A stretch of 64,000 nt of DNA from Thioalkalivibrio sulfidiphilus (GTDB taxonomy: Bacteria > Pseudomonadota > Gammaproteobacteria > Ectothiorhodospirales > Ectothiorhodospiraceae): NCBI RefSeq assembly GCF_000377945.1, contig NZ_KB898929.1, positions 1 through 64,000 on the forward strand, in the 5' to 3' direction. Position 1 is the stretch's first letter; each line of letters starts with the position of its first letter. The notes beneath the pieces were generated by a model. It was not told where the DNA came from. It did no database searches and saw only the letters and a program-made list of their open reading frames with translations. Positions 1-64,000 of this stretch are shown here, piece by piece. Made by a program: the position numbers and the translations under genes.

Positions 1-223
1 AGAGAATGCGGTCAAGACACAAATCTGGAGCGCCGTGTCGGTCTATGTGTTGGTGGCCATTGTCAAGAAACGATTGGACCCGCAGGTTTCTCTCTACACT
101 TTGCTACAGATTTTCTCGATCACGCTGTTCGAGAAAATGCCGTTAAATGCGGCATTCTTGGATGCAAACTACAGCTGCGATGACCCTGAGTCTCGTAACC
201 GATTGAATCTGTTCGATTCTTAA
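1..223 (+). mobile_element. IS4-family transposase, C-terminal end (cut by window start)
   Basis: The frame is open from base 2 and ends at a TAA at 221-223. It encodes ENAVKTQIW, then AVSVYVLVAIVKKRL, then SLYTLLQIFSITLFEK, which is the characteristic C-terminus of the IS4-type DDE transposases that carry DUF4372. Only about 73 residues are visible, so integrity of the element cannot be judged. The 13 bases after the stop (CCGGACACTAGTG, 223-235) may belong to the right end of the insertion sequence. A short-period repeat begins immediately after it. Confidence 0.75.
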
Positions 224-235
224 CCGGACACTAGT

Positions 236-358
236 GAAAATTCAAGATTCAAGATTCAAGATTCAAGATTCAAGATTCAAGATTCAAGATTCAAGATTCA
301 AGATTCAAAGGGGCGGTACCCGAGTTCCTTTGAATTTTGAATCTTGAATTTTGAATTG
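236..358. repeat. Intergenic inverted repeat, ATTCAAG/ATTCAAA family (F1), copy 1
   Basis: Positions 239-308 are about ten near-perfect tandem copies of the 7-mer ATTCAAG. The other arm, 329-357, reads TTTGAATTTTGAATCTTG and is its reverse complement with A/G variation, so the whole can fold into a long AT-rich hairpin. It separates the transposase remnant from the 3' end of mreD. The same sequence family recurs at 8200-8285, 9648-9762 and 51484-51586. Confidence 0.9.
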
Positions 359-366
359 CCCCTAAT

Positions 367-858
367 TCAGCTCAAAGCCAGACACCACCGCCGCCGCACG
401 TCGCGCAGCAGCACGAACAGCCAGGGCCACAGGATCATGCTGCTTACCAGGGGCGCCCAGTACAGCCAGGTGCCCGGGGCGCGGCCGGTCATGCCCAGGA
501 TCCAGAGCACCAGCAGCAGGTGCAGGGCGAGCAGGCCGCCCACGGTCAGGGCCTGCTGCCAGAGGGGGAACACCCGCACCCGCTGATGCATGCGGATGCT
601 CAGGTAGGCGATCAGGGCGAAGCCCAGGGCATGCTGGCCCAGCAGGGCACCGGTGGCGGCATCCAGCAGCAGGCCCAGGAACCAGCCCAGGCCGACGCCG
701 ATGCGCCGGGGCAGGGCCATGCTCCAGTAGATCAGGGTCATGGCCAGCCACTGGGGACGCCAGGGGGCGGCCCAGTCGGGCAGGGGCACGACGGTGAGCG
801 CCAGCGCCACGATGAAGGTCAGCGGGATGGCCCAGACCCAGCCGCGGGGATTGCTCAT
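367..858 (-). CDS. mreD: Rod shape-determining protein MreD
   Basis: This 163-residue integral membrane protein is the third gene of the mreBCD operon. MreD is an inner-membrane partner of MreC in the elongasome that directs lateral wall synthesis. The sequence has five or so hydrophobic segments, starting with WAIPLTFIVALALTVVPLP and followed by the family-typical GLLLDAATGALLGQHALGF loop and helix. Length is normal for the family (about 160). The start codon overlaps the mreC stop by 4 bp (ATGA), indicating translational coupling. The 3' end is followed by a short-period inverted repeat rather than a typical terminator. Confidence 0.93.
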   Translation of the reverse strand: MSNPRGWVWAIPLTFIVALALTVVPLPDWAAPWRPQWLAMTLIYWSMALPRRIGVGLGWFLGLLLDAATGALLGQHALGFALIAYLSIRMHQRVRVFPLWQQALTVGGLLALHLLLVLWILGMTGRAPGTWLYWAPLVSSMILWPWLFVLLRDVRRRWCLALS

Positions 859-1760
859 GGGCGATCCTCCGGGGTCGATTCCGCGGCGGGCGCCTCTGCC
901 TCGATCTCAGCAGGGCGCTCCGTGGCGTCGCCGTTGCCGTTGACCGGGCGCAGCAGCAGCACCTCCCGTGAGCGGTCCAGGCGGGCCAGCGGGCGGGCCT
1001 CCACCCGGGCGAAGGATTCGCCGGGGATGCGTTCCACCCGGGTGACCTGGGCTACCGGATAGTCCGCCGGGAAGCGCCCGCCCAGCCCCGAGGTGCTGAT
1101 GATGTCGCCGGGCTCGATGTCCTCGGCGGGCGGGATGTAGCGCAGTTCCAGCAGCTGGGGGTTGCCGGTGCCCACGGCCAGGGTGCGCAGCCCGGTGCGG
1201 TTGACCAGCACCGGCAGGGCGTGGCTCGGGTCCGAGATCAGCAGCACGATGCTGTGCAGGGGGTGGCTCTCCAGCACCTGCCCCACCACCCCCTGGGCGT
1301 TGATCAGGGGCTGGCCCGGGTAGGCGCCGTGCACCCGCCCGCGGTTGATCACCAGCTGTTGGCGGAAGGGGTCCAGGTCCACGGCCATGATCTCGGCCGC
1401 CATCAGCGGGTCGCGCAGCCGCACGGAGGTGTCCAGCAGCTCGCGCAGCCGGGCGTTTTCCTCCTCCAGGGCCTCGAAGCGCAGCATCAGTGCGTTGAGG
1501 TGCAGGTGTTCCTCACGCAGGCGGCGGTTGTCCTCCACCAGGGTCTGATGACTGCGCAGCTGTTCCAGCACCCAGGCGCCCGCCTGCACCGGCAGGTTCA
1601 CGCCGGCCTGCACCGGGTAGACCAGCATGGCGACGGTGGAGCGGAACTCCTGAAGGTGCTGATGACGGTGGTCGGCCCACATCAGGCCGATGGAGACGAG
1701 TGCGAGCAGTGCCAGGCGCACTGCCGGGGATGGGCCCAGGTTGAACAGCGGCTTCTTGAT
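855..1760 (-). CDS. mreC: Rod shape-determining protein MreC, probable non-canonical AUC start
   Basis: MreC is a bitopic inner-membrane protein whose periplasmic part scaffolds the elongasome. After an N-terminal membrane helix come a coiled coil (LVEDNRRLREEHLHLNALML, EEENARLRELL) and the beta-barrel domain (INRGRVHGAYPGQPLI, VVGQVLE, STSGLGGRFPADYPVA). The first ordinary start is GTG at 1721, but the 13 codons before it encode IKKPLFNLGPSPA, the conserved MreC N-terminus (E. coli MKPIFSRGPS). That stretch opens with AUC at 1760-1758, six bases after the strong Shine-Dalgarno GGGGGA (1773-1768). I therefore place the start at the AUC (301 aa); GTG at 1721 (288 aa) is the conservative alternative. 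The C-terminus is Glu/Ala/Pro rich. Confidence 0.88.
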   Translation of the reverse strand: MKKPLFNLGPSPAVRLALLALVSIGLMWADHRHQHLQEFRSTVAMLVYPVQAGVNLPVQAGAWVLEQLRSHQTLVEDNRRLREEHLHLNALMLRFEALEEENARLRELLDTSVRLRDPLMAAEIMAVDLDPFRQQLVINRGRVHGAYPGQPLINAQGVVGQVLESHPLHSIVLLISDPSHALPVLVNRTGLRTLAVGTGNPQLLELRYIPPAEDIEPGDIISTSGLGGRFPADYPVAQVTRVERIPGESFARVEARPLARLDRSREVLLLRPVNGNGDATERPAEIEAEAPAAESTPEDRP

Positions 1761-1787
1761 GGCTGGTCCCCCGGGTGATTGCTGCGG

Positions 1788-3252
<1,465 letters not shown>

Positions 3253-3323
3253 CCTGAGGGCGGACAGGCGACGGGGGCGATGAGCGCCCCTGCGCACCCC
3301 ATTCCCTTGCCCTGGTTCCCATC

Positions 3324-4778
3324 ATGCACGAGAAAACCATCGCAGAACTCTCCGCCGCCCTGGCCAAGGGCGAGTGCTCGAGCGTCGAACTCACCCAACA
3401 CTTCCTCAAGCGCATCGAGACGCTGGACGGCGGTCTGAACAGCTTCGTCACCGTCACCGCCGAGCAGGCGCTGGCCCAGGCGAAAGCGGCCGACGACCGC
3501 CGCGCCAGGGGGGAGGCGGGTCCGCTCACCGGCGTGCCCATGGCCCAGAAGGACATCTTCTGCACCGACGGCGTGCGCACCACCTGCGGCTCGAAGATGC
3601 TCGACAACTTCATCGCCCCCTACGATGCCACCGTGGTGGAGCGCTTCAAGGCCGAGGGCTGCCCCATGCTGGGCAAGACCAACATGGACGAGTTCGCCAT
3701 GGGCTCCTCCAACGAGACCAGTTTCCACGGCCCGGTGAAGAATCCCTGGGACACGGCGCGGGTGCCCGGTGGTTCCTCCGGCGGTTCCGCCGCCGCCGTG
3801 GCCGCGCGGCTCACGCCGTCCGCCACCGGCACCGACACCGGCGGCTCCATCCGTCAGCCCGCGGCCCTGTGCGGCATCACGGGGCTCAAGCCCACCTACG
3901 GCCGCGTCTCCCGCTGGGGCATGATCGCGTTTGCCTCGAGCCTCGATCAGGGCGGCCCCATGGCCGCCACCGCCGAGGACTGCGCCCTGCTGGCCAACGT
4001 CATGAGCGGTTTCGATCCCAGGGATTCCACCAGCATCGAGCGCCCCGAAGAGGACTTCACCGCGCGCCTGAACGAACCGCTCAAGGACCTGCGCATCGGT
4101 CTGCCCCGTGAGTTCTTCGGCGAGGGCCTGGACGCCGGTGTGGCCAAGGCGATCGAGGAAGCCATCGAGCAGTACAGGAAACTCGGCGCCGAGGTGAAGG
4201 AAGTGGGCCTGCCCAATTCGGGTCTCTCCGTGCCTGCCTACTACGTGGTGGCCCCGGCGGAGTGTTCCTCGAACCTGGCCCGCTTCGACGGCGTGCGTTA
4301 TGGCTATCGCTGCGAGAACCCGAAAGACCTGATGGACCTCTACACCCGCTCCCGGGGCGAGGGCTTCGGTGCCGAGGTCAAGCGTCGCATCATGGTGGGC
4401 ACCTACGCGCTGTCCGCCGGCTACTTCGACGCCTACTACCTCAAGGCCCAGAAGATCCGCCGCCTGATCGCCGACGACTTCGCCAGGGCCTTCGAGGAAG
4501 TGGACGTGATCCTCGGCCCCACCTCGCCGAGTACCGCTTTCAAGCTGGGCGAGAAGACCGACGACCCGGTCACCATGTACCTCTCGGACATCTACACCAT
4601 CGCCGTGAACCTGGCCGGCCTGCCCGGCATGTCCATCCCCGCAGGCTTCAGCGACGGCCTGCCCGTGGGCCTGCAGCTGATCGGCAACTATTTCGACGAG
4701 GCGCGCCTGCTGGGGGTGGCCCATCAGTATCAATCAGTCACGGACTGGCATCGAAGAATCCCGGAGGGGTTTGCGTAA
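3324..4778 (+). CDS. gatA: Asp-tRNA(Asn)/Glu-tRNA(Gln) amidotransferase subunit A (glutaminase)
   Basis: GatA is the amidase subunit that releases ammonia from glutamine for transfer to the misacylated tRNA on GatB. The 484-residue protein shows the amidase signature: the cis-Ser/Ser/Lys triad lies in [10 protein letters not shown] (Lys), [15 protein letters not shown] and [32 protein letters not shown] is also typical. Spacing to gatC is 71 bp, and a short-period repeat separates it from gatB. Confidence 0.97.
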
Positions 4779-4865
4779 GGGGTGAAGCGTGAGGCGTGAG
4801 GCACAAGCGAGACCATCCGGATCGACTTGGCCTTTCACCCCTGACCCCTAACCCCTCACACCTTA
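4775..4865. repeat. Intergenic inverted repeat, GTGAGGC/GCCTCAC family (F9), copy 1
   Basis: The left arm (4780-4803) reads GGTGAAGCGTGAGGCGTGAG and the right arm (4831-4864) is built from CACCCCTGACCCCTAACCCC and similar units, forming an imperfect hairpin. It is placed inside the gatCAB operon between gatA and gatB, so it is presumably transcribed. Related copies lie at 46298-46375 and 62460-62615. Confidence 0.75.
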
Positions 4866-4885
4866 CGTCATTCGAGGTTCAAAGC

Positions 4886-6319
4886 ATGGAATGGGAAACA
4901 GTCATCGGGCTCGAGGTTCACGCCCAGCTCGCCACCAAGAGTAAGATCTTCTCCGGCGCGTCCACCGCCTACGGCGCGGCGCCCAACACCCAGGCCTGTG
5001 CCATCGACCTGGGCCTGCCCGGCGTGCTGCCGGTGCTCAACCGCGAGGCGGTGCGCATGGCGGTGAAGTTCGGTCTGGCCATCGGTGCGGAGATCTCGCC
5101 GCGCTCGGTGTTCGCGCGCAAGAACTACTTCTATCCCGATCTGCCCAAGGGTTACCAGATCTCCCAGTACGAACTCCCCGTGGTGGGCCTCGGCAAGCTC
5201 GAGATCGAGCTGGAGGACGGCGAGACCAAGACCATCGGCATCACCCGGGCACACCTTGAAGAGGACGCGGGCAAGAGCCTGCACGAGGACTTCCACGGCA
5301 TGAGCGGCATCGATCTCAACCGCGCCGGCACGCCGTTGCTGGAGATCGTCTCCGAGCCGGACATGCGCTCCGCCAAGGAGGCGGTGGCCTATCTGAAGAA
5401 GCTGCACGCCCTGGTGCGCTACCTGGAGATCTGCGACGGCAACATGCAGGAAGGCTCCTTCCGCTGCGATGCCAACGTCTCGGTGCGCCGCAAGGGCACC
5501 GAGAAGTTCGGCACCCGCGCCGAGATCAAGAACATCAACTCCTTCCGCTTCGTGGAGCGCGCCATCAACTACGAGGTGGAGCGCCAGATCGACATCCTGG
5601 AGGGCGGCGGCGCCGTGGTGCAGGAGACGCGTCTCTACGATCCCGACAAGGGCGAGACCCGTTCCATGCGCTCCAAGGAAGAGGCCAACGACTACCGCTA
5701 CTTCCCCGACCCGGACCTGCTGCCGCTGGAGATCGATGCCGGCTTCATCGAGGGCGTGCGCGGTACCCTGCCGGAGTTACCCGACGAGAAGAAGCACCGC
5801 TTCATGACCCACTACGGCCTGTCCGCCTACGACGCCGGCGTGCTCACTGCGAGCCGCGAGATGGGCGACTACTACGAGGCCGTGGTCAAGGCCTGCGGTG
5901 GCCATGCGAAGCTGGCCGCCAACTGGGTCATGGGTGAACTCTCCGCCGCGCTCAACAAGGACAACAAGGAGATCACCGAGAGCCCGGTGTCCGCAGCCGC
6001 CCTGGGCCAGATGCTCGAGCGCATCGAGGACAACACCATCTCCGGCAAGATCGCCAAGGATGTCTTCGAGGCCATGTGGAACGGCGAGGGCAGCGCCGAC
6101 CAGGTGATCGAGAAGAAGGGTCTCAAGCAGATCACCGACACCGGCGCCATCGAGGCCATCATCGACAAGGTCATGGCCGACAACCCCGGCCAGCTGGAGC
6201 AGTACCGCTCCGGCAAGGACAAGCTGTTCGGTTTCTTCGTCGGTCAGGTGATGAAGGCAACGGGCGGCAAGGCGAACCCGGGGCAAGTGAACGATCTGTT
6301 GAAGAAGAAGCTTCAGTAG
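4886..6319 (+). CDS. gatB: Asp-tRNA(Asn)/Glu-tRNA(Gln) amidotransferase subunit B
   Basis: GatB binds and activates the misacylated tRNA, then amidates it with ammonia from GatA. The 477-residue product begins [20 protein letters not shown], the standard start. It contains the signature [20 protein letters not shown] and ends with the tRNA-binding YqeY-like tail ([20 protein letters not shown]). The ATG at 4886 was chosen because upstream codons come from the repeat. An organism with gatCAB usually lacks a direct route to Gln-tRNA or Asn-tRNA, or both. Confidence 0.97.
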
Positions 6320-6412
6320 AACAGTCTCAAGTGGCAAGTCTCAAGTGGCAAGGAACGTCAAAGGCACTGCCCCGGTTTTCCTTGTCACTTGAGACTTGCC
6401 ACTAGCCACTGC
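6320..6412. repeat. Intergenic inverted repeat, AAGTGGCAAGTCTC family (F2), copy 1
   Basis: The left arm (6324-6352) contains AGTCTCAAGTGGCAAG twice. The right arm (6380-6412) reads CCTTGTCACTTGAGACTTGC and onward, its complement. It lies between gatB and hslO and ends 1-2 bp before the hslO ATG. Related copies are at 27136-27178 (one arm) and 41219-41328. Confidence 0.85.
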
Positions 6413-6413
6413 C

Positions 6414-7280
6414 ATGACAGATACCCTCCACCGATTCCTGCTCGAGACCACTAACGTGCGTGGCGAGTGGGTGCACCTGGACGCCACCTGGCAAGCGCTG
6501 CTGGAGCGCTACGCGTATCCGCCGGTGGTGCGCGATCTGCTCGGTCAGGCCCTGGCGGCGGTGGCCCTGCTGTCCGCCACCATCAAGTTCGACGGCTCTC
6601 TGATCCTGCAGGTGACCGGCAATGGGCCGGTGAATCTCCTGGTGGTGCAGGCCAGCGGCCATGGCACGGTGCGCGGTCTGGCGCGCTGGCAGTCGGAGGT
6701 CCCGGCGGGAGACCTGGCCGCGCAGTTCGGCGACGGGCGCATGGTCATGACCATCGATCCGGGCCAGGGCCGGGAGCGTTACCAGGGCATCGTGCCCCTG
6801 GAGGGGGCCAGCCTTTCCGCCGCGCTGGAGGGCTACTTCACCCGTTCGGAACAGTTGCCCACCCGCCTGTGGCTGGCCGCCGATGGCCAGCGCGCGGCGG
6901 GGCTGCTGCTGCAGGCACTGCCCGGCGAGGACCGGGACCCCGATGCCTTCCATCGTGCCGTCACCCTGGCGGATACCCTCAAGGATCAGGAACTGCTGGA
7001 ACTGCCGGTGCAGACCCTGCTGCATCGCCTCTACCACGAGGAGGACGTACGCCTGCTGGACGCCAGCCCGGTGAGTTTCCGTTGCAGCTGTTCCAGGGAT
7101 CGCGTGGCAGACATGCTGCGTGGTCTGGGCAAGGCTGAGCTTCGCGCCATCATGGATCGAGAAGGCCAGGTGGAGGTGCACTGCGAGTTCTGCAACGCCG
7201 GCTACCGCTTCGACGCGGTGGACGTGGAACAACTGTTCACCGAGGGCGAGCCGCCGCCGGGGAGTCGTACGCGGCATTGA
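6414..7280 (+). CDS. hslO: Redox-regulated holdase chaperone Hsp33
   Basis: Hsp33 is a cytoplasmic chaperone switched on by oxidation of a zinc-bound tetra-cysteine centre. The 288-residue protein has the N-terminal substrate-binding core (TIKFDGSLILQVTGNGPVNL) and the C-terminal zinc module. All four cysteines are present: CSC near residue 233 and CEFC near residue 265. ATG 6414 gives MTDTLHRFLLE; six upstream codons belong to the repeat. It lies downstream of gatB on the same strand, but function links it to stress rather than translation. Confidence 0.95.
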   Translation: MTDTLHRFLLETTNVRGEWVHLDATWQALLERYAYPPVVRDLLGQALAAVALLSATIKFDGSLILQVTGNGPVNLLVVQASGHGTVRGLARWQSEVPAGDLAAQFGDGRMVMTIDPGQGRERYQGIVPLEGASLSAALEGYFTRSEQLPTRLWLAADGQRAAGLLLQALPGEDRDPDAFHRAVTLADTLKDQELLELPVQTLLHRLYHEEDVRLLDASPVSFRCSCSRDRVADMLRGLGKAELRAIMDREGQVEVHCEFCNAGYRFDAVDVEQLFTEGEPPPGSRTRH

Positions 7281-7294
7281 AGGGCTTCAGGATT

Positions 7295-7440
7295 TTGCCG
7301 CAGAGGCGCGGAGGCGCAGAGAAATTCTTGAAGGCTCGCAACAAAACATCGTCGGGCAGCTGTAGATAAACAGTTGGCCCGAGATCAGTCGCCTTTTCTC
7401 TCGTATCTCTGCGTCTCCGCGCCTCTGCGGCAGATGTTCA
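7295..7440. repeat. Intergenic inverted repeat, CCGCAGAGGCGCGGAGG family (F4)
   Basis: The left arm, 7299-7322, reads CCGCAGAGGCGCGGAGGCGC and onward. The right arm, 7405-7432, reads TCTCTGCGTCTCCGCGCCTC and onward. The arms are near-perfect complements around a loop of about 80 bases. It sits between the convergent hslO and moeB genes, and no conventional U-tract terminator is seen there. Confidence 0.85.
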
Positions 7441-8178
7441 AGAACCGCAGACCGGACACGACGGGTCCTTGCGCAGTTTCATGCTGCGCCATTCCATGGT
7501 CATGGCGTCCATGACCAGCAGGCGGCCGCGCAGGGTGGGCAGGCCGATGATGTGTTTGATGGCCTCGGTGGCCTGCAACGAACCCATGACACCGGGCAGA
7601 CTCGCCAGCACGCCGGTCTGGCTGCAGCGTTCTTCCAGCTCTGGGCCATCCTTGTACAGGCAGCGATAGCAGGGGCTGTCCGGTTCGGCGGGGTCGAACA
7701 CCGTGATCTGGCCCTCGAAGCGGATCACCGCCGCGGAGATCAGCGGTTTGCGGTGGCGCACGCAGGCGGCGTTGACCGCGAAGCGGGTGGTGAAGTTGTC
7801 AGTGCAGTCCAGCACGATGCTGGCATCGCGCACCGCCGCGTCCAGGCTGTCCGCGTCCATGGCCGCCTGCACGGCATTGACCTTGACCTCGGGATTGACC
7901 GCGGCCAGTTTGTCGGCGGCGGAGACCACCTTGGGCCGGCCGATGTCGTTGGTGTGATGGATGATCTGGCGTTGCAGGTTGGAGAGTTCGATGATGTCCG
8001 GGTCGGCGAGGGTGAGCGTGCCCACGCCCGCTGCGGCCAGGTACAGGGCCACCGGCGCCCCCAGTCCGCCCGCGCCGATGATCAGCGCGTGGGCGTCCAT
8101 GATCCGCTGCTGCCCGGCCACTTCCACCTGGGGCAGCATGATCTGCCGGCTGTAGCGCAAAAGCTGTTCGTCGTTCAT
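7438..8178 (-). CDS. moeB: MoeB/ThiF/HesA-family adenylyltransferase
   Basis: This E1-like enzyme adenylates the C-terminal glycine of a ubiquitin-fold sulfur carrier (MoaD in molybdopterin synthesis, or ThiS). The 246-residue protein has the ATP-binding GAGGLGAPVALYLAAAGVG, the NLQRQIIH segment and the DCTDNFTTRF motif. Two CxxC zinc pairs are present (CYRC near residue 169 and CPVC at the C-terminus). Placement after hemA-prfA-prmC matches moeB in related genomes. Whether its partner is MoaD or ThiS cannot be told from sequence alone. Confidence 0.88.
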   Translation of the reverse strand: MNDEQLLRYSRQIMLPQVEVAGQQRIMDAHALIIGAGGLGAPVALYLAAAGVGTLTLADPDIIELSNLQRQIIHHTNDIGRPKVVSAADKLAAVNPEVKVNAVQAAMDADSLDAAVRDASIVLDCTDNFTTRFAVNAACVRHRKPLISAAVIRFEGQITVFDPAEPDSPCYRCLYKDGPELEERCSQTGVLASLPGVMGSLQATEAIKHIIGLPTLRGRLLVMDAMTMEWRSMKLRKDPSCPVCGS

Positions 8179-8199
8179 GAACGAAAGATACCAGAAAGG

Positions 8200-8285
8200 C
8201 GAGATTCAAAATTCAAGATTCAAAGGCGAAGCACCCCAAATTCAGTGGGTTTCCCTTTGAATTTTGAACCTTGAATTTTGAATTG
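8200..8285. repeat. Intergenic inverted repeat, ATTCAAG/ATTCAAA family (F1), copy 2
   Basis: The arms are 8200-8224 (GATTCAAAATTCAAGATTC and onward) and 8255-8284 (TTTGAATTTTGAACCTTG and onward). They flank a loop of about 30 bases. It fills the gap between the start of moeB and the stop of the upstream minus-strand gene, and so lies inside a presumed transcription unit. Confidence 0.88.
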
Positions 8286-8287
8286 AC

Positions 8288-8698
8288 TTACAGATACTCC
8301 CGCCAGTGCCGCGGCCGGTGATCGCGGCAGCCGTGCTCGTGCTGGCGGTAGTGATTGATGAAGATCTTGCGGGCGCAGTTGCCGAAGCACTGGGTGGGGA
8401 TGCCGAGGTTGGCGCGGATGGTATCCTCGGAGTAGTTGTACAGGGCGCGCTTGATCTTCATCACCAGGCTGTTGTCCAGGTGAAAGCCCATCTCCGTGAG
8501 GGCGGACTCCAGCTCTGAGTAGGTCACGTCACGTAGGTCGTAGGTGACCACCAGCCGGTTGGGGCCCAGCACGCGCACATCCTGGACCGCGTCGGTGTCG
8601 GACAGCAACAGGCAGGCGGCGCGCGCCTGGTCGTTGTCCCGGTGGGGTCCGCGAAACGCCAGCTCCCGGTGGCGGATGAATTCTTCGGCCGAGTCCAT
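8288..8698 (-). CDS. Conserved hypothetical protein with ferredoxin-like N-domain and Cys/His-rich tail
   Basis: I do not recognise a named family. The 136-residue product has a segment (about 35-80) of beta-alpha-beta pattern: VQDVRVLGPNRLVVTYDL, then a helix ending in MGFHLDN, reminiscent of a heavy-metal-associated fold but without CxxC. The tail is basic and rich in Cys and His (CFGNCARK, HYRQHEHGCRDHRPRHW), which could bind metal or nucleic acid. I chose ATG at 8698; a GTG two codons upstream is possible. It lies between prmC and moeB on the same strand. Confidence 0.75.
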   Translation of the reverse strand: MDSAEEFIRHRELAFRGPHRDNDQARAACLLLSDTDAVQDVRVLGPNRLVVTYDLRDVTYSELESALTEMGFHLDNSLVMKIKRALYNYSEDTIRANLGIPTQCFGNCARKIFINHYRQHEHGCRDHRPRHWREYL

Positions 8699-8752
8699 GA
8701 CCACGATAGTAGCTGGGAACAGGGATTAATCAAGGTTGAAGGTAGGGGAATA

Positions 8753-8833
8753 TGGGAAGTGGGAAGGGTGAATTGGGAAGTGCGAAGTGAAAGGCGTTCA
8801 TTCCCACTTCCCAATTCACCCTTCCCACTTTCC
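8753..8833. repeat. Intergenic inverted repeat, GGGAAGTG/CACTTCCC family (F3), copy 1
   Basis: The left arm, 8755-8790, reads GGAAGTGGGAAGGGTGAATT and onward. The right arm, 8799-8830, is the complement. The right arm runs into prmC and encodes its last four residues and stop codon. A related copy lies at 17305-17383. Confidence 0.88.
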
Positions 8834-9640
8834 CCCTGTGACCCGCTCATTCCCGCCCAGGTCCCGCCGGGTCTGTATCTCCGTGAAGCCCGCAGTGCGC
8901 AACAGGGCGCGCACCGCCTCGCCCTGGTCGTAGCCGTGCTCCAGCAGCAGGTGGCCGCCGGGGTGCAGGTGGTCCGGGGCGGCTTTGATGATGCGGCGCA
9001 GATCGTCCAGGCCGTCGGGGCCCGAGGCCAGGGCCGCGGGGGGCTCGAAACGCAGGTCGCCCCGGCCCAGGTGCGGGTCGCCCTCGGCCACGTAGGGCGG
9101 ATTGGAGACCGCCAGGTGGAAGCGCTCGCCGGCGAGCGGTGCCCACCATTCGCCCAGGACGAGGCGCAGGTTGGTGAGCCCATGGTCCCGGGCATTGGCC
9201 TCGGCCACCGACAGGGCGCCGGGGCTCATGTCCGTGGCGACCACCCGGCAGGCGGGGCGTTCGGTGGCCAGGGCCAGGGCGATGGCGCCGCTGCCGGTGC
9301 CCAGATCCGCCAGGTCCCAGGCGGCGTCCGTCGGGATCAGGCCAAGCGCCGTTTCCACCAGCAGTTCCGTTTCGGGCCGGGGGATCAGGACCTCGGGACC
9401 GACGGCGAGATCCAGGGTCCAGAAGCCGCGCCGGCCGGTGAGGTAGGCCACCGGTTCGCCGGCCTGGCGTCGCGCCCACAGGGCGCGATAGCGGGCCACC
9501 GGTTCCGGGGGGAGGGGGTCGGTGTCGTGGCTGATCAGCCAGGCGCGGTCCCGGCCCAGGACATGGCCGAGCAGGATCTCCGCCTCACGGCGCATCTCCC
9601 CGGCAGGGGCCTCGGCCAGCAGGCTGCGTACCGTGGGCAT
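8816..9640 (-). CDS. prmC: Peptide chain release factor N5-glutamine methyltransferase
   Basis: PrmC (HemK) methylates the glutamine of the GGQ motif in release factors RF1 and RF2. The 274-residue protein has an N-terminal helical domain (residues 1-80), then a class I SAM fold with DLGTGSGAIALALA and the catalytic SNPPYVAE motif. It is encoded next to its substrate gene prfA, an almost universal arrangement. The final residues KWEG and the TGA stop come from the arm of an intergenic repeat, so the native C-terminus has been overwritten. The core ends at GNERV. Confidence 0.96.
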   Translation of the reverse strand: MPTVRSLLAEAPAGEMRREAEILLGHVLGRDRAWLISHDTDPLPPEPVARYRALWARRQAGEPVAYLTGRRGFWTLDLAVGPEVLIPRPETELLVETALGLIPTDAAWDLADLGTGSGAIALALATERPACRVVATDMSPGALSVAEANARDHGLTNLRLVLGEWWAPLAGERFHLAVSNPPYVAEGDPHLGRGDLRFEPPAALASGPDGLDDLRRIIKAAPDHLHPGGHLLLEHGYDQGEAVRALLRTAGFTEIQTRRDLGGNERVTGGKWEG

Positions 9641-9647
9641 GGAGATT

Positions 9648-9762
9648 CCAGTTCAAAATTCAAGATTCAAAATTCAAAATTCAAAATTCAAAATTCAAAA
9701 TTCAAAATTCAAAGGGGAAACCTGCCATCCCTTTGAATTTTGAATCTTGAATTTTGAATTGT
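9648..9762. repeat. Intergenic inverted repeat, ATTCAAG/ATTCAAA family (F1), copy 3
   Basis: The left arm (9653-9715) holds about eight tandem ATTCAAA/ATTCAAG heptamers. The right arm (9731-9760) is TTTGAATTTTGAATCTTG and onward. It occupies the space between the prfA stop and the prmC start, inside an operon. Confidence 0.9.
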
Positions 9763-9764
9763 CC

Positions 9765-10850
9765 CTACTCATCCGCCAGCGCCGCCAGTTTCTCGGCCTG
9801 ATGTTCATTGATCAGCGGCTCGATCACCGGGTCCAAGTCGCCGGCCATGACTGCGTCCAGCTTGTACAGGGTCAGGTTGATGCGGTGGTCGGTGACGCGT
9901 CCCTGGGGGAAGTTGTAGGTGCGGATGCGTTCCGAGCGGTCGCCGCTGCCGACCAGGCTCTTGCGGGTGGCACTTTGTTCCGCCTGCTGGCGGGCCTGTT
10001 CCGCCTCGAACAGCTTAGCCGCCAGCAGGCTCATGGCCCGGGCACGGTTCTTGTGCTGGGAGCGCTCGTCCTGGCATTCCACCACGATGCCCGTGGGGAG
10101 GTGGGTGAGGCGGATGGCGGAGTCGGTCTTGTTCACGTGCTGGCCGCCGGCGCCGCTGGCCCGGTAGGTGTCCACGCGCAGGTCCGCCGGGTTGATCTCC
10201 GGGGCCTCCACCTCGTCCGGTTCGGGCATCACCGCCACCGTGGCTGCCGAGGTATGGATGCGGCCCTGGGACTCGGTCGCGGGCACCCGCTGCACCCGGT
10301 GGGCGCCGGACTCGAACTTGAGCCGTGAGTAGGCCCCTTCGCCGATCAGCCGGGCGATGATCTCCTTGTAGCCGCCGTGCTCACCCTCGCTCTGGGACAG
10401 GATCTCCACCTGCCAGCCCCGGTTCTCGGCGTAGCGGCTGTACATGCGGAACAGGTCGCCGGCGAAGATCGCCGCCTCGTCGCCGCCGGTACCGGCGCGG
10501 ATCTCCAAGAACAGGTTGCTGTGGTCGTGGGGGTCCTTGGGGATCAGCAGTTTCTGCAGTTCCAGCTCCAGGGCCTCCAGGCGCTCCGCGGCGGCTGCTG
10601 CCTCGTCCTCGGCCATGGCGCGCAGGTCCGGGTCCGAGTCCTTCTGCATCTCCCGGGCGGCGGTGAGATCCGCCTGGGCGCGCTCGTAGCGGCGGAAGGC
10701 CTCCACCACCGGTTCCAGCTGGCTGTATTCCATGGACAGGCGCCGGAACCGGGCGTTGTCGGAGATGACCTCCGGCTCGGAGAGCAGGCCCGCGAGTTCC
10801 TGGAAGCGCTCGGAGACGCCCTCCAGACGGTGAAGGAGGGAGGGCTTCAC
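9765..10850 (-). CDS. prfA: Peptide chain release factor 1
   Basis: RF1 recognises UAA and UAG and triggers peptide release on the ribosome. The 361-residue length matches the family (E. coli 360). The catalytic [14 protein letters not shown] segment is present near residue 235, the PEPDE acidic stretch near residue 200, and the stop-codon reading region lies in the middle domain. Its ATG overlaps the hemA stop by 4 bp, so it is translationally coupled to hemA, the usual gammaproteobacterial arrangement. Confidence 0.97.
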
Positions 10851-12127
10851 GCCTTGTCGTCCGGGGTCCTGGACGGGGCCTCGGGGAGATTGAACAGGCT
10901 GTGGGCGGCGTCCAGCAGTTCCTGGCGCCCGTCCCGGGCGGCCTGGTTGATGCCGGTGCAGGGGTCGTGCAGCAGCTTGTTGGTGAGGGTGTGGGCGAGG
11001 TAGCGTAGGGCCTCCTCCGGGGGCTTGCCCTGGGCGGCCATGTGCAGGGCCTTGTCCAGCACCTCTTGCTGGATGTGCTCGGCCTTGTCCCGAAAGGCGC
11101 GGATGGTCCCCACCGCGTCCTGGGCGCGCAACCAGCCCATGAAGTCCAGCACCTGGGTCTCGATGATCTCCTCGGCCTGGTGGGCCGCCTCGCGGCGGGA
11201 TTCCAGGTTCTCCTGGATCACCTCCTCCAGGTCATCCACGGTGTACAGGTACACGTCGTCCAGCTTGCCCACCTCCGGCTCGATGTCCCGGGGTACGGCG
11301 ATGTCCACCATGAACATGGGTTTGTGCTTGCGGGCCTTGAGCGCCCGCTCCACGGCGCCCTTGCCCAGGATGGGCAGGGGCGCGGCGGTGGAGGAGATGA
11401 CGATGTCCGCCTCCGCCAGGCGCAGGGGGATGTCCGTGAGGGTGATGGCCTCGCCGCCGAACTGCACGGCCAGGCTGCGGGCCCGCTCCAGGGTGCGGTT
11501 GGCCACGATCACCTTGCCGATCTGGTTGCTGGACAGGTGCCGTGCGGCCAGTTCGATGGTCTCGCCGGCACCGATCACCAGGGCGGTCAGCGGGCGCAGG
11601 TCGCCGAAGATCTGTTTCGCCAGGCTCACGGCGGCGAAGGCCACGGACACGGCGCTGGCGCCGATGGCCGTGGAGGTGCGCACGTTCTTGGCCACCGAGA
11701 AGGCGTGCTGGAACAGCCGCCCCAGGTGCCGGCCCAGGGTGCCGGCATCGCTGGCGCTCTGGTAGGCCAGTTTCATCTGGCCCAGGATCTGGGGTTCGCC
11801 CAGCACCAGGGAATCCAGGCCGCAGGCCACCCGCAGGGTGTGGCGCACCGCGTCCGCTTCCTGATGGTGATAGAGGTAGGGCTGCAGGTCCCGGGGATCG
11901 AAGTGGTGGTAATCCCCCAGCCAGTGCACCACCCGCTGGTCGTCCTGGGCCGGGGCCTGGTGGAAATAGATCTCGGTGCGGTTGCAGGTGGACAGGATCG
12001 CCGCCTCGTCCACGCCCGCCTCGCGCAGGCGCAACAGGGCCTCCCCGACCCGATCCGGGGGAAAGACCACCCGCTCCCGGATACCGACCGGGGCGGTTTT
12101 GTGATTGATGCCGACGGTAAACAGCAT
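10847..12127 (-). CDS. hemA: Glutamyl-tRNA reductase
   Basis: HemA reduces Glu-tRNA(Glu) to glutamate-1-semialdehyde, the first committed step of tetrapyrrole synthesis by the C5 pathway. The protein begins [20 protein letters not shown] and has the catalytic Cys in [11 protein letters not shown], the NADPH-binding VIGAGE and the C-terminal dimerisation helices. Length is 426. ATG at 12127 was chosen over an upstream in-frame ATG at 12166 because family members start at this point. Confidence 0.96.
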
Positions 12128-12476
12128 GGCGTGCAGATGGCTGAGCAACGGCAAATTCTGCGCCATGGCGCCGGTGCTGACAAGCGCGCAGGCCGGTCAA
12201 GCCGTTGAGCGCCCGCAGGAAATCCGGGCTTGAATGTCCGTCTCTGCGGGGTGCAGGGAACGTCTGGGATCTCGTGGCGACTAAAGCCTCAGGTGCGCGC
12301 GCTTGACTGCTGGACGGCATCAGCAGTCCCTGGGTGCGCACTACGGGGGCCGGCCGCGGATGATCGCGGGTCGGCAAAGGGTTTATAGTGATTACATGCG
12401 GTGCACGGAAGCCGATTTCCCGACCCGTCTCATAATCTTAACTAAACACTAAAGCCTGCCAGCACGGGATGTCCTG
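12128..12476. other. Divergent intergenic region hemA / TPR lipoprotein
   Basis: This 349-bp space separates the hemA start (minus) from the TPR gene (plus). It contains no gene or repeat I can support. A TATAGT hexamer at 12384-12389, in a locally AT-rich stretch, is the best -10 candidate for the plus-strand operon; no good -35 precedes it at 17 bp. Long frames running through it are shadows of hemA. Confidence 0.5.
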
Positions 12477-14201
12477 ATGCGCAATCTGCTTGTTCTGCTT
12501 CTCCTGACCGCACTGCTGGGGGCCTGCGCCCAGCAGGCACCCAGGCCCAACGGCGCCCTGCAGCCCCTGCAGGGTGCGGAATTGCGGGTTCAGGACCAGC
12601 CCGAGGATGACAACGCCCGCGCCGAACTGCTGTATCTGCTGCTGGTGGGTGAGCTGGCGGGCCAGATGGGGGCGCTGGATCTCTCGGTCAGCCATTACCT
12701 GATGGCCGCGCTGAACAGCCAGGATCCCGCGGTCTCCGAACGGGCCACCCGCATCGCCCTGTTCGCCGATCAGCGCGAGGCGGCGCTGCGGGCCGCTATG
12801 CGCTGGGTGGAACTGGCGCCGGCGAGCGTCGAGGGCCGGCAGGTGCTGGGGGCCCTTCTGGTCAACGCGGGCCGCGTGCCCGAGGCCGTGGAGCAGCTGG
12901 ACTGGGTGGTCCAGAACAGTCCCCAGGGGCGGGCCGCGGGTCATGCCACCGTGGCCAATCTCCTGTCCCGCTCCCAGAACCAGGCGGCGGCCCTGGAGGT
13001 GATGGGGCAACTGGCCGAACGCTATCCCAACGATGCCAGCATGCAGCTGGCCCTGGCGCGACTGGCCCTGCAGATGCGCCGCCCGGAACCGGCCCTGGAG
13101 GCCGCCGAGCGGGCCCTGGCCCTGGATCCGGCCCTGTCCGATGCCAAGGTGCTGCGCGCCCGCGCCTACACCCAGATGGGGGACCTGAACCGGGGTGTGC
13201 AGATCATGCGCGAGGCCGTCGCGGCGGACGCAGGGAACACCGATCTGCGCCTGGCCTACGGCCGTCTGCTCATCCAGGCCGGGGCCTATGACGAGGCCCG
13301 CGCCGAGTTCGAACAGCTCATCGCACGCCGTCCCGGAGACGGCGACCTGCTCTACACCCTGGGCCTGCTCAGTCTCGAGATGGAGCGCTACGAGGATGCC
13401 CAGTCCTACTTCACGCGCCTGCTGGGCATGGGGCACCGGTCCAACGATGCCAACTACTACCTGGGGCGCATCGCCGAGACCGAGCGGCGCAGCGACGACG
13501 CCCTGCGCCACTACCGCGGCGTGGGCGACGGTGATCACTTCCGCGACGCCCGGGTGCGCAAGGCCCTGCTCATGGGCCGGGCCGGACAGGTGGATGCGGC
13601 CCTGGACATGCTGCGCGAGATGCGCCGGGATGCCGACGAGCCCGACTGGCGGGTGCGCCTGTACGTGACCGAGTCCCAGGTGCTGCGCGATGCCCGGCAA
13701 TACCAGGCGGCCATGGAGACCCTGGACCAGGCGCTGCTGGAGCAGCCGGATTCCGGCGAACTGCTCTATGCCCGCGCCCTGGCGGCCGAGAAGCTGGATC
13801 GCCTGGACATCCTGGAGGCCGACCTGCGCGCCATCCTGGCTAGGGACCCGGACAACGCCGCCGCCCTCAACGCCCTGGGCTACACCCTGGCGGACCGCAC
13901 CGATCGGCTGGACGAGGCCTACGGCTACATCCGCCGCGCCCACGAGCAGCATCCGGAGGACGCCGCCATCCTGGACAGCCTCGGCTGGGTGCTCTACCGC
14001 ATGGGTCGTCTGGACGAGGCGGAGATCTATCTGCGCCAGGCCTACGACACCCTGTACGACCCGGAGATCGCCAGCAACCTGGCCATGCTCCTCTGGGACC
14101 GGGGCCAGCGTGACGAGGCCCGCCGCGTCCTTGAGGACGCCCTGGCCCAGGACCCGGACCATGACCGTCTGCTGCGCGTGAAGGACCGCTTCGAACAGTG
14201 A
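12477..14201 (+). CDS. TPR-repeat outer-membrane-type lipoprotein
   Basis: This 574-residue protein has a lipoprotein signal (MRNLLVLLLLTALLGACAQQ, with lipobox LGAC and Cys17). It then carries at least a dozen tetratricopeptide repeats, recognisable as Ala/Leu/Tyr-spaced helix pairs such as LAYGRLLIQAGAYDEARAEF and YGYIRRAHEQHPEDAAILDS. TPR scaffolds mediate protein-protein contacts. The gene position between hemA and lolB matches the Pseudomonas PA4667 type. It overlaps the lolB GTG by 4 bp, hinting at a link with lipoprotein or envelope assembly, though no direct function is known to me. Confidence 0.88.
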   Translation: MRNLLVLLLLTALLGACAQQAPRPNGALQPLQGAELRVQDQPEDDNARAELLYLLLVGELAGQMGALDLSVSHYLMAALNSQDPAVSERATRIALFADQREAALRAAMRWVELAPASVEGRQVLGALLVNAGRVPEAVEQLDWVVQNSPQGRAAGHATVANLLSRSQNQAAALEVMGQLAERYPNDASMQLALARLALQMRRPEPALEAAERALALDPALSDAKVLRARAYTQMGDLNRGVQIMREAVAADAGNTDLRLAYGRLLIQAGAYDEARAEFEQLIARRPGDGDLLYTLGLLSLEMERYEDAQSYFTRLLGMGHRSNDANYYLGRIAETERRSDDALRHYRGVGDGDHFRDARVRKALLMGRAGQVDAALDMLREMRRDADEPDWRVRLYVTESQVLRDARQYQAAMETLDQALLEQPDSGELLYARALAAEKLDRLDILEADLRAILARDPDNAAALNALGYTLADRTDRLDEAYGYIRRAHEQHPEDAAILDSLGWVLYRMGRLDEAEIYLRQAYDTLYDPEIASNLAMLLWDRGQRDEARRVLEDALAQDPDHDRLLRVKDRFEQ

Positions 14202-15058
14202 GCGCCCTGAATCTCCTAGCCCGCATCGCTCACCACCCTTCTACTGCGGCCGCCGATCTGCTCGCTGAGACGGGGCGTGCTCACATCAGCCGGCTTGACG
14301 TAGTGTCGGCTACGCCGGCGCCGTCTTCCGTTCCGCGCGCCCCGTCACAGCGGCATCTCGACGCCCTCGCTACGAACGGTGGTGAGAGATGCGGGCTAGG
14401 CCGGACCCTGAGCGGGGCTTGCCGCAGCACAGGCTCCCGGCGCGGATGGCTCCGGCTCACGCTGCTGCTCGCCTTCCTGCTGCTCGCCGGCTGTGCCGTG
14501 CGTCCCCCGGTGGTGGAAGAGGCCGTGCCCGGGGCCTGGGATGCGCATCAGGCCGCCGTGCAGGCCCTGGGGCAGTGGTCACTGAGCGGGCGCATCGCCC
14601 TGGATGCCGACGGCCAGCAGTGGCACGCCAACGTGCGCTGGAAGGAACGCAACGGGGACTACGACATCCAGTTCTTCGGCCCCTTCGGACGGGATGCCGG
14701 CCGACTGCGTGGCGACGAGGCGGGCGTCGATCTGCGCACCTCCGACGGTGAGTACTACAACGCCCCGGACCCGGACCGGCTGGTGCGCGAGGTGCTGGGT
14801 TACCGGCTTCCGGTGAGCGGACTGCGCCACTGGATCCTGGGCCTGCCCGCACCCGGGGCGGCCAGCGAGCGCAGTTTCGATGCCCGCGGACGGCTCACCC
14901 TGCTGGAGCAATCCGGCTGGCAGGTGCAGTACCAGCGTTACCGGGAGTCGGTCTCCCCGAGCCTGCCGGATCGCCTGGAACTGCATTACGGTCAGGAGAT
15001 CCGCCTGCGCCTGCTGGTGGACGCCTGGACCCTCGAGCCCGTGAGCGCTGCTCAGTGA
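14198..15058 (+). CDS. lolB: Outer-membrane lipoprotein receptor LolB with an insertion-derived N-terminal extension
   Basis: LolB receives lipoproteins from LolA and inserts them in the outer membrane. The mature part (from Cys99) fits the family: WSLSGRIALDADGQQWHANV, QFFGPFGRDAGRLRG, then LRHWILGLPAP. The only usable start is GTG at 14198, which overlaps the TPR stop. This places about 80 residues before the signal peptide (LRLTLLLAFLLLAGC). Of these, 62 codons (14215-14400) are a palindromic element inserted in frame; removing it leaves a 36-residue signal before Cys37. A CTG at 14408 is the only other possible start. Whether export tolerates the extension is unknown. Confidence 0.9.
   Translation: MSALNLLARIAHHPSTAAADLLAETGRAHISRLDVVSATPAPSSVPRAPSQRHLDALATNGGERCGLGRTLSGACRSTGSRRGWLRLTLLLAFLLLAGCAVRPPVVEEAVPGAWDAHQAAVQALGQWSLSGRIALDADGQQWHANVRWKERNGDYDIQFFGPFGRDAGRLRGDEAGVDLRTSDGEYYNAPDPDRLVREVLGYRLPVSGLRHWILGLPAPGAASERSFDARGRLTLLEQSGWQVQYQRYRESVSPSLPDRLELHYGQEIRLRLLVDAWTLEPVSAAQ
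14215..14400. mobile_element. 186-bp MITE-like element inserted in the 5' end of lolB
   Basis: The ends are 23-bp inverted repeats. The left end (14215-14237) starts CCTAGCCCGCATCGCTCACC. The right end (14378-14400), reverse-complemented, starts CCTAGCCCGCATCTCTCACC, differing at one base. A second inner pair, GACGGGGCG and CGCCCCGTC, lies near 14269 and 14337. The element is 62 codons long and has no stop in the lolB frame. No transposase and no clear target-site duplication are visible. Confidence 0.75.
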
Positions 15059-15906
15059 TCCCCTGGAGCACCGACTGGCCGGCCCCGGCCAAGCTCAACC
15101 TGTTCCTGCACATCACCGGCCGGCGTGCCGACGGCTATCACCTGCTGCAGACCGTCTTCCAGCCCCTGTCCGTAGGCGACACCCTGGATTTCCTGTGCCT
15201 GGACGAGGACGCGGTGCGCCTTGAGTCGCCGCTGCCGGGGGTCGAACCGGAGCAGGACCTGGTGGTGCGTGCCGCGCGCCGCCTCAAGGCCGAGATGGGC
15301 TACCCGGGGGGCGTCGTGGCGCGGGTGCACAAACGCCTGCCCCTGGGCGGGGGGCTGGGCGGCGGCAGTTCCGATGCGGCCACCACCCTGGTGGCCCTGA
15401 ACCACCTCTGGGGCCTGGGCCTGTCCCGCGATCGCCTGGCGGCCCTGGGCCTGGAGCTGGGGGCCGACGTGCCGGTGTTCGTGCGCGGCCGCGCGGCCTG
15501 GGCCGAGGGTGTGGGGGAACACCTGGAACCGGTCACCCTGCCGGAGCCCTGGTACCTGGTGATCCATCCCGGTGTTTCCATCAGCACCGCGGCCCTGTTC
15601 GGCGACCCGCAATTGACACGAAACTGCCCGCCAATCACAATACCCGACTTTATTTCCGGCAAGGCTGGCAACGTTTTCGAGCCGCTGGTCCGGGCGCGGT
15701 ACCCCGAGGTGGCGCGGGCGCTGGACTGGCTCGCGCAGGCCGCGGGCGAGGCCCGCCTGACCGGTACCGGCGCCTGTGTGTTCGCCGCCCTGAAAGACCA
15801 GGCCGGGGCCGAGGCCCTGCTGGGCCGCCTGCCGGAAGGCTGGAGGGGCTTCGTCGCCCGGGGACTCAATCGATCGCCGCTGCTGGATCGCCTCGCCCAG
15901 GGCTGA
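15055..15906 (+). CDS. ispE: 4-diphosphocytidyl-2-C-methyl-D-erythritol kinase
   Basis: IspE phosphorylates CDP-methylerythritol in the non-mevalonate isoprenoid pathway. This GHMP kinase has the N-terminal WPAPAKLNLFLHITGRRADG, the ATP-binding LPLGGGLGGGSSDAATTL and the C-terminal LTGTGACVFAA motif. It has 283 residues, the usual length. GTG at 15055 overlaps the lolB TGA by 4 bp, so translation is coupled. The lolB-ispE-prs order is conserved in many gammaproteobacteria. Confidence 0.96.
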   Translation: MIPWSTDWPAPAKLNLFLHITGRRADGYHLLQTVFQPLSVGDTLDFLCLDEDAVRLESPLPGVEPEQDLVVRAARRLKAEMGYPGGVVARVHKRLPLGGGLGGGSSDAATTLVALNHLWGLGLSRDRLAALGLELGADVPVFVRGRAAWAEGVGEHLEPVTLPEPWYLVIHPGVSISTAALFGDPQLTRNCPPITIPDFISGKAGNVFEPLVRARYPEVARALDWLAQAAGEARLTGTGACVFAALKDQAGAEALLGRLPEGWRGFVARGLNRSPLLDRLAQG

Positions 15907-15932
15907 GGCTGACCGCTGCGGCGGAATTATCT

Positions 15933-16007
15933 TGGGCCGTCGCCAAGCGGTAAGGCACCGGGTTTTGATCCCGGCATTCGCAGGTTCGAATCCTGCCGGC
16001 CCAGCCA
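15933..16007 (+). tRNA. tRNA-Gln (anticodon TTG)
   Basis: A full cloverleaf is visible. The acceptor stem TGGGCCG pairs with CGGCCCA (15997-16003). The anticodon stem CCGGG/CCCGG encloses loop TTTTGAT with anticodon TTG at 15965-15967. The T arm GCAGGTTCGAATCCTGC is regular and CCA is encoded at 16005-16007. It lies between ispE and prs, its usual place. The last 19 bases and the flank are duplicated 174 bp downstream. Confidence 0.97.
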
Positions 16008-16275
16008 AACGAAGCAAGAGAGGTGTCCGGTCGGGCGGATGCCTGGCGAGTAGGACGGCAGGATGAGAACCGAGAGAGGTTCGACCGAAACGCCGGGAGC
16101 GTTTCGGAACAGCGCCCACAGGGCGCTGGCCCCGAAGGGGCGCCGGGCAGGAAGCCCGGCGTAATCCTGCCGGCCCAGCCAAACGAAGCAAGAGAGGTGT
16201 CCGGTCGGGCGGATGCCTGGCGAGTAGGACGGCAGGATGAGAGCCGTAGAGGTTCGACCGAAACGCCGGCCCTGA
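15989..16275 (+). repeat. Direct repeat of tRNA-Gln 3' end plus flank
   Basis: The block from 15989 (AATCCTGCCGGCCCAGCCA and onward, about 120 bases) recurs from 16163 to about 16270 with minor changes near the end of the copy (AACCGAGAGAGG versus AGCCGTAGAGG). The second copy carries only the 3' strand of the T arm, the 3' acceptor strand and CCA, so it is not a functional tRNA. Between the copies lie four consecutive hairpins (16085-16160): CCGAAACG/CGTTTCGG, AGCGCCC/GGGCGCT, GCCCC/GGGGC and GCCGGGC/GCCCGGC. Nothing else is seen in the space up to prs. Confidence 0.85.
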
Positions 16276-16341
16276 TTTACATTTTTGACAACTGTCGATG
16301 GCTTAACGCCGGTCATCGCCGCTATGCGCCAAAGGTCTGCC

Positions 16342-17298
16342 GTGGCTGACAGAAGCAAGATGATGATCTTCGCGGGCAATGGGACCCCGCAGTTGGCCCA
16401 GGATGTGGTGAATCACCTCAACATCCCCCTGGGCAAGGCGGTGGTGGGCCGGTTCAGCGACGGCGAGATCCAGATCGAGATCCTGGAGAACGTGCGCGGC
16501 CGCGACGTGTTCATCCTGCAGTCCACCTGCGCGCCCACCAACGACAACCTGATGGAACTGCTCATCATGGTGGATGCCCTGCGCCGGGCCTCGGCGGGGC
16601 GCATCACCACGGTGATCCCGTACTTCGGCTACGCCCGCCAGGATCGCCGGGTGCGTTCCGCCCGCGTGCCCATCTCCGCCAAAGTGGTGGCCAACATGCT
16701 GGAGGCGGTGGGCACCGACCGGGTGCTGACCGTGGACGTGCATGCGGACCAGGTGCAGGGTTTCTTCAACCTGCCCGTGGACAACGTCTACGCCTCACCG
16801 ATCCTGCTGGGCGACATCTGGCGCCAGAAGCACCCGAACCTGATCGTGGTGTCTCCGGACGTGGGCGGCGTGGTGCGCGCTCGGGCCGTGGCCAAGCGCC
16901 TGGACGACGCCGAACTGGCGATCATCGACAAGCGCCGTCCCAAGCCCAACGAGTCCCGGGTGATGCACATCATCGGTGACGTGGAAGGCAAGAGCTGCGT
17001 CATCATCGACGACCTGGTGGATACCGCCGGCACCCTGTGCGAGGCGGCCCGGGCCCTCAAGGAACACGGCGCCGCCAAGGTGATGGCCTACGCCACCCAC
17101 CCGGTGCTCTCCGGTCCGGCCATCTCCAACATCGAGAAGTCGGAACTGGACGAGCTGGTGGTGACCGACACCATCCCGCTGCGCCCCGAGGCCCAGGCCT
17201 GCTCGAAGATCCGCCAGTTGTCGGTGGCCGGGATGCTGGCCGAGACCATCCGGCGCATCAACCGGGAAGAGTCGGTGAGTTCGTTGTTTGTGGACTAA
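16342..17298 (+). CDS. prs: Ribose-phosphate pyrophosphokinase
   Basis: Prs makes PRPP from ribose 5-phosphate and ATP for nucleotide, histidine and tryptophan synthesis. The protein contains the catalytic flexible loop ([20 protein letters not shown]), the PRPP-binding [17 protein letters not shown] and the PP-loop region [15 protein letters not shown] at 16342 (318 aa, [14 protein letters not shown]) was chosen because an AAAGG lies 8 bases upstream and the N-terminus then matches relatives. An ATG at 16360 and an upstream ATG at 16285 are alternatives. Transcription probably ends at the hairpin at 17393. Confidence 0.95.
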
Positions 17299-17304
17299 GT
17301 CTTT

Positions 17305-17383
17305 TTAAAGTGCGAAGTGTGAATTGGGAAGTGCGAAGTTAAAGGCAGTTACTTCCAGCTTCCCGATTCCCCCTTCCCACTTC
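17305..17383. repeat. Intergenic inverted repeat, GGGAAGTG/CACTTCCC family (F3), copy 2
   Basis: The left arm (17310-17342) is AGTGCGAAGTGTGAATTGGG and onward. The right arm (17350-17382) reads ACTTCCAGCTTCCCGATTCC and onward. The arms are imperfect complements. It lies between prs and the following terminator hairpin. Confidence 0.82.
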
Positions 17384-17392
17384 ATTTGAGTC

Positions 17393-17420
17393 CCTGTCCT
17401 GGTCGCGGGACAGGTTTTTT
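17393..17420 (+). terminator. Rho-independent terminator after prs
   Basis: Stem CCTGTCC (17393-17399) pairs with GGACAGG (17408-17414) and is followed directly by TTTTTT (17415-17420). It lies 23 bp before the rplY start, so it could act as an attenuator-like barrier between prs and rplY. Confidence 0.7.
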
Positions 17421-17442
17421 GTTGTTTGACTGGAGAAATGTC

Positions 17443-18081
17443 ATGAGTGTGAGTTTCGAACTGCAGGCTGAACCGCGTGCGGACCAGGGCAAGGGTGCGA
17501 GCCGCCGCCTGCGCCGCGCCGGCAAGGTGCCTGCCATCCTGTACGGAGAGGGCAAGGATCCCCAGCCCATCACCCTGGACCACAACGCGGTGATGCTGAA
17601 CCTGGAGCACGAGGCCTTCTATTCCCACATCCTGAGCGTGAAGCTGGGCGGCAAGGCCGAGAAGGCGATCCTGCGCGACGTGCAGCGTCATCCCTGCAAG
17701 CCCATCATCCTGCACCTGGACCTGTTGCGCGTGAGCGAAGACCACGCAATCCGCGTGCACGTGCCCCTGCATTTCACCAATGAAGAGAGCTGCGTGGGTG
17801 TCAAGACCGGCGGCGGCATGGTCAGCCACCAGATGGTGGAAGTGGAAGTGGAGTGCCTGCCCAAGCATCTGCCCGAGTTCATCGAGGTGGATGTGGCCAG
17901 CCTGAACGTGGGCGACTCCCTGCACCTGTCCCAGATCTCCCTGCCCGAGGGCGTGAGCATCGTGGCCCTGTCCCATGGCCCGGATCACGACCTGCCGGTG
18001 GTGAGCATCCTCAAGCCCCGTGGCGCTGCCGCAGAGGAAGAGGCGGGCGGCGAGGCGGCCGAGGGCGGCGAAGCCTCCTGA
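17443..18081 (+). CDS. rplY: 50S ribosomal protein L25 (general stress protein Ctc form)
   Basis: This is the long form of L25 (212 aa). The N-terminal 5S rRNA-binding domain ([27 protein letters not shown]) is followed by the beta-rich CTC/TL5 C-terminal domain ([20 protein letters not shown]). The Ala/Glu/Gly-rich tail is typical of long forms. ATG at 17443 has a GGAG six bases upstream, and the frame's earlier codons come from the terminator. It is the first gene of rplY-pth-ychF, a conserved cluster. Confidence 0.95.
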
Positions 18082-18095
18082 TGGCGGCCTGAGCC

Positions 18096-18677
18096 GTGCC
18101 GGGCAGTCAACCCGTGCAACTTGTGGCGGGGCTGGGAAATCCCGGCCCCAAATACACCGAGACCCGGCACAATGCCGGGTTTTGGTTTGTGGACGCCCTG
18201 GCACGCCGCCACGGCGGCACCTTCCGCCAGGAGAACAAGTTCGCCGGCGAGTCGGCGCGCATCAGCCTGGGCGGCCAGGAGGTCTGGCTGCTCAAGCCCC
18301 AGACCTTCATGAACCGCAGCGGCCAGTCGGTGAAGCTGCTCGCCACCTTCTACAAGATCCCGGTGGAGTCGATCCTGGTGGTCCACGACGAGCTGGACCT
18401 GCCCCCCGGCGAGGTTCGCCTCAAGCGTGGCGGTGGTCACGGCGGCCACAACGGCCTGCGCGACATCATGGCGCACCTGGGCAAGGAGTTCCTGCGTCTG
18501 CGCCTGGGCGTGGGGCATCCCGGGCACAAGGACCAGGTGGTGGACTACGTGCTGCAGCGCCCCTCCCGGGATGACGAGGCCGACATCCTGCGTGCCATCG
18601 ATCACGGGCTGGACGTGATGTCCGAGGTGATCGCGGGGGAACTGGAGCGGGCCATGCATAAACTGCATTCAAAATAG
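18096..18677 (+). CDS. pth: Peptidyl-tRNA hydrolase
   Basis: Pth cleaves peptidyl-tRNA that drops off ribosomes and recycles tRNA. The 193-residue protein has the conserved [20 protein letters not shown] with catalytic His, plus FMNRSGQSV and [20 protein letters not shown]. The start is GTG at 18096, 15 bp after rplY. Confidence 0.96.
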
Positions 18678-18766
18678 TTGTACTTTGTTCTTTGTACTTC
18701 GTGCTTTGTGGGGTGCATTACCAAGCACCAAGCACCAAGCACCAAGCACACATAACCGGAACTCCA
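18675..18766. repeat. Intergenic inverted repeat, TTTGTACTTCGTGC/CCAAGCACC family (F5)
   Basis: The left arm (18678-18715) reads TTGTACTTTGTTCTTTGTAC, then TTCGTGCTTTGTGG. The right arm (18721-18750) holds four CCAAGCA units. The arms are partly complementary (GTGCTTTG with CCAAGCAC). It lies between pth and ychF. Confidence 0.8.
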
Positions 18767-18770
18767 TGCC

Positions 18771-19862
<1,092 letters not shown>

Positions 19863-19910
19863 AGGCGCAGAAATAAGAGGCAAGAAAAGGCCAGGTAACG
19901 GCCTGTTGCC

Positions 19911-19940
19911 TTGACAGGAACGGGGGGGCGGGCCAAAATT
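19911..19940 (+). promoter_or_regulatory. Promoter of tRNA-Met
   Basis: A consensus TTGACA (19911-19916) is followed after 17-18 bp by CAAAAT/AAAATT (19934-19940) and a GC-rich discriminator (CCGCCC), about 18 bp before the tRNA. The GC-rich discriminator suggests stringent control. Confidence 0.65.
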
Positions 19941-19958
19941 CCGCCCTTTCCGCAGTAC

Positions 19959-20035
19959 GGCTACGTAGCTCAGCTGGTTAGAGCGCGGCACTCATAATGC
20001 TGAGGTCGGTGGTTCAAGTCCACCCGTAGCCACCA
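19959..20035 (+). tRNA. tRNA-Met (elongator, anticodon CAT)
   Basis: The acceptor stem GGCTACG pairs with CGTAGCC (20025-20031), followed by A and an encoded CCA (20033-20035). The D arm is TAGCTCAGCTGGTTAGAGC. The anticodon stem CGGCA/TGCTG carries loop CTCATAA with anticodon CAT. The T arm is GGTGGTTCAAGTCCACC. The acceptor sequence matches elongator tRNA-Met rather than the lysidine-modified tRNA-Ile2. Confidence 0.96.
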
Positions 20036-20111
20036 CCTTCTTCCCCATCCCTTCCAGCGATTCTGAACCGGCTCTGTCGGGACGTCCGCGTGCGTCCTCG
20101 GAACGCTGGTC

Positions 20112-20450
20112 TCAGCTGCGGCCAGGGTTTGCCAGGAGCCGGGTCGCCAGCAGCGTCTGCATGTCCCGACGTCCATCCGCAATCAGATAGATGATCACCC
20201 GATCATCCATGACCCGGTAGATGACCCGATAGGGCTTGAAGAACACCTGGCGGTATTCCCGGATACCCAGGTTCAGCAGCTCCCGTGGATGGACGCCGCG
20301 TTCGGGCTGTTCGGCCAGAGATTCGACCACGGTCAGCAGCCGGTCTAAAACGTGATCCGCGCTCTTGCGGGAGTCGAATTCCAGCAGATAGTCGTAGAGG
20401 GCCTCCAGGTCCCGCTCGGCGCCCTCGGTAAGCAGCACCTCGTGGGGCAT
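20112..20450 (-). CDS. ParE/RelE-family toxin
   Basis: This 112-residue protein of the RelE/ParE fold shows VLLTEGAERDLEALYDYLLE (helices 1-2) and the C-terminal beta-strands YRVIYRVMDDRVIIYLIADG followed by RRDM. Family members act as gyrase poisons (ParE) or ribosome-dependent RNases (RelE); the sequence leans to ParE but does not settle it. Its ATG overlaps the antitoxin stop by one base (TGATG), which gives coupled, antitoxin-first translation. Confidence 0.88.
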   Translation of the reverse strand: MPHEVLLTEGAERDLEALYDYLLEFDSRKSADHVLDRLLTVVESLAEQPERGVHPRELLNLGIREYRQVFFKPYRVIYRVMDDRVIIYLIADGRRDMQTLLATRLLANPGRS

Positions 20451-20725
20451 CAGTCGGCGGCTTTCCTGCTGCGCAGCCGGGCGATGACCTCAGCCGCTGG
20501 CTTGACCTTGCCTTGCTCCACCTCCCGGCTGCCCAGGGCCAGGATCTTCAGCAGGGCCAGGGTCTCCTGGGTCTCCTGGTAGCTGGCTACGTCCTGGAGC
20601 ACGGCCTTGGCCTCGCCGTTCTGGGTAATGACCAGGGGCTCGCGCTCCTCGGCCAGCCTGCTGAGCACCTCGGCGGCGTTGGCCTTGAGGTAGCTGATGG
20701 GTTTGACGTGGTCTGAATAGCGCAT
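20450..20725 (-). CDS. Phd/YefM-family antitoxin
   Basis: The 91-residue antitoxin begins MRYSDHVKPISYLKANAAEV and contains LVITQNGEAKAVLQDVASYQ, the Phd/YefM DNA-binding and dimerisation core. The C-terminal helix should neutralise the toxin. ATG at 20725 was chosen over the ATG four codons upstream because GGAG lies seven bases before it. Autoregulation through the palindrome just upstream is likely. Confidence 0.88.
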   Translation of the reverse strand: MRYSDHVKPISYLKANAAEVLSRLAEEREPLVITQNGEAKAVLQDVASYQETQETLALLKILALGSREVEQGKVKPAAEVIARLRSRKAAD

Positions 20726-20743
20726 GGGGATCTCCATTGGAAT

Positions 20744-20759
20744 GGACTTAATTTAGTCC
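20744..20759. promoter_or_regulatory. Candidate operator of the toxin-antitoxin pair
   Basis: GGACT-TAATTT-AGTCC is a perfect 5-bp inverted repeat with a six-base AT centre, 19 bp upstream of the antitoxin start. Phd-type antitoxins bind such palindromes. Binding here is inferred. Confidence 0.4.
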
Positions 20760-20928
20760 TTATGAGGTCTGCGCTCAAGGGCGAATGATTCTCTCCAGTC
20801 GATGGAAAACATCCTGTTCTCCCAGGGTCGCTGAGGCGGGGGAAGATCTAAATACGATAAGCACCGTTTTCCCTGAGCGCCTCTGTGTCACTGCGAGAGA
20901 AAGGAAAAAACGTCACTCACGAAACACA

Positions 20929-21906
20929 TCAACTTCGCCCCAGCAGCTTGTATTCCAGAATGTGGCGCGGCAGGCCGGCAGGCAGGCTGTGGGCGGCGAT
21001 CGTCTCCAGGGTGTAGTCGGCCTCGCCGGCGATGGCCTCGGCGGCCAGCAGGCCGCTGCGCACGGCGGGGCCGATGCCCTCCGCCATGTCCCGGGTGGCC
21101 AGTCCGGCGGCATCACCGATCACGAAGGCCTTGTCCAGACACAGGCGTTGCACGCCGTCGCGCAGATAGTAGGCATAGCCCTGGGGTGCGAGTTCCAGGC
21201 CCCCATCGATCAGGCCGCGCCCGCGCAGGCGGGTCTCGAAACGGTCCCAGTGGGGGCGGATGTCGTCCCCCCGATCCTTGAGCCGCGCGGCCATGGCCCC
21301 GACACCCAGGTTCAGATAGCCGTCCGCCTTGGGCACATACCAGCTGTAGCCGGGCAGTCCCTTGTGGAAGAACCACAAGTGACAGTCGCCATCACGCCAC
21401 TCACAGGGCAGCTCCTGTTCCAGGGCCACGGCCTGGAGCGTGCGGGCGCGGGGATTGACCTCCCGGAACAGGCCGCGGTACACGGGGCAGGCGGTGCCGC
21501 CGGCGCCCACCAGGTACTCGCACTCGAAGCGGTCATCGATCACGAAGCGTCCATCCCGGCGCTCGATGCGCCGCGCCTCGTGGTTCAGGACCTGCGCGCC
21601 GGAGCGCTCCAGCAGCCAGTGATCGAATTCGAAACGGCGGATGGAATGCTGGGGGGCGCGCATGTTGAGGCGCAGGCCGTAGAGGTGCACCCGGGTGACC
21701 TCGAAGGTGAGGAAGCGGTGCGGGTAGGCCCCGATGTCCATCTCCAGGTCCGCGACCACCTCGGGCGTGATCCAGCCGGCGCACAGCTTCGTGCGGGGAA
21801 AACGGGCCTTGTCCAGGATCAGGCTGTCGATGCCGCGTCGGCGCAGTGCCCAGGCGCAGCTGGAACCGGCCGGACCACCGCCGACGATGATGACGGGACT
21901 AAACAT
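20929..21906 (-). CDS. FAD-dependent oxidoreductase, geranylgeranyl-reductase-like
   Basis: The 325-residue flavoprotein starts MFSPVIIVGGGPAGSSCAWA (Rossmann GxGxxG), has KLCAGWITPEVV near residue 45, the family-typical WYVPKADGYLNLGVGA, and the second FAD motif VIGDAAGLATRDMAEGIGPA. This is the GGR family that reduces isoprenoid double bonds; the substrate here is unknown. It overlaps or abuts the upstream cfa gene (GTG at 21918 is an alternative start inside cfa). That position suggests both act on membrane lipid chains. Confidence 0.82.
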   Translation of the reverse strand: MFSPVIIVGGGPAGSSCAWALRRRGIDSLILDKARFPRTKLCAGWITPEVVADLEMDIGAYPHRFLTFEVTRVHLYGLRLNMRAPQHSIRRFEFDHWLLERSGAQVLNHEARRIERRDGRFVIDDRFECEYLVGAGGTACPVYRGLFREVNPRARTLQAVALEQELPCEWRDGDCHLWFFHKGLPGYSWYVPKADGYLNLGVGAMAARLKDRGDDIRPHWDRFETRLRGRGLIDGGLELAPQGYAYYLRDGVQRLCLDKAFVIGDAAGLATRDMAEGIGPAVRSGLLAAEAIAGEADYTLETIAAHSLPAGLPRHILEYKLLGRS

Positions 21907-21910
21907 CCGC

Positions 21911-23185
21911 TCAGTCACGGTAGAGATGGGCGCGGGTCCAGGCCATGTCGTTCTTGCCCGGGCGGCTGAACAGGACCTGGTAGAGCTGCAGGCTGCCGGC
22001 GCGGAAGTTGGCGATGGAGCCGGCCAGGTAGAGACGCCAGGCGCGCACGAAAAATGCGTCGAACATCTCGCGCACCGTGTCCTCGTGGGCGTCGAAGCGT
22101 TCCAGCCAGTGCTCCAGGGTGCGGGCGTAGTGCAGGCGAATGTTCTCCACGTCCAGCACCGAGAACCCGGGGCCCTCGAAGATGTCCATCATCTGCCGCA
22201 GGGTGGGCGGATAGCCGCCGGGAAACAGGCGCTTCTCGGTCCAGGCGCTGGTGGGTTCGGGGCGGTCCTGGCCGATGCTGTGGATCAGGCCGCGCCCCTG
22301 GTCCGAAAGGCAGCGGTCGATCACTCTGCCGAGGCCCGCGTAATTGGGGGCACCCACATGCTCCAGCATGCCCACGGAGACGAACACGTCATAGCGGCCG
22401 GTGATGTTGCGGTAGTCGTCTTCCACGTATTCGACCCGGTCGGCCAGCCCCTCCTGCCTCGCCCGCTCCCGGGCATAGAGGATTTGCTGATGGGAAATGT
22501 TGTAGGCACGCACATTCACGCCGTAGTGGCGGGCGAAATGCCGGGCCAGTCCTCCCCAGCCGCAACCGGCCTCCACCACGGTCTCGCCGGGTCGCAGTTC
22601 CAGCTTGCGGGCGATGTGATCCAGCTTGGCTGCCTGGGCCTGCTCCAGGGTGACCGAGCGGTTCGGGAAGTAGGCGCAGGTATAGGCCATCTCCTCGTCC
22701 AGCCACAGGCGGTAGAAGTCGTTGCCCAGGTCATAGTGGTGGTGAATGTTTTCCCGGGACCCGGCGCGGGTGTTGCGGCGCTGGCGGGTCAGGCCGCGGG
22801 CGAGGAAGTCCCGCAACGGGCCGGGCCGGGTGCGCTGCTGACGGGCACGGAAGAGGGCCTCCAGGAACGCCACCAGGCTGCCTTCCACCTCGATGCGTCC
22901 GAGGCTGTAGTCGTCGCCGAAGTGCAGGTTGGGATTGGTGAAAAGGCGCCAGAAGCTGCGTCGGTCCAGGATGTGCATGGCCGCGACGGGCTCGGCGGTG
23001 CCGCCGCCCTCATAATGGCTCTGCCCGTCCCAGAGGGTGACCTGTATCGCCGGCTCGCCCGCCAGGCGCATCAGCTTTTTGATCAGCCACGACTCCACGG
23101 GGCGCACGGCGCCGTTGTCCTTTTTACGCGAGGCGGCGGATGCCGAGTTTGGCATGTTCAGCAGTGGATGTTTGCCGGGGTTCAT
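21911..23185 (-). CDS. cfa: Cyclopropane-fatty-acyl-phospholipid synthase family protein
   Basis: Cfa methylates unsaturated acyl chains of phospholipids with SAM. The 424-residue protein has a helical N-terminal domain with DDYSLGRIEVEGSLVAFLEA and the hallmark NIHHHYDLGNDFYRLWLDEE. The SAM motif VVEAGCGWGGLARHFA and MLEHVGAPNY follow. The Asn/Ser-rich first 25 residues are poorly conserved, so the true start could be internal. It forms an operon with the downstream FAD reductase. Confidence 0.9.
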   Translation of the reverse strand: MNPGKHPLLNMPNSASAASRKKDNGAVRPVESWLIKKLMRLAGEPAIQVTLWDGQSHYEGGGTAEPVAAMHILDRRSFWRLFTNPNLHFGDDYSLGRIEVEGSLVAFLEALFRARQQRTRPGPLRDFLARGLTRQRRNTRAGSRENIHHHYDLGNDFYRLWLDEEMAYTCAYFPNRSVTLEQAQAAKLDHIARKLELRPGETVVEAGCGWGGLARHFARHYGVNVRAYNISHQQILYARERARQEGLADRVEYVEDDYRNITGRYDVFVSVGMLEHVGAPNYAGLGRVIDRCLSDQGRGLIHSIGQDRPEPTSAWTEKRLFPGGYPPTLRQMMDIFEGPGFSVLDVENIRLHYARTLEHWLERFDAHEDTVREMFDAFFVRAWRLYLAGSIANFRAGSLQLYQVLFSRPGKNDMAWTRAHLYRD

Positions 23186-23283
23186 GGGGGTATCTCCGGG
23201 CCTGTCCTGGTCGGCCGGCCGATCAGAGGGTGAGCCGATTCAAGAGGGGATGGTCACAGTGACGCCGACGGCACGATGTGCGC

Positions 23284-24114
23284 TTACTGGCGATCGAGGG
23301 CCTCGTAGGCCACGCGCACCCTGTCTTCACCGTACGTGCGCTCCAGACGCCGGATGATGAAGTGTGCCCTGGCGGCGTCGGTGAAGTGCTGGACGAAGAT
23401 GGTATTGATCAGCGCGCCGCCTGCGGCGCCGATCACGGGCATCACCTGGGCCGCAGCCTTGTTGGAGACCGCGATCCCGAAGCGTGAGGAGATCAGGGCG
23501 ATCATCCTGGCCAGCAGCGGCGCCCCCTCGGTCGTGAGGCCCTGGGTGGCGATGTGGCGCATGGAGCCGGACACCGACAGGGCCAGGGCGAGACGGATGC
23601 TGAAGTAGCCGGTTTCGGCGGCGTCGTCGTCCTCGGTGCGTGCGCCCAGGGCGAACACCTGGATGCAGGCCATGCGGGTCTCCAGGTCTGCCAGGTCCTC
23701 ACCCTCCGATCGAGCCACCGAGGCGATGGCGCGCAGCATGATGGTGGTGGTGATGGGCAGTTCCACCAGCAGACCGGGCAGACCGAAGAAGCCGCCGGCC
23801 GCGCCCGTGGATGCCGCGAGGAAACGGTGCCGTGCCACGTGCCCATGGAGATCCCGTCCCGGATCCAGGGTCGAGATGGCGGTGTCCAGCGCCTTGCCCA
23901 GGGCCTTCTCCACGCCGCGATGCAACTGGGCGTACCAGTTTGCGGGCAGGAGTTTGAAGCCCACCTCGATGGGCGTGCCGATGACGCTGGTCAGGCGGGC
24001 GGCCAGACTCGGGTGTTCCAGTTCCTGATGGGCCCAGACCAGACTGGCATGATCATCCTCGCTCATGCCGGGCACGAGCACCTGGAGAGGGTACTGAACG
24101 ATGGTCTCGCTCAT
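23284..24114 (-). CDS. EcsC-family protein
   Basis: The 276-residue product carries the EcsC signature: TGAAGGFFGLPGLLVELPIT, then TTTIMLRAIASVARSEGEDL, and VSNKAAAQVMPVIGAAGGAL followed by INTIFVQHF. Several Gly/Ala-rich hydrophobic segments suggest membrane association. The biochemical role of EcsC proteins is not established. It lies between the glucan phosphorylase and cfa genes on the same strand, with gaps of 53 and 98 bp. Confidence 0.85.
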   Translation of the reverse strand: MSETIVQYPLQVLVPGMSEDDHASLVWAHQELEHPSLAARLTSVIGTPIEVGFKLLPANWYAQLHRGVEKALGKALDTAISTLDPGRDLHGHVARHRFLAASTGAAGGFFGLPGLLVELPITTTIMLRAIASVARSEGEDLADLETRMACIQVFALGARTEDDDAAETGYFSIRLALALSVSGSMRHIATQGLTTEGAPLLARMIALISSRFGIAVSNKAAAQVMPVIGAAGGALINTIFVQHFTDAARAHFIIRRLERTYGEDRVRVAYEALDRQ

Positions 24115-24167
24115 GATGTTTTACCCATGCAGCGCCGCTGATTGAAGGTTAGCACAGCGTTGTGGAT

Positions 24168-25874
24168 TCAGCGGATATAGGCCGCCGTGGCGTAGCGGCG
24201 CATCATGCGGTGGCTGTTGAAGAAGTAGCCGTTCTTTGCGATGGCCCCCAGCATCACCCGGACCCAGCCGGCCCTGTCGGTGTAGTAGAGCGGCAGCACA
24301 TTGTCTTCCAGCTGGGTGTACAGGGCATCCGCATCCTGTCCATTGGCCTCGGCGCCGCTGTTGCCGACCGCCCAGCCGGTGACGCCCTCGATGCAGCCTT
24401 CCGTCCACCAGCCGTCCAGCACGCTCAGATTGGGCACGCCATTGAGCGCGGCCTTCATGCCGCTGGTGCCCGAGGCCTCAAGAGGGCGCAGCGGGGTGTT
24501 GAGCCAGACGTCGACCCCGGAGGTGAGCAGGTGGCCGAGTTGCATGTCGTAGTTGGGCAGGAACACCAGGGTGATCATGCCCGAGAGCTCCTGCTTCATC
24601 TGGAAGATCCGTTCGATCAGGGCCTTGCCGGCCACGTCCTTGGGATGGGCCTTGCCCGCCATGACGATCTGGATCGGCCAGCGTTCCGCGATCCTGCGCA
24701 GGCGATGGAGATCGCTGAACAGCAGGTCGGGGCGTTTGTAGGCGGTCATGCGCCTGGCGAAGCCGAGGGTCGCGGTTTGTGCATCCAGGACAATGCCGCA
24801 GCGTTCCCGGACCGATTCGATCAGTTGCAGTTTGGCGAGGCTGTGTGCCTCCCAGATTTCATTGGCAGGGATCTGGTCGGCGCGCACCAGGAGGTCGGGT
24901 TCGTAGCGCCACCCGGGTATACGCTGATCGAACAGACGCTGCAGGGGCTGCGCGGTCCAGGTGCCCGGATGCACGCCATTGGTGATGGCATGCACATGGT
25001 ATTCCGGGAACATCTGCTGCGAGACCTCCGCATGGGTCTTGGCCACGCCATTGACATAGCCGGACAGACGCAGGGCCAGGCGGGTCATGTTCAGACGTTG
25101 GTTGCCTGCCAGCCGGCGCAGTTCCGATGGGCTGATGAAGCGGGCCATGAGGCGGTCGGCGAGGCCGTAATCGAACTGGTCATGGCCCGCCTCGATGGGG
25201 GTGTGGGTGGTGAACAGGCATTGTTCCCGTACCTGGGCCACATCGGAGACTTCGCCCAGGGGGTCCTGTCGCTCGGGCCGGTGTTTGCCCCGGCGCAGCA
25301 GTTCCAGGGCGAGCAGGGCTGAATGTCCCTCGTTCATGTGATAGGTGTGGACATGGAAGTCCAGAGCCTGCAGGGTGCGGGCACCGCCGATGCCCAGGAC
25401 GATCTCCTGGGTCAGCCGGTACTCCGCACCGTCGCCGTAGAGCTGATCGGTGATCCGCCGGTCGGCCGGGGCGTTCTCGGGCAGGTCCGTATCCAGCAGC
25501 AGCACGGGGATCTCATACCCCGAGGAGCCGGTGAGCACGTAGAGCCAGGCCTGTACCCAGACGTCCCGGTCGGCCACGGGCACCGAGATCTTGGCGGGCA
25601 GGGGGACCGCCCAGTGTTCCGGTTGCCAGGGTTCCGGGAGCTCGCTCTGCCGGCCAGACACGTCCAGGACCTGCCTGAAATGGCCCTGGCGACTGATGAG
25701 GGTGACGCCCACCAGAGGGATCTTCAGGTCTGCGGCGCTGCGCAGGGTGTCGCCGGCCAGCACCCCCAGACCCCCGCTGTAGGTGGGTATTTCACTGCGC
25801 AGCCCGATCTCCATGGAAAAGTAGGCAATGCGCGGCGTGTGTACGAACTGTTCGAGGGAATTGGAGCGGGTCAT
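24168..25874 (-). CDS. glgP: Alpha-glucan phosphorylase (short GT35 type)
   Basis: The enzyme releases glucose 1-phosphate from alpha-1,4-glucans with PLP. The 568 residues fit the short bacterial and archaeal branch. IAYFSMEIGLRSEIPTYSGG (N-terminal glucan-phosphorylase signature), YHMNEGHSALLALEL, FTTHTPIEAGHDQF and the PLP-lysine region EASGTSGMKAALNG are all present. A debranching enzyme gene (glgX) lies 24 kb away, but no other glycogen gene adjoins it. Confidence 0.93.
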   Translation of the reverse strand: MTRSNSLEQFVHTPRIAYFSMEIGLRSEIPTYSGGLGVLAGDTLRSAADLKIPLVGVTLISRQGHFRQVLDVSGRQSELPEPWQPEHWAVPLPAKISVPVADRDVWVQAWLYVLTGSSGYEIPVLLLDTDLPENAPADRRITDQLYGDGAEYRLTQEIVLGIGGARTLQALDFHVHTYHMNEGHSALLALELLRRGKHRPERQDPLGEVSDVAQVREQCLFTTHTPIEAGHDQFDYGLADRLMARFISPSELRRLAGNQRLNMTRLALRLSGYVNGVAKTHAEVSQQMFPEYHVHAITNGVHPGTWTAQPLQRLFDQRIPGWRYEPDLLVRADQIPANEIWEAHSLAKLQLIESVRERCGIVLDAQTATLGFARRMTAYKRPDLLFSDLHRLRRIAERWPIQIVMAGKAHPKDVAGKALIERIFQMKQELSGMITLVFLPNYDMQLGHLLTSGVDVWLNTPLRPLEASGTSGMKAALNGVPNLSVLDGWWTEGCIEGVTGWAVGNSGAEANGQDADALYTQLEDNVLPLYYTDRAGWVRVMLGAIAKNGYFFNSHRMMRRYATAAYIR

Positions 25875-25975
25875 GGGGGCGAATGGCTCGAGGCTGAGCC
25901 GCTGAGTAACAGGCGATGTTCGGCTTAGGAGTGAAATGATCTGGTCATGTTGTAATACGATAATGTGACGTCCAT

Positions 25976-26311
25976 ATGACGCATGATCGAGCGGCTGCCA
26001 TGATTGAGGTCGAGGGTGTCAGGATCAGATGGGTGCTGCCCGGACGGGTGAAGCTCTATATTGATGACCTGGTCGGCGAGCAGGAGTTGGCCGAGCGTCT
26101 AGAGTCTGATGTGGCGGGCATTGATGGCGTCAAGGACTTTCGGGTCGATGCGCAGACCGGGGTTGCCACCTTGCGGTACGACAGGAAACGCATCACGACC
26201 CCGGCCTCGACGAAGGCCCTGCTGGCGGTGCTCAAGCGACATTTCCCGGAGCGGGACTTCAGTTCGATCGAACACTGGGTGGCCGAGCGAAACCGGCCGA
26301 GCAAGGGGTGA
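25976..26311 (+). CDS. Small HMA-like-fold protein, no CxxC
   Basis: The 111-residue product reads as one beta-alpha-beta-beta-alpha-beta domain (IRWVLPGRVKLYIDDLVGEQ; GIDGVKDFRVDAQTGVATLR). It resembles heavy-metal-associated domains but lacks the metal-binding cysteines. The ATG at 25976 is the most upstream; ATG at 26000 is equally plausible. It opens a three-gene run ending convergent with the MetK/P-type ATPase operon, whose ATPase carries a similar N-terminal domain. Confidence 0.7.
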   Translation: MTHDRAAAMIEVEGVRIRWVLPGRVKLYIDDLVGEQELAERLESDVAGIDGVKDFRVDAQTGVATLRYDRKRITTPASTKALLAVLKRHFPERDFSSIEHWVAERNRPSKG

Positions 26312-26317
26312 TAGGCC

Positions 26318-26677
26318 ATGGCATGGATCAACAATGACACCACCAAGGGACTGGTCATCGGGGCAGGACTGGTGCTGCTGGCGCCCCTGGCGGTGGCGGC
26401 CCTGAGCGGGTTTGCCCGCCCGGCCGCCCGCGCGGCCCTCAAGGCGGGCATGCTTGCCTATGAGAAGGGCATGGAGACGGCCGCCGAACTGGGCGAAGTG
26501 ATCGAAGATCTGGTGGCGGAGGCCGAGGCGGAGATCGAGGCCGAGCGGGAACAGGCGCAGGCCGAAACACAGTCCGGTGAAGCCACATCCTTCGCAGAGG
26601 AGGAGGCTGAGGCCTCGCCCGGCGAGGCCCCCGCGGAGGCCACCGCATCGACCCAGGGCAAGCGCACCGCCCCATGA
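26318..26677 (+). CDS. Small membrane protein with acidic helical tail (DUF5132-like)
   Basis: One N-terminal hydrophobic segment (GLVIGAGLVLLAPLAVAALS) is followed by an amphipathic helix (PAARAALKAGMLAYEKGMET) and a long Glu/Ala-rich tail, 119 residues in all. This matches the architecture of DUF5132-type proteins that accompany HMA-like P-type ATPases. The family name is from recollection, not a search. It starts 6 bp after the preceding gene. Confidence 0.65.
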   Translation: MAWINNDTTKGLVIGAGLVLLAPLAVAALSGFARPAARAALKAGMLAYEKGMETAAELGEVIEDLVAEAEAEIEAEREQAQAETQSGEATSFAEEEAEASPGEAPAEATASTQGKRTAP

Positions 26678-27135
26678 GCAGCACCGCCTACCTGGTCCAC
26701 CGGGTACCCGGGCGGTTGCGCTTCAAGCTGCCCGAGCGTCGGGGCGATGTCGCCTTCTTCCGTGAACTGGTGCCGCAGCTCTCGGCACTGGAAGGCGTGC
26801 TTGCCGTGCGTGCCAGTCCCGATACCGGCAGCGTGCTGATCCTCCATGGGGATGGCTTCCAGGCGAGCTTGCTGGGCGCCGTGGGCACCCTGCTGGAACT
26901 CTCTCCGGAACCCTACGTGCCTCCGAGCGCCTTCAGCCGGGCGGCATCGGGACTGGGCCAGCTAGATGCCTGGATCGCGCGGGAGACCCGCGGCGGCAGT
27001 TCCGTGAATTCCATCTTTTTCCTGGTGCTGGTAGGCATGGCCCTGGTGCAGATCAGTCGCGGCCAGGTCATGGCCCCGGCCACGTCCCTGTTGTGGTATG
27101 CCCTGGACCTGATGCGCGACCGCGGGTCGGGATGA
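26674..27135 (+). CDS. HMA-like domain protein with C-terminal membrane helix
   Basis: The first 80 residues form a ferredoxin-like domain (YLVHRVPGRLRFKLPERRGD; LAVRASPDTGSVLILHGDGF) without CxxC. A hydrophobic C-terminal segment follows (SIFFLVLVGMALVQISRGQV). The VPGRLRF motif also appears as SPGRLRV in the P-type ATPase encoded nearby, so a regulatory or partner role is plausible. Its ATG overlaps the preceding stop by 4 bp (ATGA). Confidence 0.7.
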   Translation: MSSTAYLVHRVPGRLRFKLPERRGDVAFFRELVPQLSALEGVLAVRASPDTGSVLILHGDGFQASLLGAVGTLLELSPEPYVPPSAFSRAASGLGQLDAWIARETRGGSSVNSIFFLVLVGMALVQISRGQVMAPATSLLWYALDLMRDRGSG

Positions 27136-27178
27136 AGTCTTAGTGGCAAGTGGCAAGTCTCAAGTGGCGAGGAAAGGC
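27136..27178. repeat. Single-arm copy of the AAGTGGCAAGTCTC repeat (F2), copy 2
   Basis: The sequence TAGTGGCAAGTGGCAAGTCT and onward matches the left arm of the family at 6320 and 41219, but no complementary arm follows. It fills the space between two convergent genes. Confidence 0.75.
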
Positions 27179-27180
27179 TC

Positions 27181-28386
27181 CTAGGCCGTCTCGGCCTTGA
27201 GCATGTCCACCAGGTCCTCCCTTTCCCAAGGCAGATCCAGATCGTCGCGACCCATCTGCCCGAACACCGCCAGCCGGCGGTAGAAACGCCCGTCATGGGC
27301 GCGGGGCAGGCCTTGCAGTCCGAAGCGACGCACGACGCCGGCCAGGCGCAGATCCACCAGGTGCTCCAGCTGTTCCCGGATGCGTTCCTCACGCACCCGG
27401 CCCGTGCCGTAGGTATGCACCTGGAGGCTGACAGGCCCGGGCAGGCCGATGCTGTAGGTCAGCTGGACTTCGCACTCGCTGGCAAGCCCCGCCGCCACCA
27501 CGTTGCGCGCCAGGTGCCGGGCGGCGTAGCTGGCCACCCGGTCGATGCGCAGGGGGTCCTTGCCGCTCAGGGCCGCGCCACTGTGGCGTGCGTACTCGCC
27601 ATAGGCGTCGATGGCGGTCTTGCGCCCGGTCAGGCCCGAGTGCAGGGCAGGCCCACCGCCGATCACCGGCCCCTCGGGATTGATGAACACCCGGGTCTGC
27701 GGATCGAGACCCGGTCCGCCGTCGGCCAGGCAGGGCTCCACCAGCCGTTCGCGTAACAGGCGCTCCAGGGCCGCCGCATCAGGACCCGCCGCACTGCGCT
27801 GGCTGGCAACCACCGTGACACTGTATAGCCCCTTCGGGCTTCGATCCTCGAAACTCACGGCCACCTGTGCCTTGCCGTCAGGCAGCAGGTACTCGAATCC
27901 CGGTTCATGGCGCAGCGCGTCCAGCCCCCGGGCCAGCCGGTGCGCGAGCACCACGGGCAGGGGCATGCGCTGGGGGGTCTGGTCGCAGGCATAGCCGAAG
28001 GCGGTGACGTGATTGGAGGCCACGACCCCGTCCAGGGCGCCCTCGTCGGCCAGCAGGCTCACGTCGAGGCGCTGCTGATGAGCGCCGGGCAGGGTCTGCA
28101 GGCTGGTCATGATGGTGCAGTCCCGGGCGTTGAATCCTGCCACCTCCGTGTAGCCGACCTCGGAGATCACCGAGCGCGCCAGGTCGGCCGCATCGAAGCG
28201 CGCCTCGCTCGCCTGGCGCACCGAGAGGAACAGGATGCTGGAGGCGATGGCGCATTCGGCGATCACCCGGGAGGCGGGGTCCTCGTCCAGCATGCGGTCG
28301 ACGATGGCGTCGCTGATCTGGTCGCAGAGCTTGTCCGGGTGGCCCGGGGTGACGGACTCGGAGGCGAACACGAAGGCGCGGCTCAT
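27181..28386 (-). CDS. Divergent S-adenosylmethionine synthetase paralogue
   Basis: The 401-residue protein aligns along its length with MetK: SESVTPGHPDKLCDQISDAI (catalytic His, Lys), PDGKAQVAVSFED, FINPEGPVIGGGPA, SGLTGRKTAIDAYG and SGKDPLRIDRVASYAARHLA. The GAGDQGLMFGYA loop, invariant in ordinary MetK, reads ASNHVTAFGYACDQ, so the gating-loop motif is gone. Catalysis is therefore doubtful or altered, and a housekeeping metK is expected elsewhere. Its ATG overlaps the P-type ATPase stop by 4 bp, so it is made together with the ATPase. Confidence 0.88.
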   Translation of the reverse strand: MSRAFVFASESVTPGHPDKLCDQISDAIVDRMLDEDPASRVIAECAIASSILFLSVRQASEARFDAADLARSVISEVGYTEVAGFNARDCTIMTSLQTLPGAHQQRLDVSLLADEGALDGVVASNHVTAFGYACDQTPQRMPLPVVLAHRLARGLDALRHEPGFEYLLPDGKAQVAVSFEDRSPKGLYSVTVVASQRSAAGPDAAALERLLRERLVEPCLADGGPGLDPQTRVFINPEGPVIGGGPALHSGLTGRKTAIDAYGEYARHSGAALSGKDPLRIDRVASYAARHLARNVVAAGLASECEVQLTYSIGLPGPVSLQVHTYGTGRVREERIREQLEHLVDLRLAGVVRRFGLQGLPRAHDGRFYRRLAVFGQMGRDDLDLPWEREDLVDMLKAETA

Positions 28387-31300
28387 GGCGAGGTTCCCTC
28401 GGCGGATGGGGATACGGGTTCCGTGGCTCGCCCGTCTGCATGACCCGGCTCGCGGGCTCGGCGCAGCTTGGCCGCCTCGTTGATCAACAATGGCAGCACC
28501 GCCCCGGCCCCTGCAACCACCAGGTCCGTGGGCCCCATGGGCGTGGTGCCCAGCAGCCTGCGCACGCCGGGCACAAGCCCCGCCGCGAGCTGCGCGGCCA
28601 GGGAGGCACCCAGGGCCAGTTGCAGACGCGGGTTGGCGGGCCTCGCACCCGGATTGAACAGGCCATGGTGTCGGGAGCGACACACGATGGCATGCAGCAG
28701 CTGCGCCACCGTGAGGGTGTTGAAGGCCTGGGTGCTGGCCCGGGGACCGGGGCCGTAGCGCTTCAGGGCGTAGGCGTAGCTCGCCAGGGTGGAGGCGGTG
28801 ATCACCCCCGACTCGATGCCCATGCGGCGCAGGTCCGCGGCGCGGATGATGGGTTCCGCGGGGTCCCGGGGAGGGCGCTTGAGCACATCCGGTTCCGGGG
28901 CCTCCAGGGACAGGGCGAGACCCGGGAAGATGTCGCTGATGAGGTTGATCCACAGCAGCTGCATGGGGTTCAGCGGCGCCCCCTGCCCCAGGGCGAGGCC
29001 GGCCAGCATGACCTCGATCTCGGTGAAGTTGGTGGACAGCAGGAAGTGCACGGTCTTGCGGATGTTGTCGTAGATACTGCGCCCCTGGGCGATGGCCACC
29101 CCCATGGTGTGCAGGTTGTCGTCCTCCAGCACCACGTCGGCCACCGCCCGGGCCACGTCCGTGCCCGAGCGGCCCATGGCCACGCCCACGTCGGCCGCCT
29201 TGAGGGCGGGCCCGTCGTTGATGCCGTCGCCGGTCATGGCCACCACCCGGCCGCCGGCCTGCAGGGCCTGCACGATCTGCAGCTTGTGGGCGGGGCTCAC
29301 CCGGGCGAACACATGGGTGTTTTTCACCAGGCCCGCCAGCAGCTGGGGATCCACGCCTTCCAGGCGCGTGGCCTCCAGGATGTTGAGCGGGCGGCCGTTG
29401 CTCAGACCCAGCTCCCGGCCGATGGCGGCGGCGGTGGCCCCCTGGTCGCCGGTGATCATGATGGTCTCCACCCCCGCCTCGTGGTAGCGGCGGATCAGGT
29501 CCGTCATCCCCGGGCGCAGGGGATCGATCATGCCGGTCAGCCCCACCCAGATCAGACCGTCGCCGGGCGGCTCTCCCCGCGCCGGGATCTCCGCATAGGC
29601 GGCGCCCAGCACGCGCATGGCATCGCCCGCCATGTGTTCGTTTTCCCGCAGGATGCGCTGGCGGTCCGCCTCGTCCAGGGGCGCGATGCCGTGGGTCAGT
29701 TGCTGGCGGTTGCAGCGGGCGAGCACCTCTGCGGGGCTGCCCTTCATGGCCAGCAGGCGGGTGCCGCCGTTGTCGTGGATGCTGACCATGTAGGGGCGGC
29801 CCTCGGCCCGGTGGCGCAGCAGCACCCGGGGGTGACGTTCGCGCAGGGCACGCACATCGATGCCGGCGCCCAGGGCCAGCTCCACCAGGGCCTTCTCCGT
29901 GGGGGAGCCGTCTAGTATCTGCTCATGACCGTCGTCCTTGAGCTCCGTCTCGCTGCACAGGACGATGGTCTCGAGCAGGCGTCTCAAGTCCTCGCTCTGT
30001 GCCACCCCGACGATCTCCCCTTCCCGTTCGAAGTGGCGGCCCTGGACGCGCAGCCGCTCGCCCGCGCTGTAGGCGCTCACGACGGTCATGCGGTTCTCGG
30101 TGAGTGTTCCGGTCTTGTCCAGGCACAGGACCTGCACCGAGCCCAGGGATTCCACCGCGTCCAGGTGACGCACCGCGACCCGGTGCCTGCGCATGTTATT
30201 GATGCCCAGGGCCAGGGTGGTGGTGGCCACGGCGGGCAGGCCTTCCGGCACTGCGGCCACGGCCAGGGAGACCGCGGACTTGAGCATGGGGATCAGCCCC
30301 TGGCCCCGCAGCAGACCCACGGCGAACACGCCCACGCACACGGCGCCGCTCAGCAGGGCGAGCTGGGTGCCCAGTCCGTCGAGCTGGCGCTGCATGGGGG
30401 TCTCGGGGGCATGGGCCTCGGACACCAGGGACTGGATACGCCCCAGTTCCGTGTCGAGCCCGGTGCCCACGACCACGGCGCGGGCGTCGCCGCCGGTCAC
30501 CAGGGTGCCCATGTAGGCCATGTTGTGGCGCTCGGCCAGCGGCACGTCGACCCGCCCCAGGACCCGGGCATGCTTGGACACGGGCACGCTCTCGCCGGTC
30601 AGGGCGGATTCGTCGATGCTCAGATGGCGCGCCTTGATCAGGCGCAGGTCGGCACTCACGTGGCTGCCGGGCCGCAGGTGCACCACGTCCCCCGGCACGA
30701 TGTCCTCCACCGGGATCTCCCGTGCCCGGCGGGCGCGGATCACCGTGCCGTTGCGGGGCGCGAAGCTGCCCAGGGAGGCGATGGTGCGCTCGGCCTGTCG
30801 TTCGGTGAAAAAACCGATGGCGGTGTTGGTGACCACCACGCCGGCGATCACCGCCGCATCCACCACCCCGCCGGTGGCGATGGAAACGGCGGCCGACACG
30901 CCTAGCAGGGCCACCGGCAGGGTGAACACCTGCCCGGAGATCATGGCGAGCTCGGAGCGTCCCCGGGGCTGGGGAAGCCGGTTCGGACCGTAACGCCGGC
31001 GCCGTTCCTCGGCCTCACCGATGCTCAGTCCCCCGGGCCGGGAACCCAGCCGCCGGAAGACGGTGCGCAGTTCCTGGGCATGCCAGGCAGGGGTGGGGGC
31101 ATCATGTCGGGCTTCATGGATGACTTCAGTCAATGATGGGGGGGAGGAATCCCAGTCGGACGTGCGCGTCGCCGAGGTGGGGATGTCGACGGCTGGCCGG
31201 GGCAGGATGCCCCTGGCGGTCTTGTGCAGCAGCGCGAGGATCTCGTCGGCAGGCCGGTCGGGATCGAATTGAATCAAGACGTTGCCGGTGCGCGGGTTGG

Positions 31301-31604
31301 CCTGCACGGTGTTGATGCCTGCCTCAACCTGCAGCCCTTCACGCAGGGCCCGGCACAGCCGCGGCTGACGGTGCAGCGCGCGTAGGTGCACGCGCAGGCG
31401 ACCCGGTGAGCGGGAGCGGATCTGCAGGACGGACTGTCCACGAACGCCGTGGATCAAGCCGTCGATGTATCCCAGGAGGGTCTTCGGGTCAGTCATGGAG
31501 TCGCGTCCGATGGGCCGGGTCTGCCGGCGGCTGGACGGCTCGGACAGCCAGCTCATGCCAGTGTAACGGAAGGCGTCCCGGGCTTGTGTGACAGTCATTG
31601 TCAT
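28383..31604 (-). CDS. P2-type cation-transporting ATPase with N-terminal HMA-like domain
   Basis: An inner-membrane cation pump of 1073 residues. An N-terminal HMA-like domain (about 55-130, SPGRLRVHLRALHR, no CxxC) precedes a P2-type core: TGES (about 337), PEGLP in M4 (about 453), DKTGTLT (about 496), then TGDGINDGPALKAADVGVAM. Residues equivalent to SERCA calcium site II are kept: E of PEGLP, N and E of NFTE in M5, N and D of NLISD in M6 (Thr replaced by Ser). This points to Ca2+ or a related cation, not P1B heavy metals. ATG at 31496 (MTDPKTLLGY) is an alternative start. It overlaps the MetK paralogue and faces a CaCA exchanger. Confidence 0.9.
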   Translation of the reverse strand: MTMTVTQARDAFRYTGMSWLSEPSSRRQTRPIGRDSMTDPKTLLGYIDGLIHGVRGQSVLQIRSRSPGRLRVHLRALHRQPRLCRALREGLQVEAGINTVQANPRTGNVLIQFDPDRPADEILALLHKTARGILPRPAVDIPTSATRTSDWDSSPPSLTEVIHEARHDAPTPAWHAQELRTVFRRLGSRPGGLSIGEAEERRRRYGPNRLPQPRGRSELAMISGQVFTLPVALLGVSAAVSIATGGVVDAAVIAGVVVTNTAIGFFTERQAERTIASLGSFAPRNGTVIRARRAREIPVEDIVPGDVVHLRPGSHVSADLRLIKARHLSIDESALTGESVPVSKHARVLGRVDVPLAERHNMAYMGTLVTGGDARAVVVGTGLDTELGRIQSLVSEAHAPETPMQRQLDGLGTQLALLSGAVCVGVFAVGLLRGQGLIPMLKSAVSLAVAAVPEGLPAVATTTLALGINNMRRHRVAVRHLDAVESLGSVQVLCLDKTGTLTENRMTVVSAYSAGERLRVQGRHFEREGEIVGVAQSEDLRRLLETIVLCSETELKDDGHEQILDGSPTEKALVELALGAGIDVRALRERHPRVLLRHRAEGRPYMVSIHDNGGTRLLAMKGSPAEVLARCNRQQLTHGIAPLDEADRQRILRENEHMAGDAMRVLGAAYAEIPARGEPPGDGLIWVGLTGMIDPLRPGMTDLIRRYHEAGVETIMITGDQGATAAAIGRELGLSNGRPLNILEATRLEGVDPQLLAGLVKNTHVFARVSPAHKLQIVQALQAGGRVVAMTGDGINDGPALKAADVGVAMGRSGTDVARAVADVVLEDDNLHTMGVAIAQGRSIYDNIRKTVHFLLSTNFTEIEVMLAGLALGQGAPLNPMQLLWINLISDIFPGLALSLEAPEPDVLKRPPRDPAEPIIRAADLRRMGIESGVITASTLASYAYALKRYGPGPRASTQAFNTLTVAQLLHAIVCRSRHHGLFNPGARPANPRLQLALGASLAAQLAAGLVPGVRRLLGTTPMGPTDLVVAGAGAVLPLLINEAAKLRRAREPGHADGRATEPVSPSAEGTSP

Positions 31605-31672
31605 AATTCCCGTGCCTCATCCATGTCACACTAAAAATCAGGGCGATTCATCGGTGACACGAGGTTCGATAC

Positions 31673-32683
31673 ATGGAGGGCATGGGGGTCTGGATCCAGT
31701 TTCTCGTTTGCATCGTGCTGATCGGCGTGGCGGGGGTGCAACTCACCCGTTACGGCGATGTGATCGCCGACAAGACGGGATTGGGTGGCACATGGATCGG
31801 CCTGGTGCTGGTCGCCACCGTCACCTCCCTGCCCGAGCTGGCCAGCGGCATCAGTTCCGTGACCATCGCCGATGTGCCCGACATCGCTGTGGGCAACGTG
31901 CTCGGTGCCTGCGTGCTCAATCTCACCATACTCGCTTTGCTGGATGCACTGCACCGGGGTGAGACCCTGTATCAGCGCGCGAGCCCCGGCCATATTCTCC
32001 CCGCCGGCTTTGTCATCCTGCTGCTCGGCATCACCGGGTTCGGACTGCTCACCGCCGAGGTGGGCCAGGACTGGCGCCTCTGGCACGTGGGTTTCTACAC
32101 GCCCCTGATCCTGATCGGTTACTTCGTCGCCGTGCGCACGGTCTATCGCCATGAGATGGCCCAGGTCGCGCGTTTCACCGAGGCGGAGCCAGATCGCTAT
32201 CCGGGTCTCAGTCTGCGCACTGCCGTCCTGCGTTACAGCTTGGCGGCGGTGGTGGTCATCGCCGCGGGCATTTGGCTGCCCTTCGTGGGCGAGGGCATTG
32301 CCCGGCAGATGGGGTGGACGGAGAGCTTCGTGGGTACCCTGTTCGTCGCCCTGGTCACCACCGTGCCGGAACTGGTGGTGACCCTTTCGGCCCTGCGCAT
32401 CGGCGCGGTGGACATGGCTATTGGCAATCTGTTGGGCAGCAGCCTGTTCAACCTGATGATCCTTGCGGTGGACGACCTGTTCTACGTTGCTGGGCCTTTG
32501 CTGGGTGCCGCCTCGCCCGCCCATGCAGTGACGGTGTTTTCCGTGACGATGATGACAGGGGTGGTGATCGTGTCGCTGTTCTATCGTCCGCGTGCACGCC
32601 TGCTGAAGACCATGGGTTGGGGCAGCCTGGTCCTGCTGGCCATCTATGCGCTGAACAGTGCCGTGGTCTACATTCACGGTTGA
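31673..32683 (+). CDS. Calcium/sodium:cation exchanger (CaCA family)
   Basis: The 336-residue protein has ten or so membrane segments in two halves. It carries both alpha-repeats with the acidic ion-coordinating motif: VATVTSLPELASGISS with GNVLGACVLNL (about 45-90), and ALVTTVPELVVTLSAL with GNLLGSSLFNL (about 222-268). These are the Ca2+/H+ or Ca2+/Na+ exchanger signatures. It is divergent from the P2-type ATPase with only 68 bp between the outermost starts, suggesting shared regulation of cation efflux. Confidence 0.92.
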   Translation: MEGMGVWIQFLVCIVLIGVAGVQLTRYGDVIADKTGLGGTWIGLVLVATVTSLPELASGISSVTIADVPDIAVGNVLGACVLNLTILALLDALHRGETLYQRASPGHILPAGFVILLLGITGFGLLTAEVGQDWRLWHVGFYTPLILIGYFVAVRTVYRHEMAQVARFTEAEPDRYPGLSLRTAVLRYSLAAVVVIAAGIWLPFVGEGIARQMGWTESFVGTLFVALVTTVPELVVTLSALRIGAVDMAIGNLLGSSLFNLMILAVDDLFYVAGPLLGAASPAHAVTVFSVTMMTGVVIVSLFYRPRARLLKTMGWGSLVLLAIYALNSAVVYIHG

Positions 32684-32795
32684 GCGCCCAGCCATCGAGT
32701 ACGCATGACCTTTGTCAAGGAAGGGTCAAGAACGGCGTGCTAAGTTTCCGAATCATGACGCATCGCGCAGGTATCCGTTGTCAGGGAGCAAGGAC

Positions 32796-33674
32796 ATGAG
32801 TGAGCCAGACAAACAGCAGACCGAAAGTTACGAGGCCGTACGTCCGTTCTTCAAGGCGAGTCTTGAGCAGGTCGTCGCCGCAGGCCGGGGCGCCCGTGAC
32901 ATGGTGGAGTTCACCCTGGAACGCCTCGGCGACGCAGCCCTGCCTCACCTGCAGCGATTCATGGCCGAGGCTCGCGCGGGTCAGGTGAAGATCAAGGGCC
33001 TGACCCATGCCGCCCATGAGCGTGTATTCGGCGCCCATCCGACGGCCGAGGAACGGGAGCGGATGATCCGTGAAGCCGCCTATCTGCGGGCGGAACGGCG
33101 CGGTTTCCAGGGGGGGTCTCCGGAGGAGGATTGGTGGGAGGCCGAGCGAGAGGTGGATGCCCGTCTTGCCGATGAGCTGGGCCTCATCTTGCGGGGTCGG
33201 CGGGCCGTGGAGTCCCTTGCCGCGGCGGCGGAACGCGAGATCGAGGAGACCTATGACCTGGTGCGACAGTGGTTGGGGCGTCAGGGGCAGGCTGTCAAAA
33301 ACGTGCGCATGCCCAGACTGCTGGGTGGCAAGCAGCAGGCCGAGGAGACGCCGCCCGCCCTTCCTGAATCCCTGCCGCCGACATCGGAGTCAGCCGAGGC
33401 AGTCGCCAAGCCCGCCAAGCCGAAAAAGTCGAGGCCCAAGGCGGTGAAGCCAGAGGCTACGGCGGAGGCGGTTGTGTCCGAACCGACCGAGACAAAGACC
33501 GTCAAGTCCAAGAAGGCCAAGGGAACCAAGACCAAGGCTGCCGAGGCCTCGGGGGACAAGCCGGGTAAGTCCAAGAAGTCGAAAACCGAGACTGCCGGTG
33601 CCGAATCCGCCAAGGCAACCAAGGCCGTGCCCAAGGTCAAGAAGGCGAAGGCGACCTCCAAAAAAAGCAAATAG
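32796..33674 (+). CDS. DUF2934-containing protein with histone-H1-like Lys/Ala/Pro tail
   Basis: The 292-residue protein has a helical N-terminal region (FFKASLEQVVAAGRGARDMV). A DUF2934 motif lies about residues 90-125 (IREAAYLRAERRGFQGGSPE, then EDWWEAEREV). The tail from about 190 is low-complexity, of KPAKPKKSRPKAVKP type, ending KKAKATSKKSK. Such tails bind DNA or polyanions. The function of DUF2934 is not known to me. ATG at 32796 follows GGGAG and AAGGA. It lies upstream of two GTPase genes in the same direction. Confidence 0.78.
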   Translation: MSEPDKQQTESYEAVRPFFKASLEQVVAAGRGARDMVEFTLERLGDAALPHLQRFMAEARAGQVKIKGLTHAAHERVFGAHPTAEERERMIREAAYLRAERRGFQGGSPEEDWWEAEREVDARLADELGLILRGRRAVESLAAAAEREIEETYDLVRQWLGRQGQAVKNVRMPRLLGGKQQAEETPPALPESLPPTSESAEAVAKPAKPKKSRPKAVKPEATAEAVVSEPTETKTVKSKKAKGTKTKAAEASGDKPGKSKKSKTETAGAESAKATKAVPKVKKAKATSKKSK

Positions 33675-33794
33675 GGTGTCTGAATCCCGCGGCACGTTGA
33701 TTCCAACTGTCCCGGTCCTGCCCCTACGCCCGGGTTCATGGCACCTCATGATTGATCCGCCAGTGCCCGACAGGGTGCCGGCAGGAGCGCTTCC

Positions 33795-35024
33795 ATGAAG
33801 GCTGGCGACCTCAAATGGGACTGGAAGCAGTTTCTGGACGCGGTGCTGCGACCGGGTCCCGAACCGGAGATCGAGGCGGAGATCGCCGAACGGGCCAGGG
33901 AGCAGGCGCCGGTGATCTGGCTGCTGGGCAAGGTGCAGTCGGGCAAGACGGCCATCATCCGCGCCATCACCGGACGGCGTGATGCCGAGATCGGCTCGGG
34001 CTTCAGGCCCTGTACCCCGGACTCGCGCATCTACGAGTTTCCCGAGGACGCCCCGGTCGTGCGTTTCCTGGACACGCGGGGTCTCGGCGAGGTCAGCTAC
34101 GATCCTCAGCCGGACGTGCAACTGGTGGCCGGCCAGGCCCATGCGGTGGTGGCCGTCGCCCGCGCGATGGACCCCGCTCAGGAGCCCATTCTCGAGGTCT
34201 TGCGCACGGTGAGGGCCGAGCACCCGGACTGGCCCGTGATCCTGGTGCAGACCCGGCTTCACGATGCCTATCCCGACGGACGGGATCACCCCCCCTACGA
34301 TCAGCTGACCCGGAGCCCAGGGCTCGACGACCTGCGCCGTGCCCTGAGCGCGCAGGCCGCGCTCTTTGCGCAATTGCCGGGCGAGGCGCCATGCATCGCC
34401 GTGCCGGTGGATCTGACGCGAGCTGAGGAGGGTTACAGCGATCCGGACTACGGCCTCGAGGCGCTCCTCAATGCCCTGGACCAGGTGTGCGTCGAGGCCC
34501 GGGCGGGCATGTTGCTGGACTTGGCACGTGATGCCCGGGAGTCCCGCATGGCACGCGCCCATCCCCATGTCCTGGGCTATGCCGGCGCCGCCGGGGTCAC
34601 CGACCTGGTGCCGGTGGTGGGGCTTGTCACCGTGCCCACCCTGCAGGGCAAGATGCTGCACAGCCTGGCCGGCCTCTACGGCCTGACCTGGGATCGACGG
34701 ACCCTCATGGAGTTCGTGGGCTCACTGGGCTCTGGCACGCTGCTGTTCATGGGCGCGAGCTTTTACGCCCGCCAGCTGGGCAAACTGGTCCCGGTCTACG
34801 GACAGTCGGCCGGGGCACTGGCTGCCGGTGTCGCCAGCGCCACCGTGACCTATGCCCTGGGACGGGCGGCCTGTTATTACCTGGAACAGTGTCGTCTGGG
34901 ACAACGGGATCCGGAGGGCGTGGCGCGCACCTACAAGGGCGCGCTCAAGGAGGCCCATGCCCTGTTTCGCGAGACCCTCGGCAGGCATCGCCCGGCACCC
35001 GCACCGGAGCCCGCAAAGCCATGA
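33795..35024 (+). CDS. Membrane-associated GTPase with C-terminal DUF697-like region
   Basis: The 409-residue protein has a G domain with G1 LLGKVQSGKTAI (about 45), G3 DTRGLGE (about 93) and a G4-like VQTRLHD. The C-terminal third carries Gly/Ala-rich hydrophobic helices (TDLVPVVGLVTVPTLQGKML; LAAGVASATVTYALGRAACY) like the DUF697 region of YcjX/YcjF-type proteins. It is translationally coupled (ATGA) to a second GTPase. Substrate and process are unknown. Confidence 0.8.
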   Translation: MKAGDLKWDWKQFLDAVLRPGPEPEIEAEIAERAREQAPVIWLLGKVQSGKTAIIRAITGRRDAEIGSGFRPCTPDSRIYEFPEDAPVVRFLDTRGLGEVSYDPQPDVQLVAGQAHAVVAVARAMDPAQEPILEVLRTVRAEHPDWPVILVQTRLHDAYPDGRDHPPYDQLTRSPGLDDLRRALSAQAALFAQLPGEAPCIAVPVDLTRAEEGYSDPDYGLEALLNALDQVCVEARAGMLLDLARDARESRMARAHPHVLGYAGAAGVTDLVPVVGLVTVPTLQGKMLHSLAGLYGLTWDRRTLMEFVGSLGSGTLLFMGASFYARQLGKLVPVYGQSAGALAAGVASATVTYALGRAACYYLEQCRLGQRDPEGVARTYKGALKEAHALFRETLGRHRPAPAPEPAKP

Positions 35025-36559
35025 AGACGACCACGAACCGGAGACGGTCCGTGTGGCTGCCCCTGGCCGGCTTGTTGTCCTTCGCCCTGCCCGTGCTGGT
35101 GTTGCTGCCGCTTGGCCTGGTCTGGCTCTGGCAACGGGGCTGGCTGTGGTTCTGGTTGCTGGGCGCCATCGTGCTGGGCCTGGCCGGGCAACTGCTGCTG
35201 CGACGGATGCGTCCGGGGTCTCTCCGGGGGCGGGCCGCGCAGCCTGACGCCTCCCCGGAAACCCCGCCGGACCCCGCCTGGACGCCCCGCGACCAAGCCG
35301 CCTGGCATGAGATCCAGGGGCTTGCCGGCAGCGTGGATCCCGCGGTGCTGGCGGATCGCACGCTGATGCTGGAAGCCGCCCGCCAGGCCATCGAGGGGGT
35401 GGCGCGCCACTACCACCCCGATGACCCCGACCCGGTGTGGAACTTCACCCTCCCGGAGGCCCTGCTGCTCAGCGAACGGGTGAGCGTACGCGTGCGTCAG
35501 GTCCTGCTGGAGCACGTGCCCGGTGTGCACATGGTCCGGGTGGGGCAGGCGATGCGTCTCTGGGATTACCGCCCCGCCGCGGAGCGTGGCGCGCGCCTGC
35601 TTCGCAATCTCAATCGCTTCTGGCGGATCGCGCGCATGGCCGATCCCGTCTCGGCCCTGCTGGCCGAGGCCCGGGATCGCCTGATGGGCGCCACCCTGGG
35701 CGAGGCCGGTGATTACCTGCGTCGCAGGGGGGCGCGCATCTGGGCGGAGGAGGTGGGTCGCGCGGCCATCGAACTGTATTCGGGGCGGCTGCGGGTGGAT
35801 GTCACACGCTTGCGTGAACTGGCCGCCATGGAGACCACGCCAGGACTTTCCGAGCCGCCCTTGCCGGGGCCCCTGCGGGTGCTGATCGCAGGTCAGACCA
35901 AGGCGGGCAAATCCAGCCTGATCAACATGCTGTTGGGCGAGCTGGCCGCCGGGGTGGATGTGTTGCCCCTGACCTCGGAGGAGACCGGTTACCAGTTGCA
36001 ACGCGAGGGTGTCCCCGAGGCGGTGCTGATCGACACGCCGGGACTTGAGCGTGATCCCCAGGCCCTGGTGCGGCGGGCGGTGGAATGTGATTGCCTGATC
36101 TGGGTGGTGCCCGCCCACCGGGCCGACCGTGGCCCGGATCGGGTGGCACTGGAGGCGCTGCGGAACTGGTTCAGGGCCCATCCCGAGCGCAGCCAGCCGC
36201 CGATATTGGTGGTGGTGAGTCACGTGGACCGGCTTTCACCCGCCAGGGAGTGGGCACCACCCTATGACATTGTTCATCCGGACCGTCCCAAGGCGCGGAT
36301 CATCGCCGAGGCCCTGCAGGCCATCGCCGCAGACCTGGAGATACCAGAGGAGGATCTGCTGCCCATGCGTCTGGATGATTCGCATGGGGCCTACAATGCC
36401 GATCTGTTGTGGGCGCTGCTGGAGGCGCGTCTCGAGGCAGCGGGACGCACCCGCCTGCAGCGCCTGCACCTGGAAGCCGGCCGCGGTGACTGGCGGCAGG
36501 TCCTGCGCCAGGCCATCAGTGCCGGAAGGTTTCTCGGGCGAAGTCTGAAACTGGGTTAG
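35021..36559 (+). CDS. Membrane-anchored GTPase (second of pair)
   Basis: The 512-residue product has two N-terminal membrane helices (LPLAGLLSFALPVLVLLPLG; WLWFWLLGAIVLGLAGQLLL). A helical middle region follows, then a G domain with G1 LIAGQTKAGKSSLINMLLGE (about 290), G3 DTPGLE (about 342) and G4 VVSHVDRL (about 402). The overlap with the preceding GTPase gene implies they work together, perhaps as a heteromeric membrane-remodelling or stress GTPase. That role is inference. ATG at 35021 was chosen from the ATGA overlap. Confidence 0.8.
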   Translation: MKTTTNRRRSVWLPLAGLLSFALPVLVLLPLGLVWLWQRGWLWFWLLGAIVLGLAGQLLLRRMRPGSLRGRAAQPDASPETPPDPAWTPRDQAAWHEIQGLAGSVDPAVLADRTLMLEAARQAIEGVARHYHPDDPDPVWNFTLPEALLLSERVSVRVRQVLLEHVPGVHMVRVGQAMRLWDYRPAAERGARLLRNLNRFWRIARMADPVSALLAEARDRLMGATLGEAGDYLRRRGARIWAEEVGRAAIELYSGRLRVDVTRLRELAAMETTPGLSEPPLPGPLRVLIAGQTKAGKSSLINMLLGELAAGVDVLPLTSEETGYQLQREGVPEAVLIDTPGLERDPQALVRRAVECDCLIWVVPAHRADRGPDRVALEALRNWFRAHPERSQPPILVVVSHVDRLSPAREWAPPYDIVHPDRPKARIIAEALQAIAADLEIPEEDLLPMRLDDSHGAYNADLLWALLEARLEAAGRTRLQRLHLEAGRGDWRQVLRQAISAGRFLGRSLKLG

Positions 36560-36633
36560 CGAGGTCTCCGGGGTGGGTGCGGTTCAAGGCATAATAAACG
36601 GTTATGTTGAATCCATACGGGAGAAAAGCCGCT

Positions 36634-36837
36634 ATGAAACGTTACGGTATCCGCGTCACCCTGCCCGAAGGCGACCCCATGCGCGCGCCCCACCTGCTGG
36701 GCGATGGCTGGGAGCAGTTCCGCTGGTACGACTCCGCCCAGGCCCGGGACCGGGCCTTCGAGGACATGCAGCGCCAGCTGCCCAACTACCGCAAGGGCGA
36801 TGTGATCAGCCAGGTGCTTGAGAAGGTCGAAGGCTGA
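36634..36837 (+). CDS. Small conserved hypothetical protein (67 aa)
   Basis: The product starts MKRYGIRVTLPEGDPMRAPH and contains the hydrophilic segment EDMQRQLPNYRKGDVISQVL. No family name is recognised. ATG at 36634 follows GGAGAAAA, a good ribosome-binding site, and codon use is like its neighbours. A perfect hairpin follows the stop, so it appears to be a real monocistronic gene. Confidence 0.7.
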   Translation: MKRYGIRVTLPEGDPMRAPHLLGDGWEQFRWYDSAQARDRAFEDMQRQLPNYRKGDVISQVLEKVEG

Positions 36838-36857
36838 ATTTATAAGGACGAAGTGCA

Positions 36858-36885
36858 CGAAGGCCGGGAATCTTCCCGGCCTTCG
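36858..36885 (+). terminator. Strong hairpin after the 67-aa gene
   Basis: A 13-bp perfect stem CGAAGGCCGGGAA / TTCCCGGCCTTCG has a two-base spacer TC. No long T tract follows on the plus strand, so termination efficiency is uncertain. Confidence 0.5.
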
Positions 36886-36961
36886 TCGTCTGGGCGTGTC
36901 GTTGTGGGGCCGGGTGGGATCATGGATCATGGGAACAGAGGCCTGAGGTACCGAGGTTTGC

Positions 36962-37057
36962 ATGTGGCTCATTGATCAACTGGTGGAGGCGCGGGTGGCG
37001 GAAGCCGCGGCCCGGGGCGAGTTCGACGCCCTGTGTGCCCGCGTCGAGGGGCGCTGA
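36962..37057 (+). pseudogene. DUF1992 (DnaJ-related) N-terminal stub, 31 codons
   Basis: The peptide MWLIDQLVEARVAEAAARGE ends after 31 residues (...FDALCARVEGR). This matches the start of DUF1992 proteins (MWLLDQLAERRIAEAIERGE), which normally continue for another 70-100 residues with a PGAGxPL motif. Here a TGA follows and overlaps the asparaginase ATG by one base. It may be a relic, or a retained leader peptide coupled to iaaA. Confidence 0.6.
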
Positions 37058-37908
37058 TGACCCCGGTGCTGCTGGTCCACGGCGGCGCGGGCCGCTATCC
37101 CGAAGCCGATGACCGGGCCTCGGCCCTGGAGGGTTGCGAGGCGGCGGCCCGCGTGGGCTGGGCAGTGCTCAGGGCCGGCGGCAGCGCCCTGGATGCGGTC
37201 CAGGCTGGCGTCATGGCCCTGGAGGATGATCCCCGTTTCAATGCCGGCACCGGCTCGGTGCTCAATGCCGAGGGACGGGTGGAGATGGACGCGGCCATCA
37301 TGGATGGCTCCACGGTGCGTGCCGGGGCGGTGGCGGCGGTGACCACGCTGCTCAATCCCGTGGCCGCCGCCCGGCGGGTGTTGGAGGAGGGTCGCACGGT
37401 GCTGCGGGTAGGCCCCGCCGCCGAGGCCTTCGCCCGGGAACAGGGTCTGGAGGCCGTCGATCCCGCGGCCCTGGTGACGCCCCGCCAGCGGGCCCGCTGG
37501 CAGGCGGCCCACGAGACCGTGGGCTGCGTGGCCCTGGATGCCCATGGGCGTCTCGCGGCGGCCACCTCCACCGGCGGTCTGTTCGACAAGCCGCCGGGCA
37601 GGGTGGGGGATTCGGCCCTGATCGGCTGCGGCACCTACGCCGACGAGCGCGGCGCGGTCTCCTGCACCGGGCAGGGGGAGGCCATCATCCGCGCGGCACT
37701 CGCCATGCGGGTGCTGTCCGGGCTCGGGGCCGATGCCGATCCCCAGACCGTGGCCCGCCAGGCCCTGCTGTGGCTCGCCCAGCGCACCGGCGCAGAGGCG
37801 GGTCTCATCCTCCTGGACCACCAGGGCCGCAGCGCCGTGGTGCACAACGCCCCGCACATGGCCTTCTGCCGCATCGAAGGCGAGGGGCGGGTGATCCGCG
37901 GCCTGTGA
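37057..37908 (+). CDS. iaaA: Isoaspartyl peptidase / type III L-asparaginase
   Basis: This Ntn-hydrolase is made as a precursor that cleaves itself to expose a threonine. The autocleavage and nucleophile motif is HETVGCVALDAHGRLAAATS (Thr near 158), followed by GRVGDSALIGCGTYA and SCTGQGE. The 283-residue length is slightly short for the family (about 310). It begins MTPVLLVHGGAGRYP, the standard start, and overlaps the DUF1992 stub by one base and the radical SAM gene by 4 bp. Confidence 0.92.
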   Translation: MTPVLLVHGGAGRYPEADDRASALEGCEAAARVGWAVLRAGGSALDAVQAGVMALEDDPRFNAGTGSVLNAEGRVEMDAAIMDGSTVRAGAVAAVTTLLNPVAAARRVLEEGRTVLRVGPAAEAFAREQGLEAVDPAALVTPRQRARWQAAHETVGCVALDAHGRLAAATSTGGLFDKPPGRVGDSALIGCGTYADERGAVSCTGQGEAIIRAALAMRVLSGLGADADPQTVARQALLWLAQRTGAEAGLILLDHQGRSAVVHNAPHMAFCRIEGEGRVIRGL

Positions 37909-38984
37909 GTGACAAGACGCAGAGTCCGTTGCGGGGTCGGGGTGCGACCCGCAGTCCCGCCGCCCGGTACGAATCCACCCGCAGTGAGCCGGTGGACGAC
38001 GGCTGGCACCAGGGGGAGGCCCTGCCGCCCCTTCGCACCCGGGTGACCGAGGAACGCCCCCGGCGGGTGATCTCCCGCAACGACTCCCCGGACGTGCCCT
38101 TCGAGCTGTCCATCAACCCTTACCGGGGCTGCGAGCACGGCTGCGTCTACTGCTTCGCCCGCCCCAGTCACGCCTACATGGGCCTTTCCCCGGGCCTGGA
38201 TTTCGAGACCGAGCTGTTCGCCAAGTCCGGCGCGGCCGAACGCTTGCGAGAGGAACTGGCCCGGCCCGGTCACGTGCCGAGCCCCATCGCGCTCGGCATC
38301 AACACCGATGCCTACCAGCCGGTGGAGCGGCGCCTTAGGATCACTCGCGAGCTCCTGGAGGTGCTTGCCGAGGCCCGTCACCCGGTGACCATCGTCACCA
38401 AGTCGGCGCTGATCGAACGGGACCTGGACCTGCTCGCCCCCATGGCCCGGGCGGGACTGGCCCAGGTGGCGATGTCCATCACCACCCTGGACCGGGAACT
38501 GGCCCGGCGCATGGAGCCCCGGGCGGCGGCGCCCCAGCGGCGCCTGGAGACCATGCGTCATCTCAGCGAAGCGGGGGTGCCCGTCACTCTGCTGATGGCG
38601 CCACTCATCCCGGTCCTCACGGACGGCGAGGTGGAAGACTTGCTGGAGGCGGCCGCCCGGGCCGGCGCGGTGGCGGCGGGCTATGTGCTGCTGCGACTGC
38701 CCCTGGAGGTGGCGGAACTGTTCGAGGACTGGTTGCGCACCCACGTGCCGCTCAAGGCTGAGCACGTGCTGTCACGCATCAGGGACACCCGTGGCGGTCA
38801 GCTCTACGACGCCCGCTTCGGGCGGCGCATGGTGGGCGAGGGGGCATACGCGGAACTGCTGCGCCAGCGCTTCCGGCTGGCGCGCCGCCGCGTGGGGCTG
38901 GCAGGCCGGATGCCGGAACTGGATCTCTCGCAGTTCGTTCCGCCCAGTGTGCCATCGAAGGATGGGCAGCTGGATCTGTTCTGA
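37905..38984 (+). CDS. PA0069-family radical SAM protein (SplB-like)
   Basis: The 359-residue protein contains the [4Fe-4S] motif CEHGCVYC within INPYRGCEHGCVYCFARPSH, followed by a SAM TIM-barrel (LGINTDAYQPVERRLRITRE; TIVTKSALIERDLDLL). It belongs to the SplB-related group of unknown substrate. GTG at 37905 overlaps the iaaA stop by 4 bp (GTGA). The last 20 residues end SKDGQLDLF, a common C-terminus in this group. Confidence 0.9.
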   Translation: MSDKTQSPLRGRGATRSPAARYESTRSEPVDDGWHQGEALPPLRTRVTEERPRRVISRNDSPDVPFELSINPYRGCEHGCVYCFARPSHAYMGLSPGLDFETELFAKSGAAERLREELARPGHVPSPIALGINTDAYQPVERRLRITRELLEVLAEARHPVTIVTKSALIERDLDLLAPMARAGLAQVAMSITTLDRELARRMEPRAAAPQRRLETMRHLSEAGVPVTLLMAPLIPVLTDGEVEDLLEAAARAGAVAAGYVLLRLPLEVAELFEDWLRTHVPLKAEHVLSRIRDTRGGQLYDARFGRRMVGEGAYAELLRQRFRLARRRVGLAGRMPELDLSQFVPPSVPSKDGQLDLF

Positions 38985-39000
38985 GTGTCCGAAAGACCTG

Positions 39001-39113
39001 TTTGCCACAGAGGACACAGAGGACACAGAGGTCACAGAGACTGCTTCGGCTAGGAGACTTTGGCTGCTCCGCGCCTTTTTACTCTGTGACCTCTGTGTCC
39101 TCTGTGGCTTAAG
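39001..39113. repeat. Intergenic inverted repeat, CCACAGAGGACACAGAGG family (F6), copy 1
   Basis: The left arm (39005-39040) is CCACAGAGGACACAGAGGAC, then ACAGAGGTCACAGAGA. The right arm (39080-39111) is ACTCTGTGACCTCTGTGTCC, then TCTGTGGCTTA. It lies between convergent genes. The TAA stop of the HDOD gene (39111-39109) is part of the right arm. A second copy is at 53985-54145. Confidence 0.9.
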
Positions 39114-40542
39114 AACCGGTTCTGAACACCTGCGCCAGGCCCAGGTTGGCCTGCTGGCAGAAGTGCATGAAGCTGGTGAAGGTGTCGGCGTCGAGCGGCC
39201 GGCCGCTGGGGTGACGATCGGCGTAGATGAGGCCCACGGGGCGTCCCGGCAGCGCGAGTGCCATCACCAGGCAGCCGCCGGCCTCGATCACCGGGCCCAG
39301 CACCGCGCCCGGAATGCCCAGACTGCGGGCCTCGTCCAGGTCCCGCAGCCAGTGGGCCCGTGGGGAGCCGAGCACCTTGCTCGGCAGGGCGCCGGGACTG
39401 GCGCCCGTGTCCAGGTCGAAGGCGGCCTTGAGGGGTTCCGTGTCCGGTCCCAGGCAATGCCGGGTCTGCAGTCGCTTGCGGTCCGCCCCCAGCAGGGCCA
39501 GCACCACCCGGTCCAGGCCCACACCCCGGTGCAGGCCCTCCAGCACCATGTTGAAGATCAGGTTCACGTCCGGCTGGCCTTCGAGCGTGCTGGCTAGTTC
39601 CCGCAGGATGCGCAGTTCCAGTGCCGGGTCGGGTTCGGGCCAGGGGGCGGGGGCGGCCTCGGCCTGTTCCGGACCCTGGTCCCGGACCGCAGCCCCGGGC
39701 CGGGGGATCAGCCTCGCCAGGTCCGGGGCGCCGTAATCGGCGGCGATCTCGGCGGCTAGGCGGGCGTTCTCGTGGGCCCGCTCGGTCATCACCTCCTGGC
39801 TCACGCCCGCCTCCTCGGCCATGCGCTTGAGCAGGCGCAGGGTCTCCGGATCGTCCCAGCCCCGTTCCGTTGCCTCGGCCAGGGCGATGCCGCGCTTGAC
39901 GTGGTGTACCCGGCTGTCCCCCGTGCCCTCCAGGGCATCGCCGAGCAGGGGCGAGAGGCGCCATTCCCGGTTCAGGTTGGCGGTGAGCCGGCTCAGGCGA
40001 AAGCCCAGGACCTTCATCTCCGTGCGCGCCTGGGGCCCGTGGTCGGCCTGCAGGGCCTCGTCCAGGCGCTGTGCCGTTTCACCGCCGAAGCACCAGAAGG
40101 CCATGCGCCCCAGGTGATAGAGCAGCGCCGCCACGTAGACCTCCTCGGGGTCCCGCACCCGGCAGGCCTGGGCGAAGCTGCGCGCCTGTACGGCGGCGTG
40201 GAAGGCCCGTGCCATGTCCTGCATGACTCGCTCACGGGGCGGGTTCATGAGGGTGTTGATGATCGCCACCGAGACGCTCAGGGCACGCACGGTGTTCAGC
40301 CCGAGCACCACCACGGCGCGGCTGACCGTGCTCACCGGGTGTCCGGCGGGGTTGAAGAAGTTGCTGTTGGCCAGGCGCAGGACCCGGGCGGTGAGGGCGG
40401 AGTCCTGCAGGATGATGCGCGAGATCTCGGCGGCGGAACTGTCATCCCGCTCCGAGGCCTGGGCGATTTGTTGTACCGTAAGGGCCAGGACCGGCATGTC
40501 CTGATCCCGTAAACGGCGGGTCCATTCCTGCAGGTCATGCAT
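39109..40542 (-). CDS. HDOD-domain signalling protein with C-terminal GAF-like domain
   Basis: HDOD is a degenerate HD phosphohydrolase domain found in signalling proteins. The 477-residue protein shows DMPVLALTVQQIAQASERDD, LTARVLRLANSNFFNPAGHP and VSTVSRAVVVLGLNTVRALS (residues 15-95). From about residue 320 it has a GAF-like region (FNMVLEGLHRGVGLDRVVLA; GRPVGLIYADR). ATG at 40542 gives MHDLQEWTRRL. Its target pathway (motility or cyclic di-GMP in relatives) is not shown by the neighbours. Confidence 0.87.
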   Translation of the reverse strand: MHDLQEWTRRLRDQDMPVLALTVQQIAQASERDDSSAAEISRIILQDSALTARVLRLANSNFFNPAGHPVSTVSRAVVVLGLNTVRALSVSVAIINTLMNPPRERVMQDMARAFHAAVQARSFAQACRVRDPEEVYVAALLYHLGRMAFWCFGGETAQRLDEALQADHGPQARTEMKVLGFRLSRLTANLNREWRLSPLLGDALEGTGDSRVHHVKRGIALAEATERGWDDPETLRLLKRMAEEAGVSQEVMTERAHENARLAAEIAADYGAPDLARLIPRPGAAVRDQGPEQAEAAPAPWPEPDPALELRILRELASTLEGQPDVNLIFNMVLEGLHRGVGLDRVVLALLGADRKRLQTRHCLGPDTEPLKAAFDLDTGASPGALPSKVLGSPRAHWLRDLDEARSLGIPGAVLGPVIEAGGCLVMALALPGRPVGLIYADRHPSGRPLDADTFTSFMHFCQQANLGLAQVFRTGS

Positions 40543-40595
40543 GGTGCGAGATTCCGTCCCTGGGGTGATGATGTTTCGTTGCAAAAGGGCTTTGC

Positions 40596-41219
40596 ATGTC
40601 TCGAATTATACGTGAGGCCTCCCCGCAGGCGGCCCGTCGTTCGTCGCCCGGCCGCTACAGCCTGGTGATCTTCCTGGTCCTCTGGCTCGCCGGCTGCGGC
40701 ACCACCACGGTGATCGCGCCGTCGTCTCCGGCAGAGCCGGTGCCGGTGTTCCTGCTGGACCACGGGCGCACCAGCAGCCTGGTGCTGCCTGCCCCCGACG
40801 GCAGCATGACCCGCTACGCCTACGGGGACTGGCGCTACTACGCGGAGCGGGAGACGGGTCTGGGGCATGCCATCGCTGCCGTGCTCTGGCCCACCGAGTC
40901 GGCCCTGGGCCGCCGTCACCTGGCAGGCCCGGCCACGGAGGCCTCTGTGCGTGCCCAGGTGCGGGTGCCCATCCAGGAGATCCACGGCCTGTCCGTGGAG
41001 GCGGCCCGCGTGGCGGCCCTGCGTGGACGGCTGGATGGCTATTTCGAGACGGAGGTGGTGCGCGAGACCCCGGAGGTGGAGCTGGATTTCGTGGCCTACC
41101 CCCACCAGTACTCACTGCGCCACAACTCCAACGCCATTATTGCCGACTGGCTGGTGGAACTGGGCGCGGAGGTCAACCGACGACCGATCTGGTCGGGATG
41201 GCGGGTTGAGAGCAGGTAG
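40596..41219 (+). CDS. Putative lipoprotein, DUF2459-like
   Basis: The 207-residue protein has a lipoprotein signal after an Arg-rich n-region (YSLVIFLVLWLAGCG, lipobox LAGC, Cys34). The mature part has VFLLDHGRTSSLVLPAPDGS and YAYGDWRYYAERETGLGHAI, which recall DUF2459 (His and Gly-Asp-Trp motifs), and HNSNAIIADWL near the end. The family match is from memory and tentative. It is divergent from the HDOD gene. Confidence 0.7.
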   Translation: MSRIIREASPQAARRSSPGRYSLVIFLVLWLAGCGTTTVIAPSSPAEPVPVFLLDHGRTSSLVLPAPDGSMTRYAYGDWRYYAERETGLGHAIAAVLWPTESALGRRHLAGPATEASVRAQVRVPIQEIHGLSVEAARVAALRGRLDGYFETEVVRETPEVELDFVAYPHQYSLRHNSNAIIADWLVELGAEVNRRPIWSGWRVESR

Positions 41220-41328
41220 AAGTGGCTAGTGGCTAGTGGCAAGGAAAATCACCCTCTCTCCCTCATGGGGAGGCATGGTGTGGTTTTCCTTGCCACTAGC
41301 CACTTGAGACTTGCCACTGTTCACCAGT
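41219..41328. repeat. Intergenic inverted repeat, AAGTGGCAAGTCTC family (F2), copy 3
   Basis: The left arm (41221-41248) reads AAGTGGCTAGTGGCTAGTGG and onward. The right arm (41283-41319) reads TTTTCCTTGCCACTAGCCAC and onward, its complement. It lies between the convergent lipoprotein and M14 genes. Confidence 0.85.
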
Positions 41329-41339
41329 CGCTCGGTCCC

Positions 41340-42362
41340 TCACGTCGCTGAGTCCGCCGCAAGGCTCATTCTCTCCATGAGGTAACACAAACAATCCTGC
41401 CTCACCACCCGCTCGTCCAGGGTGAGCATGGAGGGCATCACCGGGCGGCGCAGAATCAGGCGGTCCTGGTGGATGCCGAAGTAGGTCTCGGTGACCTCCT
41501 CGCCGATCTCGTTGCGTGCCTCCACCCCAATGCCGCCGCCGGGGCGGACGCTGCCCAGGGCGGTGCCGGCGGGCAGTTCCCGGAAGTTCATGTGGTCGAT
41601 GTCCGGGTCGAAGCACAGGTCCGCGTCGCCGCGGCTGAAGGCGAAGCTCACCGTCTCGGGGACCTTGACCACCGCCACCGTGTGGAACAGGTCCAGGTCG
41701 TGGGGCGCCACCGGGTGCGTGGGTATCTCCGAGAGCTGCAGGCAGGCGGTGATGTATTCCCGGGCGTGTTCCACGCCGCGCGCATCGCCGGCCTTGCCGC
41801 ATTCCAGGGTCACGGCGGGACACAGCTCGGCGAAGGCCATGGACTGCACGCCCCGGGGGCGCACGAAGTAGACCACGGTGCGTCCGAACAGGGTGGCCAG
41901 CTGCAGGAACGGCGTGTCCAGCCGGTTGATGCAGGCGTAGTGAGGGTTGAGGCCGGTGTTGTTGTGCACGTCCACGCTGGCGAAGGGGCGCAGTTCACCC
42001 ATGCGCTCGGTGACCGCCGCCATGAGCCGGTGCTCCGGGGTGTCGCCGCCCTCGCCGCCGGGCCAGACCCGGTTGTAGTCCGGCTGGCCGTCCAGGCGCC
42101 GCAGGCCGTGGCGGGCGGCGGCCACGTTGCCCACGAACAGGGACAGGCTCCGGGGCAGGCCGCCGGCGGGCGGGTCCCGCAGCAGGGCCTGCACCGCCTC
42201 CAGGCCCGCCGGTTCGTTGCCGTGCAGCAGCACGGAGACGAACAGGGGCTCGGGGCGCCGGCCGGGCAAGTGGATCAGGGTCGGGCCGCCCAGCAGGGCC
42301 TCCAGGTCCGAGGGCCGGGCATCGAGGAATCCCTCGGGCAGGTGGTCCAGTTCCTTCAGCAT
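41340..42362 (-). CDS. Succinylglutamate desuccinylase/aspartoacylase (M14)-family protein
   Basis: This 340-residue zinc carboxypeptidase-like amidohydrolase has the metal motif LLHGNEPAGLEAVQ (H..E), the DYNRVWPGG substrate segment, SVDVHNNTGLNPHYACINR (third His) and VTLECGKAG (catalytic Glu). ATG at 42362 overlaps the upstream GCS2-family gene by 7 bp. The pair suggests that one enzyme forms and the other hydrolyses a related amide or peptide bond. The substrate is unknown. Confidence 0.85.
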   Translation of the reverse strand: MLKELDHLPEGFLDARPSDLEALLGGPTLIHLPGRRPEPLFVSVLLHGNEPAGLEAVQALLRDPPAGGLPRSLSLFVGNVAAARHGLRRLDGQPDYNRVWPGGEGGDTPEHRLMAAVTERMGELRPFASVDVHNNTGLNPHYACINRLDTPFLQLATLFGRTVVYFVRPRGVQSMAFAELCPAVTLECGKAGDARGVEHAREYITACLQLSEIPTHPVAPHDLDLFHTVAVVKVPETVSFAFSRGDADLCFDPDIDHMNFRELPAGTALGSVRPGGGIGVEARNEIGEEVTETYFGIHQDRLILRRPVMPSMLTLDERVVRQDCLCYLMERMSLAADSAT

Positions 42363-43819
42363 GGGGTCTCCCCGGTGGCGGTCTGTGGCACCGGCCAGAG
42401 ATGGACCGGGGTGTCGGTGCACTGCAGGGCCAGGTAGGCGTGCACCAGGGCGTGGAAGTCCGGGCCATGGGTGGCCACGAAGCGCCGCGCCCAGCTGGCG
42501 CCGTTCTGACCGCTGTCCACCCGGGCGCGCACGATGTCCAGGTAGCGGTCGGTGTCGTCGGCGTCCAGGCCCAGGCGTTCGAGGCCCCGCTGGGCCATGG
42601 GTAGCAGTTCCTCCAGGATCAGGGAGCGCACCGGACGGCTACGTCCGGCGGGCCATTCCACGTGGGCGTCGAGCCCGAAGCGGGCCGCCTGGTAGAAGTT
42701 GTCCCGGGCCTTCGAGAAGCCCATCAGCCCCTCCGCGCCGCCGGGGGTGGTCACCAGTTCTTCCACCAGGCCGTAGAAGAAGGCAGCGCTCGCCACGCTG
42801 TCGGCCAGGGTCGGGCCCGCGGGCACCACCCGGTGCTCGATGCGGATGTGGGGGCGGCCCTGGTCGTCGAAGCCGATCAGGGGCCGGTTCCAGCGCCAGA
42901 TGGTGCCGTTGTGCAGGCGCAGGTGGCTGAACCGGGACGGGGGATCGTCGAAGCGGATGGGCAGCAGCACGGGGAAGTGCGCCAGGTTCTCCTCGAAGCA
43001 CTCCAGGATGGATTCCCGGGCGAAGCCGGAACCGAAGCTCACCCGGCGCAGGGGGCCCCGGGCCGCGCCCTCGAAGCCGCCCACCTCCACCGCCTGTTCG
43101 AACACCGGAATGCGGGTCTCGTCCCAGAGGTCCTTGCCGAACAGGTAGGGGGCGTTGGCGGACAGGGCCACCATGGGCGCGCTGGCCAGGATGGAGGCGT
43201 TGTAGACCTTGTGGGCCACGGCGATGGGGGTCTGCAGGTGGATCTGAAAGGAGGTGGTGGCCGCCTCCAGCATCACGTCGTGATGTTCGTGGTGCAGGTG
43301 CTCCCGGCCCACGATGTCCAGTTTCAGCGGGCGACCCTGGCGGGAACGCACCACCTGGTCGTTGAGCGCCCGGTAGCGGTTCATGTCCGACATGTTGGCC
43401 AGGCACAGGTGCTCCGGGCGCAGGGTGGGCAGGATGCCGGTGAGCACCAGCTCGGCATCGCAGGCCCGGGCGGTCTGCCTGGCCTTCGCCCAGGTCTCGC
43501 CCATCTCCCGGTGCAGGTCCGAGAGCACGCTGCCGGTCAGTGACCGGGCGCTGGTGTTGAGCTCCACGTTGAAACGGGCCAGTTCAGGGCTCGCCAGGGG
43601 GTGCTTGAAGCGTTCCAGGAAGGCCTGGTTCACCGGGGCGGGTTCGTCGTGCCCGTCCACCAGCCAGGCCTCGATCTCGAAGCCGGCCACGGGGTGGCCG
43701 TCATCGAAGCGTCCGGCGGCCTCCAGGTCCCGGGCCAGGCGGGTCTCCTCGGCCAGGCGCTCGTGGAAGCGCGCGAAGTCCTGGTCGCTGAAACGGGTGT
43801 TCTGGATTTCCTGGCCCAA
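42356..43819 (-). CDS. GCS2-family carboxylate-amine ligase (glutamate-cysteine-ligase-like)
   Basis: The 487-residue protein has the GCS2 landmarks: VAGFEIEAWLVD (Glu motif), FNVELNTSARSLTG, LGANMSD-like LANMSDMNRYRALNDQVVRS and TTSFQIHLQTPIAVAHKVYN. The family includes glutamate-cysteine ligases and other ATP-dependent amide-forming enzymes. Because it overlaps an M14 hydrolase gene, glutathione synthesis is not assured. It is preceded by an acidic-tail protein gene 41 bp upstream. Confidence 0.85.
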   Translation of the reverse strand: MGQEIQNTRFSDQDFARFHERLAEETRLARDLEAAGRFDDGHPVAGFEIEAWLVDGHDEPAPVNQAFLERFKHPLASPELARFNVELNTSARSLTGSVLSDLHREMGETWAKARQTARACDAELVLTGILPTLRPEHLCLANMSDMNRYRALNDQVVRSRQGRPLKLDIVGREHLHHEHHDVMLEAATTSFQIHLQTPIAVAHKVYNASILASAPMVALSANAPYLFGKDLWDETRIPVFEQAVEVGGFEGAARGPLRRVSFGSGFARESILECFEENLAHFPVLLPIRFDDPPSRFSHLRLHNGTIWRWNRPLIGFDDQGRPHIRIEHRVVPAGPTLADSVASAAFFYGLVEELVTTPGGAEGLMGFSKARDNFYQAARFGLDAHVEWPAGRSRPVRSLILEELLPMAQRGLERLGLDADDTDRYLDIVRARVDSGQNGASWARRFVATHGPDFHALVHAYLALQCTDTPVHLWPVPQTATGETPC

Positions 43820-43860
43820 GCCTGCCTCGATGGGCCCGTGGCCCGGTGGTCTGTATCGTT

Positions 43861-44322
43861 TCAGTCGTCGTCTTGTTCGTCGTCATCGTCCAGGGGTTCG
43901 TCATACTGGGCCTCCAGCATGTCGCCCCAGAGTGCCTCGTGGTGTTCCAGGAACACCAGCAGGCGGTGGCGGAAGTCCAGCAGTTCCTGCTCGAAGGCCT
44001 TAAAGTCGTCACCGCCCTCCAGGCCCCGGACGCCCTGTTCCACCTGGTTGAGGGCATCGCGCAGGTTGAGACACGCACCCATGGCGCCCTTGACCCGCTC
44101 CCGGGGGTGGGGGATCCAGGCCCGGTCGCTGACCACGGAGCGCAGGTTCTCGCCCAGTTCCAGGAAGCGCTTGCGCAGCCGGGGCATGGCGCCCAGCTTG
44201 CTGCTGCGCAGGTCGCTCCACACCAGGGCCTCCATGAGCCGGGCCCAGCCTGCGCGCAGGGCCTGCACCTGCTCCGGGTCGAAGGCGAAGGCACGTTGCA
44301 TCTGTTCGGGTTCAAAGGCCAT
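43861..44322 (-). CDS. Hypothetical helical protein with Asp-rich tail
   Basis: The 153-residue product is predicted mostly helical (MAFEPEQMQRAFAFDPEQVQ; LLDFRHRLLVFLEHHEALWG) and ends in a run of Asp/Glu (LDDDDEQDDD). No family is recognised. ATG at 44322 was chosen because the earlier part of the frame overlaps the divergent sigma-factor gene. It is probably the first gene of a unit with the GCS2 and M14 genes. Confidence 0.65.
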   Translation of the reverse strand: MAFEPEQMQRAFAFDPEQVQALRAGWARLMEALVWSDLRSSKLGAMPRLRKRFLELGENLRSVVSDRAWIPHPRERVKGAMGACLNLRDALNQVEQGVRGLEGGDDFKAFEQELLDFRHRLLVFLEHHEALWGDMLEAQYDEPLDDDDEQDDD

Positions 44323-44366
44323 GGGCGGGTCGGGTTCCGTTTTGTGAGGCAGTACGAAAAATACCT

Positions 44367-44392
44367 GGAATAAGGCTTCCGGCTGTGGCGTC
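44367..44392 (+). promoter_or_regulatory. Candidate ECF-type promoter before the sigma-factor gene
   Basis: GGAATA (44367-44372) and CGTC (44389-44392) are separated by 16 bp, the GGAA-N16-CGTC pattern common for ECF sigma factors. They lie 33 bp upstream of the sigma gene, compatible with autoregulation. The rest of the -10 region reads CCTAA. Confidence 0.4.
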
Positions 44393-44424
44393 CTAAGTGA
44401 CAGCAACGATCCACAGGAACATCC

Positions 44425-44988
44425 ATGGCCGTCATCAACTGGCTGCTGCAAAGGCGACTGAAGAACCGCATCGCGGATCTCAGGCCGCAATTATATCGGA
44501 CCGCCTATGCCTGGTGTCATGACCCGGCGCGGGCCGATGATCTGGTGCACGAGGCGCTGGTCAAGGCCATCTCCCGTCTGCGCACCCTGCAGGACGAGGA
44601 TGCGCTCAAGCCCTGGTTGTTCCGCATCATGACCAATTGCCACCGGGACTGGCTGCGCCGGCAGAAGGACACGGTGGATGTGTACGAGGTGGACCTGCCC
44701 TGCGAGGACTGCCCGGAGATGAATGCCGAACGGGCCGCCACGGTGAAGAGCGTGCGCGAGGCGGTGCGCGGCCTGAGCGACGACCAGCGCAAGGTGCTCA
44801 CCCTGGTGGACCTGGAAGGCTTTTCTTACAGCGAGGTGGCCGAGATCCTGGAGGTCCCTATCGGCACGGTCATGAGCCGCCTGAGCCGGGCTCGCCAGCA
44901 GCTCAAGCGCGAGCTGCTGCGCAACGAACGCAAGGCCGGCGCCGCAACCAGTCTCAAGCTCGTAAGGAACCAGCATGAAAACGGATAA
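44425..44988 (+). CDS. ECF-type RNA polymerase sigma factor
   Basis: The 187-residue sigma70-family protein has region 2 (LYRTAYAWCHDPARADDLVH, then EALVKAISRLRTLQDEDALK and PWLFRIMTNCHRDWLRR). Region 4 follows (LSDDQRKVLTLVDLEGFSYS, then EVAEILEVPIGTVMSRLSRA). The stop lies inside the next gene (14-bp overlap), which encodes a membrane anti-sigma factor with a DsrE-like domain. The three-gene set with the following secreted DsrE-like protein forms a coherent signalling module. Confidence 0.93.
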   Translation: MAVINWLLQRRLKNRIADLRPQLYRTAYAWCHDPARADDLVHEALVKAISRLRTLQDEDALKPWLFRIMTNCHRDWLRRQKDTVDVYEVDLPCEDCPEMNAERAATVKSVREAVRGLSDDQRKVLTLVDLEGFSYSEVAEILEVPIGTVMSRLSRARQQLKRELLRNERKAGAATSLKLVRNQHENG

Positions 44989-45715
44989 GCCCAGCGAAGA
45001 GATCCTCAACGCCTTCGTGGACGGCGAATTCTGCCCCGAGGAGCGCCTGGCCACCCTCAAGCAGATCTCCGCGGATGAGCAGCTGAGCCGGGAGGTCTGC
45101 GATCTCTGCCAGCTCAAGGAGATGGTGAACCTGGCCTACGAGCGGGTGCCGCCGCCGCCCCTGCGCCATGCCCGGGGTCGCAGCGCCCGGGGCGGACTGC
45201 TCGGTCCTGCCGCCGCCGCGGTGGTGATGATGCTCTCGGTAGCCGGCATCACCGGCGTGGGGCTGAGCCTCCAGGAGCCCGCGCCGCAGACCGTGCGTGT
45301 CAGCACGGCGGATCTCAGCCAGCCCCTGCACGGCACGATGCGCGAAGCCAGCCGCATCCTGCTGCATGTGAATACCGCGGACGTGGAACGCATCGCCAAC
45401 ATGCTCGACGAGGTGGAACTGCTCATGGCTGCCGCCGAGCAGCAGGGTGTGGCCCTGCAGATCCAGGTGGTGACCCATGGCGAGGGTCTGGCCCTGCTGC
45501 GCGAGGACGTCTCGCCCTTTCCACAGCGGGTGGCCATGCTCGCGGAACGTTTTCCTCACCACCTGAGTTTCACCGCCTGCCTCAACACCATCGAGCGTCT
45601 GCGGCGGGAAGAGAACATCCACGTGCGCCTGCTGCCCGCGGCGCAGGTGATCAATTCTGGCGTGGCGGAGGTGATCCGTCGCCAGTCCCAGGGCTGGGCC
45701 TATATCCAGGTCTGA
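44975..45715 (+). CDS. Transmembrane anti-sigma factor with periplasmic DsrE-like domain
   Basis: The 246-residue protein reads in three parts. Residues 1-62 are an anti-sigma-type cytoplasmic domain (SEEILNAFVDGEFCPEERLA; REVCDLCQL with CxxC). Residues 74-96 are a membrane helix (GLLGPAAAAVVMMLSVAGIT). From residue 115 a DsrE-like fold follows: ILLHVNTADVERI, QVVTHGEGLALL, SFTACLNTIERL (the likely reactive Cys), INSGVAEVI, QGWAYIQV. These motifs match the secreted protein encoded next (VVMHGAGLNLL, CNNTI, SGVA, QGYTYIKP). The inferred role is to hold the sigma factor until its outer domain senses a sulfur or redox signal. Confidence 0.88.
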   Translation: MKTDKPSEEILNAFVDGEFCPEERLATLKQISADEQLSREVCDLCQLKEMVNLAYERVPPPPLRHARGRSARGGLLGPAAAAVVMMLSVAGITGVGLSLQEPAPQTVRVSTADLSQPLHGTMREASRILLHVNTADVERIANMLDEVELLMAAAEQQGVALQIQVVTHGEGLALLREDVSPFPQRVAMLAERFPHHLSFTACLNTIERLRREENIHVRLLPAAQVINSGVAEVIRRQSQGWAYIQV

Positions 45716-45792
45716 CCCCGGGAATCAGCAAGGCAGTAGCCCCTGTAAGCATCAACCATAACCATTAGATCGAGTGAAGGAGTGGAGCAGTC

Positions 45793-46236
45793 ATGAAAAA
45801 GATTCTTGTATCCCTGATGGCCCTGGCCGCCCTGATGATGGTCCTGCCCGGCACCGCCCTGGCCGTGGATTACGGCAAGCAGAAGGTGGTTTACCACATC
45901 AACGGCGGTGATCCCCAGCAGAACCAGCTGGCCATGCGCAACATCCAGAACCACATCAATGCCGTGGGCGCCGAGAACATGGACATCAAGGTGGTCATGC
46001 ACGGTGCCGGCCTGAACCTGCTGATCAACGCCAAGGAAAATGCCGATCTGCGCGCCAGCGTGGACAACCTGAAGATGCAGAACGTGGAGTTCCAGATCTG
46101 CAACAACACCATCGTGGGTCGCAAGCTGGACCTGGCCAATGATCTGTACGACGCCAAGCCCGCCGACGTGGTCCCCAGCGGCGTGGCCCACCTGTCCTAC
46201 CTGCAGGCCCAGGGTTACACCTACATCAAGCCCTGA
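45793..46236 (+). CDS. Secreted DsrE/DsrF-like protein
   Basis: The 147-residue product has a cleavable signal peptide (MKKILVSLMALAALMMVLPG, probable cut after TALA) and one DsrE-like domain with VVYHINGGDPQQNQLAMRNI, VVMHGAGLNLL and VEFQICNNTI (single Cys at the DsrE active position). DsrE proteins move sulfur as persulfide in the cytoplasm; an exported form is less usual. It lies 77 bp after the anti-sigma gene and ends at a clear terminator. It may be the ligand, target or decoy of the sensor. Confidence 0.9.
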   Translation: MKKILVSLMALAALMMVLPGTALAVDYGKQKVVYHINGGDPQQNQLAMRNIQNHINAVGAENMDIKVVMHGAGLNLLINAKENADLRASVDNLKMQNVEFQICNNTIVGRKLDLANDLYDAKPADVVPSGVAHLSYLQAQGYTYIKP

Positions 46237-46270
46237 TCACGAATCGCGGATTCCTCCTGTAACAGGATTG

Positions 46271-46296
46271 AGCCCGGGCATGTCCCGGGCTTTTTT
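46271..46296 (+). terminator. Rho-independent terminator after the DsrE-like gene
   Basis: Stem AGCCCGGG / CCCGGGCT (46271-46278 and 46284-46291), loop CATGT, then a run of T to 46296. It closes the sigma / anti-sigma / DsrE unit. Confidence 0.85.
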
Positions 46297-46297
46297 A

Positions 46298-47043
<746 letters not shown>

Positions 47044-48069
47044 TCAGCCTCGCAGTTCGCGCCGTTGTGCGGCTGGCAGGTAGTGCTCGAACCAGGCGCG
47101 CACCGGGGCCAGTGCCGGCTGCGCCAGCTCCTCTTCCAGCAGGCGCCAGAGCCGGGGCAGGTGGCGCAGGTAGACGGGCTTGGCATCACGGCGCCACAGT
47201 CGGGTGAAGATGCCGATGATCTTGGTGGTGCGCTGAGCGCCCAGCACCCAGTACGCGGATTCAAACTCTGCGCGATCCAGTTCCGGGTGGGCCGCCAGAT
47301 AGCGCTCGCGCATCCGGCTGGCCAGCTCGGCGGGCACATCGCGGCGCGCATCGCGCAGCAGGGAGACCAGGTCATAGGCCGGCGATCCCAGCAGGGCATC
47401 CTGGAAATCCAGCAGGCCGCAGGCGGCGATGCCTTCGCGGTCCTTCAGGACCATCAGGTTGTCCACGTGGAAATCGCGCAGCACCAGCACCGGCATCAGG
47501 GTCCGGGTGGCTGCGGGCAGCACCGCGCGCCAGGTGTCTTCGAAGGCGCGACTGACGTCCTCGGGGCACGGGGTGCCAAACACCTCGGGCCAGTACCACT
47601 CGATCAGGAGGCGCGCCTCGCGCAGCAGTTCCTCCTCGCCGTACACCGGTGGCGGTTCCAGGGTGTGATCGGCCCACCAGCGGGTGTGCAGGGCGGCCAG
47701 GGTATCCGTGGCCAGGGTGTAGAGGGCGGCTTCGTCGTCGCCAGCGGCCAGTGCCCGGGTGAAGGTGCGATCCCCCAGGTCCTCCAGCAGCAGGAAGCCG
47801 GCCCCGGTGTCGGCGCCGAGCACCCGGGGCACGCTCAGGCCCAGCTGCTCGAGACAGCCGGCGATGTGCACGAAGGCGGCGGGGTGCTCCCGTTCCGGGG
47901 GCGCGTCCATGACGATCCAGCTGTGCCTGGCGTCGCCCACGCGGAAGTAGCGACGGAAGCTCGCATCGGCGGACAGGGGGCGGGTTGCGCGCACGCCGGG
48001 GCCGAGCACGCCGGAGAGCCAGGCGTTGAGGGCGTCGCGTCGCGGATCCGTGTCCGTGGTGTCGCTCAT
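47044..48069 (-). CDS. amgK: Anomeric MurNAc/GlcNAc sugar kinase
   Basis: AmgK phosphorylates recovered MurNAc at the anomeric position for the MurU step. The 341-residue APH-fold kinase shows RPLSADASFRRYFRV (nucleotide loop), VLRDFHVDNLMVLKDREGIA (catalytic loop) and GLLDFQDALLGSPAYDLVSL (metal-binding Asp). ATG at 48069 (MSDTTDTDPRRDALNAWL) is preferred to longer starts because the upstream part has no domain. Confidence 0.93.
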   Translation of the reverse strand: MSDTTDTDPRRDALNAWLSGVLGPGVRATRPLSADASFRRYFRVGDARHSWIVMDAPPEREHPAAFVHIAGCLEQLGLSVPRVLGADTGAGFLLLEDLGDRTFTRALAAGDDEAALYTLATDTLAALHTRWWADHTLEPPPVYGEEELLREARLLIEWYWPEVFGTPCPEDVSRAFEDTWRAVLPAATRTLMPVLVLRDFHVDNLMVLKDREGIAACGLLDFQDALLGSPAYDLVSLLRDARRDVPAELASRMRERYLAAHPELDRAEFESAYWVLGAQRTTKIIGIFTRLWRRDAKPVYLRHLPRLWRLLEEELAQPALAPVRAWFEHYLPAAQRRELRG

Positions 48070-48195
48070 GGGGTGTGTGAGGGCCTGGGAAGAGACGGGC
48101 GATCCGAAATTGTGCAGCATTCCCGTGCCGCTGTCGCCTGTGCGTCCTGCGCAGCCATCCAAGATTGCAAGGTCAAGAAGCCGGCTTCTATACTC

Positions 48196-48363
48196 TTAGC
48201 CCGAATGTTTCATGAATTCGCGCGATGATCGCGCAGGATATTGGCCGCACAGGGGATTTTCCGAGGGAGCGCCGTATAGGGCTATACGGCCGACTGAGGA
48301 AAATCCCCTGTGCGGACAAGAGACAAGCGAGGGCGCGCGCAATTCATGAAACATTCGGGTTAG
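48196..48363. mobile_element. 168-bp near-palindromic MITE-like element
   Basis: Outer arms 48196-48224 (TTAGCCCGAATGTTTCATGA and onward) and 48334-48363 (reverse complement CTAACCCGAATGTTTCATGA and onward) frame inner arms 48245-48279 (CCGCACAGGGGATTTTCCGA and onward) and 48282-48315. The whole can fold into one long hairpin. There is no coding capacity. It accounts for most of the 405-bp gap between amgK and glgX. Confidence 0.75.
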
Positions 48364-48474
48364 TTCATCTTCCCGGGCCTGCGCGTGGACAGTGAATCAC
48401 ACGCGTCGGCCGTCCTGCACCGATCCCGGAGCATCCGTGTCGCCACCCATCACCTGTCTTCGTGAGGCCCACCC

Positions 48475-50643
48475 ATGAGCCGGACCGGGTTGGCCGTCTG
48501 GCCTGGCAGTCCCTATCCCCTGGGTGCCACCTGGGACGGCGAGGGCGTGAACTTCGCGCTGTTTTCCGAGCACGCGGAACGGGTGGAGTTGTGCCTGTTC
48601 GATCCCCGGGGCAAGCGCGAGGTGCAGCGCATCGAACTGCGCTGGCAGACCGACCAGGTGTTTCATGCCTATCTGCCCGAGATCCGCCCGGGGCAGCTCT
48701 ACGGTTACCGCGTCTACGGACCCTACGATCCGTCCCAGGGCCATCGCTTCAACCATCACAAGCTGTTGCTGGATCCCTATGCGAAGCAGTTGGTGGGACA
48801 GGTGCGCTGGAGCGACGCCCTGTTCGGCTACCGCATCGGTGCGCCCAGGGAAGACCTGCAGATGGACCGCCGCGATTCAGCCCCGGGCATGCCCCGCTGC
48901 CAGGTGATCGACACCGCCTTCACCTGGGGCGACGATCGCCATCCGAAGGTGCCCTGGCACGATACGGTGATCTACGAACTGCATGTCAAAGGGTTCACAG
49001 CGCTCAACGAGCTGGTGCCGCCGACCCTGCGCGGCACCTATGCGGGCCTCGCCACCGCGCCGGTGATCAGCTATCTCAAGCGCCTGGGCGTCACCGCGGT
49101 GGAGCTGATGCCGGTGCACGCCTTCGTCGATGACCGCAACCTGGTGGCCCAGGGACTGCGCAACTACTGGGGCTATAACTCCATCGGCTACTTCGCACCG
49201 GACCTGCGCTACAGCGCCTCGGGTGAGGTCGATGAATTCAAGACCATGGTCAAGACCCTGCACAGCGCCGGCATCGAGGTGATACTGGACGTGGTCTATA
49301 ACCACACCGCCGAAGGCAATCAGCTGGGACCGACCTTCTGTTTCCGGGGCATCGACAACAGTGCCTACTATCGCCTGGTCAACGAGGACCGGCGTTTCTA
49401 CATGGACTACACCGGCTGCGGAAATACGCTGAACATGCGTCATCCGCGGGTGTTGCAGCTGATCATGGATTCCCTGCGCTACTGGGTGCAGGAGATGCAC
49501 GTGGACGGCTTCCGCTTCGATCTCGCCTCGGCGCTGGCCCGCGAGCTGCACGCGGTGGACCGCCTGGGCGCCTTCTTTGACATCATTCACCAGGACCCGG
49601 TGCTCTCCCAGGTGAAGCTCATCGCCGAACCCTGGGACCTGGGCGAAGGCGGTTACCAGGTGGGCAATTTCCCGGTGGGTTGGACCGAGTGGAACGGTCG
49701 CTACCGGGATTCCGCGCGCGCCTACTGGAGGGGCGACGAGGCCATGATGGCGGACATGGCCTACCGGCTGACCGGGTCCTCGGATCTCTACGAATCCAGT
49801 GGACGCCGTCCCTACGCCAGTATCAATTTCATCACCTGTCACGACGGCTTCACCCTCGAGGACCTGGTCAGCTACAACCACAAGCACAACGAGGCCAACG
49901 GCGAGGGCAACCGCGATGGCGAGGCTCACAACCTGTCCTGGAACTGTGGCGAGGAAGGTCCTACGACCAACGGCCATATCCGCGCTTTGCGCGCGCGCCA
50001 GAAACGCAACCTGCTGGCCACCCTGTTCCTGTCCCAGGGCATTCCCATGCTCACGGCGGGCGACGAACGCGGGCGGACTCAGCAGGGAAACAATAACGCC
50101 TATTGCCAGGACAACGCGCTGAGCTGGCTCGACTGGGAACTGGACAGCGAGCGCAGAACGCTGCTGAGTTTCGTGCGCCGGCTCATCCGCCTGCGCCGTG
50201 AGCACCCGGCGCTGCGCCGTCGCCAGTTCTTCCGGGGACACCACGTCAATGGCGGGCACCTGAAGGATCTCACCTGGTTGCGTCCCGATGGCGAGGAGAT
50301 GACCGACGTGGACTGGCATCAGCCCTTCGGGCGGGTGCTGGGCATGTTCGTGGCCGGCGATGCCTTTGAGGAATATGACGAGTACGGGCGCAGGATCCAG
50401 GACTCGGACCTGATCCTGCTGTTCAACGCCCATCACGCGCCCATCGACTTCCGTCTTCCGGCCGAGCCAGCCCGGACCCGCTGGGCGGTGCTGGTGGATA
50501 CCCATTTCGAGGATGGGGAACGCGCGGACCGGCGCAATTTTCACAGTCACGAATACTATCCCCTGCAGGGCCGTTCGGTGGTGCTGCTCATCAACACCAG
50601 CCGACCGGTCAAGCCGGTGCAGGACTGCGACGGCCTGATCTAG
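48475..50643 (+). CDS. glgX: Glycogen debranching enzyme (isoamylase-type)
   Basis: GlgX hydrolyses alpha-1,6 branches of glycogen limit dextrin. The 722-residue GH13 enzyme has an N-terminal CBM48-like domain ([20 protein letters not shown]) and the catalytic barrel with [25 protein letters not shown] (nucleophile Asp), [13 protein letters not shown] (acid Glu) and [20 protein letters not shown]. Length is typical. A DUF432 gene and mscS follow on the same strand, suggesting an osmotic or carbon-storage context. Confidence 0.95.
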
Positions 50644-50683
50644 TGTTGATGCAAGGGACGATGGTAATAGAAGAGGAGAGGAT

Positions 50684-51484
50684 GTGAACGACAAGTCGCA
50701 ATCCGAGGTCTGGTGGGATCGCCGTGAGGTGCCGGTGGGGGAGGGGCTGCGCTATGTCATCGGACCCCTGACGCTGCAGCTGTTTCGCAGCCGTAACTCC
50801 TGGCGTCTCTGGACCGCACGCGTGCCGGCCGACGAGACGCAGCCCTCCGAGGCGCTGGTGGAGCGGCTCACCAACATGCCTGGCGAGGAAGACGCCGAGC
50901 GCTTCGTGTTCGGCAACAGTCCCGCGTCCCTGCGCTTGCGCCCCATGCTTGCTGACCGCTCCGTGGTCATCCGCGCGCGCCAGTCGGTGTTTGTGCCCCC
51001 TGGCGAGGAGGCCACCCTTTACCTGAGCTCACCCGTGTGGATCTCCCTGGATCTTGGTGATCCGGCGCGCAGCCTGCGCGAGATACTCGTATCCCAGCTC
51101 TCCGACACCTGGTTCGGCCCCTCCACCCGGGAGGGAGAGCTCTGCTACGCGGCACGCACCCATGCGCGCAATCACCTGGAACAGGTGCCGCGCCGTCCGC
51201 ACCGGGCGATCACGCCGGTGAAGGTGCGCAATGAGGCCAGCACACTGCTGCCCATCGAGAAGCTCAACCTGCCGGTGCCGCTGCTGTCGGTCTATGGAGA
51301 TACCGACAAGGGCCTGTGGACCGAGGAGGTGCACTTGACCCGTTCAGCGGACAGCGACATGGCGGCCCTGCGGGTGGTGCCAGGTGTGCCCGGCCATGCG
51401 CCCCGGGCAGAACGGCTGAGCGGGCCGCGGACGGAGCCAGGACGCGGTGGGCTGGTGCGGGCGTTTACGGATCTATTTGGTTAA
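50684..51484 (+). CDS. DUF432-family protein
   Basis: The 266-residue protein contains RYVIGPLTLQLFRSRNSWRL, VFVPPGEEATLYLSSPVWIS and VYGDTDKGLWTEEVHLTRSA, the beta-rich core I associate with DUF432. Its function is unknown. GTG at 50684 follows AGAGGAGAGG, a strong ribosome-binding site. Its neighbour mscS supports the recurring DUF432-MscS association, which hints at a role in channel regulation or osmotic response. Confidence 0.78.
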   Translation: MNDKSQSEVWWDRREVPVGEGLRYVIGPLTLQLFRSRNSWRLWTARVPADETQPSEALVERLTNMPGEEDAERFVFGNSPASLRLRPMLADRSVVIRARQSVFVPPGEEATLYLSSPVWISLDLGDPARSLREILVSQLSDTWFGPSTREGELCYAARTHARNHLEQVPRRPHRAITPVKVRNEASTLLPIEKLNLPVPLLSVYGDTDKGLWTEEVHLTRSADSDMAALRVVPGVPGHAPRAERLSGPRTEPGRGGLVRAFTDLFG

Positions 51485-51586
51485 CGGCGATTCAAGATTC
51501 AAGATTCAAAATTCAAAGCTTGAAGCTGCGGCAGGCGCCAAGAACAGCTGGTCTCCCCTTTGAATCTTGAATTTTGAATCTTGAAT
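51484..51586. repeat. Intergenic inverted repeat, ATTCAAG/ATTCAAA family (F1), copy 4
   Basis: The left arm (51489-51518) reads GATTCAAGATTCAAGATTCA and onward. The right arm (51558-51586) reads CTTTGAATCTTGAATTTTGA and onward. It fills the space between the DUF432 gene and mscS, ending about 20 bp before the mscS start. Confidence 0.88.
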
Positions 51587-51605
51587 GGCTCCCTTGGAGC
51601 GATTG

Positions 51606-52454
51606 ATGATCGACACGATTCTGAACTATCTGGCCAGCGATCAGGTGATGGGTGCCCTGCGCGCCATCCTGTTCCTGCTGGTGGGCTTCGTCCTGGCACG
51701 GGTGGTCTCGCGCCTGGTGCAGCGGCTCATGCTGCGTCGCTTCACGGCCCACCACGCCATGATCTTCCGGCGCCTGGCCTTCTATCTCATCCTGGGCCTG
51801 TTCGCGGCCTCGGCCCTGCGCGAACTGGGCTTCAACCTGGCGGTGCTGCTGGGTGCGGCGGGCGTGCTCTCGGTCGCCATCGGCTTTGCCTCCCAGACCT
51901 CGGCCTCCAATCTCATCAGCGGCCTGTTCCTGATCGGCGAGCGGCCTTTCGGCGCCGGGGACGTGATCAAGGTGGGCAACACCACCGGCGAGGTGCTGTC
52001 CGTGGACCTGCTGTCGGTGAAGCTGCGCACCTTCGACAACCTGTTCGTGCGCATCCCGAACGAGACCCTGATCAAGAGCGAGGTGACCACGCTGACCCGC
52101 TTCCCCATCCGCCGCTTCGACCTGCAGGTGGGGGTGGCCTACAAGGAGGACATCGAGCGGGTGCGCAAGGTGCTCATGGACGTGGCGGACAGGAATCCCT
52201 TGTGCCTGGACGAGCCCAAGCCGCTGTTCATCTTCAACGGCTTCGGCGATTCGTCCCTGAACATCCAGTTCTCGGTCTGGGCCAAGCGGGAGAACTTCCT
52301 GGACCTGCGCAACAGCATGCAGATCGAGATCAAGAAGGCCTTCGACGCCGAGGGCATCGAGATCCCGTTCCCGCACATGACCCTGTACACCGGCAGTGTC
52401 ACCGATCCCTTCCCGGTGCGCATGGTGGGGCCGGATCCGGCGAACGATCGCTGA
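51606..52454 (+). CDS. mscS: MscS-family mechanosensitive channel
   Basis: The 282-residue channel has N-terminal helices, the pore helix region (VLLGAAGVLSVAIGFASQTS) and the MscS beta domain (LFLIGERPFGAGDVIKVGNT; FVRIPNETLIKSEVTTLTRF). It opens at high membrane tension to release solutes on osmotic downshift. ATG at 51606 follows GGAG at six bases; an upstream ATG at 51585 has no ribosome-binding site and lies in the repeat. Confidence 0.93.
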   Translation: MIDTILNYLASDQVMGALRAILFLLVGFVLARVVSRLVQRLMLRRFTAHHAMIFRRLAFYLILGLFAASALRELGFNLAVLLGAAGVLSVAIGFASQTSASNLISGLFLIGERPFGAGDVIKVGNTTGEVLSVDLLSVKLRTFDNLFVRIPNETLIKSEVTTLTRFPIRRFDLQVGVAYKEDIERVRKVLMDVADRNPLCLDEPKPLFIFNGFGDSSLNIQFSVWAKRENFLDLRNSMQIEIKKAFDAEGIEIPFPHMTLYTGSVTDPFPVRMVGPDPANDR

Positions 52455-52459
52455 AGATC

Positions 52460-52580
52460 AAAAGCCGGAACGCAAAGGGCGCAAAGGGCTGCGCAAAGAG
52501 CGCGAAGGAACACTTTTTAACTAAAGAACCCTTGCGACCTTAGCGCAACCCTTCGCGACCTTTGCGGTTTGCTTTTAGAT
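52460..52580. repeat. Intergenic inverted repeat, CGCAAAGGGCGCAAAGG family (F7), copy 1
   Basis: The left arm (52468-52508) reads GGAACGCAAAGGGCGCAAAG and onward. The right arm (52529-52575) reads CCCTTGCGACCTTAGCGCAA and onward. It lies between the convergent mscS and cpdA genes. Confidence 0.87.
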
Positions 52581-52583
52581 TTT

Positions 52584-53384
52584 TCATCGCGATACGGAGC
52601 GCATCGCCTTGGACGGTTCGTCCACGTAGATCACCTGCGTCTCGATGCGGCCGTCCGGGTGCAGGGTGAGGTGCCGCCAGGCGGGGGGCAGGGCGTCCAG
52701 TGCGAAGTCGTCGCTTTCCGGCAGGAACTGCAGGCAGGTGGAGGGGGTGCCGATGAGCCTCACGCCCTTGCGCACGGCCTCGAAGTCCTGGTGGATGTGG
52801 CCGAACAGCAGGCCGCGCACCTGGGGGTGGCGGTCGGTGATCTGGAACAGGGCCTCGGCATCGGCCAGTTTCATGCGATCCATCCACCGGCTGCCCACGG
52901 CCACGACCGGGTGATGCAGGCAGATCAGCGCATTGCGGGCCGGGTGGCGGGACAGGGTCTCTTCCAGGAATTCCAGTTCGTCGGTATCGAGAGCGCCCCC
53001 GGCATGGCCCGGGATGGTGCTGTCCAGCATCACCACGACCCAGTCTTCCCGGGTGATCACCCGGGCACAGTCGATGCCCGGTGCATCCGCGAGTGCCTCT
53101 TCCATGACCTGGGGTTCATCGTGGTTGCCCGGCAGGCAGTGCACGGGCATGGGGAGGCCGGACAGCACCTTGCGCAATTGCGCGTAGGTGGCGGGCACGG
53201 GGCGTTCGGCCAGATCGCCGGTGGCGAGCATGAGGTCCGCCTGGGGGCAGCGGGCACGGATGTCCGCGAGCACCCGGGCCAGGGTCGCGCCGGTGTCGAT
53301 GGCCACCCCGTACATGCCTTCGGAGGGCGCGCCCAGGTGCGGGTCGGTGATCTGCACCACCGTGAGTGGACGGGATCGGTTCAT
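52584..53384 (-). CDS. cpdA: 3',5'-cyclic-nucleotide phosphodiesterase (metallophosphatase)
   Basis: CpdA hydrolyses cAMP. The 266-residue protein has all metallophosphatase motifs: VVQITDPHLGA, LMLATGDLAE, CLPGNHDEP, CLHHPVVAVGS and GLLFGHIHQD. Length matches E. coli CpdA (275). Substrate specificity within this family varies, so cAMP is likely but not proven. Confidence 0.9.
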   Translation of the reverse strand: MNRSRPLTVVQITDPHLGAPSEGMYGVAIDTGATLARVLADIRARCPQADLMLATGDLAERPVPATYAQLRKVLSGLPMPVHCLPGNHDEPQVMEEALADAPGIDCARVITREDWVVVMLDSTIPGHAGGALDTDELEFLEETLSRHPARNALICLHHPVVAVGSRWMDRMKLADAEALFQITDRHPQVRGLLFGHIHQDFEAVRKGVRLIGTPSTCLQFLPESDDFALDALPPAWRHLTLHPDGRIETQVIYVDEPSKAMRSVSR

Positions 53385-53505
53385 GGTCTGTCCTGACCGG
53401 TCTGGATGAAATGGCGCGAGAGTATACGGATGCGGGACTGCACTGCAATGACAGAGGGGTGGATGGCGTCTGTCCGCGGGCCTGTGATGTGCGGCATAAC
53501 CTGCC

Positions 53506-53511
53506 TATACT
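53506..53511 (+). promoter_or_regulatory. Candidate -10 of dksA
   Basis: TATACT lies 48 bp before the dksA start; the matching -35 (TGTGAT, 53483-53488, 17-bp spacing) is weak. Confidence 0.4.
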
Positions 53512-53558
53512 GTCCTTTTTGGGCCGTTGCAACGGCCCCCCAGGGAGGCTAGGCCCCC

Positions 53559-53963
53559 ATGCAAGAAGATCTTCCCGAGGACTACCGTCCCTCCGAGTCC
53601 GAGCCCTACATGAGCCCGATGCAGCTGGCCTATTTCCGGCGCAAGCTGTTGCAGTGGCGTGATGAACTGCTCGACGAGTCCGAGGAAACCATCCGCAACC
53701 TGCGCAACGAGGAATGGCGCGAGCCGGATCCCAACGACCGGGCCAGCCGGGAGAGCGACGCGAGTCTGGAACTGCGCACCCGCGACCGCTACCGCAAGCT
53801 GATCGGCAAGATCGACGCCGCCCTGCGGCGCATCGATGACGGCAGTTACGGCTACTGTGATGAGACCGGCGAGCCCATCGGCCTGGCGCGCCTTGAGGCC
53901 CGCCCTATTGCCACCCTGACCGTCGAGGCCCAGGAGCGCCACGAGCGGGACGAGCGGCGCTAG
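53559..53963 (+). CDS. dksA: DksA-family transcription factor with one of four zinc cysteines
   Basis: DksA binds the secondary channel of RNA polymerase and acts with ppGpp on rRNA and biosynthetic promoters. The 134-residue protein has the coiled coil with the tip motif DPNDRAS (DxxDxA) and SLELRTRDRYRKLIGKIDAA. In the zinc-finger region only one of four cysteines remains (YGYCDETGEPIGLARLEARP, then IATLTVEAQE), where E. coli has CxxC and CxxC. This resembles zinc-independent DksA forms such as P. aeruginosa DksA2 and many alphaproteobacterial DksAs. Confidence 0.93.
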   Translation: MQEDLPEDYRPSESEPYMSPMQLAYFRRKLLQWRDELLDESEETIRNLRNEEWREPDPNDRASRESDASLELRTRDRYRKLIGKIDAALRRIDDGSYGYCDETGEPIGLARLEARPIATLTVEAQERHERDERR

Positions 53964-53984
53964 GCGCAAGGCAAAACGCGATTT

Positions 53985-54145
53985 GCCACAGAGGACACAG
54001 AGGTCACAGAGAAAAAGCGATTGGCGTGTGCTTTGCGTAGGTCGGGCTTCAGCCCGACAGCCAATGCTTCGTGTTGCACCGCTGTCGGGCTGAAGCCCGA
54101 CCTACGTTAATGCATGTCTTGATTTGACTCTGTGACCTCTGTGGC
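53985..54145. repeat. Nested inverted repeat: CCACAGAGG family (F6) enclosing a GTAGGTCGGGCTTCAG palindrome
   Basis: Outer arms are 53985-54011 (GCCACAGAGGACACAGAGGT and onward) and 54129-54145 (CTCTGTGACCTCTGTGG). Inside lie 26-bp perfect arms, 54036-54061 (CGTAGGTCGGGCTTCAGCCC and onward) and 54081-54106, each of which is itself palindromic (GTCGGGCT/AGCCCGAC). It lies between the convergent dksA and argA. Confidence 0.9.
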
Positions 54146-54191
54146 TAAAAGGTAGTTTGTTGTTCTGTCAGGCATGGCGGATTGCCGCGCC

Positions 54192-55538
54192 TCACGCCTT
54201 CCGCTTCACCCCTATCGCCTTGATGAATATCTTCGAATTGCGCTGATAGTTGTAAAGCTCCCGTCTGCGCAGGGGCAGGGCCTTGATGTCGCCGGGCTCG
54301 AAGCCCCGTTCCCGGAACCAGTGGGCGGTGCGGGTGGTGAGTACGAACAACCGGCCGATGCCCAGGGCTTTCGCCTCCGATTCCACGAACTCCAGCAGAC
54401 GATCTCCCCGTCCCGCGGCACGGTACTGCGGGTGGATGGCCACGCAGGCCAGTTCCCCCACCGCCTCCTCGGGGAAGGGATACAGGGCCGCGCAGCCCAG
54501 CACCACGCCGTCGCGCTCGATGACGCAGAAACGGTCGATCTCCAGTTCCAGCTGTTCCCGTGAACGGCGCACCAGCATGCCTTCTGCCTCCAGGGGCTGG
54601 ATCAGTTCCAGGATGCCGCCCACGTCGTCGATGGTGGCCCGGCGCAGGCGCTCGTAGGTCTCGCCGGTGATCAGGGTGCCCACGCCGTCCCGGGTGTAGA
54701 GCTCCAGCAGCAGGGCACCATCCAGGGACCGGTCCACCAGGTGTACCCGCTCCACCGCCTGTCGGCAGGCGTGGATGGCACTCTTCAAGTGCTGGGCGGT
54801 CTCCGGCGCCAGGCTGCGGCGCTTGTCCAGCCACGCCTGGGCCTCGGCGGCGGTGAGCTGGGTCACCGGCCGGCGGCGTCCGTCGCGCAGGGTCTGGGTC
54901 TCGGTGAGGAAGATGAGCTTGTCCGCCTTGAGGGCGATGGCGGTGGCCGTGGCCACGTCCTCGGCGCTCAGGTTGAACACCTCGCCGGTGGGCGAGTAAC
55001 CCAGCGGCGAGAGCAGGGCCAGCTCCCCCGATTCCAGGTGCCGGCGGATGCCCTCGGCATCGATGCGACGCACCTCGCCGGTGTGCTGGTAGTCCACCCC
55101 GTCGCGCACGCCCAGGGGCTTGGCGATGACGTGGTTGCCCGAGGCCACGCGGATGCGCGCGCCGCTCATGGGGGTGTTGGACAGCCCCATGGACAGCAGG
55201 GCCTCGATCTCCACCCGCAGGCAGCCGGCCGCTTCCTTGACCACGGCCAGGGCGTCGCTGTCGGTGACCCGCAGGCCATGCTCGTAGCGGAACTCCAGGC
55301 CCCGGGCGCGCAGGCGCTGCTCGATCTGCGGGCGCGCACCGTGCACCAGGACCAGGCGCACGCCCAGGCTGTGCAGCATGGCGATGTCGTGGATCAGCTG
55401 GGGAAAGCTCGCGTCCTGCACCGCCTCGCCGCCGAAGGCGATGACGAAGGTGCGCCCCCGGTGGGCGTTGATGTAGGGGGCGGCGTTGCGAAACCAGTTG
55501 ATCTGGGAAAGTTCGGGCCTGTTGTTCTTCTTCATCAA
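54192..55538 (-). CDS. argA: Amino-acid N-acetyltransferase (N-acetylglutamate synthase)
   Basis: ArgA carries out the first step of arginine synthesis. The 448-residue protein has the classical fusion: an N-terminal amino-acid-kinase-like domain (FVIAFGGEAVQDASFPQLIH; LVLVHGARPQIEQRLRARGL) and a C-terminal GNAT domain (ELACVAIHPQYRAAGRGDRL; FVLTTRTAHWFRERGFEPGD). It is normally feedback-inhibited by arginine. argE lies directly upstream on the same strand, and the pair is probably co-expressed. Confidence 0.96.
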   Translation of the reverse strand: MMKKNNRPELSQINWFRNAAPYINAHRGRTFVIAFGGEAVQDASFPQLIHDIAMLHSLGVRLVLVHGARPQIEQRLRARGLEFRYEHGLRVTDSDALAVVKEAAGCLRVEIEALLSMGLSNTPMSGARIRVASGNHVIAKPLGVRDGVDYQHTGEVRRIDAEGIRRHLESGELALLSPLGYSPTGEVFNLSAEDVATATAIALKADKLIFLTETQTLRDGRRRPVTQLTAAEAQAWLDKRRSLAPETAQHLKSAIHACRQAVERVHLVDRSLDGALLLELYTRDGVGTLITGETYERLRRATIDDVGGILELIQPLEAEGMLVRRSREQLELEIDRFCVIERDGVVLGCAALYPFPEEAVGELACVAIHPQYRAAGRGDRLLEFVESEAKALGIGRLFVLTTRTAHWFRERGFEPGDIKALPLRRRELYNYQRNSKIFIKAIGVKRKA

Positions 55539-55595
55539 GGGATTACCCGGGTGCCTGTCTCAATGTTCGAGCATACCGGAAGCCCACGCGCCACG

Positions 55596-56756
55596 TCAGC
55601 GTGTCGGCTTGAGACAGAAACTGGTGATCAGCGAACGCAGCATGTCCAGGGTCGGCGGGATGCGGTCCAGGGCCAGGTACTCGTCGGGCTGATGGGCCTG
55701 TTCGATGTCGCCGGGCCCGAGCACCACCACGTCCATGTCCAGGTCGCGCAGGTAGGGTCCTTCGGTGCCGAAGGCTACCGCCCCGGCGGGGTGGCCGGTG
55801 AGCATCTCCGCGGCGCGCACAATGGGCGCATCCGCCGGGGTCTCCATGGCCGGCGTGCCGTCGAACAGGCGGAACACCTCGAGCCCCAGGCCGGTGTCGG
55901 CCAGGGTGCGCGCGAGCCGCGTTTCCAGGGCATCGCGCAGTTCGTCCAGGTCCATGCCCGGTAGGGGGCGCAGGTCGATGTGCAGTTCGCAGTGGCCGCA
56001 GATGCGGTTGGGGTTGTCGCCGCCGTGGATGTGGCCCAGGTTGAGCGTCGGCGTGGCCACCTTGAACAGGGGGTTGCTGTAGCGCTGCTGCAGTTCGTGG
56101 CGCCAGGCAAGAATCTCGGCGATCGCCTTGTGCATGCCTTCCAGGGCGTTGTTGCCGAGACGGGGGTCGCTGGAATGGCCGGAACGCCCGGTGATGCGCA
56201 CCGCCTCCATGAGGATGCCCTTGTGCATGCGCACCGGGCGCATGCCCGTTGGCTCGCCGATGATGGCGTGGCGCCCCAGGGGGCGGCCGGCGGCGCGGAT
56301 GGCCTTGGCGCCGGCCATGGAGCTTTCCTCGTCCGCGGTGGCGAGGATCACCAGGGGCTGGTGGAACTGCTCGGCGGCCAGGCCCCGGGCCGCCTCCAGG
56401 GCCAGGGCCAGGAAGCACTTCATGTCCGAGGTGCCCAGACCGTAGAAGCGTCCGTCCCGCTCCGTGAGCTTGAAGGGATCCTGGCGCCAGAGTCCGGGGT
56501 CGCAGGGCACGGTGTCCGTGTGCCCGGCCAGCACCAGTCCGCCGGGTCCACGGCCCAGGGTGGCCACCAGGTTGGCCTTGTCCGGGTGGCCCTCGATGGG
56601 GGTGATCTCCACGGCGAAGCCCGCCGCCTCGCACCAGCCGGCCAGCTCGTCGATGAGCGCCCGGTTGCCCATGTCGAATTCCGGGGAGACGCTGCTCACC
56701 GACGGCTGGGCGATGAGCCGGGTAAGCATGTGGGTGAGGCTGGGGAGTTGTTTCAT
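55596..56756 (-). CDS. argE: Acetylornithine deacetylase
   Basis: ArgE hydrolyses N-acetylornithine to ornithine. The 386-residue M20 metallopeptidase shows LAGHTDTVPCDPGLW (metal His/Asp), YGLGTSDMKCFLALALEAAR, LVILATADEESSMAGAKAI (catalytic Glu-Glu) and the lid and dimerisation domain with GRSGHSSDPRLGNNALEGMH. ATG at 56756 starts MKQLPSLTHMLTRLIAQPS; the earlier frame is repeat-derived. Confidence 0.95.
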   Translation of the reverse strand: MKQLPSLTHMLTRLIAQPSVSSVSPEFDMGNRALIDELAGWCEAAGFAVEITPIEGHPDKANLVATLGRGPGGLVLAGHTDTVPCDPGLWRQDPFKLTERDGRFYGLGTSDMKCFLALALEAARGLAAEQFHQPLVILATADEESSMAGAKAIRAAGRPLGRHAIIGEPTGMRPVRMHKGILMEAVRITGRSGHSSDPRLGNNALEGMHKAIAEILAWRHELQQRYSNPLFKVATPTLNLGHIHGGDNPNRICGHCELHIDLRPLPGMDLDELRDALETRLARTLADTGLGLEVFRLFDGTPAMETPADAPIVRAAEMLTGHPAGAVAFGTEGPYLRDLDMDVVVLGPGDIEQAHQPDEYLALDRIPPTLDMLRSLITSFCLKPTR

Positions 56757-56764
56757 GGTGGTGT

Positions 56765-56868
56765 GGCCGAGAGACAAGAGGCAAGATACAAGATACAAGA
56801 GAAAACCAGCCGTGTAATCGTGCGAATCTTGCCTCTTGTATCTTGCCTCTTGTCTCTAGAGACTTCCT
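56765..56868. repeat. Intergenic inverted repeat, GAGACAAGAGGCAAGATAC family (F8)
   Basis: The left arm (56769-56804) is GAGAGACAAGAGGCAAGATA and onward; the right arm (56825-56861) is AATCTTGCCTCTTGTATCTT and onward, its complement. It lies between the starts of the divergent argE and GNAT-C39 genes, 3 bp before the latter ATG. In this place it cannot be a 3' terminator of either gene. Confidence 0.9.
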
Positions 56869-56870
56869 CA

Positions 56871-57977
56871 ATGATCCGCCCCGCCGAAGTCACCGACATC
56901 CCCGCCCTGGTCGACCTGGAACAGCGCTGTTTCCAGACCGACCGTCTGTCCAGGCGCCAGTTCCGCTACATGCTCACCAAGGCCAATGCCCATGTGCTGG
57001 TCAACGCGCAGAACGGGGAGATCAACGGCTACGTGCTGCTGCTGTTCAGCCGGGGCACCTCCATGGCGCGGCTGTATTCCATCGCCGTGGACGAGAGCAC
57101 CCGGGGGCAGGGCATCGGCCAGGCCCTGGTGGAGGCGGCCGAGGCCGAGGCCCGGGACCGGGACTGCGCCTATCTGCGCCTGGAGATCCGCAAGGACAAC
57201 ACCGCCTCCATCGCCCTGTTCACCCGCCTGGGCTATGAACCTTTCGGCGAGTACGGCGACTATTACGAAGACCACATGGACGCCTGGCGTTATGAAAAGT
57301 CCCTGGCGCCCAATCTGAGTCCCGACCTGGTGCGGGTGCCCTACTACGAACAGACCCTGGATTTCACCTGCGGACCGTCCTCGGTGATGATGGCCATGAA
57401 GGCCCTGGACCCGAACCTGGACCTGGACCGCAAGCTGGAGTTGCGCATCTGGCGCGAGGCCACCACCATCTTCATGACCTCCGGCCACGGCGGCTGCGGC
57501 CCCTATGGCCTGGCGCTGTCGGCGGCGCACCGGGGATTCGGCGTGGAACTGGTGATCAACGACGCGCGCATGCCCCTGCTGGACTCGGTACGCAGCGAGG
57601 AGAAGAAGGAGGTCATGCGCCTGGTCCAGGAGGACATGCTGGACGAGATCCAGACCCTGGGCATCCCGGTGCACTATGGCTCCCTGAGCGTGGACGACCT
57701 GCGCGCCCGCTTCGATGCCGGCGGCGTTCCGGTGGTGCTCATCAGCTCCTACCGTATCTACGGCGAGAAGTTTCCCCACTGGGTGGTGGTGACCGGTTTT
57801 GATGATCACTTCATATACGTGCACGACCCGTTCGTGGATTATGAGGCCGGGGAGACACCCATGGACTCCATCAACATGCCCATCCCAAAGCGCGATTTCG
57901 AGCGTATGGCCCGCTATGGCAAGGCCGGGCTCAAGGCCGTGCTGGTGATCTATCCCAAGACCGATACACTGCCCTGA
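56871..57977 (+). CDS. GNAT acetyltransferase fused to C39-like peptidase
   Basis: The 368-residue protein has an N-terminal RimI-like GNAT domain (1-145; LYSIAVDESTRGQGIGQALV; ALFTRLGYEPFGEYGDYYED). A C39-like cysteine peptidase domain follows (150-365), with nucleophile Cys in TLDFTCGPSSVMMAMKAL and His/Asp in KFPHWVVVTGFDDHFIYVHD. No transporter domains are attached. It is followed after 23 bp by a RimK-like ATP-grasp ligase gene, a recurrent pair in gammaproteobacteria thought to process or modify peptides. The target is unknown. Confidence 0.88.
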   Translation: MIRPAEVTDIPALVDLEQRCFQTDRLSRRQFRYMLTKANAHVLVNAQNGEINGYVLLLFSRGTSMARLYSIAVDESTRGQGIGQALVEAAEAEARDRDCAYLRLEIRKDNTASIALFTRLGYEPFGEYGDYYEDHMDAWRYEKSLAPNLSPDLVRVPYYEQTLDFTCGPSSVMMAMKALDPNLDLDRKLELRIWREATTIFMTSGHGGCGPYGLALSAAHRGFGVELVINDARMPLLDSVRSEEKKEVMRLVQEDMLDEIQTLGIPVHYGSLSVDDLRARFDAGGVPVVLISSYRIYGEKFPHWVVVTGFDDHFIYVHDPFVDYEAGETPMDSINMPIPKRDFERMARYGKAGLKAVLVIYPKTDTLP

Positions 57978-58000
57978 CGCGAGGCATAAAAGAGCAGCCA

Positions 58001-59473
58001 ATGTCCGACCATGTTCTGCTGATCGAACAGCCCGGGGACTGGAAACCCCACTTCCCTGAATACCCGGTGATGCTGGCCCGGGATTACCTCACCAAGGCCC
58101 CGGAGACCGGCGGCCGCCAGTTGCGGGTGATCAACCTGTGCCGCAGCAGCCGCTACCTGAGCGTGGGCTATTACTGCTCCCTGCTGGCCGAGGCGCGCAA
58201 CCACAAGGTGGTGCCCACGGTGCGCACCCTGCAGGATCTCTCCCGCAAGGCCATCTACAGCCTGGACACCGAGGACATCGATCGGAAGGTGGCCAGGGTG
58301 CTGGGGCGCAAGCGCGCCGGCCTTCAGCCCACCGCCTTCGAGATGACCGTGTTCTTCGGGCATTGCGCGCCCAAGGAGATGCAGGAGATCGCCCAGCAGC
58401 TGTTCTCCATCTTCCGCGCGCCGCTTTTCAAGGTGGAGTTCAAGCTGGCGGGGCAGTGGCGCATCGATGCCCTGAAGCCCCTGTCCCTGCAATCGCTGAC
58501 GCCGGAGCAGGAGACGGATTTCTTCGCCGCCCTGGAGTCCTATCTCAAGCGTCCCTGGCGCAAGCCGAGGGGGTCGCGCAGCTACAAGTACGACCTGGCC
58601 ATCCTGCATAACCCGGACGAGGAACTGCCGCCGTCGAATCGCGCGTCGCTCGCCAACTTCGCGCGCGTCGGCAAGACCCTGGGCCTGGAAGTGGATCTCA
58701 TCGACCGCAAGGACTTCTCCCGCCTGGCGGAGTACGACGCCCTGTTCATCCGCGAGACCACGCGCATCGACCACTACACCTACCGCTTCGCCCGCAAGGC
58801 CGACAGCGAGGGCATGGTGGTGATCGACGATCCGGACTCCATCCTCAAGTGCACCAACAAGGTGTACCTGGCGGAGCTGCTGGCCGCCCACAAGGTGGCC
58901 ACGCCGCGCACCCTGATCCTGAGCAAGGACAACCTGCTGGCCGCCGAAGAGAGCATCGGTTATCCGGTGGTGCTGAAGATCCCCGACGGCTCGTTCTCCC
59001 GGGGTGTGTTCAAGGCGGACAACCGCCAGGAGCTGGAGAGTATCGGCAAGAACCTGTTCAAGGATTCGGATCTCATCCTGGCGCAGGAATTTGCCTACAC
59101 GGAATTCGACTGGCGGGTGGGCATCATGAACAAGCAGCCCATCTACGTGTGCCAGTACTTCATGTCCCGCAAGCACTGGCAGATCGTCAACCACCAGGCC
59201 AAAGGCAACCCCCGCCAGGGCGGGTTCCGCACCCTGGCCGTGGAGGACGCACCGCCCGAGGTGGTTAAGACCGCCCTGCGCGCCGCCAATCTGATCGGCG
59301 ACGGTCTGTACGGCGTGGATCTGAAACAGACCCAGAAGGGCGTGGTGGTGATCGAGGTCAACGACAACCCCAACCTGGACGCGGGCGTGGAGGATGCGGT
59401 GCTTAAGGACGAACTCTACAAGCGCATCCTGGAAGACTTCGTGCGCCGTTTGGATCGTAAGCGCAAGCGGTGA
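58001..59473 (+). CDS. RimK-family ATP-grasp ligase with long N-terminal domain
   Basis: The 490-residue protein has an uncharacterised N-terminal half (YLTKAPETGGRQLRVINLCR; FEMTVFFGHCAPKEMQEIAQ) and a C-terminal ATP-grasp domain (NKVYLAELLAAHKVATPRTL; PVVLKIPDGSFSRGVFKADN; VVVIEVNDNPNLDAGVED). RimK relatives add amino acids, often glutamate, to a carboxyl group. Pairing with a GNAT-peptidase fusion suggests ligation to a peptide or protein that the partner trims or acetylates. Confidence 0.88.
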   Translation: MSDHVLLIEQPGDWKPHFPEYPVMLARDYLTKAPETGGRQLRVINLCRSSRYLSVGYYCSLLAEARNHKVVPTVRTLQDLSRKAIYSLDTEDIDRKVARVLGRKRAGLQPTAFEMTVFFGHCAPKEMQEIAQQLFSIFRAPLFKVEFKLAGQWRIDALKPLSLQSLTPEQETDFFAALESYLKRPWRKPRGSRSYKYDLAILHNPDEELPPSNRASLANFARVGKTLGLEVDLIDRKDFSRLAEYDALFIRETTRIDHYTYRFARKADSEGMVVIDDPDSILKCTNKVYLAELLAAHKVATPRTLILSKDNLLAAEESIGYPVVLKIPDGSFSRGVFKADNRQELESIGKNLFKDSDLILAQEFAYTEFDWRVGIMNKQPIYVCQYFMSRKHWQIVNHQAKGNPRQGGFRTLAVEDAPPEVVKTALRAANLIGDGLYGVDLKQTQKGVVVIEVNDNPNLDAGVEDAVLKDELYKRILEDFVRRLDRKRKR

Positions 59474-59487
59474 ATTGGACAGGTTGA

Positions 59488-59635
59488 AAAGCGTTCAACG
59501 CAAAGACGCGAAGGCGCAAAGGACGCAAAGATTTCTTTATCAAAAAAATCAAAACACCCGGCGCTTGCGCCGGGTCTCACACGATAATTGGACTTTTTGC
59601 GTCCTTTGCGCCTTCGCGTCTTTGCGTTAGATTTT
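59488..59635. repeat. Intergenic inverted repeat, CGCAAAGACGCGAAGGCGC family (F7), copy 2, with inner hairpin
   Basis: Outer arms are 59498-59530 (AACGCAAAGACGCGAAGGCG and onward) and 59594-59630 (TTTTTGCGTCCTTTGCGCCT and onward). The loop holds a perfect inner stem, ACCCGGCGC/GCGCCGGGT (59556-59575), reminiscent of a terminator. It lies between the convergent RimK-like and DUF192 genes. Confidence 0.9.
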
Positions 59636-59637
59636 CC

Positions 59638-60108
59638 TCAAGGCAACCCCAGCACGCGATCCCCGGCGCCGATACTGTGGCGTTCGAACCAGCCCTGTTC
59701 CATTTCCAGCGCGTAGCGCACCTCGCGCACGGCCTCGTGCACCCGGGTGCTGTGGGGTTGCATGTGGGCGATGTTGGCGATGCGTCCCTCGGCGTCGATG
59801 AAGGCCACCGACAGGGGCAGGGGGGTGTTGAACATCCACATGGCATAGCGCGCCGGTTCATCCCAGACGAACAGCATGCCGTGGTTCTCCGGCAGGGATT
59901 CGCGGAACATGAGCCCGTGGCGCCGGGTGGCCTCCGTGTCCGCCACCTCGGCGGTCAGCGACCGCTCGCCGATGCGAAGCTCGATGACGGCCAAGCCGGT
60001 CTGGGGCAACCCCTGGGGCTGGCGCGCGCCCGCCAGGCTGGCGAGCAGGCCTACGGCCAGCAGCGCGACCGCGAGCCGGGCGAGTCGGGTGGGCAGGCAG
60101 GTCTGCAT
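59638..60108 (-). CDS. DUF192-family exported protein
   Basis: The 156-residue protein has a signal peptide (LARLAVALLAVGLLASLAGA) and the DUF192 core: VADTEATRRHGLMFRESLPE, GMLFVWDEPARYAMWMFNTP and LSVAFIDAEGRIANIAHMQP. The family is small, periplasmic in many proteobacteria and of unknown function. A start at 60108 was chosen for the Arg-containing n-region. It lies 8 bp from the CopZ-like gene upstream, which suggests co-transcription. Confidence 0.87.
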   Translation of the reverse strand: MQTCLPTRLARLAVALLAVGLLASLAGARQPQGLPQTGLAVIELRIGERSLTAEVADTEATRRHGLMFRESLPENHGMLFVWDEPARYAMWMFNTPLPLSVAFIDAEGRIANIAHMQPHSTRVHEAVREVRYALEMEQGWFERHSIGAGDRVLGLP

Positions 60109-60116
60109 GGGGCGGC

Positions 60117-60398
60117 CTACTTGTCCTCGCCCATGCGCCCCACGGCGCAGCTCACGAAGGACTTGGCCTTGGCCTTCAGTGCCTGCATCCCTTCCACGGA
60201 GCCCTTCTCCGGGTAGCCCAGTTTGGTCAGGCGGGCCACCAGCTCGGTGCGGATGTCCTCGCCGGCCTCCACGCTCACCCGCCCCTCGGCCACGTCCACC
60301 TCCACGGACTGCACCCGCGGGTCCTCGGACAGGCCTTTTTTGATGCTGCCGGCGCAGCCGCCGCACTTGATGTTTTCCACGTCGATGGTCAGTTGCAT
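60117..60398 (-). CDS. Heavy-metal-associated (CopZ-like) domain protein
   Basis: The 93-residue cytoplasmic protein has the metal-binding loop NIKCGGCAGSIKKGL (CxxC) of copper chaperones and P1B-ATPase domains. A longer than usual C-terminal tail ends SFVSCAVGRMGEDK with one further Cys. ATG at 60398 starts directly with the first strand (MQLTIDVENIKCGGC). The metal is probably Cu(I), but no copper pump is adjacent. Confidence 0.88.
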   Translation of the reverse strand: MQLTIDVENIKCGGCAGSIKKGLSEDPRVQSVEVDVAEGRVSVEAGEDIRTELVARLTKLGYPEKGSVEGMQALKAKAKSFVSCAVGRMGEDK

Positions 60399-60430
60399 GG
60401 CTTCTGCTCCCATGTAGATGGCTGGGTACG

Positions 60431-60491
60431 CATAGGGCGCCCCGTGGGCGCCAGCTCGATGGCTAAGGCTGCGCCCACGGGGCGCCCTATG
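60431..60491. repeat. Perfect 21-bp inverted repeat
   Basis: CATAGGGCGCCCCGTGGGCG-C (60431-60451) is exactly complementary to 60471-60491, with a 19-base loop. It lies between the CopZ-like gene and ilvD, i.e. between divergent genes, upstream of both. Confidence 0.85.
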
Positions 60492-60557
60492 TCGACCATG
60501 TTAGGGGGATTCCTCGCGAGGCGCGAGGGCATGGTGTGGCCCGGTGTCCTACCGGTG

Positions 60558-60563
60558 TAAAAT
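60558..60563 (+). promoter_or_regulatory. Candidate -10 of ilvD
   Basis: TAAAAT lies 39 bp before the ilvD ATG; no good -35 is visible 17 bp upstream, so this is weak. Confidence 0.3.
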
Positions 60564-60602
60564 GTGCGGCTCAGCAGCCGAATTCAAGACCCGGAGTCTC
60601 CC

Positions 60603-62459
60603 ATGCCCCAGTATCGTTCCCGCACCACCACCCATGGCCGCAACATGGCCGGCGCCCGGGCCCTGTGGCGCGCCACGGGCATGAAGGACGGCGACTTCGA
60701 CAAGCCCATCATCGCCATCGCCAACTCCTTCACCCAGTTCGTGCCCGGCCACGTGCACCTCAAGGACCTGGGCCAGATGGTGGCCCGGGAGATCGAGAAG
60801 GCCGGCGGCGTGGCCAAGGAATTCAACACCATCGCCGTGGACGACGGCATCGCCATGGGCCACGGCGGCATGCTCTATTCCCTGCCCTCCCGGGAGATCA
60901 TCGCCGACGCGGTGGAGTACATGGTCAACGCCCACTGCGCCGATGCCCTGGTGTGCATCTCCAACTGCGACAAGATCACCCCGGGGATGCTCAATGCCGC
61001 GCTGCGCTTGAACATCCCCGCGGTGTTCGTCTCCGGCGGCCCGATGGAATCCGGCAAGGCGATCATCGGCGGCAAGGAAGTGCACCTGGACCTGGTGGAC
61101 GCCATGGTCTCCGCGGCCAACCCCAAGGAGTCCGACGCGGACGTGATGGAGATGGAGCGATCGGCCTGCCCCACCTGCGGCTCCTGCTCGGGCATGTTCA
61201 CCGCCAACTCCATGAACTGCCTGACCGAGGCCCTGGGCCTGTCCCTGCCGGGCAACGGCTCGACCCTGGCCACCCACGCCGATCGCCGGGAGCTGTTCCT
61301 CAGGGCCGGACGTCTGGCGGTGGAGCTGGCCAAGCGTTACTACGAGCAGGACGATGCGTCGGTGCTGCCCCGTTCCATCGCCAGCTTCGAGGCCTTCGAG
61401 AACGCCATGTGCCTGGACATCGCCATGGGCGGTTCCACCAATACCGTGCTGCACCTGCTGGCCGCGGCCCAGGAAGCGGGCGTGGATTTCACCATGGCCG
61501 ACATCGACCGCCTGTCGCGCAAGGTGCCGAACATCTGCAAGGTGGCGCCGGCCACCCAGAAGTACCACATGGAAGACGTGCACCGGGCCGGCGGCGTGAT
61601 GGGCATCCTGGGCGAACTGGATCGCGGCGGCCTGCTGCACCGTGACGTGCCCACCGTGCACAGCCGGACCCTGGGCGAGGCCCTGGAGACCTATGACGTG
61701 ATGCGTACCGGCGACGAGGCGGTGAAGACCTTCTTCCGCGCCGGCCCCGGCAACGTGCGCACCACCGAGGCCTTCAGCCAGGAAAAGCGCTGGCCGAGCC
61801 TTGACCTGGACCGGGAGAACGGCTGCATCCGCGACATCGAGCATGCCTACAGCCGGGACGGCGGCCTGGCCGTGCTCTACGGCAACATCGCCCCCGAGGG
61901 CTGCGTGGTCAAGACCGCGGGCGTGGACGAGAGCATCCTCCGCTTCGCCGGCCCCGCGCGCATCTTCGAAAGCCAGGACGCGGCCGTGGAGGCGATCCTG
62001 GGTGACCGGATCAAGCCCGGCGACGTGGTCATCATCCGTTACGAGGGGCCGCGCGGCGGGCCGGGCATGCAGGAGATGCTCTATCCCACCAGCTATCTCA
62101 AGTCCAAGGGACTGGGCAAGGCCTGCGCGCTGATCACCGACGGCCGCTTCTCCGGCGGCACCTCCGGTCTGTCCATCGGCCATGTCTCGCCGGAGGCGGC
62201 CGAGGGCGGCGCGATCGGCCTGGTGGAAGAGGGCGACCGGATTGAGATCGACATCCCGGGCCGCAGCATCAAGGTCGCGGTCTCCGACGAGGTACTGGCC
62301 GAGCGCCGCAGGGCCATGGAGGCCAAGGGTAGCGATGCCTGGAAACCGATCGGCCGCGAGCGCGCGGTCTCCAACGCCCTGAAGGCCTACGCCGCCATGA
62401 CCACCTCCGCCTCGCGGGGGGCGGTGCGGGATGTGTCTCAGTTGGAGAGAAAGCGCTAG
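60603..62459 (+). CDS. ilvD: Dihydroxy-acid dehydratase
   Basis: IlvD dehydrates dihydroxy acids in isoleucine and valine synthesis with an iron-sulfur cluster. The 618-residue protein (E. coli 616) has the cluster cysteines in [12 protein letters not shown] and [20 protein letters not shown], plus [20 protein letters not shown] near the C-terminus. The start [20 protein letters not shown] is canonical. It appears monocistronic. Confidence 0.97.
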
Positions 62460-62615
62460 CAGTTGAGGAGTGAGGTTGTGAGGGGGCAGGGGTTAGGGGA
62501 TAGGCGTGAAACCACCCCCACCCTGGCCCGCACCCTGAATGGGAGGGGACTTATACTTTGGACGCCTCACGCCTCACGCCTCACGCCTCACGCCTCACGC
62601 CTCACGCCTCACGCC
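62460..62615. repeat. Intergenic repeat, GTGAGGC/GCCTCAC family (F9), copy 3
   Basis: The left part (62462-62510) is AGGAGTGAGGTTGTGAGGGG and onward. The right part (62566-62612) holds seven tandem GCCTCAC heptamers (GCCTCACGCCTCACGCCTCA and onward). The arms pair only partly. It lies between ilvD and the converging lpxR-like remnant. Confidence 0.85.
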
Positions 62616-62618
62616 CCA

Positions 62619-63193
62619 TCAACGAATCCATGAAATCGACAGGGAGCCGAAATTCTGCCGGCTCTCCTGTGTCCTGAACTCCCGGCCTGCGCGGATCGTG
62701 AAGCCGGCATTGAGGAAGGTGAAGGGCGTGCCGAGACTGCCGCCGGCGTGGGGTGTGAAGTCCGCCTCCCAGCCCCGCGCGCCGATGCCCCGGTCCAGCG
62801 CATGCCACTGGCGCTCGTAACTCAGCATCAGTGTGGGTTCGTTGTGCAGCTGGTACTCCCAGCCCCGGGGCCATTGCGGTCCGGTGACTTCATGGATGAG
62901 TCGCTGGGTGCGGTTGTGGTGCCCAGACGGGTCTCTGCGGTGAACACCGGCAGGGTATCGGCCAGTGTGCGTGCCCAGGGTGTTGCCTTGCCCGGGGCAC
63001 GAATCCGGGTCACCCGAAGCCCGCCCGTGTAGTAGCGGTCGGTGCCGGCGAACCAGTCGTTCTCGATGTCGAGCACCCAGGTGTCCTGGCGTTCGGGTGG
63101 GTGGTCAGCCTGAGCCGGTGATGCCAGCCAGGACAAGGCGAGGGCCAGGCTCGCCTGGCGTATCAACAGGAGCGGCTTTGTCGTGCGTGGCAT
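62619..63193 (-). pseudogene. Broken lpxR-like (DUF2219) outer-membrane lipid A deacylase
   Basis: The 5' part (63193 to about 62915) encodes a signal peptide (LALALSWLASPAQA) and WVLDIENDWFAGTDRYYTGG, as in LpxR. In another frame, 62920-62619 encodes TQRLIHEVTGPQWPRGWEYQ, then LHNEPTLMLSYERQW and the barrel strands to the C-terminal SISWIR. The frame shifts near 62915, and the conserved central piece (the family's GQ-YTP and DRPYAG region, some 50-60 residues) is missing. The gene is therefore inactivated by deletion plus frameshift. Confidence 0.75.
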
Positions 63194-63285
63194 GGACGGG
63201 GCCGGGTGCGTGAATCCTCCGTGGTGTGCCCTGAGTATGGCATGCCGGCGCCCTTGGCAGGCGCCGGCATGGATGTGGCCCGCTG

Positions 63286-64000
63286 TCAGGATGGGCGGTG
63301 AGATATGGTGAAATTGCCCGCCCTGGACTGAAGCTCGGCGGCGAGCCGGGCCAGTTCATCGCTGGCAGAGGTGGTCTGCTCGGCGCCGCTGGCGGTTTGC
63401 TCGGCGATCTCCCGGATGCTGATGATGCTGCGGTTCATCTGCTCCGTCGTGGCACTCTGCTGTTCCGCCGCCGAGGCGATCTGGGTGTTCATCTCGTTGA
63501 TGGTGGCCACGGCGCGGGTGATGGCCTCCAGGGCCTGGGCCGCCTCGTTGGCCTGTTCGACACCCTGCTGGGCGCGTTCCCGGCTCGCGCCCATCACCTT
63601 GACCGCCTCCCGGGCGCCGCTCTGCAGGCGCTCGATCATCTCTTCGATCTCCTGGGTGGACTGCTGGGTGCGTGAGGCGAGTGTACGTACCTCGTCCGCG
63701 ACCACGGCGAAACCCCGGCCCTGTTCCCCGGCCCTGGCCGCCTCGATGGCGGCGTTCAGGGCCAACAGATTGGTCTGCTCGGCGATTCCCTTGATCACGT
63801 CCAGCACAGCACCGATGGTTTCGCTGTCGGCGGAGACACGCTTGATGACCTCGGCGGCCTTTTCCACTTCACTGGCCAATTCGGTGATGGCCTGAGAGGT
63901 GGATTTGACCACCTGCAGTCCGCCCTTGGCTTCGTTGTCGGTGTTGCTGGCGGCACCGGCGGCACCGGCGGCGTTGCTGGCAACCTCCTGCACCGTGGCG
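63286..64000 (-). CDS. Methyl-accepting chemotaxis protein, C-terminal part (cut by window end)
   Basis: About 238 residues of the cytoplasmic signalling domain are visible, with the highly conserved hairpin tip ([20 protein letters not shown], then [20 protein letters not shown]) and flanking methylation helices. The tip contacts CheA and CheW. The sensor and membrane segments lie beyond the window. An Ala/Gly stretch ([10 protein letters not shown]) interrupts the N-terminal methylation helix. Confidence 0.93.

Follow-up and report, generated by a model that had tools for sequence, protein, structure and literature searches.

Three consecutive genes in DNA from Thioalkalivibrio sulfidiphilus encode an ECF sigma factor, a membrane protein with a predicted DsrE-fold outer domain and a secreted DsrE-fold protein, and raise the question of what such a system might sense outside the inner membrane and which genes it might control. 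Published studies describe the sensing of external sulfur by regulators of sulfur oxidisers as poorly understood (PMC11582611, PMC10451225). Control of sox genes is otherwise known from a two-component system acting with sigma-54 (PMC6335251) and from the repressor SoxR (PMC10451225). The locus lies in a stretch of 64,000 nucleotides, referred to here as the window; its relevant features are as follows.

44367..44394, +, predicted operon promoter GGAATAAGGCTTCCGGCTGTGGCGTCCT (-35 GGAATAA at 44367-44373, -10 CGTCC at 44389-44393)
44425..44988, +, ECF sigma factor, 187 aa (Pfam Sigma70_r2 and Sigma70_r4_2)
44975..45715, +, membrane anti-sigma factor with DsrE-fold outer domain (the fusion protein), 246 aa (alignment, sigma-adjacent homologues, AlphaFold2 model)
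44975..45184, +, cytoplasmic helical part of the fusion, residues 1-70, presumed sigma-binding domain (helices in the model, Cys counts, weak zf-HC2 matches)
45209..45265, +, transmembrane helix of the fusion, residues ~79-97 (hydropathy; single hydrophobic stretch)
45347..45712, +, outer DsrE-fold domain of the fusion, residues 125-246 (model and PDB match)
45578..45580, +, codon of Cys202 in the outer domain (invariant in homologues)
45793..46236, +, secreted DsrE-fold protein, 147 aa (Pfam DsrE; model; signal sequence at residues ~1-24)
46099..46101, +, codon of Cys103, the counterpart of Cys202 and sole Cys in the secreted protein (homologue counts; BLASTP alignment)
46272..46296, +, likely intrinsic terminator of the operon, GCCCGGGCATGTCCCGGGCTTTTTT (read by eye from the sequence)

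The three genes follow one another on the + strand (44425-46236) as open reading frames of the window, the sigma and fusion genes overlapping by 14 bp and the secreted DsrE gene starting 77 bp past the end of the fusion gene. Domain assignments agree with the trio of sigma factor, anti-sigma factor and secreted protein that an earlier note, made from the letters of the window, had proposed. The sigma protein matches Sigma70_r2 over residues 17-81 (E 1e-13) and Sigma70_r4_2 over residues 110-160 (E 2e-17), and so possesses sigma-70 regions 2 and 4 only, within the length of ~190 aa by which ECF factors are recognised; against the NCBIfam equivalogs all of its scores lay under their cut-offs. 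The Arg-rich flank on the N side of the membrane helix of the fusion protein suggests an N-in/C-out topology, whilst sequence reading and hydropathy identify a Sec-type signal sequence at the N-terminus of the third protein. An Rfam scan of the whole window returned two tRNAs and nothing else. Near the operon, on the - strand at 41340-43819, are a GCS2-like gene of the glutamate-cysteine-ligase family and an AstE/AspA-like gene, and genes belonging to these two clusters also border the sigma locus of L039 and that of L095, the latter from another family. Directly upstream (43861-44490, -) is a 209 aa open reading frame with no Pfam match, whose true start is probably further in, since the listed start overlaps the promoter and the start of the sigma gene.

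Both exported domains were examined for the DsrE fold that the earlier note had ascribed to them. The secreted protein scores 39.9 bits against Pfam DsrE (PF02635), over the cut-off of 22.7, and the outer domain of the window fusion 13.7 bits, under it; 21 of 24 fusion homologues match the same family at E values up to 1 (best 4e-5). Structure models, for which alignments of window and related-locus proteins served as input (AlphaFold2 for the fusion), were of high confidence for the secreted protein and likewise for the outer domain, with pLDDT mostly >90. The best PDB match of both models is MTH1491 (1l1s; TMt 0.89 each, with Z 17.4 for the outer domain), followed by ST0148 (2pd2) and then by YchN and the DsrE subunits of DsrEFH and TusBCD; MTH1491 also has conserved C-NT, SGV and QGW-YI motifs in common with the window domains. 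Given the high-confidence models and these PDB matches, the predicted DsrE fold of both domains can be regarded as firmly assigned. The outer domain and the secreted protein align with each other in BLASTP (E 1e-8, 29% identity over 128 aa), and on this comparison are homologous beyond chance, as expected for the paralogues that they had been proposed to be. In a tree of these proteins, from which only two groupings were used because it took in outgroup rows on both strands that were partly nonsense, the operon-type secreted proteins group together (support 98/93), and the DsrE domains of the anti-sigma proteins split weakly from the secreted ones (59% bootstrap). MTH1491, ST0148, YchN, the DsrE of DsrEFH and TusD have the same fold as the window domains but are free-standing proteins. 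DsrEFH and TusBCD are cytoplasmic, whereas the DsrE domains of the window are exported or membrane-anchored.

Conservation across homologues is stronger for the exported than for the cytoplasmic cysteines. Cys202 is present in 96 of 96 distinct fusion proteins, D16 and W241 are also invariant in these and H131 is nearly so, and the position of Cys103 is occupied by Cys in 71 of 72 secreted homologues. The cytoplasmic part of the window fusion does contain the C42-x2-C45 motif from which the earlier note had described a cytoplasmic CxxC domain, but C45 is found in only 5/96 fusion proteins (C42 in 87/96), and the motif, judged from this alignment, is a local feature of the window protein and is not supported as a working part of the family. 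Redox sensing through this CxxC was considered and ruled out, the second Cys being missing in 91 of the 96 homologues. Neither is the Hx3Cx2C zinc signature present: the window protein lacks a His at the fourth position ahead of C42, and C45 is as rare as stated. In the model the N-terminal part forms helices at residues 8-15, 21-33 and 35-54; zf-HC2 is touched, weakly, by 4 of 24 fusion homologues (best E 0.004), and among the matches listed for these helices there is no solved anti-sigma structure, which is not evidence against a sigma-binding role. On the grounds of ECF biology, gene adjacency and the weak zf-HC2 matches, this part is presumed to bind the sigma factor. The fusion gene is co-oriented with, and adjoins, an ECF sigma gene and encodes one membrane helix, as is usual for class I anti-sigma factors, e.g. 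RseA, RskA and RsiW (PMC7406223), which similarly comprise an N-terminal helical cytoplasmic part, one membrane helix and an outer domain; it is distinguished from these by the DsrE fold of its outer domain and by the absence of Hx3Cx2C, a motif that is optional in that class.

The arrangement is widespread, and the gene order that the earlier note had expected to recur in other genomes is not unique to this one. The closest named relatives are Thioalkalivibrio denitrificans and a Thioalkalivibrio MAG; matches to the fusion, some of them partial, occur in 35 of 47 genomes of the window's order, and full-length fusions in about 66 of 369 genomes sampled from its class, the Gammaproteobacteria, across many families (a figure counted by hand from the results table). 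Several relatives come from chemolithotrophic sulfur oxidisers. In a phylum-wide sample full-length matches were confined to the class, those from other classes covering the DsrE part and sometimes extending into the membrane segment; the latter matches (L309-L315 and others) are DsrE proteins resembling the outer domain, with no anti-sigma part.

Genes at the homologous loci were called with a codon score, since antisense reading frames in GC-rich DNA mislead calls based on length. A sigma gene adjoins the fusion in every locus read, and 37 of 43 loci in one set and 36 of 52 in a second also have a neighbouring secreted DsrE gene, the two sets overlapping and both having been counted by hand. 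This gene is placed in one of two ways, i.e. downstream in the same operon, or divergently upstream and then usually followed by a porin-like gene; the porin cluster is found in 16 loci (PF07396 at 45.5 bits in L094; L085 encodes a porin-like protein without a Pfam match). Tandem sigma/fusion pairs occur in L042 and L043, where the operon-type secreted DsrE gene follows the second pair only and the other kind of secreted DsrE gene is present as well, in divergent orientation. Four loci have SoxB-like, sub-cut-off periplasmic hydrolase genes beside the sigma locus (L093:1-1362, L108:2789-4960, L120:4494-6623, L041:6307-8094); these represent an undescribed relative of SoxB, and in L093, L108 and L120 they are divergent and each has its own promoter copy. 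Phosphate uptake, to which the Pfam names Porin_O_P and 5'-nucleotidase pointed, was not adopted as the theme: TIGR04486 gives the nucleotidase-like proteins their highest scores, as relatives of SoxB (101-180 bits, vs 69-83 for the next family), and the annotated unlinked targets described below include sox genes.

In nearly all homologous loci the sigma gene is preceded by GGAATAA and CGTC(T), with a spacing, counted after GGAATA, of 15 or 16 bases in 73 of 76 matches when spacings of 10-17 were allowed. Divergent loci carry the element on both strands, one copy directed toward the sigma gene and the other toward the secreted-DsrE/porin operon; in L093, L108 and L120 the second, divergent copy points to the gene of the SoxB-like hydrolase. 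A search for GGAATAA-N14/15-CGTCT in 40 fusion-positive genomes gave 72 sites, compared with 8 for the reversed pattern (summed by hand), whereas 40 fusion-negative, soxB-positive genomes of the class gave 11 sites against 15 for the reversed control, which indicates that the element goes with the sigma/fusion system. Around half of the 72 sites sit at the sigma locus. The genome of the window itself has the strict motif only at a paralogous locus and one other place, and seven matches genome-wide to GGAATA-N15/16-CGTC. This second, divergent sigma/fusion pair (L081, G000:C19:46000-60000; sigma 6016-6651, fusion 6651-7406) is located beside a glnE-like gene and has GGAATAA-N-CATCT elements on both strands, at C19:51878 (-) and 51972 (+); the variant -10 might insulate the two systems of this genome from each other.

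The DNA around the unlinked sites of the 40 fusion-positive genomes was read and many of the downstream genes were annotated. Shortly downstream of such sites are secreted DsrE genes (L165, L167, L170, L179), soxB (L174, L178, L182, L184), soxX, followed by a SoxY-like gene (L182, again) and soxA-soxX (L185), as well as genes for a Sulf_transp/YeeE-type transporter (L173), a thioredoxin-like protein (L194) and a SoxH-related MBL protein that scores under the NCBIfam cut-off (L201). Several other unlinked sites have no sulfur gene nearby, in line with the rate given by the reversed control. On computational grounds, the assignment of the sox and secreted DsrE genes to the regulon of the sigma factor is well supported. 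DUF302 proteins, with no known role in this context, are encoded downstream of the element in two genomes (L189:2852-3316, L200:2923-3444). In L192 (239-1256; G377:C49) the same promoter element precedes an ECF-like gene and, behind it, a short anti-sigma-like gene that lacks a DsrE domain, an arrangement in which a regulatory cascade is possible.

Co-occurrence connects the system with Sox thiosulfate oxidation more generally. The soxB gene is present in 65 of 66 fusion-positive but 85 of 303 fusion-negative genomes of the class (Fisher p 5e-29), a comparison that assumes one identical 369-genome sample for the fusion and soxB searches (the counts agree) and in which p-values overstate the significance, because the sampled genomes are related rather than independent. 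SoxB (TIGR04486) was similarly found in 58 of 59 chosen fusion-positive genomes; one fusion-positive genome, G101, is without soxB. Of 51 fusion-positive genomes, 18 have a site no more than 400 bp from soxB, as against 0 of 21 fusion-negative ones (p 7e-4); the other 33 fusion-positive genomes, the majority, have no recognisable site just before soxB. A rank test of the best site score near soxB, restricted to the additional loci, was not significant (p 0.07), and is biased downward since half of its fusion-positive loci had been picked for want of an exact site; in fusion-negative L290 and L297 a site that scores well is found at a distance of 1.7-2.7 kb from soxB. In the window's own genome, GGAATAGCCCGCGGGCTTCGAACGTCCT stands 151 bp before soxB (G000:C52:349-2100) and is one of just seven matches that the looser motif GGAATA-N15/16-CGTC has across the genome. 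In two genomes (L110, L116) the sigma/anti-sigma pair is immediately followed by a soxXYZAB-like cluster; SoxB of L116 scores 879 bits, and the identification of SoxX, Y, Z and A relies solely on their size, order and sequence. The earlier note had suggested that the operon ties extracytoplasmic sulfur chemistry to transcription; its link to sulfur metabolism stands, and takes the specific form of a Sox regulon through the promoter sites and the co-occurrence, neither promoter, regulon nor Sox link having featured in that first reading.

We consider it probable that the locus encodes an autoregulated ECF sigma/membrane anti-sigma switch that couples periplasmic sulfur chemistry to transcription of Sox genes. 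In the resting state the anti-sigma factor would keep sigma at the inner membrane; reduced sulfur species in the periplasm would be sensed by the DsrE-fold outer domain, most likely via the invariant Cys202 (as a persulfide or thiosulfonate) or by exchange with the secreted DsrE partner, and sigma would then be released. The freed sigma would transcribe from GGAATAA-N14/15-CGTCT promoters, including that of its own operon with the secreted DsrE gene and, depending on the genome, those of soxB, soxXY.. or soxAX, further secreted DsrE genes, an OprO/P-like porin, a SoxB-like hydrolase and a YeeE-type sulfur transporter, of which the porin and transporter would suit uptake of sulfur anions. We infer the direction of control, the ligand, the role of Cys202, the pairing of the DsrE proteins and the mode of sigma release as follows: sigma binding by the N-terminal part would mean that release turns the promoters on; DsrE-family chemistry, in which Cys thiosulfonates are described (e.g. 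PMC4175335), suggests that the outer domain may read sulfane sulfur or thiosulfate through Cys202; and co-regulation, together with the oligomers of the family, suggests that secreted DsrE may meet the outer domain as messenger or as feedback. The earlier note had proposed that the two DsrE domains might dimerise or compete for a persulfide or thiol signal. A bolder version, in which the DsrE-fold domain was recruited as a periplasmic sensor that reads sulfane sulfur or thiosulfate directly, the soluble DsrE protein is a sulfur-loaded messenger and the system is the main Sox switch across many families of Gammaproteobacteria, is advanced tentatively, as a reading that could well be correct but on which we would not rely.

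Other accounts were weighed against this switch. The outer domain might be a docking platform without sulfur chemistry, its Cys being mainly structural and sigma release being set by occupancy with secreted DsrE, as negative feedback or as a carrier-loaded ligand. Such docking would fit the presence of a secreted DsrE gene beside the fusion in most loci, and under the same promoter even when unlinked, and solved structures of the DsrE family include hetero-oligomers, e.g. DsrEFH and TusBCD; however, pure docking would not need an invariant outer Cys, and around one third of the loci in the 52-locus set have no secreted DsrE gene beside the fusion, so that we think this account unlikely.

Alternatively, sigma might answer toxic sulfane sulfur, polysulfide or sulfite, or thiol or oxidative damage to the envelope, the sox genes being induced for removal rather than as an energy pathway of choice. 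The ECF26 sigmas of Sinorhizobium meliloti respond to sulfite made from thiosulfate or taurine (PMC3511301), and the unlinked sites before the thioredoxin-like and SoxH-related MBL proteins would be in keeping with a stress response, but the genes at the core of the regulon are soxB, soxX and soxAX, several relatives come from chemolithotrophic sulfur oxidisers, and we think a primarily protective function improbable. The association with Sox might instead be indirect, with fusion and Sox frequent in the same sulfur-oxidising lineages and the chief target of sigma being its own envelope operon. This could be argued from the sigma/fusion loci without any adjoining sulfur gene, several of which lie beside glnE, pilT-like or groEL genes, and from the scarcity of strict and looser motifs in the window's own genome. 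Against this, sites directly precede soxB, soxX and soxA in different families as well as in the genome of the window, and the motif is not enriched in fusion-negative, soxB-positive genomes; we therefore regard an indirect association as very unlikely.

The switch that we favour has precedents, ECF control of sulfur metabolism being already described in S. meliloti (PMC3511301) and Arcobacter butzleri (PMC3445524). RpoE1/RpoE4 of S. meliloti (ECF26; PMC3511301) likewise consist of an ECF sigma with an adjacent anti-sigma gene, are autoregulated and control periplasmic oxidation of a sulfur compound upon activation by thiosulfate and taurine; unlike the window system they target sorT and their own operons, not sox, with sulfite as the proposed signal, and the paper reports neither a DsrE domain in the anti-sigma factor nor a DsrE partner. 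Sigma-2 of A. butzleri (PMC3445524) raises sox expression and sulfur oxidation, as judged from mutants and transcriptomics, but has a broad regulon (nap, nrf, hydrogenase, dct), and the text searched mentions neither DsrE, nor a porin, nor a GGAATAA promoter. TspS/TspR of Acidithiobacillus caldus (PMC6335251) also ties envelope-side sensing, with thiosulfate as proposed signal, to transcription of a sox cluster, but is a histidine kinase and response regulator acting with sigma-54 rather than an ECF/anti-sigma pair. In Hyphomicrobium denitrificans the SoxR repressor and SoxT transporters provide sulfane-sulfur-responsive control of sulfur oxidation and include a YeeE-like protein (PMC10451225, PMC11582611); SoxR is a cytoplasmic repressor that needs sulfur import, whereas the window system would read sulfur outside the membrane. 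Searches of the open-access literature (DsrE with ECF or anti-sigma, ECF with sox, and the motif) found no description of an anti-sigma factor with a DsrE domain or of a GGAATAA promoter.

The sigma/fusion system is thus a good candidate for extracytoplasmic sulfur sensing in many sulfur-oxidising bacteria, for which a concrete sensor, promoter and list of targets can now be proposed across a large set of Gammaproteobacteria. The DsrE sulfur-carrier fold would join the outer domains with which anti-sigma factors sense signals, and exported DsrE proteins would gain a possible role.
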